A DNA stretch of 64,000 bases from Burkholderiales bacterium. Lineage in GTDB: Bacteria > Pseudomonadota > Gammaproteobacteria > Burkholderiales > Ga0077523. The stretch's first letter is position 1, and each line of letters starts with the position of its first letter. Positions 1-64,000 of this stretch are shown here, piece by piece. The notes beneath the pieces were generated by a model. The model searched no databases. It saw only the letters and a program-made list of their open reading frames with translations, and was not told the origin of the DNA. Location of the stretch: the NCBI GenBank assembly GCA_022843925.1, contig JALHMS010000009.1, positions 29,413 to 93,412 on the forward strand, given 5' to 3'. The translations under genes and the position numbers were made by a program.

Positions 1-420
1 CGCGAAAGCGCTGGTTCCGGGTGATGCGTTTCCTTGCGCTGACCGCTTTCGGGGCCATGGGCCCCTCCTACAGGGGCGGTGGATGCGCCACTCACCGGGT
101 CACGGTCTTGTAGGAGCGGGCCACGCCCGCGAAAGCGCTGGTTCCGGGTGATGCGTTTCCTTGCGCTGACCGCTTTCGGGGCCATGGGCCCCTCCTACAG
201 GGGCGGTGGATGCGCCACTCACCGGGTCGCGGTCTTGTAGGAGCGGGCCACGCCCGCGAAAGCGCTGGTTCCGGGTGATGCGTTTCCTTGCGCTGACCGC
301 TTTCGGGGCCATGGGCCCCTCCTACAAGGGCGGTGGATGCGCCACTCACCGGGTCACGGTCTTGTAGGAGCGGCCCATGGCCGCGAAAGCGTCGGTTCCG
401 GGTGATGCGTTTCCTTGCGC
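1..420. repeat. Tandem REP/BIME array, 127-bp period
   Basis: Three full 127-bp units begin at 1, 128 and 255, and a fourth partial unit begins at 382 and loses similarity near 420. Each unit holds two copies of one short palindromic element in opposite orientation: TGTAGGAGCGGGCC...GCGAAAGCG and its inverse ending CCTCCTACA. Each copy can fold into a GC-rich hairpin. This is the layout of REP elements arranged as BIMEs in proteobacteria, which are normally moved by RAYT (TnpA-REP) transposases. No RAYT gene is visible in the window. The copies differ at only a few positions, so the array probably arose recently by unit duplication. It starts at the window edge and may extend further left. 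No convincing gene lies in it. Confidence 0.9.
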
Positions 421-593
421 GCCGCTCCGGTACCGTTGCCCGAGACGACGCCTGTCGCGATGCGAAATCCCGATATCCCGATGGACCTTCGGGCAAACTC
501 GCGATGGATTGTGCCAGACCGAACGCACCGGCATCTCGCACCCGCATCTCACACCCGCTCGTCCGCACCCCCTGCCCAGCCGAAGCCGCCCTG

Positions 594-1199
594 ATGGAAA
601 CCGTTGCCGTCCTCGACTTCGAAACCACCGGTCTCAGCCCTGCCTGCGGTGACAGGCCCACCGAGATCGCGGTCGTACTCGTCCGGGAGGGGCAGATCGT
701 CGATCGGTTCCAGAGCCTCATGAATCCAGGTCGTCGCATCCCCTTCGAAGTGACCGCCCTCACGGGTATCACCAACGACATGGTCGCCCGGGCTGCACCG
801 GTGGCGAGGGTGATGCGGGAGGCCGCGCGTTTCGTCGGTCCCCGTCCGATCGTCGCCCACAACGCGGCCTTCGACAGTCGGTTCTGGAAGGCCGAACTCG
901 ACCATCTGTCGATGCCGACAGGCCTGCCCTTCGCCTGCACCATGCTGCTTTCGCGGCGCCTGTATCCGGGGTTCCCCAATCACCGGCTGGGCACGCTGGT
1001 CGACATGCTCGCATTGCCGACGGCCGGGCGGGCGCACCGGGCGATGGCGGATGCCGAGATGACGAGCCATTTGTGGTGCAGGATCACCGATGACGTGGTC
1101 GAGCGCTACGGCGTCGTCGCGGTCGGTCATGACATGTTGACCCGGGTGCAGCGCGCGCCTCGTCACCGGGTGCCTGACTTGCTCGCGGGCTCGAAGTAG
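594..1199 (+). CDS. DnaQ-like 3'-5' exonuclease (DEDDh family)
   Basis: A 201-residue protein with the three exonuclease motifs of the DnaQ/DEDDh superfamily: ExoI DFETTG (Asp8, Glu10), ExoII around AHNAAFD (Asp94) and ExoIII HRAMAD (His148, Asp153). These residues bind two metal ions and remove nucleotides from DNA or RNA 3' ends. It is a single exonuclease domain with no polymerase or BRCT part. It could be a stand-alone proofreading or repair nuclease, or a PolC/epsilon-like paralogue; the housekeeping dnaQ is usually beside rnhA, which is not the case here. The frame is open further upstream, but ATG 594 gives the natural domain start; upstream codons would run into the REP array. Confidence 0.85.
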   Translation: METVAVLDFETTGLSPACGDRPTEIAVVLVREGQIVDRFQSLMNPGRRIPFEVTALTGITNDMVARAAPVARVMREAARFVGPRPIVAHNAAFDSRFWKAELDHLSMPTGLPFACTMLLSRRLYPGFPNHRLGTLVDMLALPTAGRAHRAMADAEMTSHLWCRITDDVVERYGVVAVGHDMLTRVQRAPRHRVPDLLAGSK

Positions 1200-1279
1200 G
1201 ACGGGTCCGCCCGTTTCGTCGGGCGATCGGCGCGCTGGAGTCGCATGTACCATCCGGCGATCACTTCAGGAGAAAACGC

Positions 1280-2056
1280 ATGGCAGCCAACCCCTTCTCC
1301 CTCGACGGTCGCGTGGCCCTCGTCACCGGCGGCAACAGCGGTTTCGGTCGAGCGATCGCCATGGCCTTTCGCGATGCGGGCGCGAAGGTCGTGGTCGGTG
1401 CGCGTCGTGCGGATCGCAACGCGGAGGTGGTCGCAGCGCTCGGCGCCGATGCCTCGGCCTTCGAGCTGGATGTCGCCGACGAAGCTTCCGTCGAGCGGAC
1501 GATCGCGGGCATCGTCCAGCGCTACGGCCGCCTCGACATCCTGGTGAACAACGCCGGCACCGTCAGTCGGCAGTCGGTGATGGATCTCGATCTCGCCGTC
1601 TGGGACCGGGTCATGAACGTGAACCTCACGGGCGCCTTCCTCTGCACGAAGCACGCGGCGCGGGTCATGAAGACGCAGGGCTCGGGCAAGATCATCAACA
1701 TCTCGTCGGTCTACGGGCTCATCGCGCCCAGCAAGGGTTTGCAGGTGCCGTACACGGTGTCGAAGCACGGTCTGATCGGGCTGACGAAGGTGAATGCCGT
1801 GGAGCTGGCGCCGCTCGGCATCCAGGTGAATGCGATCGCGCCGGGCTATCACTACACCGAGATGACCGAGGAACTCCGCGGCTCGTCGCTGGAGGCTGCG
1901 GCGAAGCGGCGCATCCCGAGCGGGCGGCTGGGAGAGGCGGATGATCTCGTTGGAACCTGTCTGTGGCTCGCCTCGCGCGCGTCGGACAGCGTGATCGGCG
2001 TCTGCGTCCCGGTGGACGGTGGCTACATGGCCTCCGACGGTCTCGATCGGGGATAG
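1280..2056 (+). CDS. SDR-family NAD(P)-dependent oxidoreductase
   Basis: A 258-residue classical short-chain dehydrogenase. It has the cofactor glycine motif TGGNSGFG (residues 16-23), the NNAG motif near 90, and the catalytic Ser142/143, Tyr158 and Lys162 (YTVSK). Overall it resembles gluconate 5-dehydrogenase / 2-deoxy-D-gluconate 3-dehydrogenase (KduD-like) members, but substrate cannot be fixed within this family. A GGAG ribosome site lies about 7 nt before ATG 1280. It converges with the GST gene, and a strong hairpin lies between them. Confidence 0.88.
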   Translation: MAANPFSLDGRVALVTGGNSGFGRAIAMAFRDAGAKVVVGARRADRNAEVVAALGADASAFELDVADEASVERTIAGIVQRYGRLDILVNNAGTVSRQSVMDLDLAVWDRVMNVNLTGAFLCTKHAARVMKTQGSGKIINISSVYGLIAPSKGLQVPYTVSKHGLIGLTKVNAVELAPLGIQVNAIAPGYHYTEMTEELRGSSLEAAAKRRIPSGRLGEADDLVGTCLWLASRASDSVIGVCVPVDGGYMASDGLDRG

Positions 2057-2065
2057 GGCGGCACG

Positions 2066-2104
2066 ACGACACCTGCGGTGCCGTCCGGGCGCCGCAGGTG
2101 TCGT
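2066..2104. terminator. Perfect 13-bp hairpin between convergent genes
   Basis: ACGACACCTGCGG (2066-2078) pairs perfectly with CCGCAGGTGTCGT (2092-2104) around a 13-nt loop. It sits exactly between the convergent SDR and GST stops, so it could end transcription from both sides. There is no U tract, so a purely intrinsic terminator is not certain; it may instead protect the 3' ends. Confidence 0.5.
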
Positions 2105-2114
2105 GATGCGAGGG

Positions 2115-2747
2115 TTACTGCAGACCGAGGATCGGGGCGACGTCGGTCTTCTTCCAGCTCGGCAGCGCCTCCACCTGGGCAAGCCAGCGGCGCAGGTTCG
2201 GATACGCGTCGAGCGGCAGTTGCTGATGACGGTGCAAGTGCATCGGCGCCGCCACCGCCACGTCGGCGATCGTGACGTCGGGCCCGCTCAGCCAGGCGCT
2301 CTTCCCCAGGCGGTCCTCGAGGATCCCGGCGAGCTGATGGAACTTCGCCGCCTGGGCGTCGAGCACGGCCTGATCCGGTTCCGCCTTCAGGATCGGCTTC
2401 ACGACGTTCTCCACCAGATACACATAGCAGCTCGGGAACCACTGGTTGGCTTCCCAGAGATGCCAGCGGTTGATGTCGGCCCGGATGGCCGCGGCCTTCG
2501 GATAGAAGGCGTCCTTGCCCGCCTTGTCGGCTGCGTACTGCAGGATCGCATTGGATTCCCAGAGCACGAAGTCGCCGTCGACCAGTGCGGGCAGGGACTG
2601 GTTGGGGTTGATGGCGGTGTAGTCGGCGCCTTTGTGTTCGCCGGCGAAGTAGTCGACCTTGGCGGTCTCGTACGGCACACCCATCAGGTCCAGACCGGCA
2701 AGGACCTTGCGGCAATTGACGGTGCAGGGATCGTAGTAGAGCTTCAT
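2115..2747 (-). CDS. Glutathione S-transferase family protein
   Basis: A 210-residue two-domain GST. The N-terminal thioredoxin-like half opens with MKLYYDPCTVNCRKV and contains the glutathione-binding NPNQSLPALVDGDFVLWES segment (cis-Pro then Glu-Ser). The helical C-terminal half follows. A cysteine/serine-containing first loop suggests a theta/beta-like class. Such enzymes conjugate glutathione to electrophiles or act as reductases or isomerases; the exact substrate is unknown. It stands alone on the minus strand between plus-strand genes. Confidence 0.85.
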   Translation of the reverse strand: MKLYYDPCTVNCRKVLAGLDLMGVPYETAKVDYFAGEHKGADYTAINPNQSLPALVDGDFVLWESNAILQYAADKAGKDAFYPKAAAIRADINRWHLWEANQWFPSCYVYLVENVVKPILKAEPDQAVLDAQAAKFHQLAGILEDRLGKSAWLSGPDVTIADVAVAAPMHLHRHQQLPLDAYPNLRRWLAQVEALPSWKKTDVAPILGLQ

Positions 2748-2990
2748 TCAACCTCCCGAATCTCGATTTTTTAGGTGGGGACTGCGCACTGCAGAGGCCG
2801 CGCGACGTCTGCCCGGGAGATGTTGTTGCGCAGGCCCGGGAGCGCTTCGCCGACCTGCCGCAGCTATACTCCTCGCACCCTCGAATGACAAGGCGGTGGC
2901 CGGCGGCCGGCATGGTGCGCTGCAGGCAAGGGCCGGGTCGGGGGGAGGGAACCGGCAGGCGGTTCGAGAACCAAGTCACTCGAGGTCACG
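2748..2990. other. Divergent intergenic region with a -10-like hexamer
   Basis: A 243-bp spacer between the GST gene (minus) and the CmcJ-like gene (plus). A TATACT hexamer at 2865-2870 is a possible -10 for the rightward gene, giving a leader of about 115 nt; no good -35 is visible 17 nt upstream. Nothing else is recognised. Confidence 0.3.
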
Positions 2991-3797
2991 ATGGCAGATC
3001 AAGGCTCCGTGAGCACCACGCTCAACTACACCCGCGACACCGGCATCACCCCCGACCACTACTTCTACGAGCCGCCGCCCGGCACGGTGAAGCACCCGCC
3101 GGGCGATGATCCGCGCGAGGTCCAGGTCCACGACGCCTGGTCCCGCGCGGCGGACTTCGATCTCGATCGCGAAGGCTTCGCGCTGCGCGATTGTCCGATC
3201 CCCTTCGATCGATTCTCCGACGATGCTGCAGTGCGTTCCGAATTCTTCGCCCACGTCGCCGACTTCGTCCGTCGCCAGGTGGGCGCGCGCCGGGTGCATG
3301 TCTTCGACTACAACATCCGCAGCAAGACCATCCAGACGCTCACGACCTACGCCGCCAATCCGGTGCGGCTCGTGCACAGCGACTACACCGTGAAGTCCGG
3401 CCCGCAGCGCGTGCGCGATGTTCTGCCCGACGAGGCGGAAGCGCTGCTTGCCCGGCCGTATGCGTTCTTCAACGTGTGGAAGCCACTGAAGCGCGTCGAA
3501 GAACTTCCGCTCGCCATGTGCGACGTCGGTTCCTCCGCCCCCGGCGACATGATCCGCATGGAGCTGAAGTATCCCGACCGGACCGGCGAGATCTACACGA
3601 TGCGCTATTCGCCCGACCATCGGTGGTACTACTTTCCCTACATGGGGTCGAGCCAGGCGCTGCTCCTGAAGTGCTACGACTCCCGGGAGGACGGCCGGGC
3701 GAGATTCATGGCCCACAGTGCCTTCGAGGACCCCACCACCGCGCCCGACGCCATGCCGCGGGAGAGCATCGAGGTCCGCACGATCGCTTTCTTCTGA
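2991..3797 (+). CDS. CmcJ/NvfI-family oxidoreductase (hydroxylase-like)
   Basis: A 268-residue protein with the layout of the CmcJ/NvfI (AsaB, GA4-desaturase-like) family. Visible landmarks are LNYTRDTG near the N-terminus, VHSDYT near residue 125, FNVWKPL near 160, and the C-terminal stretch with HSAFEDP. VHSDYT plus the later His fits an HxD...H iron(II)/2-oxoglutarate-type site, but this is inferred from family resemblance. Family members are found in fungal and bacterial secondary metabolism and as uncharacterised bacterial proteins. The natural substrate is unknown. It is monocistronic here, followed by dps after a 137-nt gap. Confidence 0.75.
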
Positions 3798-3934
3798 CGA
3801 CCCGGGCGAACGAGCGCCATCGCACCGATGCGTCGCCCGTTTCGGCGGAACCTTCGGTGTTCCGCCGCGCTCGTACCAGTGCATCGTGCGCCGCAGCAGG
3901 CGCCGCGCCCATCGTTCCACTTCCAGGAGCCCCC

Positions 3935-4438
3935 ATGGCCAAGAAGAGCAAGGCAGCAGCCCCTATCGCCCTCATCGACAACGGCATCTCCGCCAAGGAC
4001 CGCGCCCGGATCGCCGAGGGTCTGGCGAAGCTGCTCGCGGACACCTACACCCTCTATCTCCAGACCCACAACTTCCACTGGAACGTGAAGGGCCGGATGT
4101 TCAACACGCTCCACACGATGTTCATGGCGCAGTACACCGAATTGTGGAACGCCGTGGACCCGATCGCGGAACGCATCCGGGCCCTCGGGTTCCCCGCGCC
4201 CGGAACGTACGCGCAGTTCGGCAAGCTCTCGTCGGTGAAGGAAGTCGCAGGGGTGCCGAAGGCCGAGGAAATGGTCGCCCTGCTCATCACCGGTCACGAC
4301 ACCGTCGCCCGCACGGCGCGGGCCCTGCTGCCCGCGGCCGACGACGCCAACGACCAGCCCACCATGGATCTGCTGACGCAACGCCTCGACATCCACGAGA
4401 AGACGGCGTGGATGCTTCGGAGCATTCTCGAGGAGTGA
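3935..4438 (+). CDS. dps: Dps-family DNA-binding ferritin-like protein
   Basis: A 167-residue Dps. The intersubunit ferroxidase ligands are visible: [11 protein letters not shown] (His) and [16 protein letters not shown] (Asp, Glu). The lysine-rich start MAKKSKAAA is the type of N-terminal tail that binds DNA. Dodecamers oxidise ferrous iron with hydrogen peroxide, store the ferric core and protect the chromosome. An AGGAG site precedes ATG 3935. The frame is open far upstream, but that stretch is antisense to nothing and reads through the previous gene in another frame. Confidence 0.93.
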
Positions 4439-4721
4439 TCCCCGGCCCCCGCAGGTTCGATGGTTCGATCCGCGGGAGCTTCCCTCCGCCCGGTTGAACG
4501 GATGCCGCGGCAGACGCTGCGGCCTCGCACCTGCAGCATGCGCCCCGACGGGCGTCGACAGCTTCGCGCACGCATCCTCCCGCGCGCATCGGTCCGTCAT
4601 TCTCTGCACGCGGAGGGTGCATCGCGACGCCCACATCGTTAGCATGGCATCCCACGAGCGCGACCGCGACGGGCACTCCTCCGGGGTGTCGGTGGATCGC
4701 TGCACCAGGGAGAGAGAGGCG
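4439..4721. other. Intergenic region, no gene seen
   Basis: A 283-bp spacer upstream of the probable catabolic operon. Candidate reading frames here have no family resemblance and look like chance GC-rich ORFs. Any promoter for the operon should lie here, but no clear -35/-10 pair was found. Confidence 0.3.
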
Positions 4722-5615
4722 ATGAGCGCGGAAACCTGCGGCTTCGTCGGCGTCGGTCGCATGGGTGGTCCCATGACCGCCCGCCTGATCGATGCCGGGC
4801 GGACGGTGTGCGTCCACGACAGCAGTGCCACCGCCCGCGAGGCCGTGCGTCAGCGCGGCGCCACCCTCAAAGCCTCCGCAGCCGCCGTGGCGGATCTCGC
4901 GGACACCGTATTCCTGAGTCTTCCCAACCCCGACATCGTCAAGCAGGCCGTGCTCGGTCCCGGTGGGGTGATCGAGGGCAGGCGCGTGAAGCGCGTCGTC
5001 GACTTCTCGACCATCGGCCCGATCACCGCCGCTGCCGTCGCCGAAGCGCTCGCGGCGCGCGGTATCGATTACGTCGACGCGCCCGTGAGCGGCGGCGTCG
5101 CGGGGGCCACGCAGGGCACCCTCGCCGTGATGGTGGCCTGCCCGAAGCCGGTCTACGAATCCCTCGAAGCGCTGCTCGCCATCTTCGGCAAGACCTTCCA
5201 CCTCGGTGAGAAGCCCGGTCAGGCGCAGACGATGAAGCTCGCCAACAACCTCCTGGCCGCCGCGGCGCTCGTGGTGTCGTCCGAGGCGATGGTGATGGGC
5301 GTGAAGGCCGGCCTCGACCCGAAGGTCATGCTCGACGTCATCAACGCGGGCTCCGGCCGCAACAGCGCAACCCAGGACAAGTTTCCCCGCGCCATCCTGC
5401 CCGGCACCTTCGACTTCGGCTTTGCGACGGGCCTCTCGTACAAGGACGTCCGCCTCTGCGTGGACGAGGCCGAGTCCCTCGGGGTCCCGATGGTCGTCGG
5501 CGCTGCGGTGCGGGAGATGCTCGCGATCACCAATGCGGCGTACGGCGCGGACTCCGACTTCACGTCGGTCTGTCGCCTCGTCGAGTCGTGGGGTGGGGTG
5601 CAGGTAAGAGGTTGA
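4722..5615 (+). CDS. NAD(P)-dependent beta-hydroxyacid dehydrogenase (3-hydroxyisobutyrate dehydrogenase family)
   Basis: A 297-residue protein with the Rossmann motif GFVGVGRMGGPM at the N-terminus, the substrate-binding DAPVSGGVAGATQGTLAVMV segment near 120, and the catalytic-lysine motif KLANNL near 170. Family members oxidise short beta-hydroxyacids such as 3-hydroxyisobutyrate, tartronate semialdehyde (reduction) or L-serine. It is the first gene of a run of closely spaced same-strand genes (MmgE/PrpD, Liv transporter, CMD protein), so its substrate is probably an intermediate of whatever that transporter imports. An AGAGAGAGG stretch precedes ATG 4722. A second paralogue lies at 54529. 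Confidence 0.85.
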   Translation: MSAETCGFVGVGRMGGPMTARLIDAGRTVCVHDSSATAREAVRQRGATLKASAAAVADLADTVFLSLPNPDIVKQAVLGPGGVIEGRRVKRVVDFSTIGPITAAAVAEALAARGIDYVDAPVSGGVAGATQGTLAVMVACPKPVYESLEALLAIFGKTFHLGEKPGQAQTMKLANNLLAAAALVVSSEAMVMGVKAGLDPKVMLDVINAGSGRNSATQDKFPRAILPGTFDFGFATGLSYKDVRLCVDEAESLGVPMVVGAAVREMLAITNAAYGADSDFTSVCRLVESWGGVQVRG

Positions 5616-5669
5616 GGTGCACACGGCACGGGCGCCCCGCGTCCGGCCGTCCAGGGGAGGGGGAACACC

Positions 5670-7064
5670 ATGAGCGCAACGCCGGAAGCCGCCGAGGCGG
5701 ACACTGCCCTCGCCATGCGCATCGCGCGGTCGGTGCACGCGTGCGCCTTCGAGGCGCTGTCGTCCGAGGTGCTGGCGAAGACACGTGTCTGCCTGGAGGA
5801 TCTCATCGGCTGCGTATTCGAGTCGCGGCATCTGCCCTGGAGCCGGCAGGCGCGATCGCTCGCGGTGCGGGGTGACGTCGGGGCGACGATGCTGGGCCAC
5901 ACCAACGCGGTGGCGCCCGCCGATGCCGCCTTCGCCAATGCGGTGATGGGGCACGGCCTCGTCCGCGAGGACATGCACCCCGGCAGCATCAGCCATCTCG
6001 GCATCGTCGTGATCCCCGCGCTGCTCGCCGTCGCCGAGACGCGGCCCGTCTCCGGGCGCGATTTCATCGCGGCGATGGTGGCCGGGTACGAGGTCGGCGG
6101 CCGGGTGGGACGCGCCCTCATGGATCGCGGGATCGCTGCCATCCACCGCCCCACCGGCATCACCGGGCCGATCGCCGCGGCGGCCGCCTGCGCGCGATTG
6201 ATGGGGCTGCCGGTGGAGGGGATCGCGAACGCCGTGGCGCTCGCGGCCAACACCACGTCGGGTTTCAACCAGTGGGCCCACACGGGCGGCAGCGAGATGT
6301 TCTTCCACGCGGGATTCGCGGCGCGCAACGCGGTCACGGCCGCCCGGCTCGCTGCCGCGGGCGCATTCGCGTCGCCGTCCGCCCTCGACGGTGTCGCCGG
6401 CCTCTTCGCGTCCTTCGGCAAGCGCGATGCCGCGAAGACCGTGCGGCTCTTCGACGGCGCGCCGGAGATCTTGTCGGTCTATCACAAGCCGGTTCCCGCC
6501 TGTAACTTCGCCCAGACCCCCGCGCAGGCGGCGCTGCAGGCGGTGCGGTCCGCGCATCTGGCGCCGTCGCAGGTGGGGGCGATCGAGATCCGCGTGCCGC
6601 AGGCGGGCGCGTCGTATCCGGGTTGCGACCACACCGGTCCGTTCGCGACGATCCTCCAGGCCAAGATGAGCATCCAGTTCAACGTGGCCGCCGCGGTCCT
6701 GCATGGGCGCATCGCCGAGAGCAACTTCGAGCATCTCGATGCGCCCGCCCTGCTGTACCTCGTCTCGGTGACGCGGCTCGCGGTGGACGACGGGATGACC
6801 GCCGCGTATCCCGGCCTGCAGGGTGGGGCGGTGACCTTGCGCAGCATAGGCGGCGACATCTATCGCGCGCATCTCGACGACGTGATCCCGGCGGATGATG
6901 CTGCGGTGCACGCGCGGTTCCGCGCGGCGCTGGCAGCGGCGATGGACGACGCCACCGCGCAGGCTGTGGATGCCGCCATCGAGTCGCTCGCCGACGAACC
7001 CGACGCCGCCCGCCTGCCGCGCCTCATGCGAAGGCCTGCGCGCGATCTCGGCGTCGCCGCCTGA
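5670..7064 (+). CDS. MmgE/PrpD family protein
   Basis: A 464-residue all-alpha MmgE/PrpD-type protein. Characteristic stretches are VMGHGLVREDMHPGSISHLG near 90, GYEVGGRVGRAL near 140 and HKPVPACNFAQTPAQAAL near 270. Named members are 2-methylcitrate dehydratase (PrpD), cis-aconitate decarboxylase and iminodisuccinate epimerase, so the family does dehydration or decarboxylation of carboxylic acids. The methylcitrate genes prpB/prpC are not adjacent, so a 2-methylcitrate role is not supported. It lies 54 nt after the dehydrogenase and 11 nt before livH, pointing to co-transcription. Confidence 0.85.
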   Translation: MSATPEAAEADTALAMRIARSVHACAFEALSSEVLAKTRVCLEDLIGCVFESRHLPWSRQARSLAVRGDVGATMLGHTNAVAPADAAFANAVMGHGLVREDMHPGSISHLGIVVIPALLAVAETRPVSGRDFIAAMVAGYEVGGRVGRALMDRGIAAIHRPTGITGPIAAAAACARLMGLPVEGIANAVALAANTTSGFNQWAHTGGSEMFFHAGFAARNAVTAARLAAAGAFASPSALDGVAGLFASFGKRDAAKTVRLFDGAPEILSVYHKPVPACNFAQTPAQAALQAVRSAHLAPSQVGAIEIRVPQAGASYPGCDHTGPFATILQAKMSIQFNVAAAVLHGRIAESNFEHLDAPALLYLVSVTRLAVDDGMTAAYPGLQGGAVTLRSIGGDIYRAHLDDVIPADDAAVHARFRAALAAAMDDATAQAVDAAIESLADEPDAARLPRLMRRPARDLGVAA

Positions 7065-7075
7065 CGGATGCATCG

Positions 7076-8017
7076 ATGGATTTCGTGCAGCTTTCCGAGA
7101 ACTTCCTGCAGGCGCTGGTCGCGGGGCTGCTGACGGGCGCGGTCTACGGCCTGATGTGCGTCGGGCTCAGCCTCATCTTCGGCGTGATGCGCGTCATCAA
7201 CTTCGCCCAGGGCGACTTCATGATGCTCGGCATGTACGCCGCGCTCTACATCTTCGCGAACCTCACCGGCGTCGCCGCGCCGTATCTCGCCGCGCTGCTC
7301 GCCGGACCCGTCGTGTTCGTGGTCGGCGTCGTCGTGCACCGGCTGCTGATCGCGCGCGTCACGGGCTTGCGCAGCACGGCGCTCGACTCCGAAGGCCATC
7401 ACGCCCAGCTTATGCTCACCCTGGGCATCGCGCTCATCCTGCAGAACGGCGGGCTCGCGCTGTTCGGCTCGTCGCCGGTGTCGATCCCGACGCCGCTCGC
7501 GTCCAGCGCCTGGGAACTCGGGCCCATGGCGGGCGACCGGCTCAGCGTGTTCGTGAACCAGGGGCAGACGATCGCCGCCGCCATCGCGCTCGTCACCGTG
7601 GGCGTCGTCGTGCTGCTGCTGGCGCGCTCGCGGCTGGGCAAGTCGCTGCGGGCTGCGGCGGACAATCCCGTTGCCGCGATCTACATGGGCATCGACGTCG
7701 AGCGCGCGCACCGACTCGCCTTCGGGCTCGGGGTGGCGATCACGGCCGTTGGTGGTGGGCTGCTGGCGTCGGTGTATCCGTTCCAGCCGTACATCGGCCT
7801 CGAGTACGTGATCGTGATGTACGCCGGCGTCGTGCTCGGCGGTCTCGGCAGCGTGGCCGGCGCGTTCCTCGGCGGGCTGGGCATCGGCATCGTGCAGCAG
7901 CTCTCCACGCTCGTGCTGCCCAACCAGCTCCAGAACACCGCCATCTTCGTCGTGTTCCTCGCGGTCATCCTGCTGCGTCCGCAGGGGCTGTTCGGCCGCG
8001 CGGTGCGACGCACATGA
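7076..8017 (+). CDS. livH: Branched-chain amino acid-type ABC transporter permease, LivH
   Basis: A 313-residue inner-membrane permease with about eight hydrophobic segments. The LivH signature segment GVMRVINFAQGDFMMLGMYAA is at the N-terminus and the conserved coupling region GIDVERAHRLAFGLG lies near residue 205. It forms the channel with LivM for a periplasmic-binding-protein-dependent importer. The family carries branched-chain amino acids but also urea, amides and aromatic acids. Its stop overlaps the start of the next gene by 4 nt (ATGA), typical of translational coupling. Confidence 0.92.
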   Translation: MDFVQLSENFLQALVAGLLTGAVYGLMCVGLSLIFGVMRVINFAQGDFMMLGMYAALYIFANLTGVAAPYLAALLAGPVVFVVGVVVHRLLIARVTGLRSTALDSEGHHAQLMLTLGIALILQNGGLALFGSSPVSIPTPLASSAWELGPMAGDRLSVFVNQGQTIAAAIALVTVGVVVLLLARSRLGKSLRAAADNPVAAIYMGIDVERAHRLAFGLGVAITAVGGGLLASVYPFQPYIGLEYVIVMYAGVVLGGLGSVAGAFLGGLGIGIVQQLSTLVLPNQLQNTAIFVVFLAVILLRPQGLFGRAVRRT

Positions 8018-9798
8018 GCGCCGCGCCCGCTTCCCACGCGCCGACGGTGCTGCCCATCCTCGGATTCGGGCTCGTCTACGCGCTGCTCACCGCCTTCGTC
8101 GACAACTCCTATCACCTCCTGATCCTCACGGTGGTCCCGGTGTGGGCCGTGATGGGCCTCGCGTGGAATCTGTTCAGCGGCTACGGCGGGCTGGTGTCGT
8201 TCGGGCACGCGGCGTTCTTCGGGCTCGGCGCGTACTTCGTCGCACTCGCGCAGACGGCGTGGGGGCTGTCGCCATGGATCGGTATTCCGTGCGCCGGCGC
8301 GATCGGGGCTGTCGCGGGGCTCGTCATCGGCCTGCCCACCTTCCGGCTCCGCGGTCACTACTTCGCGCTCGCGATGCTCGCGTATCCGCTGGCGCTGCTC
8401 TACGTCTTCGAATGGTTGGGCTACCAGGAACTCGCGCTGCCGATGATGCGCGAGCAGGCGGCGGCCTTCATGCAGTTCGAGGACCACCGCGTCCACGTGC
8501 TGCTGGCGCTCGCCATGATGGTCGCGGCGATGCTGCTCACCAACGTGCTGGAGCGGGCCCGCTACGGGGTGTCGCTCACGGCCATGAAGCAGGACGAAGC
8601 CGCGGCCGAGGCGGCCGGCATCGACACGCGCGCGTGGAAGCTGCGCGCCATCGTGCTGTCCGCAGCGATCGCCGGTGCGGCGGGCGGCTTCTACGCCGTG
8701 GTGCTGCTCGTGGTCACACCGCCCGCGGTGTTCGGGATGCTCGTCTCGTCGCAGGCGCTCATCGTCGCGATGTTCGGCGGCGTCGGCACCGTGTGGGGCC
8801 CGGTGCTCGGCGCCGTGGTGCTCGTGCCGCTGTCCGAACTGCTGCACGCGCGTCTCGGCGACGTGTTCCCGGGCATCCAGGGTGTGGTCTACGGCGTGGC
8901 GATCATCGCCGTGATCCTGATCGCGCCCGAGGGGGTCGTGTGGCGCTGGCGGGACTGGCGTCGACGCCGCCAGACGATCGATCTCCCGTCGGTGGGCGAA
9001 GCGGTGCTCCGTCCGACAGTGACCCGCTCGGCGTCGATCCGGGTGCCAAGGACGACCACCGAGACCGTGCTCGAAGTCCGCGGCCTGTCGAAGGCGTTCG
9101 GGGGGCTCCGCGCCTTGCAGGACGTCACGCTCAGCGTGGCTTCGGGTGAGATCCTGGGCGTGATCGGTCCCAACGGGGCCGGCAAGACCACCTTCTTCAA
9201 TGCGCTGAACGGATTCCTCCGGCCCGACGCCGGCAGCGTGATCTTCGAGGGTCGCGACGTGACCGGCTGGTCGCCGCACCGGCTCTGCGCGGCGGGCGTC
9301 GGGCGCACGTTCCAGGTGGTGCGTCCGTTCCGTCGCATGTCGGTGCTGGAGAACGCGCTCGCCGGGGCCTTCGTGCGGCATCCGAAGATGGAGGCGGCCC
9401 GCTCCGCAGCGTATGCGGCACTCGATCGCGTGGGGCTCGCGCATCTGGCTTCCACCCCGGCCGGCGGACTCTCCAACCGCGAACTCCGGTTGCTCGAACT
9501 GGCCCGCGCGCTCGCAGGCGGCCCGCGCATCCTGCTGCTCGACGAAACGCTCGCGGGCCTTGCCGCGGGGGACGTCGACGACATCCTGGATGTCGTGCGG
9601 AGCCTCGCAGCGGACGGAACCACGATCGTCATCATCGAGCACACGATGCCTGCCATGGTGCGGCTGGTGGATCGCTTCGTCGTCCTCGACCATGGCGCGG
9701 TGCTCGTCGAGGGGACACCGGACGAGATCACGACGCATCCGGCCGTCGTCGATGCCTACCTCGGAACGAAGTGGAGGGCGAGCCGTGCTGGAGATTGA
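8014..9798 (+). CDS. livMG: Fused LivM permease - LivG ATPase of ABC importer
   Basis: A 594-residue fusion. Residues 1 to about 320 are a LivM-type permease (SGYGGLVSFGHAAFFGLGAY; several membrane segments). After a linker rich in Arg and Thr, residues 350-594 form a LivG-type ATPase. Walker A is GPNGAGKTT, the Q-loop is GVGRTFQ, Walker B is ILLLDET with the catalytic Glu, and the H-loop is IIEH. The signature motif is not LSGGQ but LSNRELR, a variant seen in some LivG-like proteins. LivM and LivG are usually separate, though adjacent. The reading frame is continuous, and flanking genes overlap normally, so this looks like a true fusion. Start ATG 8014 overlaps livH. Confidence 0.88.
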   Translation: MSAAPASHAPTVLPILGFGLVYALLTAFVDNSYHLLILTVVPVWAVMGLAWNLFSGYGGLVSFGHAAFFGLGAYFVALAQTAWGLSPWIGIPCAGAIGAVAGLVIGLPTFRLRGHYFALAMLAYPLALLYVFEWLGYQELALPMMREQAAAFMQFEDHRVHVLLALAMMVAAMLLTNVLERARYGVSLTAMKQDEAAAEAAGIDTRAWKLRAIVLSAAIAGAAGGFYAVVLLVVTPPAVFGMLVSSQALIVAMFGGVGTVWGPVLGAVVLVPLSELLHARLGDVFPGIQGVVYGVAIIAVILIAPEGVVWRWRDWRRRRQTIDLPSVGEAVLRPTVTRSASIRVPRTTTETVLEVRGLSKAFGGLRALQDVTLSVASGEILGVIGPNGAGKTTFFNALNGFLRPDAGSVIFEGRDVTGWSPHRLCAAGVGRTFQVVRPFRRMSVLENALAGAFVRHPKMEAARSAAYAALDRVGLAHLASTPAGGLSNRELRLLELARALAGGPRILLLDETLAGLAAGDVDDILDVVRSLAADGTTIVIIEHTMPAMVRLVDRFVVLDHGAVLVEGTPDEITTHPAVVDAYLGTKWRASRAGD

Positions 9799-10489
9799 CG
9801 ATCTCTGCGCCGGCTACGGCGGCGTACCCGTGCTGCACGGCATTTCCCTTCGCGTGGGCGCGGGGGAGTGCGTGGCCGTCGTCGGGCCGAATGGCGCCGG
9901 CAAGACCACGTTGTTCAAGGCGCTCTCCGGTGTGGTGGCTGCCACGGGCACCGTGACGTTCGACGGCGGATCGCTGCTCGATGTCCCGCCTGCACGGCGC
10001 GCCCATCAAGGCATCGCCCACGTGCCCGAAGGCCGTCAGGTGTTCCCGTCGCTCACGGTGCGCGAGAACCTCGAGATGGGCGCATGGACCGACGCCGGTC
10101 GGCGGCAATGGAAAGACAATCTCGAACGCATCCATGCGTGGTTCCCGGTGCTGGCCGAGCGCGCGAAGACCCTCGCAGGCGCACTGTCCGGGGGCCAGCA
10201 GCAGATGCTCGCGATCGCACGGGGCCTCGCTTCCGCACCGAAGCTGCTGCTGCTCGACGAGCCTTCCATGGGCCTGTCGCCCGCGGTGGCGGACGAGATC
10301 TTCGAACGCATCGTCGCGATCCACGCGCAGGGTGGCCTCGCGATGCTGCTGGTGGAGCAGCGCGTCGCCGAGGCGCTGCATTTCGCGACCCGCGGATACG
10401 TGCTCGAAGCGGGGCGCGTGGTGCTTTCGGGCACGCACGATTCACTGCGCAGCGACGACCGGATCCGGCGCGCGTATCTCGGCATGTAG
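9785..10489 (+). CDS. livF: ABC transporter ATP-binding protein, LivF
   Basis: A 234-residue second ATPase of the importer. It has Walker A GPNGAGKTT, the LivF-type HVPEGRQVFPSLTVRENLEMG segment, signature LSGGQQQMLAIARGL, Walker B LLLLDEPSMGL and H-loop EQ (LVEQRV, as in LivF). It starts at GTG 9785, inside the last 14 nt of the LivMG gene, with GGAGGGCGAGCC upstream as a ribosome site. It should pair with the C-terminal ATPase of the fusion protein. Unlike its partner it has a canonical signature motif. Confidence 0.92.
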   Translation: MLEIDDLCAGYGGVPVLHGISLRVGAGECVAVVGPNGAGKTTLFKALSGVVAATGTVTFDGGSLLDVPPARRAHQGIAHVPEGRQVFPSLTVRENLEMGAWTDAGRRQWKDNLERIHAWFPVLAERAKTLAGALSGGQQQMLAIARGLASAPKLLLLDEPSMGLSPAVADEIFERIVAIHAQGGLAMLLVEQRVAEALHFATRGYVLEAGRVVLSGTHDSLRSDDRIRRAYLGM

Positions 10490-10544
10490 TCACCGGACGC
10501 AGGCGCGGACGAAGCGACCGCGAGCCACGGAGGAGAGGGCAGAC

Positions 10545-11783
10545 ATGGGCAGCACGATGAGCAGTCGCAGGCGCTTCACGACGGGGATGGTCGCCGCTGG
10601 GCTCGCGCTAGTTGCGGCCACCGCGTCGGCGCAGAAGAAAGACGTCGAGGTGGGCCTCATCGCGCCGATGACCGGGCCCTACGCGCGACAGGGCCAGGTC
10701 ATGAAGACGGCTGCGGATCTCGCGATCGACACCATCAACAAGCAGGGGGGCGTGAAGTCCCTAGGCGGTGCGAAGCTGAAGCTCGTGGTGTTCGACGCGG
10801 GCGACAGTGTCGAGAAGGCGAAGAACGCCGCCCAGCGCATGGTGGCCGAGGCACCGAATCTCGTTGCCGCCACCGGGGCGTATCTGAGTTCGTTCACGCT
10901 CGCGGTCACGGAGGTCACGGAGCGCGCGCAGCTGCCCGTGCTCACGTTCTCGTACTCCGATCTCATCACCTCGCGCGGCTTCCGGTACGTGTTCCAGACG
11001 TCAGCCACCGGTGAACAGCTCGCCGAGGGCTCGCTGCCGGCCCTGCTCGACATGGCGGAGAAGGCCACCGGCAAGCGGCCGAAGACGATCGGCATCGTGA
11101 TGGACAACACCGCAGCCTCGGTGTCGTTCGCGAAGCCGATCCGCACGACGCAGCTGGCGAAGCTCGGGCTCACGCTCGTCGTCGACGAGACCTTCACGCC
11201 GCCGCTCGCGAACGCGACGCCCATCGTGCAGAAGGTGCGTTCGCAGCGGCCCGATGTGCTGATCCTGCTGCCCACGGTCATCGGCGACTCGAAGCTGCTG
11301 CTCGAGAAGATGAACGAGTTCGGACTCGGCAAGGGGCGCGTGCCGACGATATCGAGCGGCGCCGCGATCCTCGATCCGGACCTGAAGACGAACATGAACG
11401 TCGAGCAGCTCGAAGGTGTGATGTCGGTGGTCGCTGCCTGGAGCACCAGTGCGCAGAAGGACATCACGCGGGAGTTCATCCAGAAGACCGGTGAGCCGTG
11501 GCCCACGCAGCACTTCGTCACGACGTACGGTGACATCTGGATCATGCATGCCGCGCTCGAAGCGGCGGGCAAGGCGGACCGCGCCGCCGTGGCCGCGGCA
11601 CTGCGGATCATGGACCTCACCACGGGGGCGGCGAGGTTCTTCCCCGGCGGCCGCGTGAAGTTCGACGCGAGCGGGCGTCGCGAGTCGGCAACGTTGCTCA
11701 TCGTCCAATGGCAGAAGGCGGTGCCCGTGACGGTCTACCCGCCCAAGGAAGCCATGGCCGAACCGCTCTGGCCGAAGCGCTGA
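10545..11783 (+). CDS. ABC transporter substrate-binding protein (LivK-like)
   Basis: A 412-residue periplasmic binding protein of the leucine-binding type. An N-terminal signal peptide (SRRRFTTGMVAAGLALVAATASA, cut after ASA) contains twin arginines, but the RRRF context is not a clear Tat motif. The mature part starts KKDVEVGLIAPMTGPYARQGQ, the usual start of this family. It supplies substrate to LivH/LivMG/LivF, whose genes end 55 nt upstream. Ligand cannot be read from sequence; the neighbouring enzymes suggest a carboxylate rather than an amino acid. GGAGGAGAGG precedes ATG 10545. Confidence 0.88.
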   Translation: MGSTMSSRRRFTTGMVAAGLALVAATASAQKKDVEVGLIAPMTGPYARQGQVMKTAADLAIDTINKQGGVKSLGGAKLKLVVFDAGDSVEKAKNAAQRMVAEAPNLVAATGAYLSSFTLAVTEVTERAQLPVLTFSYSDLITSRGFRYVFQTSATGEQLAEGSLPALLDMAEKATGKRPKTIGIVMDNTAASVSFAKPIRTTQLAKLGLTLVVDETFTPPLANATPIVQKVRSQRPDVLILLPTVIGDSKLLLEKMNEFGLGKGRVPTISSGAAILDPDLKTNMNVEQLEGVMSVVAAWSTSAQKDITREFIQKTGEPWPTQHFVTTYGDIWIMHAALEAAGKADRAAVAAALRIMDLTTGAARFFPGGRVKFDASGRRESATLLIVQWQKAVPVTVYPPKEAMAEPLWPKR

Positions 11784-11836
11784 CGATCCCCGCCGCTGCG
11801 CGCGGCGACCTATTCCCCCTTCACAGGAGCACCCGC

Positions 11837-12229
11837 ATGAACGACGATCTCTTCGACACCGGTCTTGAAATCCGCAAGGCCGTGCTCGGCAAGGAATTCG
11901 TGGAGAAGTCCCTCGGCTCCGCCGACGACTTCAACATGCCGATGCAGCGGCTCACCACCGAATACTGCTGGGGCGCCGTCTGGGGCCGCGAGGAGCTGCC
12001 GCGCAAGACGCGCAGCATGCTGAACCTCGCGATGCTGTGCGCGCTGAATCGTCCGCACGAATTGAAGATGCACGTCGGCGGCGCGCTGCGGAACGGCGTG
12101 ACCCGCACCGAGATCCGCGAGGTGCTGTTGCAGGTGGCGATCTATTGCGGGATTCCCGCCGGCGTCGACGCCTTCCGTGTCGCGCGTGAGGCAATCGCGG
12201 AGTACGACAAGGCGGAAGGGGGAGCGTAA
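11837..12229 (+). CDS. Carboxymuconolactone decarboxylase-like protein (CMD/AhpD fold)
   Basis: A 130-residue single-domain CMD protein. The family stretch PRKTRSMLNLAMLCALNRPH followed by ELKMHVGGALRNGVTRTEI and EVLLQVAIYCGIPAGVDAF is the PcaC pattern, with the conserved His in KMHV. PcaC decarboxylates gamma-carboxymuconolactone in the protocatechuate branch of the beta-ketoadipate pathway, but many relatives do other chemistry, and no other pca genes are here. It ends the probable operon begun at 4722. An AGGAG site precedes ATG 11837. Confidence 0.82.
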   Translation: MNDDLFDTGLEIRKAVLGKEFVEKSLGSADDFNMPMQRLTTEYCWGAVWGREELPRKTRSMLNLAMLCALNRPHELKMHVGGALRNGVTRTEIREVLLQVAIYCGIPAGVDAFRVAREAIAEYDKAEGGA

Positions 12230-12316
12230 GGGGTGGTCGTACAAGTTTCGACCGGATCGATCGCAGTCGCGAGGATGGCCCAGGTGTGCCCACCGGCGTG
12301 ATCGAAGGGACGGTCT

Positions 12317-12617
12317 TGTAGGAGCGGCCCATGGCCGCGAAAGCGTTGGATGCAAGGAAGCGTGTCGACCGGACCCATCGCCTTCGCGGGCATGGCCCGC
12401 TCCTACAACACCTAGGCCCATGCTCGATGCGGGCGGTACGGCGACGGTTTCTGTAGGAGCGGCCCATGCCCGCGAAAGCGGTGGATGCAAGGAAGCGTGT
12501 CGACCGGACCCATCGCCTTCGCGGGCATGGCCCGCTCCTACAACACCCAGGCCCATGCTCGATGCGGGTGGTGCGGCGACGGATTCTGAAGGAGCGGCCC
12601 ATGGCCGCGAAAGCGGT
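12317..12617. repeat. Second tandem REP/BIME array, 135-bp period
   Basis: Two full 135-bp units start at 12317 and 12452, and a third partial unit at 12587. Each carries an outward-facing pair of the same palindromic element found at 1-420: TGTAGGAGCGGCCC...GCGAAAGCG and its inverse ending CCCGCTCCTACA. A stretch of over 30 bp around the first palindrome (from 12311) is identical to the last palindrome of the first array (from 358). The third unit runs up to just before the ribosome site of the next gene. The two arrays share the palindrome but differ in spacer sequence and period, so they were amplified independently. Confidence 0.88.
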
Positions 12618-12650
12618 GGATGACAAAGAACGTGTCCCAGGAGCAACGGC

Positions 12651-13439
12651 GTGACCAGCGAAACCTACGAAGTCCTCGCGATCAAGTACGCGAGCCTGAT
12701 GCGCCGCTCCCCCGGAAACTTCATCGGCGGGGACGAGCACGATGTCGAGATGCCTCTCGACTACTACGTGTGGGTGATCCGCAACGCCGAGCGTACGGTG
12801 CTCGTCGATACCGGCTTCGGTGCCGAGTCCGCCGCCAAGCGCGGGCGGACGATCGTCCATCCGGTCGCGGAAGGGCTCGCGGCGGTGGGCGTGGTACCGG
12901 AGTCCGTGGAGAACGTGGTCATCACCCACATGCACTACGACCACGCGGGCAACCTCGCACTCTTTCCCCGCGCCCGCTATCACCTGCAGGAGCGCGAGAT
13001 GCAGTTCGCGACGGGGCCGTGCATGTGCCACGACGTGCTGCGCCACGGCTACGAGGTGGACGACGTCGTCCGCATGGTGCGGAATGTCTACGAGGATCGC
13101 GTGCAGTTCCACGACGGGGTCTCCGAACTCGCCCCGGGCATCGAGCTGCATCGTATCGGTGGGCACACGCGCGGCCTGCAATCCGTGCGTGTGCGGACCC
13201 GGCGCGGCTGGTTGGTACTGGCGTCGGATGCAAGTCACTTCTACGCGCACATCGAGCAGGATCGCGTGTTTCCCATCGTGGTCGATGTGCACGACACCTT
13301 GCGCGGCTATCGGACGATCCGCCGGCTCGCGACATCGCCGGAGCACATCATTCCCGGACACGATCCCCTGGTGCTGGCGCGGTACCCGGCGGCGAACGAG
13401 GGGACGAAGGGGTGGATCGTCCGGGTGGACGCGGAGTAG
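12651..13439 (+). CDS. Metallo-beta-lactamase-fold hydrolase (N-acyl homoserine lactonase-like)
   Basis: A 262-residue metallo-beta-lactamase-fold protein. The metal motif HMHYDHAGN (HxHxDH) lies near residue 93, with further ligands in IGGHTRG near 165, the Asp in LASDASH near 190 and the final His in IIPGHDP near 242. This full set supports an active dinuclear hydrolase. The size and the motif spacing resemble lactonases of the AiiA/AttM group, but lactone specificity is not proven. Start is GTG 12651 with CAGGAG upstream. It is followed after 63 nt by the monooxygenase, a pairing that would suit Baeyer-Villiger oxidation followed by ester or lactone hydrolysis. Confidence 0.82.
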   Translation: MTSETYEVLAIKYASLMRRSPGNFIGGDEHDVEMPLDYYVWVIRNAERTVLVDTGFGAESAAKRGRTIVHPVAEGLAAVGVVPESVENVVITHMHYDHAGNLALFPRARYHLQEREMQFATGPCMCHDVLRHGYEVDDVVRMVRNVYEDRVQFHDGVSELAPGIELHRIGGHTRGLQSVRVRTRRGWLVLASDASHFYAHIEQDRVFPIVVDVHDTLRGYRTIRRLATSPEHIIPGHDPLVLARYPAANEGTKGWIVRVDAE

Positions 13440-13502
13440 CCTCCGGGAGACGCCGCGTTTGCCCGCCTCGCGCGTCCCGCGACGACTCACCGAGGAAGCT
13501 GC

Positions 13503-15125
13503 ATGACCACCGAAGCCAACCCCGCGTCGAACGATCTCGACGCCCTCATCATCGGTGCCGGGTTCTCCGGCATGTACCAGTTGCTGTGTCTGCGCGATCG
13601 ACTCGGGCTCTCCGCGAGGGTGCTGGAGGCCGGGGATGGCGTCGGCGGCACGTGGTACTGGAACCGCTATCCCGGCGCGCGCTGCGATTCCGAGAGCCAT
13701 TCCTACTGCTATTCGTTCTCGCGCGAACTGCTGCAGGAATGGGAGTGGTCCGAGCGGTACCCCGGACAGGCCGAGATCCTTCGCTACCTCGACTTCGTGG
13801 CCGAGCGGTTCGACCTGAAGCGCGACATCCGCCTCGGTACCCGCGTCGTGTCCGCGCACTACGACGCGTTCTCGAACCGCTGGCGCGTGACGACGGAGAA
13901 GGGCGAGCACTTCACCGCGAAGTTCCTCATCACGGCGGTGGGCTGCCTCTCCACCGCGAACGTCCCGGCGATTCCCGGCCTCGAGCACTTCGAGGGGCGC
14001 TGGTTCCACACCGGGCAGTGGCCGCACGAGGGCGTCGACTTCACGGGCAAGCGCGTGGGCCAGATCGGCACGGGGTCGACGGGCATCCAGTCGGCGCCGG
14101 TGATCGCCGAGACGGCGGCGCATCTGACTGTATTCCAGCGCACGGCGAACTACAGCGTGCCGGCCCGCAACGCGCCGCTCACGCCCGAGTTCAAGCAGTG
14201 GGTCCGCGAGCACCAGGACGACATCCAGGCGATCACGCACAGCACGCCGAACGCGCACCCGTTCCGCATCGCGGACCGCTCGGTGTTCGACGTGACGCCG
14301 GAGGAGCGGCAGGCCATCTACGAGGCCGCGTGGGAGAAGGGCGGGCTGCAGTTCCGCGCGACGTTCCGCGATCTGCTGTTGAGCAAGGAAGCCAACGACA
14401 CCGCACGCGAGTTCCTGCGCGGGAAGATCCGCGAGATCGTAAAGGACCCGAAGACCGCCAAGGCGCTGGCCGACATCGATCATCCATACGCCGCGAAGCG
14501 CCCGCCGATCGACACGAACTACTTCGAGACCTTCAACCGCGACAACGTTTCTCTGGTCGACGTGCGCAAGGACCCCATCGTGGCGATCACGCCCACCGGC
14601 GTGCGCACGCGCAAGAAGGACCATCCCCTGGACCTCATCGTGTTCGCGACGGGGTTCGATGCGATGACGGGGCCCCTGCTGCGCATCGACATCCGCGGCC
14701 GCGACACGCTGTCGCTGGCCGACGCGTGGCACGCCGGACCGCGCAACTATCTGGGGCTGCAGGTGGCCGGGTTTCCGAACCTGTTCACGATCACCGGGCC
14801 CGGCAGCCCGTCCGTGCTCTGCAACATGCCGATCCCCATCGAGCAGCACGTGGAGTGGATCACCGACTGCATCGCCCACATGCGCCGCCACGGTCTCACG
14901 CGCATCGAGCCCCGCGAGGACGCCGTGGACGACTGGGTCGAGAAGGTGAACGCCGCGGCGGCCGCGACGCTGCTCCCCCAGGCGCATCACTCGTGGTACC
15001 TCGGTGCGAACGTCCCCGGCAAGCCGCGGGTGTTCATGCCCTACGCGGGCGGGATGGTGCGCTACCGGAAGATCTGCGAGGAGGTCGTGGCGAAGGGCTA
15101 CGAAGGCTTCGTGCTGAGTCGCTGA
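13503..15125 (+). CDS. Flavin-dependent Baeyer-Villiger-type monooxygenase
   Basis: A 540-residue class B flavoprotein monooxygenase. It has an FAD Rossmann motif GAGFSG (18-23), GGTWYWNRYPGARCD (48-62) and the Baeyer-Villiger fingerprint FxGxxxHxxxWP at 163-174 (F163, G165, H169, W173, P174). The NADPH Rossmann motif GTGSTG follows near 190. Such enzymes insert oxygen next to a ketone, as in cyclohexanone or phenylacetone monooxygenase. The natural ketone is unknown. Upstream hydrolase and downstream alpha/beta hydrolase could open the resulting ester or lactone. A GAGGAAGC site precedes ATG 13503. Confidence 0.9.
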   Translation: MTTEANPASNDLDALIIGAGFSGMYQLLCLRDRLGLSARVLEAGDGVGGTWYWNRYPGARCDSESHSYCYSFSRELLQEWEWSERYPGQAEILRYLDFVAERFDLKRDIRLGTRVVSAHYDAFSNRWRVTTEKGEHFTAKFLITAVGCLSTANVPAIPGLEHFEGRWFHTGQWPHEGVDFTGKRVGQIGTGSTGIQSAPVIAETAAHLTVFQRTANYSVPARNAPLTPEFKQWVREHQDDIQAITHSTPNAHPFRIADRSVFDVTPEERQAIYEAAWEKGGLQFRATFRDLLLSKEANDTAREFLRGKIREIVKDPKTAKALADIDHPYAAKRPPIDTNYFETFNRDNVSLVDVRKDPIVAITPTGVRTRKKDHPLDLIVFATGFDAMTGPLLRIDIRGRDTLSLADAWHAGPRNYLGLQVAGFPNLFTITGPGSPSVLCNMPIPIEQHVEWITDCIAHMRRHGLTRIEPREDAVDDWVEKVNAAAAATLLPQAHHSWYLGANVPGKPRVFMPYAGGMVRYRKICEEVVAKGYEGFVLSR

Positions 15126-15131
15126 CGGCGC

Positions 15132-16043
15132 TCAACAAGCCGTCGGCGTCGCGGCCAGGAACCCGTCGAAGGCACGGAAGAATTCCTCGGGCACTTCGAA
15201 GTACGGGAGCGCACCCGTCTGGAAGATCGTGAACCGCCAGTTCGGCCGACCCTCCAGGAAGGTCTTGCCGCGATAGTCGGTGAAGTCGCCGCGCACGCCA
15301 TGGCTCATCCACACCGGCTGGACCAGGTTTTCGTACAGCGTGAGGACGTCCGCGCTGAAAAGACCGGCCGACAGGAAATGGAGCGGGGCGAATCGCGCGC
15401 CGGGCTGCCGCGCCGTCGCGACGTCGTAGGCCCACATCTCCTCGTCGATGTTCTTCGCGCCCCAGGTGCGTTCCAGGAAGTAGCGCACGACGCCCGGCCG
15501 GGTCAGCCCGCGGAAGAGGGCGTCCGACCAGAGCGGCACGCTCAGCACGGCATGCAGTCCGGGCACCGCGCGGGTGCTGCCGGGCGGTCCCCGTCGCGCC
15601 TTGCGACCCATGAGTCCCGTGGGGCTGACCAGCGCGATGCGGCCCCAGGTGTCAGGTTTTTCGACGGCGGCCCGCGCCAGGAACTCGCAGCTCAACGACG
15701 CGGCCAGGGCGTCGACCGGCACGTCGCCGCATCGCTGACGGATCTGCCCTGCCATCGCATGCAGCGCATCGGTCATCAGGCGCGGCGTGTAGGCGCGATC
15801 GGAGCGGTCGCTGAATCCGTAGCCGGGCAGATCCGGGGCGAACACCGTGTGGGTGGCGCGATAGCGATCGAACAGCGGCCGGACTTCGGCGGCCGACGCG
15901 GCCGCGTTGACCGTGTGGACCAGCAGAAGCGGAGGCCCCTCGCCGGCCACGTAGCAACTCACGCCGTCGACCGTGAATCGCTCGCCGCGCAGTGCGGGGG
16001 GGAGCGCTTCGGAAATCGCGGCAGATCGGGGCGACGGGGTCAT
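15132..16043 (-). CDS. Alpha/beta hydrolase
   Basis: A 303-residue alpha/beta hydrolase. The oxyanion region is PPLLLVHTVNAA (about 38-49), the strand 4 Asp segment is VFAPDLPGYGFSDRS, and the nucleophile elbow is probably LAASLSCEFL (Ser), which deviates from GxSxG at both glycines. The usual acid and histidine near the C-terminus are not obvious. The His following VWMSHGVRGDF may be structural, and the expected GH(x)P segment near the end is replaced by QTGALPYFEVPEEF. Esterase or lactonase function is possible but catalytic competence is uncertain. It converges with the monooxygenase, 6 nt between stops. Confidence 0.75.
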   Translation of the reverse strand: MTPSPRSAAISEALPPALRGERFTVDGVSCYVAGEGPPLLLVHTVNAAASAAEVRPLFDRYRATHTVFAPDLPGYGFSDRSDRAYTPRLMTDALHAMAGQIRQRCGDVPVDALAASLSCEFLARAAVEKPDTWGRIALVSPTGLMGRKARRGPPGSTRAVPGLHAVLSVPLWSDALFRGLTRPGVVRYFLERTWGAKNIDEEMWAYDVATARQPGARFAPLHFLSAGLFSADVLTLYENLVQPVWMSHGVRGDFTDYRGKTFLEGRPNWRFTIFQTGALPYFEVPEEFFRAFDGFLAATPTAC

Positions 16044-16560
16044 GGGCGTGGGGTCTCGATGTCGTGTGCTGCTGCGCTGCAGGACGCGGCGCCATGCTGC
16101 GGACTATAGCGTGCAGCGCGTCCGCTGGCGCCGTCCCCGAGGCAAGGCGCTTCGCCGGAGCCCCCGCCGGACCCGTGGGCTTTAGAGTGACGTCGGATCA
16201 GTGGGTTACGCATCCCTCTCGTTCACTTCTGCAGTGCCAGCCGAGGCAGCGGGTCCGGAGCCCACTGTCTCTCGGACGGGGCGATCCGGGACTACTCGGC
16301 CCATCGCTGCGGGACCAAGCTCGCCCAGCTTTCCCCCGGGCTGTTTCAAGTCGCTCGGTGGTCTGCACTGGTTAGCGACGGGTTCTCTATCCTATGCCCG
16401 CGCCGCGAATTCTCTGTCGGCAAAACTGACACGCCCGACGAAATCCGCCGAGAAGCGATACTAGATCCCTGATGTGTCGGGAAAAATTCACACTGGTCGA
16501 AATATTGCTATTCAATGACCGGAAGCAGTATTTCGTCCATCACTGCACGAGGAGCCATTA
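16044..16560. other. Long intergenic region before the PEP-CTERM gene
   Basis: 517 bp between divergent genes. No coding frame here is convincing. The last 120 bp drop clearly in GC content and hold a sigma-54-like promoter (16494-16509). The rest shows no repeat or RNA gene that I recognise. Confidence 0.4.
16494..16509 (+). promoter_or_regulatory. Sigma-54 (RpoN) -24/-12-like promoter
   Basis: TGGTCGAAATATTGCT has the invariant GG and GC dinucleotides exactly 10 nt apart and matches TTGCW at the -12 end. The -24 half (TGGTCGA) departs from TGGCACG. It lies about 50 nt upstream of the PEP-CTERM start codon. A competing sigma-70 reading (TTCACA, 16 nt, TATTCA) overlaps it and is weak. Known PEP-CTERM genes are often controlled by PrsK/PrsR with RpoN, which supports this reading. 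Confidence 0.5.
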
Positions 16561-17199
16561 GTGAAACTCATCAAAACGATTCTCTGTTCCGCAGTGCTTT
16601 CGCTTGCGAGCATCGGTGGTGCGAACGCTGCCGCGGTGACTTGCGGGAATGCGTCCCTTGGTATTCGAACGACGACGGTCGATCCCGCGCTCGTCGGTGG
16701 GACTTGCTACGGCGGACTCGACAATCTCGGCGATGGCGCACTCGTGTCTTTGCTGAACGACCAACTCGGATTGGTCGCGCCCACCACCACCGTTCTGATC
16801 GACCGCGACGCAGCGAACAGCAATGGTGCCGACCTGAACATCACGGGTGTGGGCCTCCAGACCGGCAACTGGAGTTTCACGAGCACGCTCTGGGACAGCT
16901 ACGACCGGATGTTCCTCTACTTCCACTTCGGTGATGGGCGGGACGATCCTTCCACGACGTCGACAACGGACCCCGATGTCTTCATCGTCGAGTTGGCGAG
17001 GGTGGACGCTTCGGGTACCTGGACTTTCAGTGGCCAGACCGGCATGTCCAATATCGCGCTCCTCGGGTTCGATGACGGTACCGTTCCTCCCGGAGGCGGC
17101 AAGCTTCCCGAACCCGGCACGGCCTCCATCGCACTGCTGAGCCTCGGTATCGCGGGTGCCACGTCGGCATGGCGTCGCCGCCGCAATCGTTCTGCCTGA
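16561..17199 (+). CDS. PEP-CTERM sorting domain-containing secreted protein
   Basis: A 212-residue exported protein. The signal peptide is KLIKTILCSAVLSLASIGGANAA. The C-terminus has the full tripartite PEP-CTERM signal: LPEPG near residue 182, a hydrophobic helix (TASIALLSLGIAG), then a basic tail (WRRRRNRSA). The EpsH/XrtA exosortase cuts such proteins near PEP at the membrane, usually alongside exopolysaccharide export. No exosortase is in the window, so it must act in trans. The central region (Thr, Asp, Gly and aromatic rich) has no recognised domain. Start GTG 16561 follows GAGGAG by 7 nt. The gene is bounded by a sigma-54-like promoter and an intrinsic terminator, so it is monocistronic. 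Confidence 0.88.
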   Translation: MKLIKTILCSAVLSLASIGGANAAAVTCGNASLGIRTTTVDPALVGGTCYGGLDNLGDGALVSLLNDQLGLVAPTTTVLIDRDAANSNGADLNITGVGLQTGNWSFTSTLWDSYDRMFLYFHFGDGRDDPSTTSTTDPDVFIVELARVDASGTWTFSGQTGMSNIALLGFDDGTVPPGGGKLPEPGTASIALLSLGIAGATSAWRRRRNRSA

Positions 17200-17223
17200 T
17201 CACTTCCCCGCGCAGTGGTCGAG

Positions 17224-17254
17224 AAAGCCCCGCCCTGCGGGGCTTTTTCTTTTC
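17224..17254 (+). terminator. Intrinsic terminator
   Basis: AAAGCCCCGC (17224-17233) pairs perfectly with GCGGGGCTTT (17237-17246) around a 3-nt loop, followed by TTCTTTT. It ends the PEP-CTERM transcript 25 nt after its stop codon. It is the clearest rho-independent terminator in the window. Confidence 0.9.
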
Positions 17255-17537
17255 CGGTCGCCGGAGCGGCGTGACGGTCGGACCGAATCCTGCCTAGACC
17301 ACGGCCATCTCTGGCGGTCTGGAGCATGGGTGCCAGGCCGGATGCCGGTCGACGCAGGTGTCGGATACCGGCTCGTACCTCCGATCAAGCGCTCGAGTCT
17401 CCTCGAGCGCCAGGGCCGCCCTGATGGCGCGAACGGGTCTCGATCGTGACCGAGTGCGCCCACGACACGAAAGCATCGAGGGACCGTGAACCCCGTCGGA
17501 TCCACAGTCCCTCGAAGATGGGCGTATTGCCCGCCGG
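17255..17537. other. Intergenic region between convergent genes with a 3' hairpin
   Basis: 283 bp with no convincing gene. TCGAGGGAC (17476-17484) pairs with GTCCCTCGA (17507-17515) about 20 nt past the protease stop on the minus strand. It has no strong U tract and may act as a weak terminator or as 3'-end protection for the protease mRNA. Confidence 0.4.
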
Positions 17538-19358
17538 TCAGTTCCTCGTCACCGTGACCGATGCCGAGCCCGTATTGCCGGCGGCGTCCTGCGCTCTGAC
17601 CTGGATCGATGCCGTCGTCGCGGTCGTGGTCGTGGTGGTCTTGCCTTTTCTGCCCGTCTTGGTCGTCGTGCCGCCGGTGTTCCACGAGTAGGAAAGCGAT
17701 CCGCCGTAGCTGACCGCGACCTCCTTGCCGTCGATCAGCAGGCTGATCTTGGCGACGCTCTTGTTGTCGGTCGCACTGGCGGTCACCGTGACCGTGCCCG
17801 TGACCACGGCGCCGGCCGTCGGATTCGCGATGCTCACCGTCGGCGCGATCGTGTCGTTCGCGATGGTCACGTTCACTGCGGTCGACGTGCCGACGTTGCC
17901 CACGCTGTCCTTCGCTTTCGCAGTGAGGCTCGTGGCGCCGTCGGGCAACTTGGTCGTGTCGATCGCGAACTGGTAGGGCGAGGCCGTATCCGTGGCGATC
18001 AGCTTGTTGTTCGCGTAGATCTCCACCGACGTCACACCCGACGGGTCGGCAGCATAGACGTCGACGTTCGCGATGCCGGAGAGCACACCGCCACCGCCCG
18101 GAGATGTAATGCTGGTCGACGGTGCGCTGGTGTCGGTCGCGACCATCGCCCTGGCGGTGGACACGGCGCGGGCCGCATCCACGCGGCCGGCGCCGAAGTA
18201 GCTGTCCTTGCCGGCGGTGCCGAGATCCTGGGCCGACGAGAGTATCGCCGAGTCGAGCGACGCGGGTGTGAGGAGCGGGTTTGCCGCGATCATCAGCGCG
18301 TACACGCCGGCGACGATCGGACTCGAGAACGATGTTCCGGCCCAGCTGGAGTAGCCACCACCGGCGTCCGTCGTGTAGATGCCGTTGCCGGGCGCCGCGA
18401 TGTCGACGAAGGTCCCGAAGCTCGAGAAGCTGGAGAACGTGTCGTCCGAGTTGGTCGACGAGACCGCCGTGATGTTCGCGTCCGTCGCGAACGACAGTTG
18501 TGTGCCGGAGTTGCCGGCGCACACGACGAGCACCCCACCCTTGTTGCGAAGATAGCTCGCCGCGGAGGAGATCGTCGCGCTGCCCGCCACGCTCTGATAG
18601 CTGAGGTTCGCCACCCTGGCGCCCTGGTCCGCGGCCCACGTGATGCCCTTCGCCATGTTGCTGTACGAGGCGGAGCCGTCGAGCCCGGATACGCGCACCG
18701 GCATGATCCTCGATTGCCATGCGATGCCGGCGGCGCCGACCATGTTGTTGCCCACCCCTGCCGCCACGCCGGCGACGGCGGTGCCGTGGCCGTACACGTC
18801 AGCGGTGTTGTTGTTGTTGTCGACCACGTTCCACCCCGGGACGATGTTCGCCGCGAGGTCCGGGTGCGCGCTGTTCACGCCGGTGTCGAGGATCGCGATG
18901 GTCACGGACTTCCCGACGCTGAAGTCCCAGGCCGTGGGCGCCCCGACCTTCGCGAGGTACCACGCCGACCCGGTGGCCGGATCGTTCGTCGTGAGGTTGG
19001 GTTGCACCACGAGATCCAGCTCGGCGAACTTGAACCGCGGGTTCTTGGCGAGCAGCCTCGCGATCGCCTGTTCGTTCGCATTGCCCGGGAGTTCCACGAC
19101 GTGGATGTCGATCTGCTTGAGGTGCTCGACGCGCCGCCCGCCGTGCACCTTCAACTCCTTGTCGAGTTCCGTCATCGAAAGGCCGGCCCGCGGCTGCACC
19201 AGCACCCGCCCCTTCATGTAGCCCACGATGCCGTCGCTCGGCACCACCGCCGGCGGCGCTGCCGACGCGCCCGACACGCCGGCCGCGAGAGCAGCGAAGA
19301 ACATCAGCCGGGGGATCACTCGGAGGGTTCTGGGGTCAGGCCGGTTGGATTTGGTCAT
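17538..19358 (-). CDS. Secreted subtilisin-like serine protease (S8) with Ig-like repeats
   Basis: A 606-residue protein, counted from ATG 19358. It has a signal peptide (to about ASA, residue 33) and a propeptide (about 34-125, with the S8 inhibitor-like RVLVQPRAGLSMTELDKELK). The peptidase domain carries the triad Asp158 (ILDTG), His191 (GHGT) and Ser343 (GTSFSSP). Two C-terminal Ig-like domains follow (about 415-505 and 506-606). The second contains a Thr-rich, Lys/Arg-containing insert, GRKGKTTTTTTATT. It is probably an extracellular or surface protease. An upstream GTG (19373) is open, but GGAG sits 9 nt before ATG 19358, which I prefer. No PEP-CTERM or other sorting signal is at its C-terminus. 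Confidence 0.92.
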   Translation of the reverse strand: MTKSNRPDPRTLRVIPRLMFFAALAAGVSGASAAPPAVVPSDGIVGYMKGRVLVQPRAGLSMTELDKELKVHGGRRVEHLKQIDIHVVELPGNANEQAIARLLAKNPRFKFAELDLVVQPNLTTNDPATGSAWYLAKVGAPTAWDFSVGKSVTIAILDTGVNSAHPDLAANIVPGWNVVDNNNNTADVYGHGTAVAGVAAGVGNNMVGAAGIAWQSRIMPVRVSGLDGSASYSNMAKGITWAADQGARVANLSYQSVAGSATISSAASYLRNKGGVLVVCAGNSGTQLSFATDANITAVSSTNSDDTFSSFSSFGTFVDIAAPGNGIYTTDAGGGYSSWAGTSFSSPIVAGVYALMIAANPLLTPASLDSAILSSAQDLGTAGKDSYFGAGRVDAARAVSTARAMVATDTSAPSTSITSPGGGGVLSGIANVDVYAADPSGVTSVEIYANNKLIATDTASPYQFAIDTTKLPDGATSLTAKAKDSVGNVGTSTAVNVTIANDTIAPTVSIANPTAGAVVTGTVTVTASATDNKSVAKISLLIDGKEVAVSYGGSLSYSWNTGGTTTKTGRKGKTTTTTTATTASIQVRAQDAAGNTGSASVTVTRN

Positions 19359-19736
19359 CTGCAAATACTCCACTCATGAGGGAACTCGACTCCCCGGACG
19401 CGAGCGCCCCGGGAGCACACAGCAAGAACGCATCGATACATCTGGCGCAGTCTCTGCGCGGCACGACATGGCTGTCGTGCCGCGGCATCGCCTGCCACGC
19501 GACGCAACGTGTCGGCAAACCTTACGGTCAACGGCCGTATCCACCGGGCAATCGGTCTTCTCGATTGCCCGTGGTGCCCCGACGCAGTGCCGGCGGCTCC
19601 AATGAGCAAGGAATGCACCGATGCGGCGTGTGGGCTTGCCGGTGACCGATGCGTCGCAGACGTTGGACGCGGCGCAGACCCCGCTCCGCCGTGCTGTGGT
19701 ACGGTCGGGACGTTCGTGCCCGCAGGAAGGTCGCCC
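19359..19736. other. Divergent intergenic region with two strong hairpins
   Basis: 378 bp between the protease (minus) and the mlaE-like gene (plus). GCGGCACGACA (19458-19468) pairs perfectly with TGTCGTGCCGC (19473-19483) around TGGC. GGGCAATCG (19546-19554) pairs with CGATTGCCC (19562-19570), extended by CCAC/GTGG with one bulge. Neither is followed by a U tract. They could belong to a structured leader or an RNA of unknown type. No gene of credible coding potential was found. Confidence 0.4.
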
Positions 19737-20534
19737 ATGTCCGCAGACGATTCCACGCTTCCCGCCCATCGCGGTCTCGAGGCGAGACTCCAGGCCTGGA
19801 TCGCGCTCGTCCGATTCGGCGGCGCCGCGTTGCGCGACGCAGTGTCGCCATCCACCTACAACAGTGCGACGCGCGAGGTGGTGGCGCGGCAGATCTACTT
19901 CACCGCCTGGCAGATCCTGCCCTGGTTCACCGGGTTCATCGTGGTGCTCAGCCTCGTCGTCACGCAGATCCTGGCGGACGCCGCGCGTGGTCTCGGCATC
20001 TTCCAGTACGCCTTCCAGTTCTCGCTGCGCGCGCTGGTGCTCGACATCGTCCCGCTGCTCACCGCATTCTTCGTGGCCTTGCGTACCGGTGCCGCGATGG
20101 CCACCGAAGTGGCGCTGATGCGCATCCGCAACGAGCTGGGTGCGATGGAGCGCATGGGCATCGATCCGATGCGATTGGAACTCGTGCCGCGCGTCATCGC
20201 GGGCATCGTGTCGCTGCTGGCCCTCACCTCGGCCGCCGTCGCGGTATCGCTGTTGTGCGCGCATCTCGTGGTGACGGGCTTCGAGCCCTGGGCCACGCAC
20301 GACGCCGAGCTGCGACACGTCGTCGCCGAGGTGGTGTCGCCGACGGCGATGGTGGCTCTCTGGGCCAAGGTACTGGCGTTCGGGCTCGCCGTGACGATCA
20401 TCCCCATCGCGGAGTCGCTCAACGCGCCGCGGCGAATGTTCCATGCACCGATCGCCGTGCTGAACGGGATGGTGCGATTGTTCTTCGCGTTGATGCTGAT
20501 CGAGGTGTCGGTTCTTGCGCTCCAGTACCTGTGA
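19737..20534 (+). CDS. MlaE-type ABC lipid transporter permease
   Basis: A 265-residue MlaE family permease. An amphipathic N-terminal interface helix precedes about five to six hydrophobic segments. The conserved family stretch RTGAAMATEVALMRIRNELGAMERMGIDPMRL lies at about 120-150 and is diagnostic. MlaE dimers in the inner membrane move phospholipid between the inner membrane and MlaD rings. The gene opens a four-gene operon with a degenerate ATPase, an MlaD and a lipoprotein. GCAGGAAGG precedes ATG 19737. The core housekeeping mla cluster (with mlaB, mlaC, mlaA) is not this one. Confidence 0.88.
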   Translation: MSADDSTLPAHRGLEARLQAWIALVRFGGAALRDAVSPSTYNSATREVVARQIYFTAWQILPWFTGFIVVLSLVVTQILADAARGLGIFQYAFQFSLRALVLDIVPLLTAFFVALRTGAAMATEVALMRIRNELGAMERMGIDPMRLELVPRVIAGIVSLLALTSAAVAVSLLCAHLVVTGFEPWATHDAELRHVVAEVVSPTAMVALWAKVLAFGLAVTIIPIAESLNAPRRMFHAPIAVLNGMVRLFFALMLIEVSVLALQYL

Positions 20535-20544
20535 GGGGGCGCCG

Positions 20545-21033
20545 ATGAAGCTTGTCGGTACCGACCGCGTGCCCATCCGCTGGGTGATGGACGCGCCTGC
20601 CCGCGAGGCGTTGATCGCAGCGCATCCGGAAGCCGCGCTCGTGGCCGAATCGCTGCCGCTGCGCGCCAACCTCTCGGTGATGGAGAACATCGCGATCGTG
20701 CCGCGCTACCGCCAGGATCTCGACGAGGACGCGGCCGACGCCATCGCGATGGCGCTGCTCGAGCGCGTGGGGTTCGCGAACTGCGCCCACGCACGGGACC
20801 CCGATCTCGACCGTGAAGAGCGCTTCGTGGCCAAACTGCTCCAGGCGGTGCTGATGCGTGCGCCGCTCGTCCTGGTGGACCGCCCGGGGCTCCTGCTGCC
20901 GGACGTTGCCTACCCGGACTTTCTCGACGTCACCTTCACCGCCCTCGGCGACGAACTCGGCGCCTGCTGGATCATCGACTACCCATGGAACGCACCGCTG
21001 TACGGACTGCCACCATCCGCCATCTGCGCCTGA
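20545..21033 (+). CDS. Degenerate MlaF-like ABC ATPase lacking Walker A
   Basis: A 162-residue protein in the place where mlaF stands in related operons. It keeps traces of an ABC ATPase: RANLSVMENIAIVPRYR matches the segment after the Q-loop, ERFVAKLLQAVLMRAP the signature-helix region, and LVLVDRPG the Walker B strand. It has no P-loop (GxxxxGKS/T), no LSGGQ, and Arg replaces the catalytic Glu after the Walker B Asp. It is also about 100 residues shorter than MlaF. It therefore cannot hydrolyse ATP by the usual mechanism. It may be a structural partner of MlaE or a pseudo-enzyme. It overlaps mlaD by 49 nt. Confidence 0.65.
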   Translation: MKLVGTDRVPIRWVMDAPAREALIAAHPEAALVAESLPLRANLSVMENIAIVPRYRQDLDEDAADAIAMALLERVGFANCAHARDPDLDREERFVAKLLQAVLMRAPLVLVDRPGLLLPDVAYPDFLDVTFTALGDELGACWIIDYPWNAPLYGLPPSAICA

Positions 21034-21992
21034 AGGCGTGGTTGCTCGGGCTCATCGCGCCGGTCGCGATCGTGGCGCTTGCCGTGTACGCCCTCCACGC
21101 ACGCGGCGTCTTCGAACCCTCGCGTCACCTCTACCTCCAGACGCGTGACGCGCAGGGCATCGACTCCGGCACCCCCGTGACGCTGGCCGGCCTATCCCTG
21201 GGGCGCGTACGGTCGATGGCGCTGGCTGCCGACGGGATGGTGCGCATCGAGATCGTCCTGCGCGAGCGCGATGCACACTGGCTGCGGCAGTCGAGCGTCT
21301 TCACGCTGGTCCGCCCGCTGGTCGGCGCCGCCCGCATCGAGGTGGAGATTCCCGAGACGTCGGGCCCATCGCTGCCGGCCGGTGCGGTCCGTCCGTTGTC
21401 GAGCGGCGATGCCATGGCCGGCCTGCCCGCGATCGTCGAGCGCGTCGAGGCCGTGCTGCGTCAGACCGAGGCGTTGACGGCCGCCGAGGGCAGCCTCGCC
21501 CGGAGCCTCGCGAATCTCGAAACGGTGACCGCGCGCATGGCGGGGCCCGGCGGCGCCATGGAGGCAGTGACCGGTGATCCCGCCGCCGGTGCGCGTCTTG
21601 CGCGCAGCATCGACAATCTGCAGGCACTGGGCGCCTCCCTCGGGCGTGTGTCCGCGCGGATCGACCGGCTGATCGCCGATGCCGATCGGAAACTCCTCGG
21701 CCGGGATGGCCCCGCGGACGAGGCTCGAAAGGCGATGGTGCAACTGACGGGGGTCATGACCGACCTCCGCGCGACCACGGAGAAGCTCGACATGGTGCTG
21801 GAGAACGCGAAGGCCGCCTCTGAGGATCTGAAGACGCTGTCGGCCGGTGCGAAGGATGCCGGTGGCGATCTCGCCGCCCTGCGGTCGCAGGTGGACGACA
21901 GCGTGCGGCGCGCCGATGACCTCCTGCGCGAGATGAACCGCAAGTGGCCGTTCGCCAGATCCGGTTCCGATCCGAAGGCGAAGTTGCCATGA
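20985..21992 (+). CDS. MlaD/MCE domain-containing protein
   Basis: A 335-residue single-span inner-membrane protein. The membrane helix is WLLGLIAPVAIVALAVYALH (about 18-37). One MCE domain follows (LYLQTRDAQGIDSGTPVTLAGLSLGRVRSMAL; about 48-140). The remaining C-terminal 190 residues are predicted helical and rich in Ala, Asp and Lys, as in PqiB/LetB-like or Mce-type tails. MCE domains form hexameric rings that carry lipids across the periplasm. ATG 20985 lies within the previous gene, and the stop overlaps the next start by 4 nt, so the cluster is translationally coupled. Confidence 0.87.
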   Translation: MERTAVRTATIRHLRLKAWLLGLIAPVAIVALAVYALHARGVFEPSRHLYLQTRDAQGIDSGTPVTLAGLSLGRVRSMALAADGMVRIEIVLRERDAHWLRQSSVFTLVRPLVGAARIEVEIPETSGPSLPAGAVRPLSSGDAMAGLPAIVERVEAVLRQTEALTAAEGSLARSLANLETVTARMAGPGGAMEAVTGDPAAGARLARSIDNLQALGASLGRVSARIDRLIADADRKLLGRDGPADEARKAMVQLTGVMTDLRATTEKLDMVLENAKAASEDLKTLSAGAKDAGGDLAALRSQVDDSVRRADDLLREMNRKWPFARSGSDPKAKLP

Positions 21993-22657
21993 GGCCGCGC
22001 TGGATGTTCGCGGGTTGGTTGGTTGCCGGCACCCTGGTGCTCACGGCGTGCGGTACGTCCCCGCCGGTGCCTGACTGGCAGCTCGACATGGAGAGCGCGC
22101 TCGACGCCTACCTGCGCCATCGGCTCGCCGGGCGTCTCGAACCCGCGGAGCGGGATTTCGAGCGGGCCATCGACGCGGTGTCCGCGACGGGTCGCCCGGA
22201 TCTCGTGGCCCGCGTCCGACTCGTGCGCTGCGCGGTGGCATCCGCAGCGCTGGACTACGCGCAGTGCCCGGAACCCCGCGACGTCGCGCGCGAGGCCGGT
22301 CCCGAGGAGCAGGCCTACGCCGCCTATCTCGCCGGGACCTGGGAAGGGATCGATGTCGCGCGGCTGCCGGTCGTGCATGCGGCGGTGGTCAAGGCCCGCG
22401 ACGACGCCGGCAGGCTTGCCGCGCTCGAAGCGATCGACGCCACGACATCGCGGCTCGTCGCGACAGCCGCGCTCTTCCGCCGCAGTGCCCTGCCGCCGCC
22501 GGGGATCGACATCGCAGTGGACGCGGCGTCCGAAGGCGGCCATCGCGGTGCACTGCTTCCATGGCTCGGGGTGCAGGAGAAGGCCGCGATGGCAGCCGGT
22601 CAAGCGGTGCGCGCAGCCGCGATTCGCCGACGCATCGAAGTGGCCACGCCACCGTAG
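21989..22657 (+). CDS. Lipoprotein of an Mla-type transport operon
   Basis: A 222-residue lipoprotein. The signal sequence ends in a lipobox LTAC with the modified Cys near residue 19 (WLVAGTLVLTACGT). The mature part is Ala-rich and helical with no catalytic motif. Position after mlaD and the 4-nt overlap suggest that it is the periplasmic or outer-membrane partner of this system, comparable in role to the lipoproteins that accompany Mce/PqiABC operons, but sequence similarity to those is not evident to me. The start ATG 21989 is chosen over upstream codons because it gives a correct signal sequence. Confidence 0.65.
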   Translation: MRPRWMFAGWLVAGTLVLTACGTSPPVPDWQLDMESALDAYLRHRLAGRLEPAERDFERAIDAVSATGRPDLVARVRLVRCAVASAALDYAQCPEPRDVAREAGPEEQAYAAYLAGTWEGIDVARLPVVHAAVVKARDDAGRLAALEAIDATTSRLVATAALFRRSALPPPGIDIAVDAASEGGHRGALLPWLGVQEKAAMAAGQAVRAAAIRRRIEVATPP

Positions 22658-22672
22658 CGACCGTGGCGTACC

Positions 22673-23551
22673 TCAGCCAGCCTTGCGTACCGCGGGCCGC
22701 GCGCTGACCAGGAACACGCCGATCAGCACGAGCCCGGCGCCGGCGAACTGCAGGGGGCCGATGTGCTCACCCAGCACCGCGGCACCCAGTGCGATGGTCA
22801 CCACCGGGCCTATCGTCCCCACGAGCGCGGCGCGATTCGCCCCGATGCGCCGCAGACCTTCCGACATGAAGATGTTGGGCAGCACGGTGGAGAAGACGGC
22901 CATCGCGAACGCGATGCCGTAGACGGGCATGGGGAGTCGCAGATCCGCGACGTTGTGGCCGGCGAAGAACTGCACGAGGCAGCACAGCGTGCCCACGAGC
23001 ATGCCCCACGAAGTGAACCGGACCGCGCCGAAACGATGGACGACGCGCGACGAACCGATCAGGAAGACCGAGTAGACGAGCGCGCTCCCGAACACGAGGG
23101 CGCTGCCCTTCACCACGTCCCGTTGCACCGTGTGGGCCAGCCACTGGTCGGCGAACACGAGCCCGATGCCGATGTACGAGAGCACGAGCGCGGTGAGCTG
23201 CCGGCGGCCGATGCGGATGTGCAGCCACCACGCCGAGAGCAGGACCACCATGGTCGGGTAGAGGAACAGGATGAGTCGTTCGAGGCCGGCCGAGACGTAC
23301 TGGAGCCCCAGCATGTCGAGCCACGACGAAAGGTAGGAACCGATGAAACCGAGCGCGACGAGATACAGCCAGTCGCGCAGTTCCGGAGATCCGCTGCGGC
23401 CGGGCAGGCCCGGCCAGAGGGCGAGGACCAGGAAGAAGGGTGCCGCCAGGATCATGCGCAGCGCCATGACGGTCGCGGCGTCGACGCCGTGGCCGTACAT
23501 CAGCTTGATCAGGATCGACTTCAGCGAGAACCCGAACGCCGCCAACCCCAC
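22673..23551 (-). CDS. EamA/DMT-family transporter
   Basis: An inner-membrane transporter of the drug/metabolite type with two EamA repeats and about ten helices. The typical sequence [30 protein letters not shown] appears in the first half and [28 protein letters not shown] in the second. The annotated start GTG 23551 is the only standard start codon, but it cuts into helix 1 and has no ribosome site. A CTG at 23620, in frame, is preceded by GGGAG at good spacing and overlaps the yjgR stop as CTGA; from there the protein would be 315 residues with a complete first helix. Confidence 0.85.
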
Positions 23552-23616
23552 GAGAAGGGCGCCGATGGCCGCGGGATGCGGCGCGCCGCCCTCCGGGGAA
23601 GCGGAGGCCGGATGGC

Positions 23617-25134
23617 TCAGCGGCGTCTCCCGGCGCCTCCCAGGATCGAACCGAGCACGCCGCGCACGATCTCGCGGCCCACGGCCGAGCCCACCGATCG
23701 GGCGACGCTCTTGGCCGCGGCGTCCACCGCGCCTTCCCGACGGCCGCCGCGCGGACCGGTGGAGCCGAAGAGGATGCTGGCGAGTCCGCCGAGGATGCCG
23801 CCGCCGCCGTCCTGCTCCGTGGCTGCGTTCGTGGGCGCCACCGGGGCGGCGGCTTCGCTGCCCCGCCGGTCGCGCAACTTCTCGAACGCGGATTCGCGAT
23901 CGACCGTCTTCTCGTAGGTGCCGTAGACGGCGGAGCCTTCGATGACCGTGCGACGTTCGGTGTCCGTGGCCGGACCGATCCGGGAGGAGGGCGGCGCCAC
24001 GAAGGCACGCTCGACGATCTCCGGACGGCCCTTCTCGTCGAGGAACGAAACCAGGGCCTCGCCCACGCCGAGTTCGGTGATGACCGTCGCGGTGTCGAGC
24101 TTCGGATTCGCGCGGAGGGTGCTCGCGGCGGTCTTCACGGCCTTCTGGTCGCGGGGCGTGAACGCGCGAAGCGCGTGTTGCACGCGATTGCCCAGCTGAC
24201 CCAGCACGGACTCCGGCACGTCGAGCGGGTTCTGCGTCACGAAGTACACGCCCACCCCCTTCGACCGGATGAGCCGGACGACCTGCTCGACCTTCGTGAC
24301 CAGGGCCTCGGGCGCATCGTCGAAGAGCAGGTGCGCCTCGTCGAAGAAGAACGCGAGCTTGGGCTTGTCGATGTCGCCCACCTCGGGAAGCCGCTCGAAG
24401 AGCTCGGACAGCAGCCAGAGCAGGAAGGTGGCGTACACCTTCGGCGTGTTCATCAGCTTGTCGGCGGCGAGGATGTTGATGACGCCGCGGCCCTTCGCAC
24501 CGGTCTGCATGAGGTCGTCGAGATCGAGCGCCGGTTCGCCGAAGAGCTTGTCGCCGCCCTGCTGCTCCACCTCGAGCAGACCGCGCTGGATGGCGCCGAT
24601 GGAGGCCGCGGAGATGTTGCCGTAGCTCGTGGTGAACTCCTTGGCGTTCTCGCCCACGAACTGGATCATCGCCCGGAGATCCTTGAGATCGAGCAGCAGG
24701 AGCCCGTTGTCGTCGGCGATCTTGAAGGTGAGCGTGAGGACGCCCTGCTGCGTGTCGTTCAGGTTGAGGAGTCTACCCAGCAGCAGCGGACCCATCTCGG
24801 AGATGGTCGCCCGGACCGGGTGCCCCTTCTCGCCCCACACGTCCCAGAAGGTCGTGGGGAACGCCGAGAACTCGAGATCCCCGAAGCCGAGGCGCTCGGC
24901 GCGCTCCTTCAGCTTGGGGTTCCACGCGCCGGCCTGCGAGAGCCCGGAGAGATCGCCCTTCACGTCCGCCATGAACACCGGCACGCCGATCGACGAGAGC
25001 TGCTCGGCCATCCGCTGCAGTGTCACGGTCTTGCCGGTGCCGGTCGCGCCGGTGATGAGGCCATGCCGGTTGGCGAGTCCGGGCAGCAGGAAGAGCTCGC
25101 GCTCGGACTTCGCGATCAGCATGGGTTCGGGCAT
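23617..25134 (-). CDS. yjgR: YjgR-type (DUF853) HerA-like ATPase
   Basis: A 505-residue P-loop ATPase of the YjgR/DUF853 family. Walker A is GATGTGKT (about 31-38), and DVKGDLSG follows at the start of the second strand. The Walker B-like strand is [12 protein letters not shown] (about 262-273), followed by VYFVTQNP. The core resembles HerA/FtsK DNA pumps. The C-terminal 90 residues are Gly-rich ([15 protein letters not shown]), as in YjgR. Function in cells is not established; a DNA or RNA translocase is the usual guess. It diverges from yebC with a 126-nt gap and probably co-transcribes with the EamA gene. Confidence 0.85.
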
Positions 25135-25260
25135 GGCGGGCTCCGGAGGGCGGGTGATAAGATTCTGAAAAGTATATCAATCAGGTCGCGCCTTCCGCGC
25201 GCAGACCGCCTCCCGCAGAACATATTTCCGAGAGTCACTTTCAAGGGTCACGAGGCCGCC

Positions 25261-25989
25261 ATGGCAGGACACAGCAAGTGGGCCAACATCAAGCACAAGA
25301 AAGCCGCGACGGATGCGAAGCGCGGCAAGATCTTCACCAGGCTCATCAAGGAAATCACGGTCGCCGCGCGTCTCGGCGGCGGTGACCCCGGCACCAACGC
25401 CCGCCTGCGTCTCGCCATCGAGAAGGCGCGCGACCAGAACATGCCGAAGGACACCATCGACAACGCCACGAAGCGCGGCTCCGGGCAGCTCGATGGAGTC
25501 GACTACGAGGAGATCCGCTACGAGGGCTACGGTGTCGCCGGGGCCGCGGTGATCGTCGACTGCATGACCGACAACCGCACCCGCACCGTCGCCGACGTGC
25601 GTCACGCGTTCGCGAAGCACGGCGGCAACCTCGGGACCGACGGCTCGGTGGCCTTCCTGTTCAAGCACTGCGGCCAGCTCGTGCTGGCGCCCGGGAGCAG
25701 CGAGGATCGCGTGATGGAAGTCGCGATCGACGCGGGCGCCGAAGACGTCGTGACGAACGACGACGGTTCGATCGAGGTGCTCACGGCGCCCACCACCGAC
25801 TTCGTGACGGTGAAGGAGGCGCTGGAGAAGGCGGGGCTCAAGCCCGAGTTCGCCGAGGTCATCATGAAGCCCGCCACCGAGTCGGTCATGACCGGTGACG
25901 ACGCCGTGAAGATGCAGAAGCTGCTGGACGCCCTCGAAGCCCTCGACGACGTCCAGGAGGTCTACACCAACGCCGTGATCGACGACTGA
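25261..25989 (+). CDS. yebC: YebC/PmpR-family transcription/translation factor
   Basis: A 242-residue YebC protein with the hallmark start [23 protein letters not shown] and three-domain layout. YebC/PmpR proteins have been described as DNA-binding regulators and, in some bacteria, as factors easing ribosome stalling at proline stretches. It heads the ruv string: its stop shares one base with the ruvC start. This yebC-ruvC-ruvA-ruvB order is common in proteobacteria. An upstream extension of this frame is antisense to yjgR and is not coding. Confidence 0.95.
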
Positions 25990-26531
25990 TGCCCATTCCG
26001 GCCGGCGGCACGCGCATCCTGGGCATCGATCCCGGCCTGCGCATCACCGGCTACGGCCTCATCGATCGCGTCGGACAGGCGCTCACGTACGTCGGGAGCG
26101 GCCGGATCACCACCGACGAGAAGACCGACCTGCCCGAGCGTCTGCGCACCATCCTCGCGGGCCTCCACGAGGTCATCGATCAGGGCTCGCCCATGCAGGT
26201 CGCCGTGGAGAAGGTGTTCGTGAACGTGAATCCGCAATCCACGCTGCTGCTGGGTCAGGCCCGCGGCGCCGCCATCTGCGCGGCGGTGCTCCGGGATCTG
26301 CCGGTCGCCGAGTACACCGCCCTGCAGGTGAAGCAGGCCGTGGTCGGGAATGGCCACGCGAAGAAGGAGCAGGTCCAGGAGATGGTGAAGCGTCTGCTGC
26401 GTCTGCCCGGCGTGCCGTCGCCCGATGCGGCCGACGCGCTCGCCTGCGCCATCTGTCATGCGCACGGGGGGCTCGGTCTCGGCGGGCTGCCGACGGCGGG
26501 TCTGCGGATGCGGGGCGGGAGGCTCGGATGA
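25989..26531 (+). CDS. ruvC: Holliday junction resolvase RuvC
   Basis: A 180-residue RuvC with the acidic metal-binding residues in [14 protein letters not shown] (first Asp), the VEKVF Glu and the C-terminal [13 protein letters not shown] Asp pair. It cuts four-way junctions symmetrically in the RuvABC complex. Its start overlaps the yebC stop by 1 nt and its stop overlaps ruvA by 4 nt. Confidence 0.96.
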
Positions 26532-27109
26532 TCTCGCGCCTGACCGGCCGGCTGCTCGAGAAACAGCCGCCGTCCGTCGTTCTCGATGTGCACGGCGTCG
26601 GTTACGAGATCGACGTGCCGATGAGCACCTTCTATCAGCTCCCCGCGACCGGCGCCGAGGTGCGGCTCTTCACGCATCTCGTGGTCCGGGAGGATGCGCA
26701 CCTGCTCTACGGGTTCGCGACCGAGGGCGAGCGCCAGGTGTTCCGTCAGCTCATCAGGATCACGGGCATCGGCGCGCGGATCGCGCTCGCGGTGCTGTCC
26801 GGGATGTCGGTCGACGAGCTGTACGCCGCCGTGAGCCAGCAGGAGAGCGCGCGCCTCATCCGGATCCCGGGTATAGGCAAGAAGACGGCGGAGCGCCTGA
26901 TGCTGGAACTCAAGGACAAGCTGGCTCTGGTGCCGGGGAGTGCGCCGGTGCCGGGAGCGACGGCGCCTGCCGGCAGCGATGCGTTGAACGCACTCGTTGC
27001 GCTGGGCTATGGCGACAAGGAAGCCCGGGCGACGCTCGCGAAGCTGCCGCCGGATCTGCCGTTGCAGGATGCCATCCGGCAGGCGCTGCGGATGCTGTCC
27101 CGGATTTGA
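26528..27109 (+). CDS. ruvA: Holliday junction branch migration protein RuvA
   Basis: A 193-residue RuvA. The OB-fold start is [28 protein letters not shown]. The helix-hairpin-helix segments [18 protein letters not shown] and [22 protein letters not shown] bind junction DNA, and the C-terminal domain ([13 protein letters not shown]) binds RuvB. RuvA tetramers hold the junction open for RuvB. It overlaps ruvC by ATGA. Confidence 0.96.
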
Positions 27110-27186
27110 GTCCGGGCGGTCGGAACCCCCTTGTCGTTACCCGGTCCATGACCCGGGAATTGCGCCGGAGCGAACCCCGACACGAC

Positions 27187-27192
27187 TATAAT
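27187..27192 (+). promoter_or_regulatory. Perfect -10 hexamer (TATAAT) upstream of the ruvA-ruvB insert
   Basis: TATAAT sits 60 nt before the start of the unknown secreted protein gene and 78 nt after the ruvA stop. No -35 of quality is seen at 16-18 nt spacing. If active, it would let this gene and ruvB be expressed apart from ruvCA. Confidence 0.35.
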
Positions 27193-27251
27193 TTCGTTCC
27201 ATCCGGGCGGGTCCGATCCCCGTCCATCTTTCCCTTGTCACGGAATCCTTC

Positions 27252-28037
27252 ATGCACCCTGTGTCCGGCCGCCCAGCCCGCTTCCTAGTCGCCCTGCTCG
27301 CGCTCGTCCTGCTCGCACCCTCCGCCTTCGCGGCCACCCGCGAAGTCCGCACCCGCGAGCTGCTCGGCGTCCACGACTGGAAGACCACCGTCGCCGTGGG
27401 CAACCGGTACCTGAAGCAGCAGTCTCTCGTCGCGGCGCGCGACGTCCTCGCCCGCATCGGCCGCGAGCGGAATCTCGGGCGCGACTGGAGACGTGGCAAC
27501 GCGAGCTACGACGCCGCCGAGGCCGCCATCGCAGCGCCCCTTCTGGAGCGCGTGCAGGCCGACTGGACCTCGCTCTCCTGGATGCCGGCCGAATGGGCCG
27601 GCATGGCGGAGTCCAGCTTCAGCGACGGAGAGCTCGACACCCTGGTCAACCATTTCCAGAGCGACGTGGGCCGCAAGCAGGCGAAGATCATCGACCACTC
27701 GGTCCAGTTCCACGTGGCGGGCGCCCTGACCATGTCGGGCAAGCTGATCCAGGGGTTCCCGGGCACGGAGGAGGAACAGAAGATCCTGACCTACGTGTGG
27801 GCCGACGAGGATCGCGAGGCGCGGTTCTCCTTCAAGGCCGTGGAGAACGTCGAGGGCCAACGTTTCGCGCTGTCGCCCCTGGGTGCGAAGTACCAGCGCA
27901 CGCTGATCATGAAGGTGAGCGGGATCTTCGGCGCACGCCTCGACAGCGTCGCTGCCGCGCTGGCGGATCAGGTCCGCGGGCTCCCCGCGTCGGCCGACCC
28001 CTTCGTCGCGGAGTTCCTGGCGGCGGGCGGGCGCTGA
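27252..28037 (+). CDS. Secreted protein of unknown function between ruvA and ruvB
   Basis: A 261-residue protein with a clear signal peptide (FLVALLALVLLAPSAFA, cut after AFA near residue 28). The mature part is soluble and helical. The stretch FSDGELDTLVNHFQSDVGRKQ faintly recalls DUF2059-type sequences, in which a similar segment occurs, but I would not assign it. No catalytic motif is visible. It sits in the middle of a DNA repair string with 142 nt before and 66 nt after it, and it may have its own promoter (27187). Function unknown. Confidence 0.75.
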   Translation: MHPVSGRPARFLVALLALVLLAPSAFAATREVRTRELLGVHDWKTTVAVGNRYLKQQSLVAARDVLARIGRERNLGRDWRRGNASYDAAEAAIAAPLLERVQADWTSLSWMPAEWAGMAESSFSDGELDTLVNHFQSDVGRKQAKIIDHSVQFHVAGALTMSGKLIQGFPGTEEEQKILTYVWADEDREARFSFKAVENVEGQRFALSPLGAKYQRTLIMKVSGIFGARLDSVAAALADQVRGLPASADPFVAEFLAAGGR

Positions 28038-28103
28038 GCACGGTGCGGCCGTCATCGATCCTCCCCGTCCGTCCCGTGGCCGCTGCGGGATGCATCTGAC
28101 GCC

Positions 28104-29144
28104 ATGATCGAGGCGGACCGCCTCATCGCTCCCGCACCCCAGGGCGTCCAGGAAGAGGCCCTGGAGCGCGCCCTCCGGCCCCGTCAGCTCGACGAGTACG
28201 TGGGCCAGGAGAAGATCCGCGCGCAGTTGTCGATCTTCATCGAGGCCGCGCGTCACCGGAAGGAAGCCCTCGATCATGTCCTGCTGTTCGGCCCGCCCGG
28301 ACTCGGCAAGACGACGCTGGCGCACATCGTCGCTCGCGAGATGGGCGTGAACCTCCGCCAGACCTCCGGGCCGGTGCTGGAGCGCGCGGGCGACCTCGCG
28401 GCGCTGCTCACCAACCTCGAACCCAACGATGTCCTCTTCATCGACGAGATCCATCGACTCTCGCCAGTGGTGGAGGAGGTGCTGTACCCCGCGCTCGAGG
28501 ATTTCCAGATCGACATCATGATCGGGGAGGGTCCCGCGGCGCGGTCCGTGAAGCTGGACCTCCCGCCCTTCACTCTGGTGGGCGCGACCACCCGCGCCGG
28601 GATGCTGACCAACCCGCTGCGCGACCGCTTCGGGATCGTCTCGCGCCTGGAGTTCTACACCCCCGAGGAACTGACACGCATCGTTCGCCGGTCGGCCCGT
28701 CTGCTCGAGGTCGAGATGGTCGAGGACGGCGCCCTGGAGATCGCGGCGCGGTCGCGCGGCACGCCGCGGATCGCCAACCGCCTGCTGCGTCGCGTCCGCG
28801 ATTTCGCGCAGGTGAAGGCCGACGGCGTGATCACCCGCCCCGTGGCCGACGCGGCGCTCTCGATGCTCGACGTCGATCCCAGCGGTCTCGACGTCATGGA
28901 CCGCAAGCTGCTGCTCGCGGTGCTGGAGAAGTTCGGCGGCGGTCCCGTGGGCGTCGACAACCTCGCTGCCGCGATCGGCGAGGAGCGCGACACCATCGAG
29001 GATGTCCTCGAGCCCTATCTCATCCAGCAGGGCCTGCTCCAGCGCACCCCGCGCGGCCGCGTCGCCACGCTGCTCGCGTACCGGCATTTCGGCGTCGACG
29101 CACCTGCGCGCCCCGCGAGCGGCGAGCTCTGGGCGGGTACCTGA
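28104..29144 (+). CDS. ruvB: Holliday junction branch migration ATPase RuvB
   Basis: A 346-residue AAA+ protein. Walker A is [12 protein letters not shown] (about 62-73), Walker B is LFIDEIHRL (about 111-119), sensor 1 is [10 protein letters not shown], and the arginine finger lies in NPLRDRFG. The C-terminal winged helix begins near [18 protein letters not shown]. Hexamers pump DNA through the RuvA-bound junction. The ybgC start follows the stop by 1 nt. Confidence 0.97.
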
Positions 29145-29145
29145 G

Positions 29146-29622
29146 ATGCGACGCGAGACCGCGCCTCCGGCTGCCGTCGTCGACGTCGGCGACGGGCTCT
29201 TCACGATCCCGGTCCGGACCTACTTCCAGGACACCGATGCCGGCGGGGTCGTCTACCACGCCCGCTATCTCGATTTCTTCGAGCGCTGTCGCATGGAGTG
29301 GCTGCGGCATCTCGGCATCGAATGCCGCACGCTGGCGTCGAAGGACGGCGTGCTCTTCATCGTGCGCAGCCTCGAGATCGAATACGCGAAACCCGCGCGG
29401 CTCGACGACTGGCTGGTGGTCGGGCTGCGCGTCGAAGTCGTCGGCGGCGCCCAGATGGTCGTGCGTCAGCAGGTGGCGCGCGACGACGAAATCCTGGCGA
29501 CCGGGCGCGTGCATCTCGCGTGCGTCGCCGCGGAGGGTCTGCGCCCCGCGCGCATGCCCGCCCATCTGCGTGAAAGAATCTCCGCCTGGCTGCCGTCCGA
29601 ACCCCTAACCGAGCGCCCATGA
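29146..29622 (+). CDS. ybgC: Tol-Pal-associated acyl-CoA thioesterase YbgC
   Basis: A 158-residue hotdog-fold thioesterase of the 4-hydroxybenzoyl-CoA thioesterase type. The active-site segment is YFQDTDAGGVVYHARYLDFFERCRMEW with the catalytic Asp in DTDAGG. YbgC acts on acyl-CoA or acyl-ACP and is normally the first gene of the tol-pal operon, as here. ATG 29146 is one base after the ruvB stop, and its end overlaps tolQ by ATGA. Confidence 0.93.
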   Translation: MRRETAPPAAVVDVGDGLFTIPVRTYFQDTDAGGVVYHARYLDFFERCRMEWLRHLGIECRTLASKDGVLFIVRSLEIEYAKPARLDDWLVVGLRVEVVGGAQMVVRQQVARDDEILATGRVHLACVAAEGLRPARMPAHLRERISAWLPSEPLTERP

Positions 29623-30308
29623 ACTTCACCACCGATCTCAGCATCATCCATCTGTTCACGCACGCGAGCATCGCGGTGCAGCTCGTCATGCTGCTGCTGC
29701 TCGTGCTGTCGCTCTTCTCGTGGATCTTCATCTTCCAGAAGATCTTCACGATACGCGGCACCCGCGGGCAGACCGAGGAGTTCGAGAAGGCCTTTCGGAA
29801 CCTGCAGACGGGCGCCGACCTGAACGAACTGCTGCAGTCCGCGGCCAACCACGGCACGCAGGCGGGCGTGCTGGAGCGCATCTGCCTGTCGGGCTACCGC
29901 GAGTTCGCGCGGCTGCGTCGACAGCCCGGGCTCAGCTCCGCGACCGTGATGGACGGCGTCCGCCGCGCGATGCGCGCCACCTACCAGCGCGAGATGGACC
30001 AGGTCGAGTCGCACCTCAACTTCCTCGCGACCGTCGGTTCGGTCAGCCCGTACATCGGTTTGTTCGGGACGGTCTGGGGGATCATGAACTCCTTCCGGGG
30101 GCTTGCGAACGTGGGGCAGGCGACGCTCGCGAACGTCGCGCCCGGCATCGCCGAGGCGCTGATCGCCACCGCCATCGGCCTCTTCGCGGCGATCCCGGCG
30201 GTCATCGCGTACAACCACTTCTCCCGCGACGTCGATCGCCTGGCCAACCGATTCGAGAGCCAGATGGAGGAGTTCCAGAACCTGCTCCAGCGCATCCCTT
30301 CCGCCTGA
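29619..30308 (+). CDS. tolQ: Tol-Pal system proton channel protein TolQ
   Basis: A 229-residue inner-membrane protein with three membrane helices: one near residues 15-40 (IAVQLVMLLLLVLSLFSWIFIF) and two after about 135 (YIGLFGTVWGIMNSF; ATAIGLFAAIPAVIAYN). With TolR it forms a proton-driven motor homologous to ExbB/MotA that energises TolA for outer-membrane constriction during division. Confidence 0.95.
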   Translation: MNFTTDLSIIHLFTHASIAVQLVMLLLLVLSLFSWIFIFQKIFTIRGTRGQTEEFEKAFRNLQTGADLNELLQSAANHGTQAGVLERICLSGYREFARLRRQPGLSSATVMDGVRRAMRATYQREMDQVESHLNFLATVGSVSPYIGLFGTVWGIMNSFRGLANVGQATLANVAPGIAEALIATAIGLFAAIPAVIAYNHFSRDVDRLANRFESQMEEFQNLLQRIPSA

Positions 30309-30340
30309 CATCCACGCGCGCACAAGCGAAGGACGCCTCC

Positions 30341-30763
30341 ATGGAACAACGCCGCCGGCGCTTCACCACGATGAGCCAGATCAACGTCGTGCCGTACATC
30401 GACGTGATGCTGGTGCTTCTCGTGATCTTCATGGTCACCGCGCCGATGATGAACCCCGGCATGGTCGATCTCCCCGAGGTCTCGAAGTCCTCGGAGCCCC
30501 CGGCCCAGCCGCTCGAAGTCACGATCAAGGTCGGCGGCAACGTCGTCCTCATCGATCGCGAGGTCGGAGGCTCGGCCCGTTCGGTGTCGGAATCGGAACT
30601 GGTCCGCGAGGTGAAGGCAGCACTCGAGAAGAAGCGCGAACGCCCGGTCGTCGTCGGGGCCGATCGCCGGGTGGAGTACGGTCAGGTCATGCGGATCATG
30701 GATCTCCTCCAGAGCCAGGGGGTGGCCCGGGTCGGCTTGCTGACGAGGCCGGGGACGCACTGA
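30341..30763 (+). CDS. tolR: Tol-Pal system protein TolR
   Basis: A 140-residue ExbD/TolR protein. A single N-terminal helix contains the proton-carrying Asp in INVVPYIDVMLVLLVIFMVT; the periplasmic domain follows. Functions with TolQ. Its stop shares a base with the tolA start (TGATG). Confidence 0.94.
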   Translation: MEQRRRRFTTMSQINVVPYIDVMLVLLVIFMVTAPMMNPGMVDLPEVSKSSEPPAQPLEVTIKVGGNVVLIDREVGGSARSVSESELVREVKAALEKKRERPVVVGADRRVEYGQVMRIMDLLQSQGVARVGLLTRPGTH

Positions 30764-31809
30764 TGTTCGCTGCGCTGCGCCGCCCGGATGTGGCGCTGTC
30801 CGGGCTGCTCGCCGTGCTGGTGCACGTCGCGCTCTTCGTGTTCCTCGTCGTCGGCCTGCAGTGGAAGCGGATTCCGCCTCCCAAGCTGACGGTGGAGCTC
30901 TGGCGCGAGATCCCGCCGGCGCCCAAGCGCATCCCGGCACCTCCACCCGTCGTGGCGCCGCCACCGGAAGTGGCGAAGCCCGCGAAGCCGATCGAGCCGC
31001 CTGCGCCGCCGCCCGCACCCAAGGCGGTCGAGCCGCCGAAGCCGGTGGAGCCCAAGGCGCCGGAGCCGAAGCCGGCCGAACCGGCGAAGGCGTCCCCGCC
31101 CCCGCCGCCCCCGAAGCCCGTGGCGCCCAAGGCGGAACCGGCCAAGACCGCGACTCCGAAGCTCGAAGTCCCGAAGCCCGAGGTCAAGCCGGAGGTCCCC
31201 GTTCCCGATATCCGCGCCGAAGAGAAGAAGGCCAAGGAACAGGCCGCCCTCGAAGAGAAGCAGCGCCGCGAGGAGCGCAAGCGGGTCACGCAGGCCCTCG
31301 AGGAGGAGGAGAAGCGCCGCGCCGAGGAGCAGAAGCGGCTCGACGCCGAGCGCATGGCCGAGGCCGACGCGAAACGGCGGGCCGAGGAGGAGGCGCAGAA
31401 CGAGGACCTCCGGCGGCTGCGCGATGCCCTGCAGCAGCAGCAGCGGGTGGCCGACGAACAGAAGGCCGTGCGCGAGAGGACGGAAGCCGAGCGTCGCGCG
31501 GCGGTGGCAGCGGCGGCCAAGGCGCTGCGCCAGCTGGACGAGTTCACCGCGCGTATCCAGTCGGCGATTCGCGAGAAGGTGGTCCTGCCCCCGGGAATCG
31601 CGGGGAATCCGCAGGCCGTGTTCGAGGTGCGGCTGCTGAAGAGCGGGACCGTGGCGTCGGTGCGACTCGCGAAGCCGAGCGGCGTGCCGGCCTACGATCG
31701 GGCCGTCGAGCGGGCCATCGAGGCTGCCCAGCCTCTGCCCGTGCCGGACGACATCGAACTGTTCCAGCAACTCCGTGACCTCACCCTGGTGTTCCGACCG
31801 TCCGACTGA
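30763..31809 (+). CDS. tolA: Tol-Pal system protein TolA
   Basis: A 348-residue TolA. One N-terminal membrane helix (SGLLAVLVHVALFVFLVVGL) docks to TolQR. A Pro/Lys/Ala-rich stretch (about 45-150) is followed by a long Glu/Lys/Arg coiled coil (about 150-250). A TonB-like C-terminal domain (IQSAIREKVVLPPGIAGNPQAVFEVRL onward) binds TolB, Pal and CpoB across the periplasm. Domain order matches the family; the Pro-rich region is longer than in Escherichia coli. Confidence 0.94.
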   Translation: MFAALRRPDVALSGLLAVLVHVALFVFLVVGLQWKRIPPPKLTVELWREIPPAPKRIPAPPPVVAPPPEVAKPAKPIEPPAPPPAPKAVEPPKPVEPKAPEPKPAEPAKASPPPPPPKPVAPKAEPAKTATPKLEVPKPEVKPEVPVPDIRAEEKKAKEQAALEEKQRREERKRVTQALEEEEKRRAEEQKRLDAERMAEADAKRRAEEEAQNEDLRRLRDALQQQQRVADEQKAVRERTEAERRAAVAAAAKALRQLDEFTARIQSAIREKVVLPPGIAGNPQAVFEVRLLKSGTVASVRLAKPSGVPAYDRAVERAIEAAQPLPVPDDIELFQQLRDLTLVFRPSD

Positions 31810-31835
31810 AACGCGGCGCGGACACGATCGCCCCG

Positions 31836-31841
31836 TATAAT
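31836..31841 (+). promoter_or_regulatory. Perfect -10 hexamer just upstream of tolB
   Basis: TATAAT ends only 8 nt before the first tolB ATG (31850). If it is used, transcription would begin at or just before that codon, and the second ATG (31859) would become the likely start. No clear -35 is present, so it is a weak candidate. Confidence 0.3.
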
Positions 31842-31849
31842 CCAGGCCC

Positions 31850-33166
31850 ATGTCAGACATGCCGAACGCATCCATCGTCGATCCAATCCGCCGGCGCCTT
31901 GTCGGCGGCCTCGCCCTTGCCGGTGCGCTCGTGCCCTCGGCGCGTGCGGCGCTGACCATCGAGATCATCGGCGGCAACAGCACCCAGGTCGCAGTCACCG
32001 TGCTGCCCTTCGGCAACCAGGACCTGCAGAAGGAGCGGCTCTCCGAGCTGATCCAGGCGGATCTCCTGCGCAGCGGCTGGTTCCGCAACCAGGACCCCGG
32101 CGCGCTCCCGAAGCCACCGACCGAGCCGGAGGAGGTCGACTGGCGCCAGATGCGCAATCGCGGGGTGGAGAATCTGGTCATCGGGAATGTCGTCGAGCGC
32201 TCGGATGGGCGCCTGGCCGTCCGGTTCCGGCTCATGGACGCGGCCAAGGAGTCCCAGCGGGCGGGTTTCAGCTACACGATCACACCGGCCCAGCTCCGGG
32301 CGACGGCGCACAAGATCGCGGACGTCATCTACGAGGAGCTCACGGGGGAGCGTGGCGTCTTCTCCACCCGGATCTGCTATGTGGTGAAGGCGGCGGAACG
32401 GTTCGAACTGCAGGTGGCCGACGCCGACGGCGGCAATGCGGACTTCATCCTGGCGCACAAGGAACCGATCATCTCCCCGGCATGGTCGCCCGACGGCACG
32501 CGCATCGCCTACGTCTCGTTCGAGAGGCGCAAGCCCATCGTGTTCGTCCACAACCTGGTCGATGGAACCCGCACCATTCTTGCCGATTTCGAAGGCGCCA
32601 ACAGCGCCCCGTCGTGGGCGCCGGACGGACGGCGTCTCACCATCACCCTCACGCGTGACGGCGTCGCCCAGATCTACGTGGTGAACGCCGACGGCAGCGG
32701 GCTCACCCGGATCACCAACAGCCAGGCCATCGATACCGAGGCGGCGTGGTCCCCGGACGGCAGCACCATCCTGTTCACGTCGGACCGCGGCGGGTCTCCG
32801 CAGATCTACCGGATGCCGTCGACCGGCGGATCGGCCGAGCGCGTCACGTTCGAGGGCAGCTACAACGTGACCCCGCGCTGGAGTCCGGACGGACGCAGCT
32901 TCTGCTTCATCCAGCGTAATTCGGGCCGATATAACGTCGCGATCCAGGATCTTGGCAGTCGCGAGGCCGTGCTGCTGACCGATGGCCGTATCGATTCCTC
33001 GCCGACCTTCGCCCCGAACGGACGCATGATCCTGTATGCATCCGAGTACAACCGGCGCGGGATCCTGGCGGCAGTTTCGCGGGATGGCCGTGTGAAACAG
33101 CGGATCTCCGATTCCGGCGGCAACGTCCGGGAACCGGCTTGGGGTCCACTTTCGAAGTCACGATGA
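31850..33166 (+). CDS. tolB: Tol-Pal system beta-propeller protein TolB
   Basis: A 438-residue periplasmic TolB. A signal sequence with arginines (IRRRLVGGLALAGALVPSARA, cut after ARA) precedes an N-terminal domain and a six-bladed propeller. The propeller repeats carry SPDGTRIAYVS, APDGRRLTIT, SPDGSTILFTSD, SPDGRSFCF and APNGRMILYAS. It links TolA and Pal. Two start codons in frame are possible, 31850 and 31859. Confidence 0.95.
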   Translation: MSDMPNASIVDPIRRRLVGGLALAGALVPSARAALTIEIIGGNSTQVAVTVLPFGNQDLQKERLSELIQADLLRSGWFRNQDPGALPKPPTEPEEVDWRQMRNRGVENLVIGNVVERSDGRLAVRFRLMDAAKESQRAGFSYTITPAQLRATAHKIADVIYEELTGERGVFSTRICYVVKAAERFELQVADADGGNADFILAHKEPIISPAWSPDGTRIAYVSFERRKPIVFVHNLVDGTRTILADFEGANSAPSWAPDGRRLTITLTRDGVAQIYVVNADGSGLTRITNSQAIDTEAAWSPDGSTILFTSDRGGSPQIYRMPSTGGSAERVTFEGSYNVTPRWSPDGRSFCFIQRNSGRYNVAIQDLGSREAVLLTDGRIDSSPTFAPNGRMILYASEYNRRGILAAVSRDGRVKQRISDSGGNVREPAWGPLSKSR

Positions 33167-33179
33167 CAAGGAGCAACGG

Positions 33180-33845
33180 ATGAAGAAGCTGATTTTCTTG
33201 GTGCTGGCTGGCCTTCTGGTGTCCGGCTGCGCCACGCAGGATGTGTCCGAGCAGGGCGGTGCGGCCGTCGAGCAACGCGATCTGCTGGAGTCCAAGCGCA
33301 AGGCGGAAGAAGAGGAAGCCCGGCGCCGAACCCAGGCTGCCGAGCAGGAAGAGATGAACCGGAAGCTGGACGAGGAGCGCCGCCGGCGCGCCGAGGCGGA
33401 AGCCCAGGCGAAGTCCGACGCGGAGATCAAGGCGCTCAATCAGGGGTCGGTCAACGAGCGTCCGATCAGCGATGCCAGTTCCGCCTTGAAGGATCCCGCA
33501 AGCCTGCTCGCCAAGCGCAGCGTGTACTACGACTACGACCGCTTCGACGTGCGCGAGGAATTCTCGGCCATCGTCGCAGCCCACGCCGACTTCCTGCAGG
33601 AGAACAGCAAGATCCGCATCCGCGTGGAAGGCAACTGCGACGAGCGTGGTTCGACCGAGTACAACCTGGCCCTCGGGCAACGGCGGGCCGACAGCGTGAA
33701 GCGCGCGCTGACCGTGCTCGGCGTACCGGCCAATCGCATCGAGGCGGTGAGCTTCGGCGAGGAGAAGCCCCGCGCCACGGGCCAGGACGAGGATTCGTAC
33801 GCCGAGAATCGCCGCAGCGACATCGTCTACCCCGGTCTGCAATAA
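33180..33845 (+). CDS. pal: Peptidoglycan-associated lipoprotein Pal
   Basis: A 221-residue outer-membrane lipoprotein. The lipobox is LVSGC (Cys near residue 17). A charged coiled segment of Glu, Arg and Ala (about 38-80) comes next, then the OmpA-like peptidoglycan-binding domain with VYYDYDRFDV and NCDERGSTEYNLALGQRRADSVKRAL. The charged insert makes it longer than the E. coli protein (173 residues) but is familiar from betaproteobacteria. Follows tolB by 13 nt. Confidence 0.95.
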   Translation: MKKLIFLVLAGLLVSGCATQDVSEQGGAAVEQRDLLESKRKAEEEEARRRTQAAEQEEMNRKLDEERRRRAEAEAQAKSDAEIKALNQGSVNERPISDASSALKDPASLLAKRSVYYDYDRFDVREEFSAIVAAHADFLQENSKIRIRVEGNCDERGSTEYNLALGQRRADSVKRALTVLGVPANRIEAVSFGEEKPRATGQDEDSYAENRRSDIVYPGLQ

Positions 33846-33857
33846 GGAGCCTGTCCG

Positions 33858-34964
33858 ATGATGCCCCGCGTCCTGCTCGCCGTGATCGCGATAGGCGCGG
33901 GCCTCGTCGGCCCAGCCGCTGCGCAGACCCGCCCCTCCGCTGGCGCCGACCAGAACAAGGCGCTTCTCGACATACTGAACCAGGTCGAGGGCGTCGGGCG
34001 TCAGGTGCGCGAACTGCGAGGCCAGGTCGAGGACATCTCCAACCGCGTCGACCAGACCAACGATCGCGCCCAGAAAGCCGACAAGCGCCAGGGCGACTTG
34101 TACAACGACACCGACGCGCGCATGCGGCGCCTCGAGCAGTTGTCGAAGGAGGAGGCGGCGGAGCGGAAGAAGCTCGGCCAGCAGATCACGGACATCGAGT
34201 TGCGCCTCAAGAAGTTCGAGGCCGATCTCGACGTCCAGTTGCGCAAGCTCGAGGCGGATCACGAAGTGCGCTTCCGAAAGCTCGAGGCGGCGAGCACTGC
34301 GACCTCGGGAGACTTCGACACCCGGTTGAAACGGTTGGAGCAGCCCCCGGGCCCATCCAAGCTGGAAGCCGATCTCGAGGCCAGGCTCAAGCGGCTCGAG
34401 GCGGCCGATGTGGAGGCCCGACTGCGCCGCCTCGAGAACCAGCCGGCAGCGCCGGCAACGGTACCGTCGGCAGCGGCCGAGCCGGCAGCGACGGTCGCGC
34501 CCCCGGTGGTGAAGCCTCCCGTCCCCGCTACGGCCGCAACACCTGCCACCGCACCGGCGACTCCGGCGCCGGCGGCAAGCCTGGACCCCCTGGCGGTGGG
34601 CCGCAGCTACGACCAGGCGCTCGCCAAGCAGCGGGCCGGCGATGCCGCGGGCGCCATCCAGGGGTTCCAAACCTTTCTCAAACTCTACCCGCGGCACGAA
34701 CTCGCGCCGAACGCGCAGTACTGGCTGGGCGAGGCCTACTACCGGCTCGGGGACTACACCAACGCCATCGCAAGCCAGCAGAAGCTGCTCGCGACGTATC
34801 CAGATCACCTGAAGGTCCCGGACGCGATGTTGATCCTCTCCAACTCCCAGGCAGCCGCCGGCGATCTGCCCGGGGCCCGCAAGACGCTCGAGGACATCGT
34901 CGCCAAGCACCCGCTGTCCGAGGCGGCCGAGAAGGCCAAGCAGCGCCTCGGCAAGCTGCGCTGA
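33858..34964 (+). CDS. cpoB: Cell division coordinator CpoB
   Basis: A 368-residue periplasmic protein. A signal peptide (cut after AAAQ/T near residue 23) is followed by a long coiled coil (about 40-200), partly made of near-repeats of LRKLEADHEVRFRKLEA type. Next comes an Ala/Pro/Thr linker and C-terminal TPR repeats (about 250-368: YDQALAKQRAGDAAGAIQGFQTFL...). CpoB couples Tol-Pal work with peptidoglycan synthesis at the septum. The coiled coil is much longer than in E. coli. Confidence 0.92.
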   Translation: MMPRVLLAVIAIGAGLVGPAAAQTRPSAGADQNKALLDILNQVEGVGRQVRELRGQVEDISNRVDQTNDRAQKADKRQGDLYNDTDARMRRLEQLSKEEAAERKKLGQQITDIELRLKKFEADLDVQLRKLEADHEVRFRKLEAASTATSGDFDTRLKRLEQPPGPSKLEADLEARLKRLEAADVEARLRRLENQPAAPATVPSAAAEPAATVAPPVVKPPVPATAATPATAPATPAPAASLDPLAVGRSYDQALAKQRAGDAAGAIQGFQTFLKLYPRHELAPNAQYWLGEAYYRLGDYTNAIASQQKLLATYPDHLKVPDAMLILSNSQAAAGDLPGARKTLEDIVAKHPLSEAAEKAKQRLGKLR

Positions 34965-35174
34965 TCGCACGGGTGGGGTGCTGACGGTACGTGCCGCGCA
35001 CGCGGAATCGCCGACCTCGCCCGGCCCCCATGGATCATGCGCCGGTGCCCGCTGTCTTCGGGGCGATGGGTCGGATGGATCGGTACAGGTACTCCGTCAG
35101 TCCCCTTGCCCTGCCGGCGCCGTGCCGCGGCAGCACTGCCTTCGCACCACCTCCACGCTCCTGATGCCTGCTCC

Positions 35175-36296
35175 ATGAACCTCGTTGCTGTCGTCCCGCT
35201 GCTCGGCTTCGCGCTGGCTTTCGTGTTCGGTGCGATTTCCCAGCGTACGGCTTTCTGCACCATGGGGGCGTTCTCCGATGCCGTGACGTTCGGCGACCTG
35301 GGCCGCCTTCGGATGTACGTGCTCGCCATGGCCGTCGCGATGATCGGCGCGCAGGCGCTGCAGTTCGCCGGCAGCGTCGACCTGGGTCAATCGATCTACG
35401 CGGGGCCGCGATTCCTCTGGCTCGCCCACGTCGTGGGTGGTCTCCTCTTCGGCATCGGGATGACGCTCGCCTCGGGCTGCGGTGCCCGCAATCTTGTGCG
35501 GCTGGGCGGAGGGAACCTCAAGTCGCTGTTCGTGCTGAGCGTGATGTCGGTGACGGCCTATGCCACGTTGAAGGGACTTCTCGCGCCCCTCCGCGTGCAC
35601 GCGATCGAAGCCGTCCACACCACGATCCCGTCCGGCCAGACGCTTCCTTCCATCACCGACCAGGCACACTCCGGCCTCGCGATCTCCACCGTGCTCGCCT
35701 TGCCCGCGATCGTCTGGTGCCTGGCCGCACGGTCCTTCCGGACATCCATCGACCTGTGGCTCGGCGGCGCCATCGTCGGATTGCTGGTGGTGGGCGGTTG
35801 GTACGTGACGGGCCACATCGGGTTCGTCCCCGAAGACCCCGATACGCTGGAGTCCCTCTACGTCGGCACCAACACGCATCGCCCGGAGTCGCTCACGTTC
35901 GTCGCGCCGCTCGCCTTCGGTCTCGAGTGGCTGACGCTGTGGACGGACGGTTCGAGACATCTCACATTCGGAATCGCCGCGATGGCGGGGACTTTGTGCG
36001 GCGCCGCCGCTCATGCGTGGTGGACGGGCCGCTTCCGTTGGGAGCTTTTCACGTCGCCTGACGATGTCGGGCGGCACCTGGTCGGTGCGGTATTGATGGG
36101 TTTCGGCGGGGTGACGGCCCTCGGGTGCAGCATCGGACAGGGCATCACGGGCCTCTCGACCCTGAGCCTCGGGGCGGCGTTGACGCTGGTCTGCGTGGCC
36201 GTCGGCTGCATCGTGACCGTGAAGATCGTGGCCTGGCGCCTCGAAAGGGAGGACGTCCGGGACACCCCCCTGGGCACTCGCGCTCGCCAGCGTTGA
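35175..36296 (+). CDS. YeeE/YedE-family transporter (sulfur compound uptake)
   Basis: A 373-residue polytopic protein with two pseudo-symmetric halves. Conserved cysteines occur in RTAFCTMGA, LASGCGARNLVRLGGGN and LGCSIGQGITG; in the thiosulfate channel TsuA (YeeE) similar cysteines pass the anion through the pore. It probably imports thiosulfate or another reduced sulfur compound. It lies 210 nt after cpoB with no partner such as TusA/YeeD nearby. Its stop codon overlaps the -35 of the tRNA-Lys promoter. Confidence 0.85.
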   Translation: MNLVAVVPLLGFALAFVFGAISQRTAFCTMGAFSDAVTFGDLGRLRMYVLAMAVAMIGAQALQFAGSVDLGQSIYAGPRFLWLAHVVGGLLFGIGMTLASGCGARNLVRLGGGNLKSLFVLSVMSVTAYATLKGLLAPLRVHAIEAVHTTIPSGQTLPSITDQAHSGLAISTVLALPAIVWCLAARSFRTSIDLWLGGAIVGLLVVGGWYVTGHIGFVPEDPDTLESLYVGTNTHRPESLTFVAPLAFGLEWLTLWTDGSRHLTFGIAAMAGTLCGAAAHAWWTGRFRWELFTSPDDVGRHLVGAVLMGFGGVTALGCSIGQGITGLSTLSLGAALTLVCVAVGCIVTVKIVAWRLEREDVRDTPLGTRARQR

Positions 36297-36321
36297 CACC
36301 CCGGGAGGTGGATCCTAGAAT
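36293..36321 (+). promoter_or_regulatory. Sigma-70 promoter of tRNA-Lys(UUU)
   Basis: TTGACA (36293-36298), a 17-nt spacer and TAGAAT (36316-36321) form a near-consensus promoter 17 nt before the tRNA. It is followed by a GC-rich discriminator (GCGCGC), the hallmark of stable RNA promoters under stringent control by ppGpp. It overlaps the end of the YeeE/YedE gene. Confidence 0.85.
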
Positions 36322-36338
36322 GCGCGCTCTTTTTTGCC

Positions 36339-36414
36339 GGGTGGTTAGCTCAGCCGGTAGAGCAGCGGACTTTTAATCCGTTGGTCGCGAGTTCGAATCT
36401 CGCACCACCTACCA
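36339..36414 (+). tRNA. tRNA-Lys (anticodon UUU)
   Basis: A 76-nt cloverleaf with encoded CCA. The D arm is GCTCAGCCGGTAGAGC; the anticodon loop CTTTTAA has anticodon TTT at 36372-36374; the T arm is CGCGAGTTCGAATCTCG. The acceptor stem closes with a G1-U72 wobble pair. Reads AAA/AAG. Confidence 0.97.
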
Positions 36415-36495
36415 CCTCTCCACCCGCCACGGATCCGACGCAGATCGCGTGTCGCAGCAGTGGCGGTCGCGACAGATCGCAGCAACAGTCAAGAT

Positions 36496-36571
36496 GGGCC
36501 GTTAGCTCAGCTGGTAGAGCAGTGGACTCTTAATCCATTGGTCGTAGGTTCAAATCCTACACGGCCTACCA
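36496..36571 (+). tRNA. tRNA-Lys (anticodon CUU)
   Basis: A 76-nt cloverleaf with encoded CCA. The anticodon loop CTCTTAA gives anticodon CTT, reading AAG. T arm and D arm are canonical. It shares the G1-U72 pair with its neighbour 81 nt upstream and probably its transcript; no separate promoter was found. Confidence 0.96.
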
Positions 36572-36885
36572 AACACGCCTTGCGTCGCACACTGTGATTG
36601 GGTCGCACACAGTGCCCGCAAACGCGCGCGGCACGTCCCAACGCCGGTCGGCGATCCGGTGGCTACCATCATTGGCCGCCCGTCCTCCCGGGCAACCTCC
36701 TCATCGGAGGATCGTGGATCTTTCCCGCAGAGCATGTGCTTCGCCCTTCGGCCTCCGTCGTCCGCTCTCCGTCGCCATGGCGAACCCGATATCCGCCGTC
36801 GCCCATGCACCCCCGAATCGCGACCCATGCGCAGGGACGGTCTCTATAATTCGCGCCTTCGATCCAGCAACGGTGCGGGGGGCGT
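36572..36885. other. Intergenic region downstream of tRNAs with a -10 element
   Basis: 314 bp without a credible gene. A short direct repeat, GTCGCACAC, occurs at about 36584 and 36602. A perfect TATAAT (36845-36850) lies 36 nt before the FAH-family gene and is its probable -10; the -35 is poor (GACCCA). Confidence 0.45.
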
Positions 36886-37728
36886 ATGCGATTTGCGACG
36901 GTGGTTCACGCGGGCCGGGAGCAGGCAGCGGTGGTGGCATCGCCGGGCTTGGTGCTGGTCAGCGACATCAATGCGTACCTGGGGCGCGCTTGGCCGGAAG
37001 ACCTCTTCCAGTTGATCGTTGCCGGGCTGTCCCCTGCATTGCATGCAGACGCCGTCGCCTGCGGGCGATACCGTGATCCGGGCACGATGACGTTCGGTCC
37101 GTTGTATCGACATCCTCGGAAGATCTGGGGCATCGGACTCAACTACCGCGACCACGCGAAGGATCTCGAAGCGATCTATCCCGACGAGCCGGCGTCCTTC
37201 ATCAAGGGCGATCAGACGATCATCGGTCCGGGCGACGTCATCGAACTCCCCCCAGAGTCGGAGCGGGTGACGGCGGAAGCCGAACTGGGGGTCATCATCG
37301 GCAAGCCCTGCCGGCGCGTGAGCGAGGCCGATGCGCTTTCGTATGTGGCCGGCTATTGCCTCATCCTCGACATGACCGCCGAGGACATCCTGCAGCGCAA
37401 TCCGCGCTATCTCACGCGCTCGAAGAATTTCGACACCTTCTTCTCGTTCGGTCCCGAACTGGTGACCACGGACGAGGTGCCCGATGTCCTGGCCCTGCGG
37501 GTCGGGACCTGGAACAACGGGGTGCTGCATCGGGACAATCTCGTGGGCCACATGCAGTTCCCGCCGGCGCAACTGGTGTCGTTCCACTCGCACGTGATGA
37601 CACTGTTTCCCGGGGACATCATCTCCACGGGAACGCCGGGTGCGGTGGTGATCGCGGACGGTGATCTGGCCGAGTGTCGCATCGACGGGATGGGGGTCCT
37701 CCGGAATCCGGTACGCCGGGTCGCGTAG
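36886..37728 (+). CDS. Fumarylacetoacetate hydrolase (FAH) family protein
   Basis: A 280-residue FAH-fold enzyme. A small N-terminal domain precedes the catalytic domain with WGIGLNYRDHAKDL, the metal ligands Glu-x-Glu in TAEAELGVIIGK and Asp in CLILDMTAEDI, and the closing TGTPGAV. The family hydrolyses C-C bonds or decarboxylates diketo acids (FAH, HpcE, 2-keto-3-deoxy dehydratases, oxaloacetate decarboxylase). It stands alone, so the substrate is undecided. Start ATG 36886 follows a G-rich ribosome site. Confidence 0.88.
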   Translation: MRFATVVHAGREQAAVVASPGLVLVSDINAYLGRAWPEDLFQLIVAGLSPALHADAVACGRYRDPGTMTFGPLYRHPRKIWGIGLNYRDHAKDLEAIYPDEPASFIKGDQTIIGPGDVIELPPESERVTAEAELGVIIGKPCRRVSEADALSYVAGYCLILDMTAEDILQRNPRYLTRSKNFDTFFSFGPELVTTDEVPDVLALRVGTWNNGVLHRDNLVGHMQFPPAQLVSFHSHVMTLFPGDIISTGTPGAVVIADGDLAECRIDGMGVLRNPVRRVA

Positions 37729-37832
37729 GGTGCACGTGGCACATCGGTGCTCGCGTCGAACGCCGGGGAATCGCAAGCATAGCCGGGTTCGATGGGCGCG
37801 GGCGTCGCGATTCCAGCCGAGGGTTGGAAGAC

Positions 37833-38186
37833 CTACAACGACCCGTTGACGATCAGTTCGAAGGTGAAGAAAACGCCGAGCCCCATGGCGGCGTAGAGCA
37901 CGAGATCCCCGCGGGTGCCGGTGCTCTCCGGAGCGTCCAGCCACTGTCGTACCACCAGCCCGACACCGATGAGGGCGCCGATCCCGAACAGGATGGACCA
38001 CGATCCGCCTGTCACCAGCCCGCTGGTGAGACCGGAGAGCCAGCCGCCGGGGCGCAGTGACTTGTAGAGGAACCCCCCCACCCCGATGGCCATCAGCGAG
38101 ATGACCATTCCATGGACGGCAACGCTCTGGAGATCGGCGAAGAGCCCCGACCGCCGCCGCGGTGTCGATTTCGTGTTGCTGAGCAT
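37833..38186 (-). CDS. Small membrane protein of unknown function
   Basis: A 117-residue protein with three predicted membrane helices (VHGMVISLMAIGVGGFLY; WSILFGIGALIGVGLVV; LVLYAAMGLGVFFTFELIV) after a short basic N-terminus (SNTKSTPRRRSG). ATG 38186 is preceded by GAGGTGG; upstream in-frame codons would run through a hairpin. No family recognised. Confidence 0.65.
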   Translation of the reverse strand: MLSNTKSTPRRRSGLFADLQSVAVHGMVISLMAIGVGGFLYKSLRPGGWLSGLTSGLVTGGSWSILFGIGALIGVGLVVRQWLDAPESTGTRGDLVLYAAMGLGVFFTFELIVNGSL

Positions 38187-38485
38187 GCCACCACCTCGGA
38201 TTCTAAAAGCCCGCCCGACCACTTTGGTGGCCGGGCGGTGAAGTCCCACTGGACAAGTGACAGTGCCCGGTCGGGGGACTCGAGCGCCGCCGGGCAACCC
38301 TTTATCAAGGGCTGTGCCAGAGCAACTAAAGATATTGGAATCAGGGATTTGCCGGGGCGCTCGGCCCGGGCCGTCGGGGGACGGGCATTTTTCCCGACGG
38401 GGCCGTCGCGTATGCCCGACGGTCGGTATCCAGAGGGGGTGGGGATGCGATCAGGGATCGCCGGCGACTATACGATGCGGTCGGG
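38187..38485. other. Structured intergenic region
   Basis: About 300 bp with several inverted repeats. CCGCCCGACCAC (38211-38222) pairs with GTGGCCGGGCGG (38227-38238) with one mismatch, followed on the minus strand by GCTTTTAG, so it could be a terminator or attenuator ahead of the membrane protein. CCGTCGGG (38371-38378) pairs with CCCGACGG (38393-38400), and a second CCCGACGG (38415-38422) could compete for it. No known riboswitch consensus was identified. Confidence 0.45.
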
Positions 38486-38788
38486 TCACTGCCCTTCGCA
38501 GCTGATGAAGTTGCAGACCGGATCGCATTGCGGGGAGCGTCCGCATTCGAAGACGCCCACCCGCGCCTTGCCGTCCGCGGTGACGCCGCACTGCTCCTGC
38601 GCAGCCATCACCTTGGCGCGCGGCCGCCATTCGCACTGGTGACACATGCCGGCGCCGAAGATGTCCAGCCGATCGCTGCGTGGCTGCGGGATCTCCGTCC
38701 CGGCGGCGTCTCCACCCGCCTGCGCGAGGCCTGCCGCGCAGATCACGACACTCGCGAGGAGTGCGGACCACATCCAGTGCCTTTTCAC
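38486..38788 (-). CDS. Small secreted cysteine-rich protein
   Basis: A 100-residue exported protein. The signal peptide is MWSALLASVVICAAGLAQAG, cut after AQA. The mature part has about 76 residues with seven cysteines, in CHQC, EQC, FEC, PQC, PVC and ISC settings. That density suggests disulfides or metal binding in the periplasm. I recognise no family. It may be transcribed with the downstream membrane protein gene (same strand), although the hairpins between them could separate the two. Confidence 0.65.
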   Translation of the reverse strand: MKRHWMWSALLASVVICAAGLAQAGGDAAGTEIPQPRSDRLDIFGAGMCHQCEWRPRAKVMAAQEQCGVTADGKARVGVFECGRSPQCDPVCNFISCEGQ

Positions 38789-38914
38789 GGGACCACCTCA
38801 TTCGTCAACTCGAACAGTGAGCCGCATTCTCGCGACCCGGGACTGTGGCGCCCTTGACGCACATCAAGCGCGTCGGGCGTACCCACCAATGCGTGCGTGC
38901 GGCGACGCATTGCC

Positions 38915-41038
38915 TCAACCCTTGAGCCGGTTGATCCGGATCACGTCGGGGATGCGGCGCAGCCCGCGCATGATCAGCGCAAGGTGAGGACGGCTCTTCA
39001 CCTGCAGCGTGAAGTGCACGTTGGCGTACGCACTCGAGTCGCCCGGTTCGAGGCTGACATTGTCGATGTTCGCCCCGCCCTCGGCGATCTCCGCGGCCAG
39101 CTTCGCCAGCGCGCCGCGCTGGTTCGACACCACGAGCTTGATGTTCACCGAGAAGAGCCGGTTGATGTCGGGTGCCCACTCCACGTCGAGCCACTTGTCC
39201 GGGTCGCCGCGCGTCTTCCGCGCCACGGGGCAGTCGTGCGTGTGCACCACCAGCCCCTGGCCCTTCTTGATGTACCCGATGATCGGATCGCCCGGGATCG
39301 GATGGCAGCATTTCGCGAGCTGCAGCGCCATGCCTTCGGAGCCGCGGATCGCGACGGATCCGGGTTGTCTTGCGGGATCTCCCTCGTGGTCGCCGAGATG
39401 CAGGAGTCGCCGGGCCACGACGAAGGCGAGGAGCTTGCCGAGGCCGATGTCCGCGAGCACCTCGAGACGTGACTGCGCGTTGCGGTCCTTCAGCAGCTTG
39501 GTCCACCGGGCTTCGGTGACGTCCGCCGAATTCGTCTGCAGCGCTGCGAGCGCCTGGTTGAGCAGACGCTCGCCGAGTTGCGCGGACTCCTCGTACTGCA
39601 TCGTCTTGAGGAAGTGACGGATGTACGAGCGCGCCTTCCCCGTGACCACATAGTTGAGCCACGCGGGATTCGGTTTCGCATGCGCCGCCGTGATGATCTC
39701 GACGCGATCGCCGTTGCGCAGCACGGTCCGCAGCGGCACGAGTTCGTGGTTCACGCGGGCGGAGATGCAGCGGTTGCCGATGTCCGTGTGCACGGCGTAC
39801 GCGAAGTCGACGCAGGTCGCGCCGTGCGGCAGCGACAGGATCCGCCCCTTCGGCGTGAAGACGTAGACCTCGTCGGGGAAGAGATCGACCTTCAGGTGCT
39901 CGAGGAACTCGATCGACGACCCGCTCTGCGTCTGCATCTCGAGCAGGCTCTGCAACCACTGGTGGGTCTTCTGCTGCAGTTCGCTCAACTCGGAATCGGT
40001 GGCCTTGTAGAGCCAGTGCGAGGCGACGCCCGCCTCCGCAAGCTTGTGCATCTCCTGCGTGCGGATCTGCACCTCTAGGGGCATGCCGAACGGCCCGAAA
40101 AGCGTGGTGTGGAGCGACTGGTAGCCGTTCGCCTTCGGGATCGCGATGTAGTCCTTGAACTTCCCGGGGATCGGTTTGTAGAGGCCGTGGAGTGCGCCCA
40201 TCGCGACGTAGCAGGACGGGACATCCTTCACCACCACCCGGAACCCGTAGATGTCGTAGACCTGCGCGAAGGTGAGGTGCTTCTCCTGCATCTTGGTGTA
40301 GATGCTGAAGAGGTTCTTTTCGCGCCCGCTCACGGAGGCCTCGATACCTGCCTCGGCAAGCCGCACCTTGATCGCGTCGAGGATGCGCTGCACGACCTCG
40401 CGGCGATTTCCGCGGGCCGACGACAGCGCCTTCGACAGCACCCGGTAGCGCACGGGGAAGAGATGCTTGAACGAGAGTTCCTGCAGTTCCTGGAAGAGGC
40501 TGTTCAACCCCAGGCGGTTCGCGATCGGCGCGTAGATGTCGATCGTCTCGCGGGCGATCCGTGCGCGCTTCGCCGGATTCATCACGTCGAGCGTGCGCAT
40601 GTTGTGCAGCCGGTCGGCCAGCTTGATGAGGATGACGCGCACATCCCGCGTCATCGCCAGCACCATCTTGCGGAAGTTCTCGGCCTGCGCGTGCTCGTGG
40701 CTCTCGAACTCGATGCGGTCGAGCTTCGAGACGCCGTCCACCAGCTCCGCCACCATCCGCCCGAACTTCTCCGCGATCTCGGCCTTCGTGACCGCGGTGT
40801 CTTCCATCACGTCATGCAGCAGCGCCGCGGTCAGTGCCTGGGAGTCGAGGTGCCACTCGGTGAGGATCTCGGCGACGGCGACCGGGTGGGAGACATAGGG
40901 CTCGCCGGTCTTGCGGAACTGCCCCTCGTGCGCCTGCGCGCTGAAATGGAATGCCGACTCGAGCTGAGTGACGTCGTCCGGCTTCAGATACCCGGCTGCC
41001 TGGCGCAGGAGCGCCTCGGCTTCGGACATGTGTCCCAT
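38915..41038 (-). CDS. spoT: Bifunctional (p)ppGpp synthetase/hydrolase SpoT
   Basis: A 707-residue RelA/SpoT homologue. The hydrolase domain holds SHP (His51), HDVMEDT (His75, Asp76) and RLHNMRTL. The synthetase domain has the GKFKDYIAIPKANGYQSLHT segment, whose basic KFKD belongs to the bifunctional class rather than the EFDD type of RelA. The TGS domain (VYVFTPKGRILSLPHGATCVDFAYAVH) and C-terminal ACT domain (LVVSNQRGALAKLAAEIAEGG) follow. It makes and destroys the alarmone of the stringent response. Order gmk-rpoZ-spoT is conserved in proteobacteria. Confidence 0.96.
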   Translation of the reverse strand: MGHMSEAEALLRQAAGYLKPDDVTQLESAFHFSAQAHEGQFRKTGEPYVSHPVAVAEILTEWHLDSQALTAALLHDVMEDTAVTKAEIAEKFGRMVAELVDGVSKLDRIEFESHEHAQAENFRKMVLAMTRDVRVILIKLADRLHNMRTLDVMNPAKRARIARETIDIYAPIANRLGLNSLFQELQELSFKHLFPVRYRVLSKALSSARGNRREVVQRILDAIKVRLAEAGIEASVSGREKNLFSIYTKMQEKHLTFAQVYDIYGFRVVVKDVPSCYVAMGALHGLYKPIPGKFKDYIAIPKANGYQSLHTTLFGPFGMPLEVQIRTQEMHKLAEAGVASHWLYKATDSELSELQQKTHQWLQSLLEMQTQSGSSIEFLEHLKVDLFPDEVYVFTPKGRILSLPHGATCVDFAYAVHTDIGNRCISARVNHELVPLRTVLRNGDRVEIITAAHAKPNPAWLNYVVTGKARSYIRHFLKTMQYEESAQLGERLLNQALAALQTNSADVTEARWTKLLKDRNAQSRLEVLADIGLGKLLAFVVARRLLHLGDHEGDPARQPGSVAIRGSEGMALQLAKCCHPIPGDPIIGYIKKGQGLVVHTHDCPVARKTRGDPDKWLDVEWAPDINRLFSVNIKLVVSNQRGALAKLAAEIAEGGANIDNVSLEPGDSSAYANVHFTLQVKSRPHLALIMRGLRRIPDVIRINRLKG

Positions 41039-41093
41039 GATGAGGCAGGCAGTCGCTGGGGGCTCCGGGGCGCGGGATGGCCCCGGATGCGGG

Positions 41094-41300
41094 TCAGTGG
41101 GTCTTTCGATGGAGGATCTCGATTCCGATCAGGCCGAGGGCCATTTCACGGAGCGCGATCACGGTGGGCTTGTCCTTGTTGGCTTCCACCTGGGGCGTGG
41201 CACCGTTGGCGATCTCGCGGGCGCGGTAGGTGGCTGCGAGCGTCAGATCGAAGCGGTTGGGGATGTAGTTCAGGGCGTCTTCGACGGTGATGCGTGCCAT
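41094..41300 (-). CDS. rpoZ: RNA polymerase omega subunit
   Basis: A 68-residue omega subunit with the characteristic start [29 protein letters not shown] (written in part). It folds onto the beta-prime C-terminus and forms one of the ppGpp binding sites, which suits its place before spoT. It is 10 nt downstream of gmk. Confidence 0.94.
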
Positions 41301-41310
41301 GCGATGTACC

Positions 41311-41919
41311 TCACTTCATGCTGTCGATCAGTGGACGATGGCGCAGGAGCTGCGCCTTGAGCCGCAGTCTGACGGCGCGGACGATTGCCGTCAGGTCCCG
41401 CGTGGCTTCTTCGAAGTCATTGTTAATTATAACGTAATCGAACTCCCCCACATGCCCGATTTCAGCCCTCGCCGCACTCACGCGGCGGGCGATCACGGCC
41501 TCCGAATCCGTCGCGCGGCCGGTAAGTCGCTGGGCAAGCACCTCTATTGACGGCGGCAGAACGAAGATCCCGATAGCTTCCGCCATCAGGCGGCGCACCT
41601 GCAGAGCCCCCTGCCAGTCGATCTCGAGCAGGATGTCGTCGCCGGCCGCCATGCGCTGCTCGATCCAGGCGCGCGACGTCCCGTACAGATTCCCGTGCAC
41701 CTCGGCGCTCTCGAGGAAGTCGCCGTGCGCGCGCATCGCTTCGAAGGTGTCCTTCGTGACGAAGTGGTAGTCGCGACCGTCGACCTCGCCGGGGCGCATG
41801 GGGCGCGTGGTGTACGAGATGGAGAGCTGGACGGCAGGATCCGCGGCGAGGAGGGCGCGGACCAGACTGGTCTTGCCGGCGCCGGAAGGCGCACTGACGA
41901 TGTAGAGGGTGCCGATCAT
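41311..41919 (-). CDS. gmk: Guanylate kinase
   Basis: A 202-residue GMP kinase. The P-loop is [12 protein letters not shown] (about 9-20); the GMP-binding stretch is [22 protein letters not shown]. The conserved [10 protein letters not shown] segment near residue 160 is encoded by unusually AT-rich codons, including a rare ATA, and contains a TATAAT (41426-41431 on the minus strand). Confidence 0.96.
41426..41431 (-). promoter_or_regulatory. Possible internal -10 inside gmk, reading toward rpoZ-spoT
   Basis: A perfect TATAAT lies within an AT-rich island (about 41420-41441) inside a GC-rich coding region. It is oriented toward rpoZ and spoT, about 125 nt upstream of rpoZ. No good -35 hexamer lies at the usual distance, so this is only a candidate. 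Confidence 0.3.
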
Positions 41920-42038
41920 GCTGAGAGGTCTTGCCGCGCGCCGGGGGGGCTCGCGAAGCAGGAAGTGTGGGGGTGACGGGCTAGTGTAAGGGACCCGGTC
42001 CGGACATCACATCCGCGGCGAAGTCGGGGGCGGTGACG

Positions 42039-42905
42039 TCACTCGATGTTTTGGACCTGCTCCCGCATCTGCTCGATCAACACCTTCAGTTCCATCGACG
42101 TCTGCGACACCGTGGTGTCGGTGGACTTTGAGCCGAGCGTGTTCGCCTCGCGATTGAGTTCCTGCATCAGGAAGTCGAGGCGCTTGCCCACTGCACCGCC
42201 ACGATCGAGGACGCGGCGGACTTCGGTCACGTGCGTGCCGAGGCGGCCCAGTTCTTCTTCCACGTCGACGCGCGACGCGAACATCACGAGTTCCTGGCGG
42301 ATGCGTTCCTCGTCGAGGGCAACGCCGGCGTCCCGCAGGCGTTGCGAGAATTTCTCCTGCTGTGCCGCCACCAGGGCGGGGATGCGCGGGCTCACTTCCT
42401 TCGCCAGCACTTCGATGCGGGCGACGCGCTCCAGGATCAGGGCCTTCAGCTTCTCGCCTTCGCGGCCGCGGCTCGCGGTGAAGTCGTCCAGCGCCTGGCC
42501 GAGGAGTGCCAGGCAGTGTTCGCGGAGTTCCTCGAGCGGCAGGCTGTCGGAGCCGAACATGCCCGGCCAGCGGAGCACGTCGTTCACGGACAGCGACGTC
42601 GCGGAGGGCAGCTTCGCCTTCACCTGGGCGTCGAGTTCGACGAGGCGCGACAGCAATGCCGCGTTGAGTTCGAGGACCGACGGCGCCGTGGCTGCGCGGT
42701 TGAATCCGATGCGGCATTCGAGTTTGCCCCGCGTGAGCTTCGCGCCGAGCATCTCGCGCATCGCGGGCTCGAAGGCGCGGAACTCTTCGGGGGCGCGGAA
42801 CGAGACGTCGAGGTAGCGGTGGTTGACGGATCGAAGCTCGAGGTTGAGCGTGCCTAGCGGCAGATCGCGGGTGAGCGCCGCATATCCGGTCATGCTGTAG
42901 ATCAT
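42039..42905 (-). CDS. yicC: YicC-family endoribonuclease
   Basis: A 288-residue YicC protein. The N-terminal start is [32 protein letters not shown] (part shown) and the C-terminal DUF1732 region is [22 protein letters not shown]. YicC-like proteins were shown to be endoribonucleases. The neighbourhood yicC-gmk-rpoZ-spoT is standard. ATG 42905 is preferred over upstream codons because it gives the family start. Confidence 0.92.
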
Positions 42906-43032
42906 CGTGGCTGGCTTTACAGAGGGAGTGAGCGCGCCGGAAAATGCGCGCCCGAAAGATAGCACAGGGCTTCCGGCACCCGCGCGCGTCTCCCACGCGC
43001 CAGGCCGGGCCCGCCTCCAGGAGTCATCCCCC

Positions 43033-43752
43033 ATGCGACCGAGCGGACGCGCCCCCCATCAATTGCGCCCCGTGCGCTTCACTCGCGGCTTCACGAAGCA
43101 CGCCGAGGGCTCCGTGCTCGTCGAGTTCGGCGAGACGCGCGTCCTCTGCACCGCGAGCGTCGAAGAGAAGGTGCCGCCGTTCCTCAAGGGCAAGGGTCAG
43201 GGCTGGCTCACTGCCGAGTACGGGATGCTGCCGCGTGCCACGCACACGCGCTCCGATCGCGAAGCCGCGCGGGGCAAGCAGTCCGGGCGCACCCAGGAGA
43301 TCCAGCGCCTCATCGGTCGCAGCCTGCGCGCCGTGGTCGACATGACCCGGCTGGGCGAGCGCACGATCCAGTTCGACTGCGACGTGCTCCAGGCCGACGG
43401 CGGTACGCGTACCGCCAGCATCACCGGCGCGTACGTGGCGTTGCGCGACGCGATCGACGGTCTCGTGCGCAGCGGTCTTCTGCCCGCGTCGCCGCTGCGC
43501 GACGCCGTGGCGGCCGTGTCGGTGGGCATGTTCGAAGGCGTCGCCGTGCTCGATCTCGACTACATCGAGGACTCCGGCTGCGAGACCGACATGAACGTCG
43601 TGATGACGGGCACCGGTGGCATCGTCGAAGTGCAGGGCACGGCCGAGGGCAAGCCGTTCTCGCGCGCCGAGATGACGGCGATGATGGATCTCGCCCACGC
43701 CGGCATCGGCGAACTCGTGGCCCTGCAGCGCGCGGCCCTCGCGGCATCGTGA
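43033..43752 (+). CDS. rph: Ribonuclease PH
   Basis: A 239-residue phosphorolytic 3'-5' exoribonuclease that trims tRNA 3' ends. Typical segments are [20 protein letters not shown] (start), [17 protein letters not shown] and [22 protein letters not shown]. It diverges from yicC, and its end overlaps rdgB by 4 nt (GTGA). Confidence 0.95.
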
Positions 43753-44339
43753 AGCGGCTCGTCGTCGCGAGCGGCAACCGGGGCAAGCTCCGCGAGATCG
43801 CGGAGATCCTCGCGCCGCTGGGCATCGAACCCATCGCCCAGGGGGAACTCGGTGTGAGCGAGGCCGAGGAGCCCTTCGGGACGTTCGTCGAGAACGCGCT
43901 CGCGAAGGCGCGGCACGCGTCGGCGCACACCGGCCTGCCGGCGCTTGCCGACGATTCCGGGATCTGCGTGGCCGCCCTCGGCGGGGCGCCCGGGGTGCAC
44001 TCCGCCCGGTTCGCCGGCGAGCCGAAGAGCGACGATCGCAACAATGCCTTGCTCGTGGAACGCCTGCGGGGCAGCGCCGACCGGTCTGCCCACTACACGT
44101 GCGTGATGGTCCTCGTGCGGCATGCTGAGGATCCGGAGCCCATCATCGCCGACGGCCGCTGGTACGGCGAAGTCATCGAGACACCGCGCGGCGCCGGTGG
44201 CTTCGGCTATGACCCGTACTTCCTGGTCCCTGCCTACGACCGCACCGTGGCGGAACTGACGTCCGACGAGAAGAACGCGGTAAGCCACCGCGGCGTGGCG
44301 CTGCGTCGACTGCTCGAACTCCTCCGCCGCGACGCCTGA
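43749..44339 (+). CDS. rdgB: XTP/dITP diphosphatase (non-canonical purine NTP pyrophosphatase)
   Basis: A 196-residue Ham1/RdgB enzyme with [10 protein letters not shown] at the start, [25 protein letters not shown] near 65-90 and GFGYDPYF near 155. It removes deaminated purine nucleotides (dITP, XTP) from the pool. Start is GTG 43749, coupled to rph. In many betaproteobacteria hemW follows; here the next gene is convergent. Confidence 0.95.
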
Positions 44340-44346
44340 ACGCGGA

Positions 44347-45492
44347 TCAGCGCGCCGCGCGCCTTGCAGCAGCGGCGCTCAGCAGCATCGCGATCGCGAA
44401 CACCGGCAGCGACAGCCACGTGAGCGGCGTGTAGCCGCCCGCGCCGATGATGCGGGCGCCGGATTCCGCGCCCATCGCCTGCCCGAGGTAGATCGCCGAA
44501 GAGTTGAGCGCGATCGACACCGGCGCGAGCGCGGGCTCGATGCCGAACAGCCGCGCCTGCTGCGCGCTGTTGATCGCGAAGCAGCCAGCGCCCCAGAGCG
44601 CGAGCGCCGTCATCAGCGACAGCATCGTGTATCCCGCTGCGAGCAGGACCACGTGGCTCGCCGCCATCAGGACGAGACTCGTCATCACCACCGCCGGCGC
44701 GCCCCGCCGATCCATCGCGCGCATCGCAAGCACGTTGCCAAGGATCCCCGTGATCCCGAAGAGGACGAGCAGCAGGCTCACGCTGGCGGGCGACGCGTCG
44801 GGAAGACTCTTCGCGATGGGCGTCATGTACGAGAAGACCGTGAACTGCGCCCACGCGTGGATCGCGGTCACGGCCACGACGGCGAGCACCGGCCAGTGGC
44901 CCGCGATCCGGCGCCACGTCGCGCTGTCGACTGCCGCCACGCGCAGGCCGGTCGGCGTGACGGTGTGCACCCAGAGGGCGGCCGCCAGCGACAGCCCCGC
45001 GACGACGCCGAAGGTCGTGCGCCAGCCCGCGGTCTCGGAGATCCACGCGCTGAGCGGCATCCCCGCGACGGCCGAGATGCTCCAGCCGAGGAAGACGAAC
45101 GCGACCGCCGCGCCACGTTTCTCGGGCGGCACCATCAGCCCCGCCGCGCCCGCAGCCTGCGACGTGAAGAGACCCGCGCAGACGGCCGAGAGCACGCGAG
45201 TCCACAGCAGCGTCCAGTAGCCCGGCGCGAAGGCGGAGGCGAGGTGCCCGATGCAGTACACGGCGAGCGTCGCGACGAGCAGGGGTCGCCGATCGATGCG
45301 ACTGACGAAGCCGGCCAGCGCCGGACCGAGCACGCAGATCGTGAGCGCGAACGCTGCGATGAGCCGGCCGGCATCTGGGATCGAGACGTCGAGACCGCGG
45401 GCGAGGGCGGGGAGCATCCCCGGCACCGCCATCGTGCCCGTGCCGATCACGAAGTTGCCGAAGCACAGCGCCGCGAGCCGCCGGTCGATCAT
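44347..45492 (-). CDS. MFS transporter
   Basis: A 381-residue major facilitator with about 12 membrane helices and the loop 2-3 motif region FVSRIDRRPLLVATLAVY. Resembles the AraJ/sugar-efflux (DHA1) group of drug and sugar exporters. Substrate unknown. Start ATG 45492 overlaps the upstream YdjM-like stop by 4 nt. Last gene of a four-gene minus-strand run that includes phaC. Confidence 0.85.
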   Translation of the reverse strand: MIDRRLAALCFGNFVIGTGTMAVPGMLPALARGLDVSIPDAGRLIAAFALTICVLGPALAGFVSRIDRRPLLVATLAVYCIGHLASAFAPGYWTLLWTRVLSAVCAGLFTSQAAGAAGLMVPPEKRGAAVAFVFLGWSISAVAGMPLSAWISETAGWRTTFGVVAGLSLAAALWVHTVTPTGLRVAAVDSATWRRIAGHWPVLAVVAVTAIHAWAQFTVFSYMTPIAKSLPDASPASVSLLLVLFGITGILGNVLAMRAMDRRGAPAVVMTSLVLMAASHVVLLAAGYTMLSLMTALALWGAGCFAINSAQQARLFGIEPALAPVSIALNSSAIYLGQAMGAESGARIIGAGGYTPLTWLSLPVFAIAMLLSAAAARRAAR

Positions 45493-46001
45493 CGGCGCCA
45501 CCGCACGACCAGCGCCGTGCACGCGAGCGGCAGCCAGATCCAGAGCATCTCGGAGAGCAGCACGGTGACGCCGCGGGCGCCGAAGAAATGCGCGCCGATC
45601 GGCGACACGGCCACGGGCCGCCACGGCGCGAACCACCGGGCGTCCGACCACGGCCAGAGCAGCGCCACCCCCAGGCCGCCGTTCGTCAGGGCATCGAGCA
45701 GGGGATGGGACACCGCAGCCACGAAGAGGAAGGTGCCGACCGACAACAGCTTGGTGCGGACGGGCCGCAGCCACGCCAGTGCCACCAGCGCCGTGACCAG
45801 CGCGAAGGCGATGGAGTGCGTGAACCCACGGTGACCGAAGGCCGACGCGTACGGCACACCGGCCACGAAGGCGATCACGTCCGCATCGGGCAACACGGTG
45901 AGCCCCATGGCGGTGACGACCGTACGGACGTCAGGGCGCTGCCGGCGCGTCGCCGTGCGCCAGGCGAGCGGCACGACGACGTGCGTGAAGATGGTGGGCA
46001 T
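45489..46001 (-). CDS. YdjM-like membrane-bound metal-dependent hydrolase (DUF457)
   Basis: A 170-residue inner-membrane protein of the DUF457/YdjM family. Conserved metal-binding positions are visible in TVLPDADVI, FGHRGFTHS and SHPLLDALTNGG. Several hydrophobic helices surround them. Family members are annotated as membrane-bound hydrolases without a proven substrate (YdjM is under LexA control in E. coli). Between phaC and the MFS gene. Confidence 0.82.
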   Translation of the reverse strand: MPTIFTHVVVPLAWRTATRRQRPDVRTVVTAMGLTVLPDADVIAFVAGVPYASAFGHRGFTHSIAFALVTALVALAWLRPVRTKLLSVGTFLFVAAVSHPLLDALTNGGLGVALLWPWSDARWFAPWRPVAVSPIGAHFFGARGVTVLLSEMLWIWLPLACTALVVRWRR

Positions 46002-46040
46002 GGGTCCGCGACACCGCGGTGCGGAGATCGGCGGCGTCGA

Positions 46041-48512
46041 TCACTTCGGTCGCTTGCGCTTGCTGCCTGCCGGCGCTTCCGGTGCAGGGGCGCGCCGCGT
46101 CTCGGTCGTCTGCGCCTTGAAGAGCGCGCTGATGAGTTCCGCGGGTGTCCCGGGTGCCGGACGCGCTGCCTTCTTCCGGGGTGCCGGCGAGGCGGCCTTG
46201 GTCACCTTGCCAGCCTTTGCAGCCTTTTTCGGAGCGTCGGCCTTGACCGGCCTGGTCGTCTCGACCTTCGCCCCCTTGGCTGCCTTCGCCTTGGGTGCCT
46301 TCGCGACCTCGACGACCTTGGCCGGCTTTGCGGCCTGGACCTTGGCCGACTTCGCCACCTTGGCCTTCGCCGGTTTCCCGGCCTGGGCCCGTTCGACCGG
46401 CGCCGCGGGCGGCGGCGCAGCGGACGGCGGGGCGCTGGTGACCGGCGCGGCCCTCGCCGGCTTCTTCGCGGTGGGGGTGGCGCCGGATGCAGGTCCTGCC
46501 ACCTTTCTCGGTGCGGGCGCCTTCGCCTGCGGTGATGGTTTTGCAGCCTTGCCGGTTGCCGGCTTCGTCGTCGCCGGCTTGCGCGGCGCCGCCGGTACTG
46601 CTGCCGCGGTGGGGGCGGCGGTGGGCGCGGTTGCTGTCGGCGCGACTGTCGCCTCCGGCTTCACAGGCGTCGCCCGGCCCCTGGGCTGCGCATCGAGTCG
46701 CAGCTTCGCGTAGCTGCCGGGGGCATTCTCGATCACCTTCAGGCCGCCGCCGCCCGGCACGCGCGCAGCGACCTTTCCACCGCCGAACCCGGCGACCCAG
46801 GTGCCCCAGTCGTCCCACCACGACCCTTCGCGGCGTTCGGCGCCGGCCAACCACTTCTCGGGATCCGCGTCGAGTTGCGGGTTGGTCCAGTAGCAGTACT
46901 TCTGGGCGACGGGCGGGTTCACGATGCCGGCGATGTGACCCGAGCCGCCGAGGACGAACCGCACCGGACCGCCGAAGAGCCGGGCACCCGCGTACGTGGA
47001 TTTCCACGGCGCGATGTGGTCCTCCATCGTCGAGATGAAATACGTCGGGGTGTCGACCTGCCCGAGATCCACCGGCGCCCCGCAGACTTCGAGTGCACCC
47101 GGCTTCGTGAGCAGGTTCTTCACGTACATGTTCCGCAGGTAGAAGGCGTGCATCTTCGGCGGCATGCGCGTGGAGTCGGAGTTCCAGAACAGCAGGTCGA
47201 ACGGGAACGGATCCTTGCCGAGCAGGTAGTTGTTCACGACGAACGACCAGATGAGGTCGTTGTCGCGCAGCATGTTGAAGGTGCCCGCCATGTCGGAGCC
47301 CTCGAGGAAGCCGCGCGCCGCCATGCGCTTCTCGAGGTTGGCGACCGTGGTCTCGTCGACGAACACGCCCAGCTCGCCCGGTTCGGTGAAGTCGATCATC
47401 GTGGTGAAGTAGGTGACGCTCTTCACGCGGTCGGGCCGGCCGGCCGTCTCGAGCCACGACATGAGGCAGGCCGTCAGCGTACCGCCGAGGCAGTACCCGA
47501 TGAGGTTCACCGAGGCCTCGCCGGTGGCGCGCTCGATGGCGTCCATCGCAGCCACCGGGCCTTCGCGGAGGTAGTCGTCGAAGGTCTTGTCGGCGTGCCG
47601 CTTGTCGGGGTTCACCCACGAGATGACGAAGACGGTGAGCCCGCGATCCACCGCCCACTTCACGAAGGAATTCCGCGCGCGGAGGTCGAGGATGTAGTAC
47701 TTGTTGATCCACGGCGGGACGATGAGCAGCGGCGTGCGATCCACCTGCGGCGTGGCGGGTTCGTACTGGATGAGCTGCATGAGATCGTTCTGGTACACGA
47801 TCTTGCCGGGCGTCGTGGCGACGTTCACGCCCAGTTCGAACGCCTCGTAGTCGGTCATGCTGATCGCGAGCTTGCCGTGGCCGCGATCGAGGTCCTTCAG
47901 CAGGTGCTCGAGACCCTTCAGCAGATTCTGTCCGCCGCTCTCCTGCGTGGCCTTCAGCACCTCGGGGTTGGTCAGCACGAAGTTCGTCGGGGCGAGGGCG
48001 TCGACGAACTGGCGCGTGAAGAAGTTCACCTTGCGCGCGGTCTTGTCGTCGAGGCCCTGGGTCTCCGCCACCGTCCGCTGCACGTGGTCCGCCGCGATCA
48101 GGTACGACTGCTTGATGTAGTCGAAGACGAAGTTGTTCTGCCACAACTCGCTCTTGAAGCGGTTGTCGCCGCGCGAGGGTTCGCGCACCGGCGTCGGCTG
48201 ACCGCCCGCGGCCTTCATCACCATGGCGCTCCATAGCTTCAGGTAGTCGTCCCAGGCGCGGACCTGCATCTCGGCGAGCTTGCCGGGGTTCGCCATCAGC
48301 TTGCTGCCCAGTTCCATGAAGGCCCGGTTGACGCCGAGATCCTCCAGGCTCTGGGCCACCTCGGCGTGGGGCTGCTTCTCGATGAACTCGCTCACCACGC
48401 GGGCCGATCGCTCCGCGATATCGGCCAGCGATTTCTGCAGCGCCTCCGGATCGATCTGGGGCGTGTTCGGGATTGGGGACTGCGGGTTCGGGGACTTCGG
48501 GGCGTCTGCCAT
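46041..48512 (-). CDS. phaC: Class I polyhydroxyalkanoate synthase with long histone-like C-terminal tail
   Basis: An 823-residue PHA synthase, against roughly 590 in typical class I enzymes. Residues 1-607 are a complete synthase: the lipase-like box GYCLGG with nucleophile Cys341, Asp498 in EDHIAPW, His526 in GSGHIAG, and the normal end GSWWDDWG...NAPGSYAKLRL. Residues 608-823 are an added tail made almost wholly of Ala, Lys, Pro, Val and Thr. It has many AAKPAK/KAAK-type repeats, a short segment GTPAELISALFKAQ, and a basic end SKRKRPK. Such tails occur in histone H1-like proteins and in the phasin PhaF, where they bind DNA. The enzyme polymerises 3-hydroxyacyl-CoA into granules. phaA/phaB are not adjacent. 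Confidence 0.92.
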   Translation of the reverse strand: MADAPKSPNPQSPIPNTPQIDPEALQKSLADIAERSARVVSEFIEKQPHAEVAQSLEDLGVNRAFMELGSKLMANPGKLAEMQVRAWDDYLKLWSAMVMKAAGGQPTPVREPSRGDNRFKSELWQNNFVFDYIKQSYLIAADHVQRTVAETQGLDDKTARKVNFFTRQFVDALAPTNFVLTNPEVLKATQESGGQNLLKGLEHLLKDLDRGHGKLAISMTDYEAFELGVNVATTPGKIVYQNDLMQLIQYEPATPQVDRTPLLIVPPWINKYYILDLRARNSFVKWAVDRGLTVFVISWVNPDKRHADKTFDDYLREGPVAAMDAIERATGEASVNLIGYCLGGTLTACLMSWLETAGRPDRVKSVTYFTTMIDFTEPGELGVFVDETTVANLEKRMAARGFLEGSDMAGTFNMLRDNDLIWSFVVNNYLLGKDPFPFDLLFWNSDSTRMPPKMHAFYLRNMYVKNLLTKPGALEVCGAPVDLGQVDTPTYFISTMEDHIAPWKSTYAGARLFGGPVRFVLGGSGHIAGIVNPPVAQKYCYWTNPQLDADPEKWLAGAERREGSWWDDWGTWVAGFGGGKVAARVPGGGGLKVIENAPGSYAKLRLDAQPRGRATPVKPEATVAPTATAPTAAPTAAAVPAAPRKPATTKPATGKAAKPSPQAKAPAPRKVAGPASGATPTAKKPARAAPVTSAPPSAAPPPAAPVERAQAGKPAKAKVAKSAKVQAAKPAKVVEVAKAPKAKAAKGAKVETTRPVKADAPKKAAKAGKVTKAASPAPRKKAARPAPGTPAELISALFKAQTTETRRAPAPEAPAGSKRKRPK

Positions 48513-48525
48513 GGCGGCGTCCTCG

Positions 48526-49575
48526 TCAGGTGCGGTGGGCGGCGAAGCGGTAGACCCCGTCGGGGCCCAGCATGCGCGTGAGCTTGCCTCGATGCATCAG
48601 GTGGTTCAGATGGGCGATCGCCTCGCCCACGGCGAAGAAGGTCTGGTGCGTGTCGAGCGGCCGGCGGAAGAGCACCGGGACGATCTCCGCGGCGGTCCGG
48701 GGCTGGTCGCAGGCGGCAAGCAGTTCGGCGAGACGGTCCTCGTGATGCTGGGTCAGCTGCGCGACGCGCGGGACGATCCCGCGGAACGGCAGACCGTGCG
48801 AAGGCAGGACCAGCGTGTCCTCCGGCAGATCGAGATACGCCCGGATGGATGTGAGGAACTGCCGGACCGGATCGCCTTCTGGCTGCGTCGACCACACGCT
48901 CACGTTGGTGCTGATCTTGGGCAGGAGCATGTCGCCGGAGATCACTAGCTTCAACGCCTCGCAGTACAGGGAGGCGTGTTCGGGCGAATGACCGTAGCCC
49001 ACGATGACCCGCCAGTCGTGATCGCCCAGCCGCAGGGCGTCGCCGTGCATCATCCGCCGGAACTGGCGCGGAGGCTCGGTCACCACGTGGCGATAGCTGG
49101 TGGGGCGGGCTTCCAGTGCGACGAGCGTCTCCTCGGCGAGCCCGTGGACCCCGTACACCGCCCGCAGCGCCTCGGGGCCGTAGCCCGACGTGCCTTCGTA
49201 CAGCGCGTGAGCGGTGAGGTACTCGGCCTCGGTCATCGTCAGCGGCAGGCCGTGGGTCCGGACGAACCAGCCGGCGTGTCCCATGTGATCGGGGTGGTAG
49301 TGGGTGACGACGAGCTGCTCGAGCGGGGCGTGGTGCGGCAGGATCTCCGCCCAGGCGTCGCGGGTCGGCGGGGCGTTGAAGCCGGAGTCGACGACCGTCC
49401 ACCCGTTCGGACCCCGCAGCAGCCAGAGGTTGATGTGGTCCAGCGCGAACGGCAGGGGCATGCGGATCCAGCGGACCCCGTCGGCGATCTCCGTCCACGT
49501 GCCCGTGGCGGGCGGTGCGGCGAACGGGTATTCGAGTGCCGGAGCGGCGGGTGGCGCGGAGGCGGCGGAGGTCAT
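48526..49575 (-). CDS. Metallo-beta-lactamase-fold hydrolase
   Basis: A 349-residue protein with THYHPDHMGHAG (HxHxDH), later ligand regions in GYGHSPEHASLYC and VISGDMLLPK, and the final His in LPSHGLPF. A C-terminal winged-helix-like domain (TFFAVGEAIAHLNHLMHRGKLTRML) matches LACTB2-like/hydroxyacylglutathione hydrolase relatives. It precedes phaC by 13 nt on the same strand and diverges from the MerR regulator. It may cleave a thioester or phosphodiester; the substrate is not known. The frame opens earlier, but ATG 49575 begins the conserved sequence. Confidence 0.82.
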   Translation of the reverse strand: MTSAASAPPAAPALEYPFAAPPATGTWTEIADGVRWIRMPLPFALDHINLWLLRGPNGWTVVDSGFNAPPTRDAWAEILPHHAPLEQLVVTHYHPDHMGHAGWFVRTHGLPLTMTEAEYLTAHALYEGTSGYGPEALRAVYGVHGLAEETLVALEARPTSYRHVVTEPPRQFRRMMHGDALRLGDHDWRVIVGYGHSPEHASLYCEALKLVISGDMLLPKISTNVSVWSTQPEGDPVRQFLTSIRAYLDLPEDTLVLPSHGLPFRGIVPRVAQLTQHHEDRLAELLAACDQPRTAAEIVPVLFRRPLDTHQTFFAVGEAIAHLNHLMHRGKLTRMLGPDGVYRFAAHRT

Positions 49576-49663
49576 CGCGGATCGATCCGTGTCGGGAGGG
49601 CAGCTTGTGCTTTTATACTCGCATGATACTGCGATGTTGCGTTGCACAAACACCCCCGGGACC

Positions 49664-50095
49664 ATGGGCGCCGCCGACCTGAAGACCTCCTACACGATCA
49701 CCGATCTCGCCCGCGAGTTCGGCATCACCACCCGGACCATCCGCTTCTACGAGGATCACGGTCTCCTGGCCCCCTCCCGCCGGGGACGCAACCGGGTCTA
49801 CGACAAGCGCGATCTCGTGCGGCTCAAGCTCACCTTGCGGGGGAAGCGCCTGGGGATCCCGCTCACCGAGATCCGCGAGTTGCTCGACATCTACGCGGCG
49901 GCCGAGGACGAGAGCCGCCAGTTGTCGGAGTTCCTCGCGACCTTGCGGCGCCGCCGCGAACTCCTCGAACAGCAGCGCGAGGACATCGAGGCGACGCTCA
50001 CCGAGATCCGCACCTTCGAGGCCCAGTGCAAGCGGCTCCTGGAGCAGGGCGGCAAGCCAGCCCGCCCGCGGGCGCGCGGCAAGCCGTCAAATTGA
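49664..50095 (+). CDS. liuR: MerR-family regulator of the liu (leucine/isovalerate) cluster, LiuR-like
   Basis: A 143-residue MerR protein. The winged helix-turn-helix is [32 protein letters not shown] and the dimer coiled coil spans about 85-125. The C-terminal tail has no clear metal-binding cysteines (a single Cys), so it probably senses an organic ligand such as an acyl-CoA. Immediately 3' of the coding region, overlapping the stop codon, is a 16-bp palindrome controlling the next gene. MerR-type LiuR regulators control leucine degradation in proteobacteria. ATG 49634 is an alternative start, adding ten residues. Confidence 0.85.
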
Positions 50096-50107
50096 CGTTA
50101 ACGTCAA
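50092..50107. promoter_or_regulatory. Perfect 16-bp palindromic operator (probable LiuR site)
   Basis: TTGACGTTAACGTCAA is a perfect palindrome that includes the liuR stop codon. It overlaps the -35 of the liuA promoter. Its position between the MerR regulator and the first degradation gene makes it the obvious binding site. No second copy was found in the window. Confidence 0.8.
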
Positions 50108-50120
50108 CCAATCCTAGACT
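50092..50120 (+). promoter_or_regulatory. Sigma-70 promoter of isovaleryl-CoA dehydrogenase gene
   Basis: TTGACG (50092-50097), a 17-nt spacer and TAGACT (50115-50120) lie 44 nt before the liuA start. The operator covers the -35 and 10 nt of the spacer, as expected for repression by blocking polymerase. Confidence 0.75.
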
Positions 50121-50163
50121 CCGGCGACCGCCCATCCCCGGCACTGCACCGCAGGAGATTTCC

Positions 50164-51372
50164 ATGGACCGCGCCTCGCCAGCTCCGCTTCCCAGCTTTC
50201 CGTCCCTCGATTTCGCCCTCGGGGAGACCATCGGGATGTTGCGGGAATCCATCCAGCACTTCGCCGCCGCCGAGATCGCGCCCCGCGCGGCCGGGATCGA
50301 CGCCTCCAACCAGTTCCCGATGGACCTCTGGCGCAAGTTCGGCGATCTGGGTCTCCTCGGCATGACGGTCGACGAGGCCTACGGCGGGTCCGGGCTGGGT
50401 TACCTCGCCCACATCGTCGCGATGGAAGAGGTGAGCCGCGCGAGCGCCTCGGTCGGGCTCTCCTACGGTGCCCACTCCAATCTCTGCGTGAACCAGATCC
50501 ACCGCAACGGCAACGCCGACCAGAAGCAGCGCTATCTCCCGAAGCTCGTGTCCGGCGAGCACGTCGGCGCGCTCGCCATGAGCGAGCCGGGCGCCGGTTC
50601 CGATGTGGTCTCGATGCGGCTGCGGGCCGATCTCCGCGGCGACCGCTACGTGCTCAACGGCAACAAGATGTGGATCACCAACGGCCCCGACGCCGACGTG
50701 CTCGTGGTCTACGCGAAGACCGATCCCGCGGCGGGCCCGCGGGGCATGACGGCCTTCCTGATCGAGAAAGGGTTCAAGGGGTTCTCCAAGGCGCAGAAGC
50801 TCGACAAGCTCGGCATGCGCGGGTCGAACACCTGCGAGCTGGTGTTCCAGGACTGCGAAGTACCGGTGGAGAACGTGCTGGGCCAGCCGGGCCGCGGCGT
50901 GAACGTCCTCATGAGCGGCCTCGACTTCGAGCGCGCGGTGCTCTCCGGCGGGCCGCTGGGTATCATGGCGGCGTGCATGGACGTCGTGCTGCCGTATCTG
51001 CACGAGCGCAAGCAGTTCGGCCAGCCCATCGGCGAGTTCCAGCTGATGCAGGGCAAGCTCGCGGACATGTACTCGACGATGATGGCGTGCCGAGCCTACG
51101 TCTACGCCCTCGGTGGCGCCTGCGACCGGGCGGACTCGCCCGAAGCCGTGCGGTCGCTCCGGAAGGACGCCGCGGGCGCCATCCTCTACAGCGCCGAGAA
51201 GGCCACGTGGATGGCCGGCGAGGCGATCCAGTGCCTCGGCGGCAACGGCTACATCAACGACTACCCGACGGGCCGTTTGTGGCGCGATGCGAAGCTCTAC
51301 GAGATCGGCGCGGGCACCTCGGAGATCCGCCGGTGGCTCATCGGGCGGGAACTCTTCGCCGACACCGAATGA
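50164..51372 (+). CDS. liuA: Isovaleryl-CoA dehydrogenase
   Basis: A 402-residue acyl-CoA dehydrogenase. The FAD-binding signatures are [16 protein letters not shown] and the C-terminal [22 protein letters not shown]. The catalytic base marks it out: Glu256 in [16 protein letters not shown] is at the place used by isovaleryl-CoA dehydrogenase, while the site used by other family members ([10 protein letters not shown]) has Gly. It oxidises isovaleryl-CoA to 3-methylcrotonyl-CoA and passes electrons to ETF. AGGAG precedes ATG 50164. Confidence 0.93.
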
Positions 51373-51382
51373 GGCGCTGCGC

Positions 51383-53188
51383 GTGAAGGACGAAGCGGCC
51401 GCCCGCCGCACGGCACTCGCCTACGAGATCGCCCGCGCGACCCTCGACGGCTTCGATCGCCACTACCGCATTTTCCGCGAGATCTCGCGCGAGGCCCGCG
51501 AGCGTTTCGAGGCGGCGGACTGGCCGGCCGTCCACCGGGCCCACGCCGACCGGATCGCCTTCTACGACCAGCGCGTGACCGAGACCGCGGCCGACATCCA
51601 GCGCGCGTTCGACATGGAGCGCGTCCCCGAGGACATCTGGACGGAGATCAAGCTCCACTACGTCGGCCTGCTCACCGACCACAAGCAGCCGGAACTCGCG
51701 GAGACGTTCTTCAACTCGGTGAGCTGCCGGCTGCTGCACCGCGCCTACTATCACAACGACTACATGTTCGTGCGGCCCGCGGTCTCCACGGAATACCTCG
51801 ATGCCGACACGCCAGCCTACCGCAGCTACTACCCCCTGAAGGATGGCCTGCGCCGCGTGATGCGCCGCATCCTCGCGGACTCCGGGCTCACCCTGCCGTT
51901 CCGGCATCTGCCCCGCGATCTCTCGAACGTCCTGCGGGCCCTGCGCAGTGCGCTGCACGGTCCGGTGCGGCTCGAGGCCAACCATCAGGTCCAGGTGCTC
52001 GCGTCGCTCTTCTTCCGCAACAAGCGGACGTACCTGATCGGCAAGTTCGTGAACGGCGAGGCCGAGATGCCCTTCGCGATCCCGATCGTGCACGACGGCG
52101 ACGGCGGCCTCACGCTCGACGCGCTGCTGACCGATGCACGCCAGATCGCGCCGCTCTTCGCGTTCTCGCGCGCCTACCTGATGGCCGACATGGAGGTGCC
52201 GTCCGCCTTCGTCGATTTCCTCGGCAGCATGATGCCGAGGAAACCCAAGGCCGAGCTGTACACGGCGCTCGGTCTGCAGAAGCACGGCAAGACGCTCTTC
52301 TTCCGCGACTTCCTCCACCACCTCAAGTACTCCACCGACGATTTCATCCTCGCGCCCGGCATACGCGGCCTCGTGATGATCGTGTTCACGCTGCCCTCGT
52401 ACCCGTACGTGTTCAAGGTGATCCGGGATCGCATCGCCCCGACGAAGGAAGTGACTCGGGAGATCGTCAAGGAGAAGTACATGCTCGTGAAGCGGCACGA
52501 CCGCATCGGGCGCATGGCCGACACGCTGGAGTACGCCGACGTCGCGTTTCCGCGCGCGCGCTTCACGCAGTCGCTCGTGGACGAATTGCTGCGCGAGGCG
52601 CCGTCGCTCGTCGAGGAGGACGGCGACCGGATCGTCGTGAAGCACCTCTACATCGAGCGCCGCATGCAGCCGCTCAACATCTTCCTCGACGAGGCCGACG
52701 ACGCGCAGGCGCAGATCGCCATCGTCGACTACGGCAACGCCATCAAGGAACTCGCGTCGGTCAACATCTTCCCCGGCGACATGCTGTTCAAGAACTTCGG
52801 GGTGACCCGCGGCGGCCGGGTGGTCTTCTACGACTACGACGAGATCGTCTACATGACGGAGTGCGTCTTCCGGACCATTCCCGAGCCGCGCACGCCCGAG
52901 GACGAGATGTCGGCCGAGCCGTGGTATCCCGTGGGGCCGTTCGACATCTTCCCCGAGGAGTTCGCACCGTTCCTCCTCTCGGGGGACAAGGTGCGCCGTC
53001 ATTTCCTCGCGCACCACGCCGATCTCCTCGACACGGAATTCTGGAACCGCACGAAGGCGCGGATCGAAGAGGGTTTCATCGAGGACGTCTTCCCCTACGC
53101 GCCGTCGGTGCGGTTCGCCGTGCGCTACCGCGCGAGAGGGGCCGGGGATGATGCGGACGCCACGGGCGACGCACCCGTGGGGCTGTGA
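51383..53188 (+). CDS. aceK: Isocitrate dehydrogenase kinase/phosphatase
   Basis: A 601-residue AceK. The regulatory domain is followed by the kinase-like domain with APGIRGLVMIVFTLPSYPYVFKVIRDR as ATP loop and DYGNAIKELASVNIFPGDMLFKNFG...YDYDEI as the catalytic and metal-binding part. AceK phosphorylates isocitrate dehydrogenase and so diverts isocitrate to the glyoxylate bypass during growth on acetyl-CoA-yielding substrates. It lies 10 nt after liuA; start is GTG 51383. Its placement links leucine breakdown, which gives only acetyl units, to the glyoxylate shunt. Confidence 0.95.
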   Translation: MKDEAAARRTALAYEIARATLDGFDRHYRIFREISREARERFEAADWPAVHRAHADRIAFYDQRVTETAADIQRAFDMERVPEDIWTEIKLHYVGLLTDHKQPELAETFFNSVSCRLLHRAYYHNDYMFVRPAVSTEYLDADTPAYRSYYPLKDGLRRVMRRILADSGLTLPFRHLPRDLSNVLRALRSALHGPVRLEANHQVQVLASLFFRNKRTYLIGKFVNGEAEMPFAIPIVHDGDGGLTLDALLTDARQIAPLFAFSRAYLMADMEVPSAFVDFLGSMMPRKPKAELYTALGLQKHGKTLFFRDFLHHLKYSTDDFILAPGIRGLVMIVFTLPSYPYVFKVIRDRIAPTKEVTREIVKEKYMLVKRHDRIGRMADTLEYADVAFPRARFTQSLVDELLREAPSLVEEDGDRIVVKHLYIERRMQPLNIFLDEADDAQAQIAIVDYGNAIKELASVNIFPGDMLFKNFGVTRGGRVVFYDYDEIVYMTECVFRTIPEPRTPEDEMSAEPWYPVGPFDIFPEEFAPFLLSGDKVRRHFLAHHADLLDTEFWNRTKARIEEGFIEDVFPYAPSVRFAVRYRARGAGDDADATGDAPVGL

Positions 53189-53251
53189 GGATGCGTGGCA
53201 CAATCGATCGACTACAGCGACGGCCGATCCGTCCATCGAAGGAGGTCTGAC

Positions 53252-54436
53252 ATGAACGATCCGGTGGTCGTCGTCGCCGTCGCGCGCACGCCGATGGGTG
53301 GGCTCCAGGGGCACCTCAAGGACTTCGCGGCGCCCGAACTCGGAGCCGTCGCGATCCGCGCCGCGGTCGAGCGCGCAGGCATCGCGCCCGAGGAGGTAGA
53401 GGAGGTCATCATGGGCTGTGTGCTCCCCGCCGGGCAGGGCCAGGCCCCCGCCCGGCAGGCCAGTCTCGGCGCGGGGCTCCCGCTGTCCGCCGGCTGCACC
53501 ACCGTGAACAAGATGTGCGGCTCGGGCATGAAGGCCACGATGCTCGCCAACGATCTGCTGCTCGCCGGCACGAACCGCGTGATGGTCGCGGGCGGCATGG
53601 AGAGCATGAGCCTCGCGCCCTACCTGCTGCCGAAGGCGCGCACGGGCTATCGCATGGGGCACCAGCAGGTGCTCGATCACATGTTCCTCGACGGGCTGGA
53701 GGACGCCTACGAGAAGGGGCGCCTGATGGGCACCTTCGCCGAGGACTGCGCGGGGTCGTACGGATTCACGCGCGAGGCGCAGGATGCCTTCGCGATCGCT
53801 TCGCTCCAGCGGGCGCGCGAAGCCAACGAGGCCGGCTGGTTCTCGTGGGAGACCGCGCCCGTCGCGCTCAAGTCCGGCAAGGGCGACCGATTCGTCGACC
53901 GCGACCAGCAGCCCTTCGAGGCGAACTTCGAGAAGATCCCGCAACTCAAGCCGGCCTTCCGCAAGGACGGCACGGTGACCGCGGCCAACTCCAGCTCCAT
54001 CTCCGATGGCGCGGCGGCGCTCCTGCTGATGCGGCGCTCCGAAGCCGGGCGACGCGGTCTCGCTCCCGTCGCCACCATCGTCGGCCACAGCACGCACGCC
54101 CAGGCGCCCGGGCTCTTCACCACGGCACCGGTGGGTGCGATGCGGAAACTCTTCGATCGCACCGGTTGGAGCGCGGATCAGGTGGACCTCTTCGAGATCA
54201 ACGAGGCGTTCGCCGTCGTGACGATGGCTGCCATGCACGACCTCGGGCTGCCGCACGAGAAGGTGAACGTGCACGGCGGCGCCTGCGCGCTGGGCCATCC
54301 GATCGGCGCGTCCGGCGCGCGGATCATCGTCACGCTGATCGCCGCACTCCGGAAGTACGGGCTGAAGCGCGGGGTCGCGAGCCTCTGCATCGGCGGCGGC
54401 GAGGCCACGGCGATGGCGCTCGAGATCGCGGCCTGA
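53252..54436 (+). CDS. Acetyl-CoA C-acetyltransferase (thiolase)
   Basis: A 394-residue type II thiolase. The nucleophilic Cys89 is in VNKMCGSGMK, and the second pair is His in GHPIGASGAR and Cys379 in SLCIGGGEA. It condenses or splits acetoacetyl-CoA. In this cluster it can handle acetoacetate-derived units at the end of leucine degradation and could also supply the first step of PHA synthesis. GGAGGT precedes ATG 53252. Confidence 0.93.
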   Translation: MNDPVVVVAVARTPMGGLQGHLKDFAAPELGAVAIRAAVERAGIAPEEVEEVIMGCVLPAGQGQAPARQASLGAGLPLSAGCTTVNKMCGSGMKATMLANDLLLAGTNRVMVAGGMESMSLAPYLLPKARTGYRMGHQQVLDHMFLDGLEDAYEKGRLMGTFAEDCAGSYGFTREAQDAFAIASLQRAREANEAGWFSWETAPVALKSGKGDRFVDRDQQPFEANFEKIPQLKPAFRKDGTVTAANSSSISDGAAALLLMRRSEAGRRGLAPVATIVGHSTHAQAPGLFTTAPVGAMRKLFDRTGWSADQVDLFEINEAFAVVTMAAMHDLGLPHEKVNVHGGACALGHPIGASGARIIVTLIAALRKYGLKRGVASLCIGGGEATAMALEIAA

Positions 54437-54528
54437 CCGTCCGGCGAACCACAGAACAAGACAAGCCGACGGCGCGAGCGGACACGTCGTCGGCATCGAA
54501 CGCAGTCGGCATCACACGGGGAGATGGC

Positions 54529-55443
54529 ATGAGCACGCAACACCGCATCGGATTCATCGGCGTCGGCCTGATGGGCCACGGCATGGCGAAGAATCTGGTC
54601 GAGAAGGGCTGGCACGTGACCGTGCTCGGCCACCGCAACCGCGCACCTGTTGACGATCTCGTGCAGCGCGGCGCGACCGAGGCGAAGGACGTCGCCGGAC
54701 TCGTGGCCGCGTCCGACATCGTTTTCATCTGCGTCACCGGCACCCCCGAGGTCGAGGACCTCGTGCATCGCGCGGGCGGCATCCTCGCCTCGTGCCGCGC
54801 AGGCCAGATCATCGTCGACACGTCGACCTGCCAGCCCGGCCCCACCGTGAAGATCGCGGAAGCCTTCGCGGCGAAGTCCGTGCGATTCGTGGATGCCCCG
54901 CTGACGCGCACCCCGGTCGAGGCCGAGCAGGGCCGTCTCAACACGCTGGTCGGTTCCGATCCGGCCACCTTCGCGGAGCTGGAGCCCGTGCTGCGCGGTT
55001 TCTCCGAGAACATCTTCCACGTGGGCGGCGTGGGTGCGGGCCACACGCTGAAGCTCATCAACAACTTCGTCGTGATCGGCAGCGTCTCGCTATGGGCCGA
55101 TGCGCTCGTCGCGTGCGCCAAGCTGGGTGTGGCCCCCGCCGAACTCGTGAAGCTCCTCGGCGTCGGCGCCATCAACTCCGCGATGCTTCAGAACGTCGCG
55201 GGGGGCGCCGCACAGGGGGATTTCTCCCGCGCGAAGTTCGCGCTGAAGAACGCCGCCAAGGATGTCCGCTACTTTGCCCAGGCCATGGCCGACGTGCAGG
55301 CCGCGGGCGTCGTCACCGCGGCCGTGAACCAGAGCCTGAACCAGGCGCTGGCGCTCGGCTTCGGCGCCGACGACAAGCTGATCGGTTCGATCATCGAGGC
55401 GCAGGCGGCGCTGAACAACGTCACCCTCCCGCCGCAGGCCTGA
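54529..55443 (+). CDS. NAD(P)-dependent beta-hydroxyacid dehydrogenase
   Basis: A 304-residue member of the 3-hydroxyisobutyrate dehydrogenase family: Rossmann motif GFIGVGLMGHGMAKNL, the substrate segment DAPLTRTPVEAEQGRLNTLVG and catalytic Lys in LKLINNFV. The usual DAPVSGG is changed to DAPLTRT, so substrate may differ from 3-hydroxyisobutyrate. The cluster context suggests a branched hydroxyacid. It is a paralogue of the protein at 4722. The overlapping ATG at 54524 is followed at once by a stop, so ATG 54529 is the start. Confidence 0.85.
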   Translation: MSTQHRIGFIGVGLMGHGMAKNLVEKGWHVTVLGHRNRAPVDDLVQRGATEAKDVAGLVAASDIVFICVTGTPEVEDLVHRAGGILASCRAGQIIVDTSTCQPGPTVKIAEAFAAKSVRFVDAPLTRTPVEAEQGRLNTLVGSDPATFAELEPVLRGFSENIFHVGGVGAGHTLKLINNFVVIGSVSLWADALVACAKLGVAPAELVKLLGVGAINSAMLQNVAGGAAQGDFSRAKFALKNAAKDVRYFAQAMADVQAAGVVTAAVNQSLNQALALGFGADDKLIGSIIEAQAALNNVTLPPQA

Positions 55444-55452
55444 GAGATTCCC

Positions 55453-56055
55453 GTGGCTGATCCGATCCGCTTCCACTTCGACCTCTCCTCGCCGTACGCG
55501 TACATCGCGAGCCGCGAGATCGACGCGCTCGCCGCAAAGCACGGCCGCGAGGTCGTCTGGCGTCCGATGCTGCTCGGCGCGGCGTTCAAGGCGATGGGCG
55601 CGACCCCCATCGCGGAAGTGCCGCTGAAGGGTGCCTACTCGATCCGCGAGTTCGCGCGAAGCGCCCGCTTCCACGGCGCGCCGTACCGGCATCCGTCGCC
55701 GTTCCCGGTTTCGACCGTGTCCGCCGCCCGCGCCTTCCTGTGGCTCGACGGGCGCGATCCCGCCGCGGCGAAGCGCCTCGCCGCAGCGCTCTTCGAAGCC
55801 TACTTCGTCGAGGGCCTGAACATCTCGTCGGCCGATGTCGTGGTGGCCGTCGCGGCCCGACAGGGGCTCGATGCGGCCCAGATGACGGCCGCGATGTCCG
55901 ACCCCGCGATCAAGGAAGCCCTGAAGACCGAAGTCGATGCCGCGATCGCCGCAGGCGTGTTCGGCGCGCCGTTCTTCTTCGTGGACGGCGAGCCCTTCTG
56001 GGGCGCGGACCGCCTCGATCAGATCGATCGCTGGCTCGCCCGGGGAGGCTTCTGA
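55453..56055 (+). CDS. DsbA-family 2-hydroxychromene-2-carboxylate isomerase-like protein
   Basis: A 200-residue kappa-class GST/HCCA isomerase-like protein. It has a thioredoxin-fold start FHFDLSSPYAYIASREI with the catalytic-type Ser, YRHPSPFP and a C-terminal GVFGAPFFFVDGEPFWGADRL. Named relatives act in naphthalene degradation, but related genes are widespread in fatty and amino acid catabolism clusters, so a glutathione-dependent role is inferred only. Start GTG 55453. Confidence 0.85.
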   Translation: MADPIRFHFDLSSPYAYIASREIDALAAKHGREVVWRPMLLGAAFKAMGATPIAEVPLKGAYSIREFARSARFHGAPYRHPSPFPVSTVSAARAFLWLDGRDPAAAKRLAAALFEAYFVEGLNISSADVVVAVAARQGLDAAQMTAAMSDPAIKEALKTEVDAAIAAGVFGAPFFFVDGEPFWGADRLDQIDRWLARGGF

Positions 56056-56057
56056 AC

Positions 56058-56648
56058 TTGGCGCTGCCCCGCGACGTCTGCGTGTTCTGCGGGTCCCAGC
56101 CGGGGAACGATCCAGCCTATCTGGAGACCGCGCGTGCCACCGGCCGCGTTCTCGCGGGTGCCGGCATCGGGCTCGTGTACGGCGGCGGTCGCACGGGCAT
56201 GATGGGTGCCGTCGCGGACGCGGCGATCGCGGCCGGCGGGCACGTGGTGGGCATCATCCCCGAGCCGCTGAAGCGGCGCGAGGTGGGCCATCTGGGTCTC
56301 GCCGAACTGGTGGTGGTGCGCTCGATGCACGAGCGCAAGCAAATGATGGCCGACCGCGCCGGTGCGTTCGTGATGCTGCCGGGCGGCTTCGGGACGTTCG
56401 AGGAGTTCTGCGAGATCCTCACGTGGGCGCAGCTCGGCATGCACGACAAGCCGTGCGTGCTGGTGAACACGAAGGGGTACTACGCGCCGTTCGTCGCGAT
56501 GTTCGATCTGGCGGTGCGCGAGGGTTTCGTCCACCCGGAGCATCGGCGGCTCGCGCAGGCCGTCGACGGTCCCGAAGATCTGCTGGACGCGTTCGACCGC
56601 TGGACGCCCCCCGCGCTCGAGCGGTGGATGGTGGTCGAGGACGCCTGA
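56058..56648 (+). CDS. LOG family protein (TIGR00730)
   Basis: A 196-residue LOG-type nucleosidase. The nucleotide-binding motif GGGRTGMMG and the signature PGGFGTFEEFCE are both present. Characterised relatives release free cytokinin bases from cytokinin ribotides or act as nucleotide 5'-monophosphate nucleosidases. The start is uncertain: TTG 56058, 2 nt after the previous stop, fits the family N-terminus (ALPRDVCVFCGSQPG). Confidence 0.88.
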   Translation: MALPRDVCVFCGSQPGNDPAYLETARATGRVLAGAGIGLVYGGGRTGMMGAVADAAIAAGGHVVGIIPEPLKRREVGHLGLAELVVVRSMHERKQMMADRAGAFVMLPGGFGTFEEFCEILTWAQLGMHDKPCVLVNTKGYYAPFVAMFDLAVREGFVHPEHRRLAQAVDGPEDLLDAFDRWTPPALERWMVVEDA

Positions 56649-56691
56649 GCGAAGTTTCGATTCACGCTGGAATCCGGAAGGGAGCAAGCAC

Positions 56692-57099
56692 ATGCCGATC
56701 ACGAAGGGATGCAAGACGCTGGTGGCCGAGGCCCGGGCGAAGATTCGCACGATCTCGGTGGACGACGCCAAGGCGAAGCTCGGGGATCCCGGCGTCGTGT
56801 TCGTCGACATCCGCGACGTCCGCGAACTGGAGCGCGACGGCATGATCCCCGGCGCCTTCCACGCGCCGCGCGGCATGCTCGAGTTCTGGGTCGACCCCGA
56901 CAGCCCGTACTTCAAGGACGTCTTCGGCAGCGGCAAGGAGTTCGTCTTCTACTGCGCATCGGCATGGCGCTCGGCGCTGGCCACCGCGGTGGTGCAGGAG
57001 ATGGGGCTTGCGCCGGTGTGTCACATCGACGGTGGTTTCAACGGGTGGAAGCAGGGCGGCGGTGCCGTCGCCGAGCGTCCGCCACATCACGCTGCCTGA
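56692..57099 (+). CDS. Rhodanese-like sulfurtransferase
   Basis: A 135-residue single rhodanese domain. [28 protein letters not shown] is the characteristic first half, and the active-site loop is YCASAWRSA with catalytic Cys. Single-domain rhodaneses carry persulfide sulfur; the acceptor is unknown. In the liu cluster it is a passenger of unclear role. GGAAGGGAGC precedes ATG 56692. Confidence 0.88.
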
Positions 57100-57118
57100 T
57101 GATTCTCCGCACCCGCCC

Positions 57119-58726
57119 ATGACCGTCTTCGCTTCCCGATTGAATCCGCGCGCGGCGGACTTCCGCGCCAACGCCGAGGCCATGCGTGCGCTCGTCGTCG
57201 ATCTCCGCGCGAAGGTCGCCCGCGTGAGCGAGGGTGGTGGTGCCGCAGCCCGCGACAAGCACACCGCGCGCGGCAAGCTGCTGCCCCGCGACCGCGTCCG
57301 GACGTTGCTCGACGTGGGCTCCCCGTTCCTCGAACTCTCGCAGCTCGCGGCGTGGGGCATGTACCAGGACGACAGCCCGGGCGCCGGCATCATCACCGGC
57401 GTGGGGCGCGTGAACGGGCGCGAGTGCGTGATCGTCGCGAACGATGCCACGGTGAAGGGCGGCACCTACTATCCGATGACGGTGAAGAAGCATCTCCGCG
57501 CGCAGGAGATCGCGCGCGAGAACCATCTGCCGTGCATCTATCTCGTCGACTCCGGCGGCGCGAACCTGCCGAACCAGGACGACGTGTTCCCCGACCGCGA
57601 TCACTTCGGGCGCATCTTCTACAACCAGGCGAACATGTCCGCCGCGGGCATCCCGCAGATCGCGGTCGTGATGGGGTCGTGCACCGCCGGTGGCGCGTAC
57701 GTGCCGGCGATGTCCGACGAAAGCATCATCGTCCGTCGGCAGGGCACCATCTTCCTCGGCGGGCCGCCGCTGGTGAAGGCCGCAACTGGCGAGGTCGTGT
57801 CTGCCGAGGACCTCGGCGGCGCCGAGGTGCACACGCGCGTCTCCGGGGTCGCGGACCACTACGCACTGGACGACCGGCACGCGCTCGAGATCGCGCGCGG
57901 CATCGTCGGGCACCTGAACGGCGTGAAGCGCATGGCCCTCGCCGTGCGGGAGCCGCGGGAACCGCTGCACCCCGCCGAGGAACTGCACGGTGTCGTGCCC
58001 ACCGATGCCCGCAAGCCGTTCGACGTCCGCGAGATCATCGCGCGCATCACCGACGGCAGCGAACTCGACGAGTTCAAGCTGAACTACGGCACCACCCTCG
58101 TGTGTGGTTTCGCGCACATCCACGGATACCCTGTGGGAATCGTCGCGAACAATGGCATCCTGTTCTCCGAGTCGGCGCTGAAGGGCGCCCACTTCATCGA
58201 GTTGTGCGCCCAGCGCGGGATCCCGCTGGTGTTCCTGCAGAACATCTCGGGGTTCATGGTCGGGCGCAAGTACGAGGCCGGCGGCATCGCGGCCGACGGC
58301 GCGAAGATGGTGACGGCGGTGGCCTGCGCGAAGGTGCCGAAGTTCACGGTCATCATCGGGGGCAGCTTCGGCGCCGGGAACTACGGGATGTGCGGCCGGG
58401 CGTACGGCCCGCGCTTCCTCTGGATGTGGCCCAACGCGCGCATTTCGGTGATGGGCGGCGAGCAGGCTGCGAGCGTGCTCGCGACGGTGCGGCGGGACGG
58501 CGTCGAGGCGAAGGGCGGTACCTGGAGTCGCGAGGACGAGGAAGCCTTCAAGGCCCCGATCCGCGAGCAGTACGAGGTCCAGGGGCATCCGTACTACGCA
58601 AGCGCCCGCCTCTGGGACGATGGTGTGATCGATCCGGCCGACACCCGGATGGTGCTGGGGCTGGGGTTGTCCGCGGCGATGAATGCGCCGCCGGAACCCA
58701 CCCGCTTCGGCGTGTTCCGCATGTAG
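57119..58726 (+). CDS. liuB: Methylcrotonyl-CoA carboxylase, carboxyltransferase (beta) subunit
   Basis: A 535-residue carboxyltransferase matching the length of 3-methylcrotonyl-CoA carboxylase beta. Landmarks are the [11 protein letters not shown] start, [41 protein letters not shown] and [20 protein letters not shown]. With the biotin subunit at 59878 it turns 3-methylcrotonyl-CoA into 3-methylglutaconyl-CoA. A geranyl-CoA or propionyl-CoA role is less likely given the surrounding enzymes. Confidence 0.92.
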
Positions 58727-58746
58727 ACGAGGGCAACGGGCGAGCG

Positions 58747-59043
58747 ATGGTCGAGAAGAAGGGTGAGACCAAGGGGTTGCCCCCCTCGGAGGTGGACGTG
58801 GCGAGCCTGAAGAACATCGGCCCGCAGTCCGCGAAATGGCTGGCGGCGGTGGGCATCCACACCCGCAAGGACCTCGAGACGATGGGCGCGGTGAACGCCT
58901 TCCGCCTGATGCGCGGTCACGGCTACAACGTGACGCCCGTGATGCTCTACGCCTTGCAGGGTGCGCTCATGGACCTCCACTGGAACCGCCTGCCCGGCAA
59001 GCTGAAGGACGAGATCCGTGCGAAGGCCAGAGCCGATGAGTGA
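58747..59043 (+). CDS. TfoX/Sxy C-terminal domain protein
   Basis: A 98-residue protein. SLKNIGPQSAKWLAAVGIHTRKDLETMGAVNAF is the helix-hairpin-helix-like TfoX C-terminal domain pattern. The N-terminal TfoX domain is absent, so it is unlikely to be a full Sxy competence regulator. Its stop overlaps the next gene's possible GTG start by 4 nt (GTGA). Role in this cluster unknown. Confidence 0.8.
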   Translation: MVEKKGETKGLPPSEVDVASLKNIGPQSAKWLAAVGIHTRKDLETMGAVNAFRLMRGHGYNVTPVMLYALQGALMDLHWNRLPGKLKDEIRAKARADE

Positions 59044-59051
59044 TCCCCGCC

Positions 59052-59843
59052 ATGAATGAGCCCCGATATGTACGCAGTGCCGTCGCCGCCGATGGCGTCG
59101 CCACGCTCACGCTCGACCGGGCCGATGTCCACAACGCGTTCGATGACGTACTGATCGCCGAACTGACGGCGGCCCTGCGGCATCTCGATGCCGACAGCGA
59201 CGTGCGCGTCGTCGTGCTCGCCGCGAACGGCAAGAGCTTCTCCGCCGGCGCCGACCTGCAATGGATGAAACGGATGGCCACGTACTCCGAGGCCGAGAAC
59301 CTCCGCGACGCCTTGCACCTCGCCGAGCTGATGCACGTCCTCGACCGCATGCACAAGCCGACGATCGCGCGCGTGCAGGGGGCGGCCTTCGGCGGCGGGG
59401 TTGGCCTCGTCGCGTGCTGCGACATGGCCGTGGCTGCGCCCGAGGCGGTCTTCTGCCTGTCGGAAGTGCGTCTCGGGCTGATCCCCGCGGTCATCAGCCC
59501 GTACGTCGTGCGGGCCATGGGCCAGCGCGCGGCGCGCCGCTACTTCCTCACCGCCGAGCGGTTCGGCGCCGCCGAGGCCCTGCGGCTCGGGATGGTGTCC
59601 GAGGTGGTCGATCCCGGCGAACTCGATGCCGCCGTGGCCAAGCTCACCGGCCATCTGCTGAAGGGCGGTCCGCACGCCATCGCGGCGTCGAAGGATCTCA
59701 TCGCGGCCGTATCCGACCGACCCATCGACACCGCGGTGATGGAAGACACCGCCCGGCGCATCGCGCAGACCCGGGCCGGCGCCGAGGGCAGGGAAGGCGT
59801 CGCGGCATTCCTCGAAAAGCGCGGGGCCGGCTGGATCGCCTGA
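59052..59843 (+). CDS. liuC: Methylglutaconyl-CoA hydratase (enoyl-CoA hydratase family)
   Basis: A 263-residue crotonase-fold enzyme. The oxyanion hole segments are SFSAGADLQWMKRM and AAFGGGVGLVACCDMAVA; the catalytic Glu lies in LSEVRLGLIPAVISPYV. LQWMKRM after GAD is typical of liuC-type proteins. It hydrates 3-methylglutaconyl-CoA to HMG-CoA. Start is ATG 59052; a GTG at 59040 overlapping the previous stop is the alternative (267 residues). Confidence 0.9.
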   Translation: MNEPRYVRSAVAADGVATLTLDRADVHNAFDDVLIAELTAALRHLDADSDVRVVVLAANGKSFSAGADLQWMKRMATYSEAENLRDALHLAELMHVLDRMHKPTIARVQGAAFGGGVGLVACCDMAVAAPEAVFCLSEVRLGLIPAVISPYVVRAMGQRAARRYFLTAERFGAAEALRLGMVSEVVDPGELDAAVAKLTGHLLKGGPHAIAASKDLIAAVSDRPIDTAVMEDTARRIAQTRAGAEGREGVAAFLEKRGAGWIA

Positions 59844-59877
59844 TCCACGACGCCCGCCGCACGGAAGACACCCACCG

Positions 59878-61890
59878 ATGTTCGACAAGATCCTCATCGC
59901 GAACCGGGGCGAGATCGCCTGCCGGATCGCCCGCACCGCCCGCCGCCTGGGCATCCGCACCGTTGCCGTCCACTCCGAGGCCGACGCGCACGCCCTGCAT
60001 GTGGAGGCGTGCGACGAAGCCCATCTCATCGGACCGGCGGCAGCGCGCGACAGCTATCTGCGCATCGATCGCATCCTCGACGTCGCCGCGCGCACCGGGG
60101 CGCAGGCGATCCATCCGGGATACGGCTTCCTGTCCGAGAACGAGGCGTTCGCCGAAGCCTGCGCGGCGGCCGGCGTCGTCTTCATCGGGCCGCCCGCCGA
60201 CGCGATCCGGGCCATGGGTTCGAAGAGCAATTCGAAGGCGTTGATGGAGGCTGCGGGCGTGCCGCTCGTCCCCGGCTATCACGGCGAGGACCAGGACCCC
60301 GCGCTCCTCGCCCGCGAGGCGGTGCGCATCGGATTCCCGGTGCTGATCAAGGCCTCCGCCGGCGGTGGCGGCAAGGGCATGCGCATCGTGCGCGATCCCG
60401 TGGGCTTTGCGGAGGCGCTGGCGTCGGCGAAGCGCGAGGCCGTCTCCTCGTTCGGCGACGACCGGGTCCTCGTCGAGCGCTATCTCGATCGTCCGCGCCA
60501 CATCGAGCTGCAGGTGTTCGCCGACACCCACGGCCAGTGCATCCATCTCTTCGAGCGCGACTGCTCCGTGCAGCGCAGGCACCAGAAGGTGCTGGAGGAG
60601 GCGCCCGCGCCCGGCCTGTCGGTGCAGCGTCGCCGGCAGATGGGGTCCGCCGCCGTCGCCGCCGCGCGCGCCGTGAACTATGTGGGTGCAGGCACGGTGG
60701 AGTTCATCCAGGACAGCTCGGGCGAGTTCTTCTTCATGGAGATGAACACGCGACTGCAGGTCGAGCATCCCGTCACGGAGATGATCACCGGGCTCGATCT
60801 CGTCGAATGGCAACTGCGCGTCGCCTCCGGCGAGCCGCTGCCACTCTCGCAGGAGCAGGTGGCCATCCACGGGCACGCCATCGAGGCGCGCGTGTATGCG
60901 GAAGATCCCGCGCGGGACTTCGTGCCGGCCATCGGCCGGGTCGTGCACCTGCGCGAGCCGGCGGCTTCGGCGCACGTCCGCGTCGACACCGGCGTGCGCG
61001 AGGGCGACGAGATCGGCGTCCACTACGACCCCATGATCGCGAAGCTCGTGTGCTGGGACGTCGATCGTGACGCGGCGCTCCGGCGCATGCGCCAGGCGCT
61101 GGGCGAGTACCAGGTCGCAGGCCTCGCGAACAATCTGCAGTTCCTCTCGGCCGTGGTCGCGCATCGCGCCTTCGCGAAGGCCCACGTGGAGCCCGGCCTG
61201 CTCGATACCGGGTTGATCGAGCGCCATCGATCCGAGCTGTTCCCGGAATCCACGGGCGCCGACGACACCGTGCTCGCCGTGGCGGCGATGGCCGAGCTTC
61301 TGCGGGCCAGGGCCGACGCGCAGGCCCGGGCGGCCCGGTCGGCAGATCCGTTCTCGCCCTGGCATTCGGCGTCGGGATGGCGCCTCAATCAGGACAACCA
61401 TCACGTGCTCCGCTTTGTCGACGGTGATCGCGCGGTCGCCATCGTGGCGCACTACCGCGGGGACGCCTTCGAACTCGAGTTGCCCGGCGGGTCGCGCAGG
61501 GTCACCGGCGAGGCGGATGCCGATGGCCGGATCACGATCGATCTCGGCGGCGCGCGCGTGCTCGCCCAGGTCGTGCGCCGCGACCATGCGCTGACCATCT
61601 TCTGCGACGGGCGCAGCCACCGCCTCGATCTGGAGACGCCGGCCACCGGCGATGCCGCGGACGCGGGGGGATCGTTGTCCGCGCCGATGCCCGGGACGGT
61701 GATCGAGGTGCTGGTGAAGGCCGGTGATCGCGTGGAGAAGGGCGCGGCGCTCGTGATCCTCGAAGCGATGAAGATGCAGCACACCATCGCGGCGCCGGCC
61801 ACGGGCACCGTGTCGGCGGTGTACTTCGCAGCCGGCGAGCAGGTCACCGACGGCGCTGAACTGCTGGCCTTCGAACGCGACGCCGCGTAG
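59878..61890 (+). CDS. liuD: Methylcrotonyl-CoA carboxylase, biotin-containing (alpha) subunit
   Basis: A 670-residue biotin carboxylase. The biotin carboxylase domain covers about 1-450 (FDKILIANRGEIACRI; GGGGKGMRIV ATP loop; EMNTRLQVEHPVTE). A middle linker domain follows, and the biotinyl domain ends it (ILEAMKMQHT with the biotinylated Lys near 632). Carboxylates biotin with bicarbonate and ATP for the liuB subunit. Confidence 0.93.
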   Translation: MFDKILIANRGEIACRIARTARRLGIRTVAVHSEADAHALHVEACDEAHLIGPAAARDSYLRIDRILDVAARTGAQAIHPGYGFLSENEAFAEACAAAGVVFIGPPADAIRAMGSKSNSKALMEAAGVPLVPGYHGEDQDPALLAREAVRIGFPVLIKASAGGGGKGMRIVRDPVGFAEALASAKREAVSSFGDDRVLVERYLDRPRHIELQVFADTHGQCIHLFERDCSVQRRHQKVLEEAPAPGLSVQRRRQMGSAAVAAARAVNYVGAGTVEFIQDSSGEFFFMEMNTRLQVEHPVTEMITGLDLVEWQLRVASGEPLPLSQEQVAIHGHAIEARVYAEDPARDFVPAIGRVVHLREPAASAHVRVDTGVREGDEIGVHYDPMIAKLVCWDVDRDAALRRMRQALGEYQVAGLANNLQFLSAVVAHRAFAKAHVEPGLLDTGLIERHRSELFPESTGADDTVLAVAAMAELLRARADAQARAARSADPFSPWHSASGWRLNQDNHHVLRFVDGDRAVAIVAHYRGDAFELELPGGSRRVTGEADADGRITIDLGGARVLAQVVRRDHALTIFCDGRSHRLDLETPATGDAADAGGSLSAPMPGTVIEVLVKAGDRVEKGAALVILEAMKMQHTIAAPATGTVSAVYFAAGEQVTDGAELLAFERDAA

Positions 61891-61922
61891 GCCGGCACGC
61901 CACGCCACGATAAGGAGACGAC

Positions 61923-62840
61923 ATGCGCCATCCAGCGAAGGTGAGGATCGTCGAGGTGGGTCCGCGCGACGGTCTGCAGAACGAGGCCCGGCCGGTGTCG
62001 ACGGACGTGAAGGTCGCACTCATCGAGCGGCTTGCGCATGCCGGTCTGCCGGTGGTCGAGGCGACGAGCTTCGTGTCGCCGAAGTGGGTTCCGCAGATGG
62101 CCGACGCAGCCGAGGTGATGGCGCGCATCCGGCGCAAGCCAGGGGTTAGCTATCCGGTGCTGGTCCCGAACATGAGAGGGCTGGAGGGTGCCGTCGCCGC
62201 GGGCGCCGAGGAAGTGGCCGTGTTCGCCGCGGCGTCCGAGGCCTTTTCCCGCCGCAATATCAACTGCTCGATCGACGAATCGCTCGACCGCTTCGCACCC
62301 GTCTGCGAGGTCGCGCTCGCCAAGGGCCTCCGGGTGCGGGGCTACATCTCGGTGGTGCTGGGCTGTCCGTACCAGGGCGAGGTGGCCCCGTCGGCGGTGG
62401 CGCACGTGGCCCGGCGTCTTTCGGGCATGGGGTGCTATGAGGTGTCGCTCGGCGACACGATCGGTGTGGGAACCGCCGGGAAGACCCAGCGGATGCTCGA
62501 AGTGGTCGCCCGCGAAGTCCCGGTCGAGCGGCTCGCCGGGCATTTCCACGACACCTACGGCCAGGCCCTTGCGAACATCCTCGCGGCGATGGATCTCGGT
62601 GTCGCCACGTTCGACAGTTCCGTCGCGGGTCTGGGCGGTTGTCCGTACGCGCCCGGTGCCACCGGCAATGTGGCGACCGAGGATGTCCTCTATCTGCTGG
62701 ATGGCCTCGGCATCGAGACGGGCGTCGACCTGCCCCTTCTCGCCGAGGCAGGGCGTTTCGTGTGCGAGGCCATCGGACGCGCCAACGCGTCCCGGGTGGG
62801 TCGGGCCCTCATGGCCCGACGGCCCGTCGACGCCGCCTGA
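61923..62840 (+). CDS. liuE: Hydroxymethylglutaryl-CoA lyase
   Basis: A 305-residue HMG-CoA lyase. VRIVEVGPRDGLQNEARPV is the N-terminal metal and substrate site, and the C-terminal GLGGCPYAPGATGNVATED holds the catalytic Cys. Metal His residues are in GHFHDTYGQAL. It splits HMG-CoA into acetyl-CoA and acetoacetate, the last step of leucine degradation. GGAGACGAC precedes ATG 61923. Confidence 0.95.
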   Translation: MRHPAKVRIVEVGPRDGLQNEARPVSTDVKVALIERLAHAGLPVVEATSFVSPKWVPQMADAAEVMARIRRKPGVSYPVLVPNMRGLEGAVAAGAEEVAVFAAASEAFSRRNINCSIDESLDRFAPVCEVALAKGLRVRGYISVVLGCPYQGEVAPSAVAHVARRLSGMGCYEVSLGDTIGVGTAGKTQRMLEVVAREVPVERLAGHFHDTYGQALANILAAMDLGVATFDSSVAGLGGCPYAPGATGNVATEDVLYLLDGLGIETGVDLPLLAEAGRFVCEAIGRANASRVGRALMARRPVDAA

Positions 62841-62846
62841 GGTCTG

Positions 62847-62893
62847 GTCCGCCGCACGGCGGACGTGATGGCGCCGCCCGTTCGGGGCGGCGC
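62847..62893. terminator. Tandem hairpins between convergent genes
   Basis: GTCCGCC (62847-62853) pairs with GGCGGAC (62858-62864), and GCGCCGCCC (62871-62879) pairs with GGGCGGCGC (62885-62893). They lie between the liu cluster and the convergent small peptide gene and probably end both transcripts. Neither has a U tract. Confidence 0.5.
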
Positions 62894-62983
62894 GGTCGTG
62901 CCGGGTGTCAGGGCCATGGGCCCTTGCGATCCCGACGGCAGCGGGGAGCCGCACCCCAGGGCGCGACGGCCCCGCCGCAGGTC

Positions 62984-63112
62984 TTACTTCTTCTCTTCCG
63001 TCGTGGTTTCCTTCTTGTCGCCCTTGTCGTCGCCGGCGAACGCAGCGGTGCCGGTCAGTGCGCCAATGGCGAACAGGGAACCCATCAGTGCGGCAATCAG
63101 CTTCTTGGTCAT
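62984..63112 (-). CDS. 42-residue secreted peptide of unknown function
   Basis: A very small exported peptide: signal peptide MTKKLIAALMGSLFAIGALTGTAAFA, then a mature part of only 16 residues, rich in Asp, Lys, Glu and Thr. ATG 63112 is chosen because AAGGAG lies 6 nt upstream; a nearby ATG (63118) overlaps that site. It has its own promoter (63205-63233) with twin inverted repeats. Charged tails of this type resemble small periplasmic peptides of unknown function; I name no family. Confidence 0.7.
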   Translation of the reverse strand: MTKKLIAALMGSLFAIGALTGTAAFAGDDKGDKKETTTEEKK

Positions 63113-63177
63113 GGTCATCTCCTTGGTGCTTAAGGTGTGGCACGGGCCGCCTTCGGGCAGGCGCCTGCGCCTCGAGA

Positions 63178-63196
63178 CGTGTGTCAATGTCACACG
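63178..63196. promoter_or_regulatory. Inverted repeat CGTGTG-N7-CACACG, copy 1
   Basis: CGTGTG (63178-63183), a 7-nt spacer and CACACG (63191-63196): perfect 6-bp half-sites. It is located downstream of the minus-strand -10, in the leader of the small peptide gene, 33 bp centre to centre from copy 2. Confidence 0.65.
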
Positions 63197-63204
63197 CTGA
63201 GTGC

Positions 63205-63233
63205 AGAGTACGTGTGATAAAAGCACACGTCAA
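63205..63233 (-). promoter_or_regulatory. Sigma-70 promoter of the small peptide gene
   Basis: On the minus strand, TTGACG (63233-63228), 17 nt and TACTCT (63210-63205). The start of transcription would be near 63198, giving a leader of about 85 nt. The spacer is almost wholly occupied by inverted repeat copy 2. Confidence 0.65.
63210..63230. promoter_or_regulatory. Inverted repeat ACGTGTG-N7-CACACGT, copy 2
   Basis: ACGTGTG (63210-63216) and CACACGT (63224-63230), 7-bp perfect half-sites with a 7-nt AT-rich spacer. It lies between -35 and -10 of the leftward promoter, a position suited to a repressor. Same half-site core and spacing as copy 1. Confidence 0.7.
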
Positions 63234-63261
63234 CCCCTTTCCAGGCTCGACGGTGCGCGCT

Positions 63262-63267
63262 TATAGT
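63262..63267 (+). promoter_or_regulatory. -10 hexamer before the DUF6502-like gene
   Basis: TATAGT lies 7 nt before ATG 63275, so a transcript from it would be leaderless or nearly so. No convincing -35 is visible; the hexamer before it is CTTTCC-like. Confidence 0.35.
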
Positions 63268-63274
63268 CCCGGCC

Positions 63275-64000
63275 ATGTCCGATTCCGCCCGTCCCGCTGA
63301 TCTCCAGGAGCACGTGCCTGCCCTCATGGCCGCGATGCGACGCCTGCTGCGTCCGCTGGTGCGGCTCGCGATGCGTGGGGGCATCACGTTTCCGGCGCTC
63401 TCGGATCTCGTGAAGGGTCTGTACATCGAGGTGGCCGAGGCCGAGGGCGCGGACGGCGACGGCGCTGCCACCGACAGTCGCGTGAGCATGCTCACCGGTG
63501 TCCACCGCAAGTACGTGAAACGGTTGCGCGACGAGGCATCGACGCGCTCGGCCGCGTTCTCGATGCCCCGCGGGCTGTCGATGGGAGCGCGCATCGCAGC
63601 GCTGTGGAACAGCCTTCCCGACTACCTCGACGGGAACGGCGCCCCGCGTCCGCTGCCGCGCCAACCGGCGTCCCCCGGCGAGCCTTCGTTCGACGGCCTG
63701 GTGGCTTCGCTCAGCAAGGACATCCGGGCGCGCGTGGTGCTGGACGAGTTCCTCCGCCTGGGTGTCGCGAGCATCGACGAGCAGGGGCGCGTGCATCTGG
63801 TGCACTCGGCCTTCGTCCCGTCGGCGGGTATCGAGGAACGCGCGTACTACCTCGGGCGCAACGTCCACGACCATCTGGCGGCGATCACCCACAACCTCGA
63901 AGGCGCCGGGCGGCCCTTGCCGGAGCGGTGCGTCCACTACGAGAACTTGTCGAAGGAGGCCTGCGAGAGCCTTCTGGCGCTCGCGGAGAAGAACGGCATG
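63275..64000 (+). CDS. DUF6502-like protein, cut by the window edge
   Basis: The reading frame is open from ATG 63275 to the window end (242 codons visible, C-terminus missing). The start LMAAMRRLLRPLVRLAMRGGITFPALSDLVKGLYIEVAE, followed by DSRVSMLTGVHRKYVKRL, matches the DUF6502 pattern; the second piece resembles a helix-turn-helix used to bind DNA. Function of the family is not known. It diverges from the small peptide gene, and the shared 160-bp interval holds the two inverted repeats, so it could regulate that gene or itself. Confidence 0.75.
   Translation, partial: MSDSARPADLQEHVPALMAAMRRLLRPLVRLAMRGGITFPALSDLVKGLYIEVAEAEGADGDGAATDSRVSMLTGVHRKYVKRLRDEASTRSAAFSMPRGLSMGARIAALWNSLPDYLDGNGAPRPLPRQPASPGEPSFDGLVASLSKDIRARVVLDEFLRLGVASIDEQGRVHLVHSAFVPSAGIEERAYYLGRNVHDHLAAITHNLEGAGRPLPERCVHYENLSKEACESLLALAEKNGM

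Follow-up and report, generated by a model that had tools for sequence, protein, structure and literature searches.

The window analysed here, a stretch of 64,000 nucleotides from a Burkholderiales bacterium, carries a gene that, judging from its sequence, is best read as encoding the principal class I PHA synthase in a genus resembling Burkholderiales, extended at the C-terminus by an arm specific to this lineage. We consider it probable, if by a modest measure, that this arm is a DNA tether placed on PhaC rather than on PhaM, so that the synthase would anchor nascent granules to the nucleoid through its basic tail; granule positioning is otherwise credited to separate tether proteins, namely PhaM, PhaF and PhaH. 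The gene and its parts, in positions of the window, are the following:

46041..48512, minus strand: phaC, class I PHA synthase with a C-terminal extension (823 aa; a single open frame of 823 codons plus stop).
46704..48296, minus strand: class I core, TIGR01838, residues 73-603 (profile match).
46044..46697, minus strand: Ala/Pro/Lys-rich basic tail, residues 606-823, predicted to be disordered and proposed as a DNA tether (composition, conservation, AlphaFold).
46107..46148, minus strand: conserved 14-residue segment TPAELISALFKAQT, residues 789-802 (ISA[LI]F in 11 of 11 tails; helix modelled at 790-800 with low confidence).
46044..46106, minus strand: C-terminal end past the helix, last residues GSKRKRPK (translation).

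The core is matched by TIGR01838 over residues 73-603 with an E value of 3.3e-229 and 761.7 bits (cut-off 622.65); in Pfam, both PhaC_N (PF07167) and the alpha/beta hydrolase domain (PF00561) are above cut-off, and the best solved PHA synthase chain aligns with residues 40-607. The sequence-only reading had taken the synthase to be complete by residue 607, with the frame running on beyond it, and was correct in both coordinates and frame, the TIGR01838 match ending at residue 603. Cys341, Asp498 and His526, which we take to be the catalytic Cys-Asp-His triad, are invariant in a 25-row alignment. The named relatives sharing the tail of the window protein are metagenome assemblies labelled Betaproteobacteria, Burkholderiales or Pseudomonadota bacterium; in the 98% relative L005 the genes near phaC follow the same order by eye.

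The tail is taken here as residues 606-823, that is 218 residues (two more than the 216 counted earlier), of which 30% are Ala, 17% Pro and 15% Lys; its net charge is +37, and its pI is 11.61 versus 5.58 for the core. In the AlphaFold model, built on the 25-row alignment, pLDDT stays below 50 over residues 609-823. The description of the tail as histone H1-like holds for its composition and fails as a family assignment, since neither HC2 (PF07382) nor any other H1-type family in Pfam or NCBIfam matches the protein at E values up to 1; nor is the protein matched by NF043076, the PhaM domain, or by PF05597, the PhaF/PhaI phasin domain. No further copies of the tail are found in its own genome among the matches listed at E 0.001, a search in which masking of low-complexity sequence may hide some. 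Antisense to the tail lies an open frame of 271 aa (45898-46713, plus strand), with a similar frame of 187 aa in L005; most probably it merely mirrors the low-complexity coding sequence on the opposite strand.

The conservation of the tail was followed in the window's own family, represented in our sample by one genus with 12 genomes. A synthase of the window type scores above cut-off in 11 of these, and in all 11 it bears a tail of 123-227 aa, with a pI of 10.4-11.7 and a net charge of +15 to +37; K/R-rich ends, recognised by eye, are found on the other genus tails as well, and the Lys share is 7% in the tail of L043 (15% in the window tail). The twelfth genome, 79% complete, yields merely a fragment of a second PhaC type. 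This second PhaC, read from 10 genomes of the genus and 36-45% identical to the first over the aligned part, extends 3-21 residues past the core (one partial gene is included in this set and the broken copy of G010 is left out). Given that the tail is present in 11 of 11 genus synthases of the window type and missing from the second PhaC, it is neither a frameshift nor something that all PhaC proteins of the genus share.

The substitution pattern agrees with a maintained frame: between the window gene and its nearest relative, dN/dS is 0.04 for the core and 0.41 for the tail, and in two further pairs, which have one sequence in common, the tail gives 0.20 and 0.27. The tail frame is under selection, loosely. 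That the tail stems from a frameshift due to sequencing, which the sequence-only reading had named as a possible refutation, or due to assembly, or from an accidental joining with an adjacent gene, has a negligible probability. Nothing was found in favour of it, and tails of the same kind in 10 other genus genomes with the synthase, together with the excess of silent changes in frame, refute it. The proposal that the tail is a low-complexity expansion devoid of specific function draws on the short repeats present in the linker, on its differences in length and on its fast change (dN/dS 0.23-0.44 in the three pairs when the motif described below is removed); we hold it to be very improbable, in view of dN/dS values below 1, of the charge that is kept, of the terminal helix that all 11 genus tails have and of the presence of tails in three families.

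The short predicted helix near the end is the best-conserved part of the tail. The pattern ISA[LI]F is present in 11 of 11 genus tails, 26-46 residues before the end, and in none of 22000 shuffled tails; over the 14 codons of the motif the three pairs (two with a common sequence) show 3, 3 and 5 silent changes and no amino-acid change. In the AlphaFold model, residues 790-800 form the sole tail helix of at least four residues, coinciding with the motif, and the ten-residue blocks at this helix score up to 39, the maximum of the tail and still low. In the window's own genome a degenerate pattern for ISALFxxQ occurs in two places, phaC and one that reads ITAIFRPQ. The suggestion that the segment GTPAELISALFKAQ could be a further functional contact is thus well supported by this conservation, and the helix may, as a weaker inference, be a docking site for PhaM, for a phasin, for another synthase or for a protein of the nucleoid.

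The same observations are the main asset of a different explanation, in which the tail would be mainly a protein-recruiting arm: its helix would bind a granule partner, be it a phasin, the short PhaM or a further synthase molecule, while the basic linker would serve as a solvated spacer. The helix is indeed the most conserved element, while the linker varies in both length and sequence (the whole tail spanning 123-227 aa). We regard this explanation as rather unlikely, yet as one to be taken seriously: a positive charge, needless for a mere spacer, is present in 11 of 11 tails, and the tails of families f39 and f19, which are without the motif, mostly retain K/R-rich ends as judged by eye.

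The distribution of PhaC tails outside the genus was read in a sample of 300 genomes of the order, 204 of which contain a PhaC match (above cut-off in 191). The 49 PhaC loci inspected are the top scorers together with long frames, and are not a random draw. Tails longer than 100 aa occur in three of them, all of f39; in f19 the tails measure 48 aa in two loci and 22 in a third, while in f13 seven of eight loci have 19-38 aa past the core, mostly A/P-rich, and the remaining loci end 1-15 aa past it. None of the tails read in f19 and f39 contains ISA[LI]F, though most of them have K/R-rich ends by eye. Two of the f39 tails (L101 and L108) have in common another segment, TLESTIDLLSAAA, followed by a K/R-rich end, which is perhaps another docking helix; the third (L088) is without it. 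In a tree of 63 cores, from which six order loci with identity below 50% were excluded, f1, f19 and f39 form one clade (support 100/99) and all 17 members are tailed, with lengths of 22-228 aa; the simplest reading of this tree is a single gain of the tail, whose length changed later. A tail as a general feature of PhaC was considered and rejected on the class sample described below, in which four of the frames listed exceed 700 aa; the other order loci read have at most 38 aa past the core, and the second PhaC of the genus has no tail. The expectation that tailed synthases might exist in other genomes is borne out to the extent that the tail is not unique to the window genome; among the loci read, it marks a clade of three families.

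The partner proteins bear on what such a tail would do. PhaM (NF043076) is present in 10 of the 12 genus genomes, the other two being 79% and 64% complete, so that the separate PhaM, which the sequence-only reading supposed a tailed synthase to make unnecessary, is not missing, though the PhaM of the genus is without a basic tail. In the window genome PhaM is about 87 aa long, counted from the chosen ATG of a frame that is open further upstream, and passes NF043076 with an E value of 2.1e-24. Past the PhaM domain there are 10-15 residues in the genus (10 of 10), 9 in f39 (2 of 2) and 21 in f19 (2 of 2). PhaM of f4, f8, f10, f18, f49 and part of f31 mostly extends for 89-291 aa past the domain (a gene of f4 and another of f10 are cut off at the edge of the stretch read); these extensions contain Trp-Trp or Trp-Phe and often finish in a K/A/P-rich end. 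In f3, f17, f21 and parts of f11 and f31 the extension is of 50-97 aa, without the Trp-Trp or Trp-Phe motif. Altogether, PhaM was found in 167 of the 300 order genomes, and 96 ends were read, 58 with at least 50 aa and 34 with fewer than 25; these ends belong to the top scorers, the genus and the longer open frames, and the tally is no frequency. Many long PhaM, such as those of L128, L129, L136 and L142, have a Trp-Trp motif like AWWNLLQ.QF between the domain and the basic end; the short PhaM read have neither this motif nor the basic end.

None of the families read was seen to have both a PhaM tail and a PhaC tail, the PhaC tails of several PhaM-tailed families being known from frame lengths or from loci below 50% identity alone. 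In many of the Burkholderiales families read, both proteins are tail-less, so that such a tether is not obligatory. The pairing of a tailed PhaC with a short PhaM is suggestive and amounts to no significant association: with a PhaC tail that arose about once, and with numerous families in which both tails are lacking, no statistical connection between tailed PhaC and short PhaM is claimed. As to phasins, the view that no separate PhaF would be needed fits the window genome, in which no PF05597 phasin was found; its two Phasin_2 proteins are both without a long basic tail. The same genome encodes, on L238 (G000:C32), a free-standing HC2-type histone-like protein with KKPAAKK repeats, adjoining by eye an apparent ribonucleotide reductase small subunit gene; an HC2 search of this genome lists only this protein, other than PhaC.

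The best-supported explanation of the conserved tail and helix, of a PhaM devoid of a basic tail and of the lack of a PF05597 phasin appears, from these comparisons, to be the tether on the synthase. The arm would begin with a disordered linker of Lys, Ala and Pro, followed by a single short helix of amphipathic character and then by a basic end; the linker would bind chromosomal DNA non-specifically, like the ends of PhaM and PhaF, and the synthase itself would keep each nascent granule on the nucleoid, the granules being thereby shared out to the daughter cells and the short PhaM being left as synthase partner or activator only. Counting against this proposal are a Lys content of 15% (7% in L043), by eye far under that of the HC2-type KKPAAKK protein of the same genome, the failure of any histone family model to match the tail, f19 tails of just 22-48 aa, and the lack of the helix motif in f19 and f39. 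Composition alone cannot pick among polyanions, and the tail might instead bind polyphosphate or RNA, or tune granule coalescence by its charge; this we judge distinctly improbable, since PhaM and PhaF, the nearest counterparts with ends of this sort among the granule proteins studied, are reported to act on the nucleoid (PMC9049629, PMC13052382).

A more detailed scenario, that in this clade PhaM was cut back to (or kept as) a tail-less activator while PhaC acquired an arm that binds DNA together with a novel helix for docking, uniting synthesis and anchoring in one polypeptide, is conceivable and in our opinion doubtful. If the tether does sit on the synthase, a lineage that keeps a tail-less PhaM would separate the activation and anchoring roles of PhaM, each of which could be tested alone, and a synthase with its own anchor would offer an easy means of controlling how many granules PHA-producing strains form and how these are partitioned.

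In Cupriavidus necator, PhaM complexes with PhaC and the lysines of its histone-like C-terminus are credited with the attachment of granules to the nucleoid (PMC9049629, PMC13052382); an earlier study could not settle whether granules come off the nucleoid when PhaM is lost, and mentions PhaR as another protein that might link the two (PMC3556143), which we count as a further point against the proposed tether. There the tether is a protein of its own, whereas PhaM of the window genome has the conserved domain and no tail, the tail being on PhaC. Pseudomonas putida PhaF likewise tethers granules through a histone-like C-terminus (PMC9049629, PMC13052382); it resembles the window synthase in having a disordered basic C-terminus on a granule protein, with AAKP motifs (two by eye in the window tail), and differs in being a PF05597 phasin, of the family not found in the window genome.

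The sequence-only reading knew of no described synthase of this type; one was in print in 2021. PhaC2 of Cobetia is a class I enzyme whose C-terminus, basic and disordered, measures 380 aa and has a pI of 10.34 in strain MC34; a weak similarity of this end to HC2 was obtained with CDD under less stringent criteria. The role of PhaC2 as a nucleoid anchor replacing PhaM is a speculation of the authors, whose abstract leaves DNA binding to later work in vitro or in vivo (PMC8686332). Both proteins continue past a class I core with an extended, basic and disordered region. The HC2 match, weak in Cobetia and missing from the window tail at E values up to 1, comes from unequal tests; moreover, Cobetia PhaC2 has a SYCIG box and a genome reported to be without a PhaM homologue, while the window sequence has a GYCLG box, a conserved terminal helix and a tail-less PhaM. 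A synthase with a basic tail is thus already known; what is new with respect to this precedent is a lineage within Burkholderiales, signs that the tail is under selection, a helix conserved near its end and a PhaM without a tail.

A different DNA-binding module, the helix-hairpin-helix, recurs in other granule proteins. Caulobacter PhaH is a granule phasin with a C-terminal DNA-binding helix-hairpin-helix (PMC13052382), an H3TH hit is mentioned for Halomonas PhaC2 (PMC8686332), and the disordered C-terminus of Haloferax PhaC includes a helix-hairpin-helix as a putative DNA-binding module, the haloarchaeal extension being reviewed as indispensable for full enzyme activity (PMC12028471, PMC7137286). 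The haloarchaeal enzymes are class III, archaeal and equipped with this module, in place of which the window PhaC has a basic tail. In a class sample of 274 genomes, with at least 79 matched and at least 40 above cut-off, four frames exceed 700 aa among the matches listed: the window gene, G059 (tail of 1 aa), and G376 and G446, whose tails are of other kinds; stretches L234 and L235 of this sample contain no PhaC. L227 (G376:C13) is a PHA synthase with a K/A/P/E-rich tail of 131 aa, in which there is no Pfam match. In L228 (G446:C19), a class I synthase, a K/A/P linker leads to a C-terminal helix-hairpin-helix (HHH_5, E 6.5e-07), and a gammaproteobacterial MAG encodes another class I synthase (L038, 4971-7091, plus strand) with a K/A/P linker and a C-terminal HHH_5 (E 6e-07). 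A PhaH-like helix-hairpin-helix, absent from the window PhaC, is thus fused to PhaC in L038 and L228, and these two fusions speak against the statement, made in a 2025 paper, that the motif is absent from bacterial PhaC (PMC12028471).
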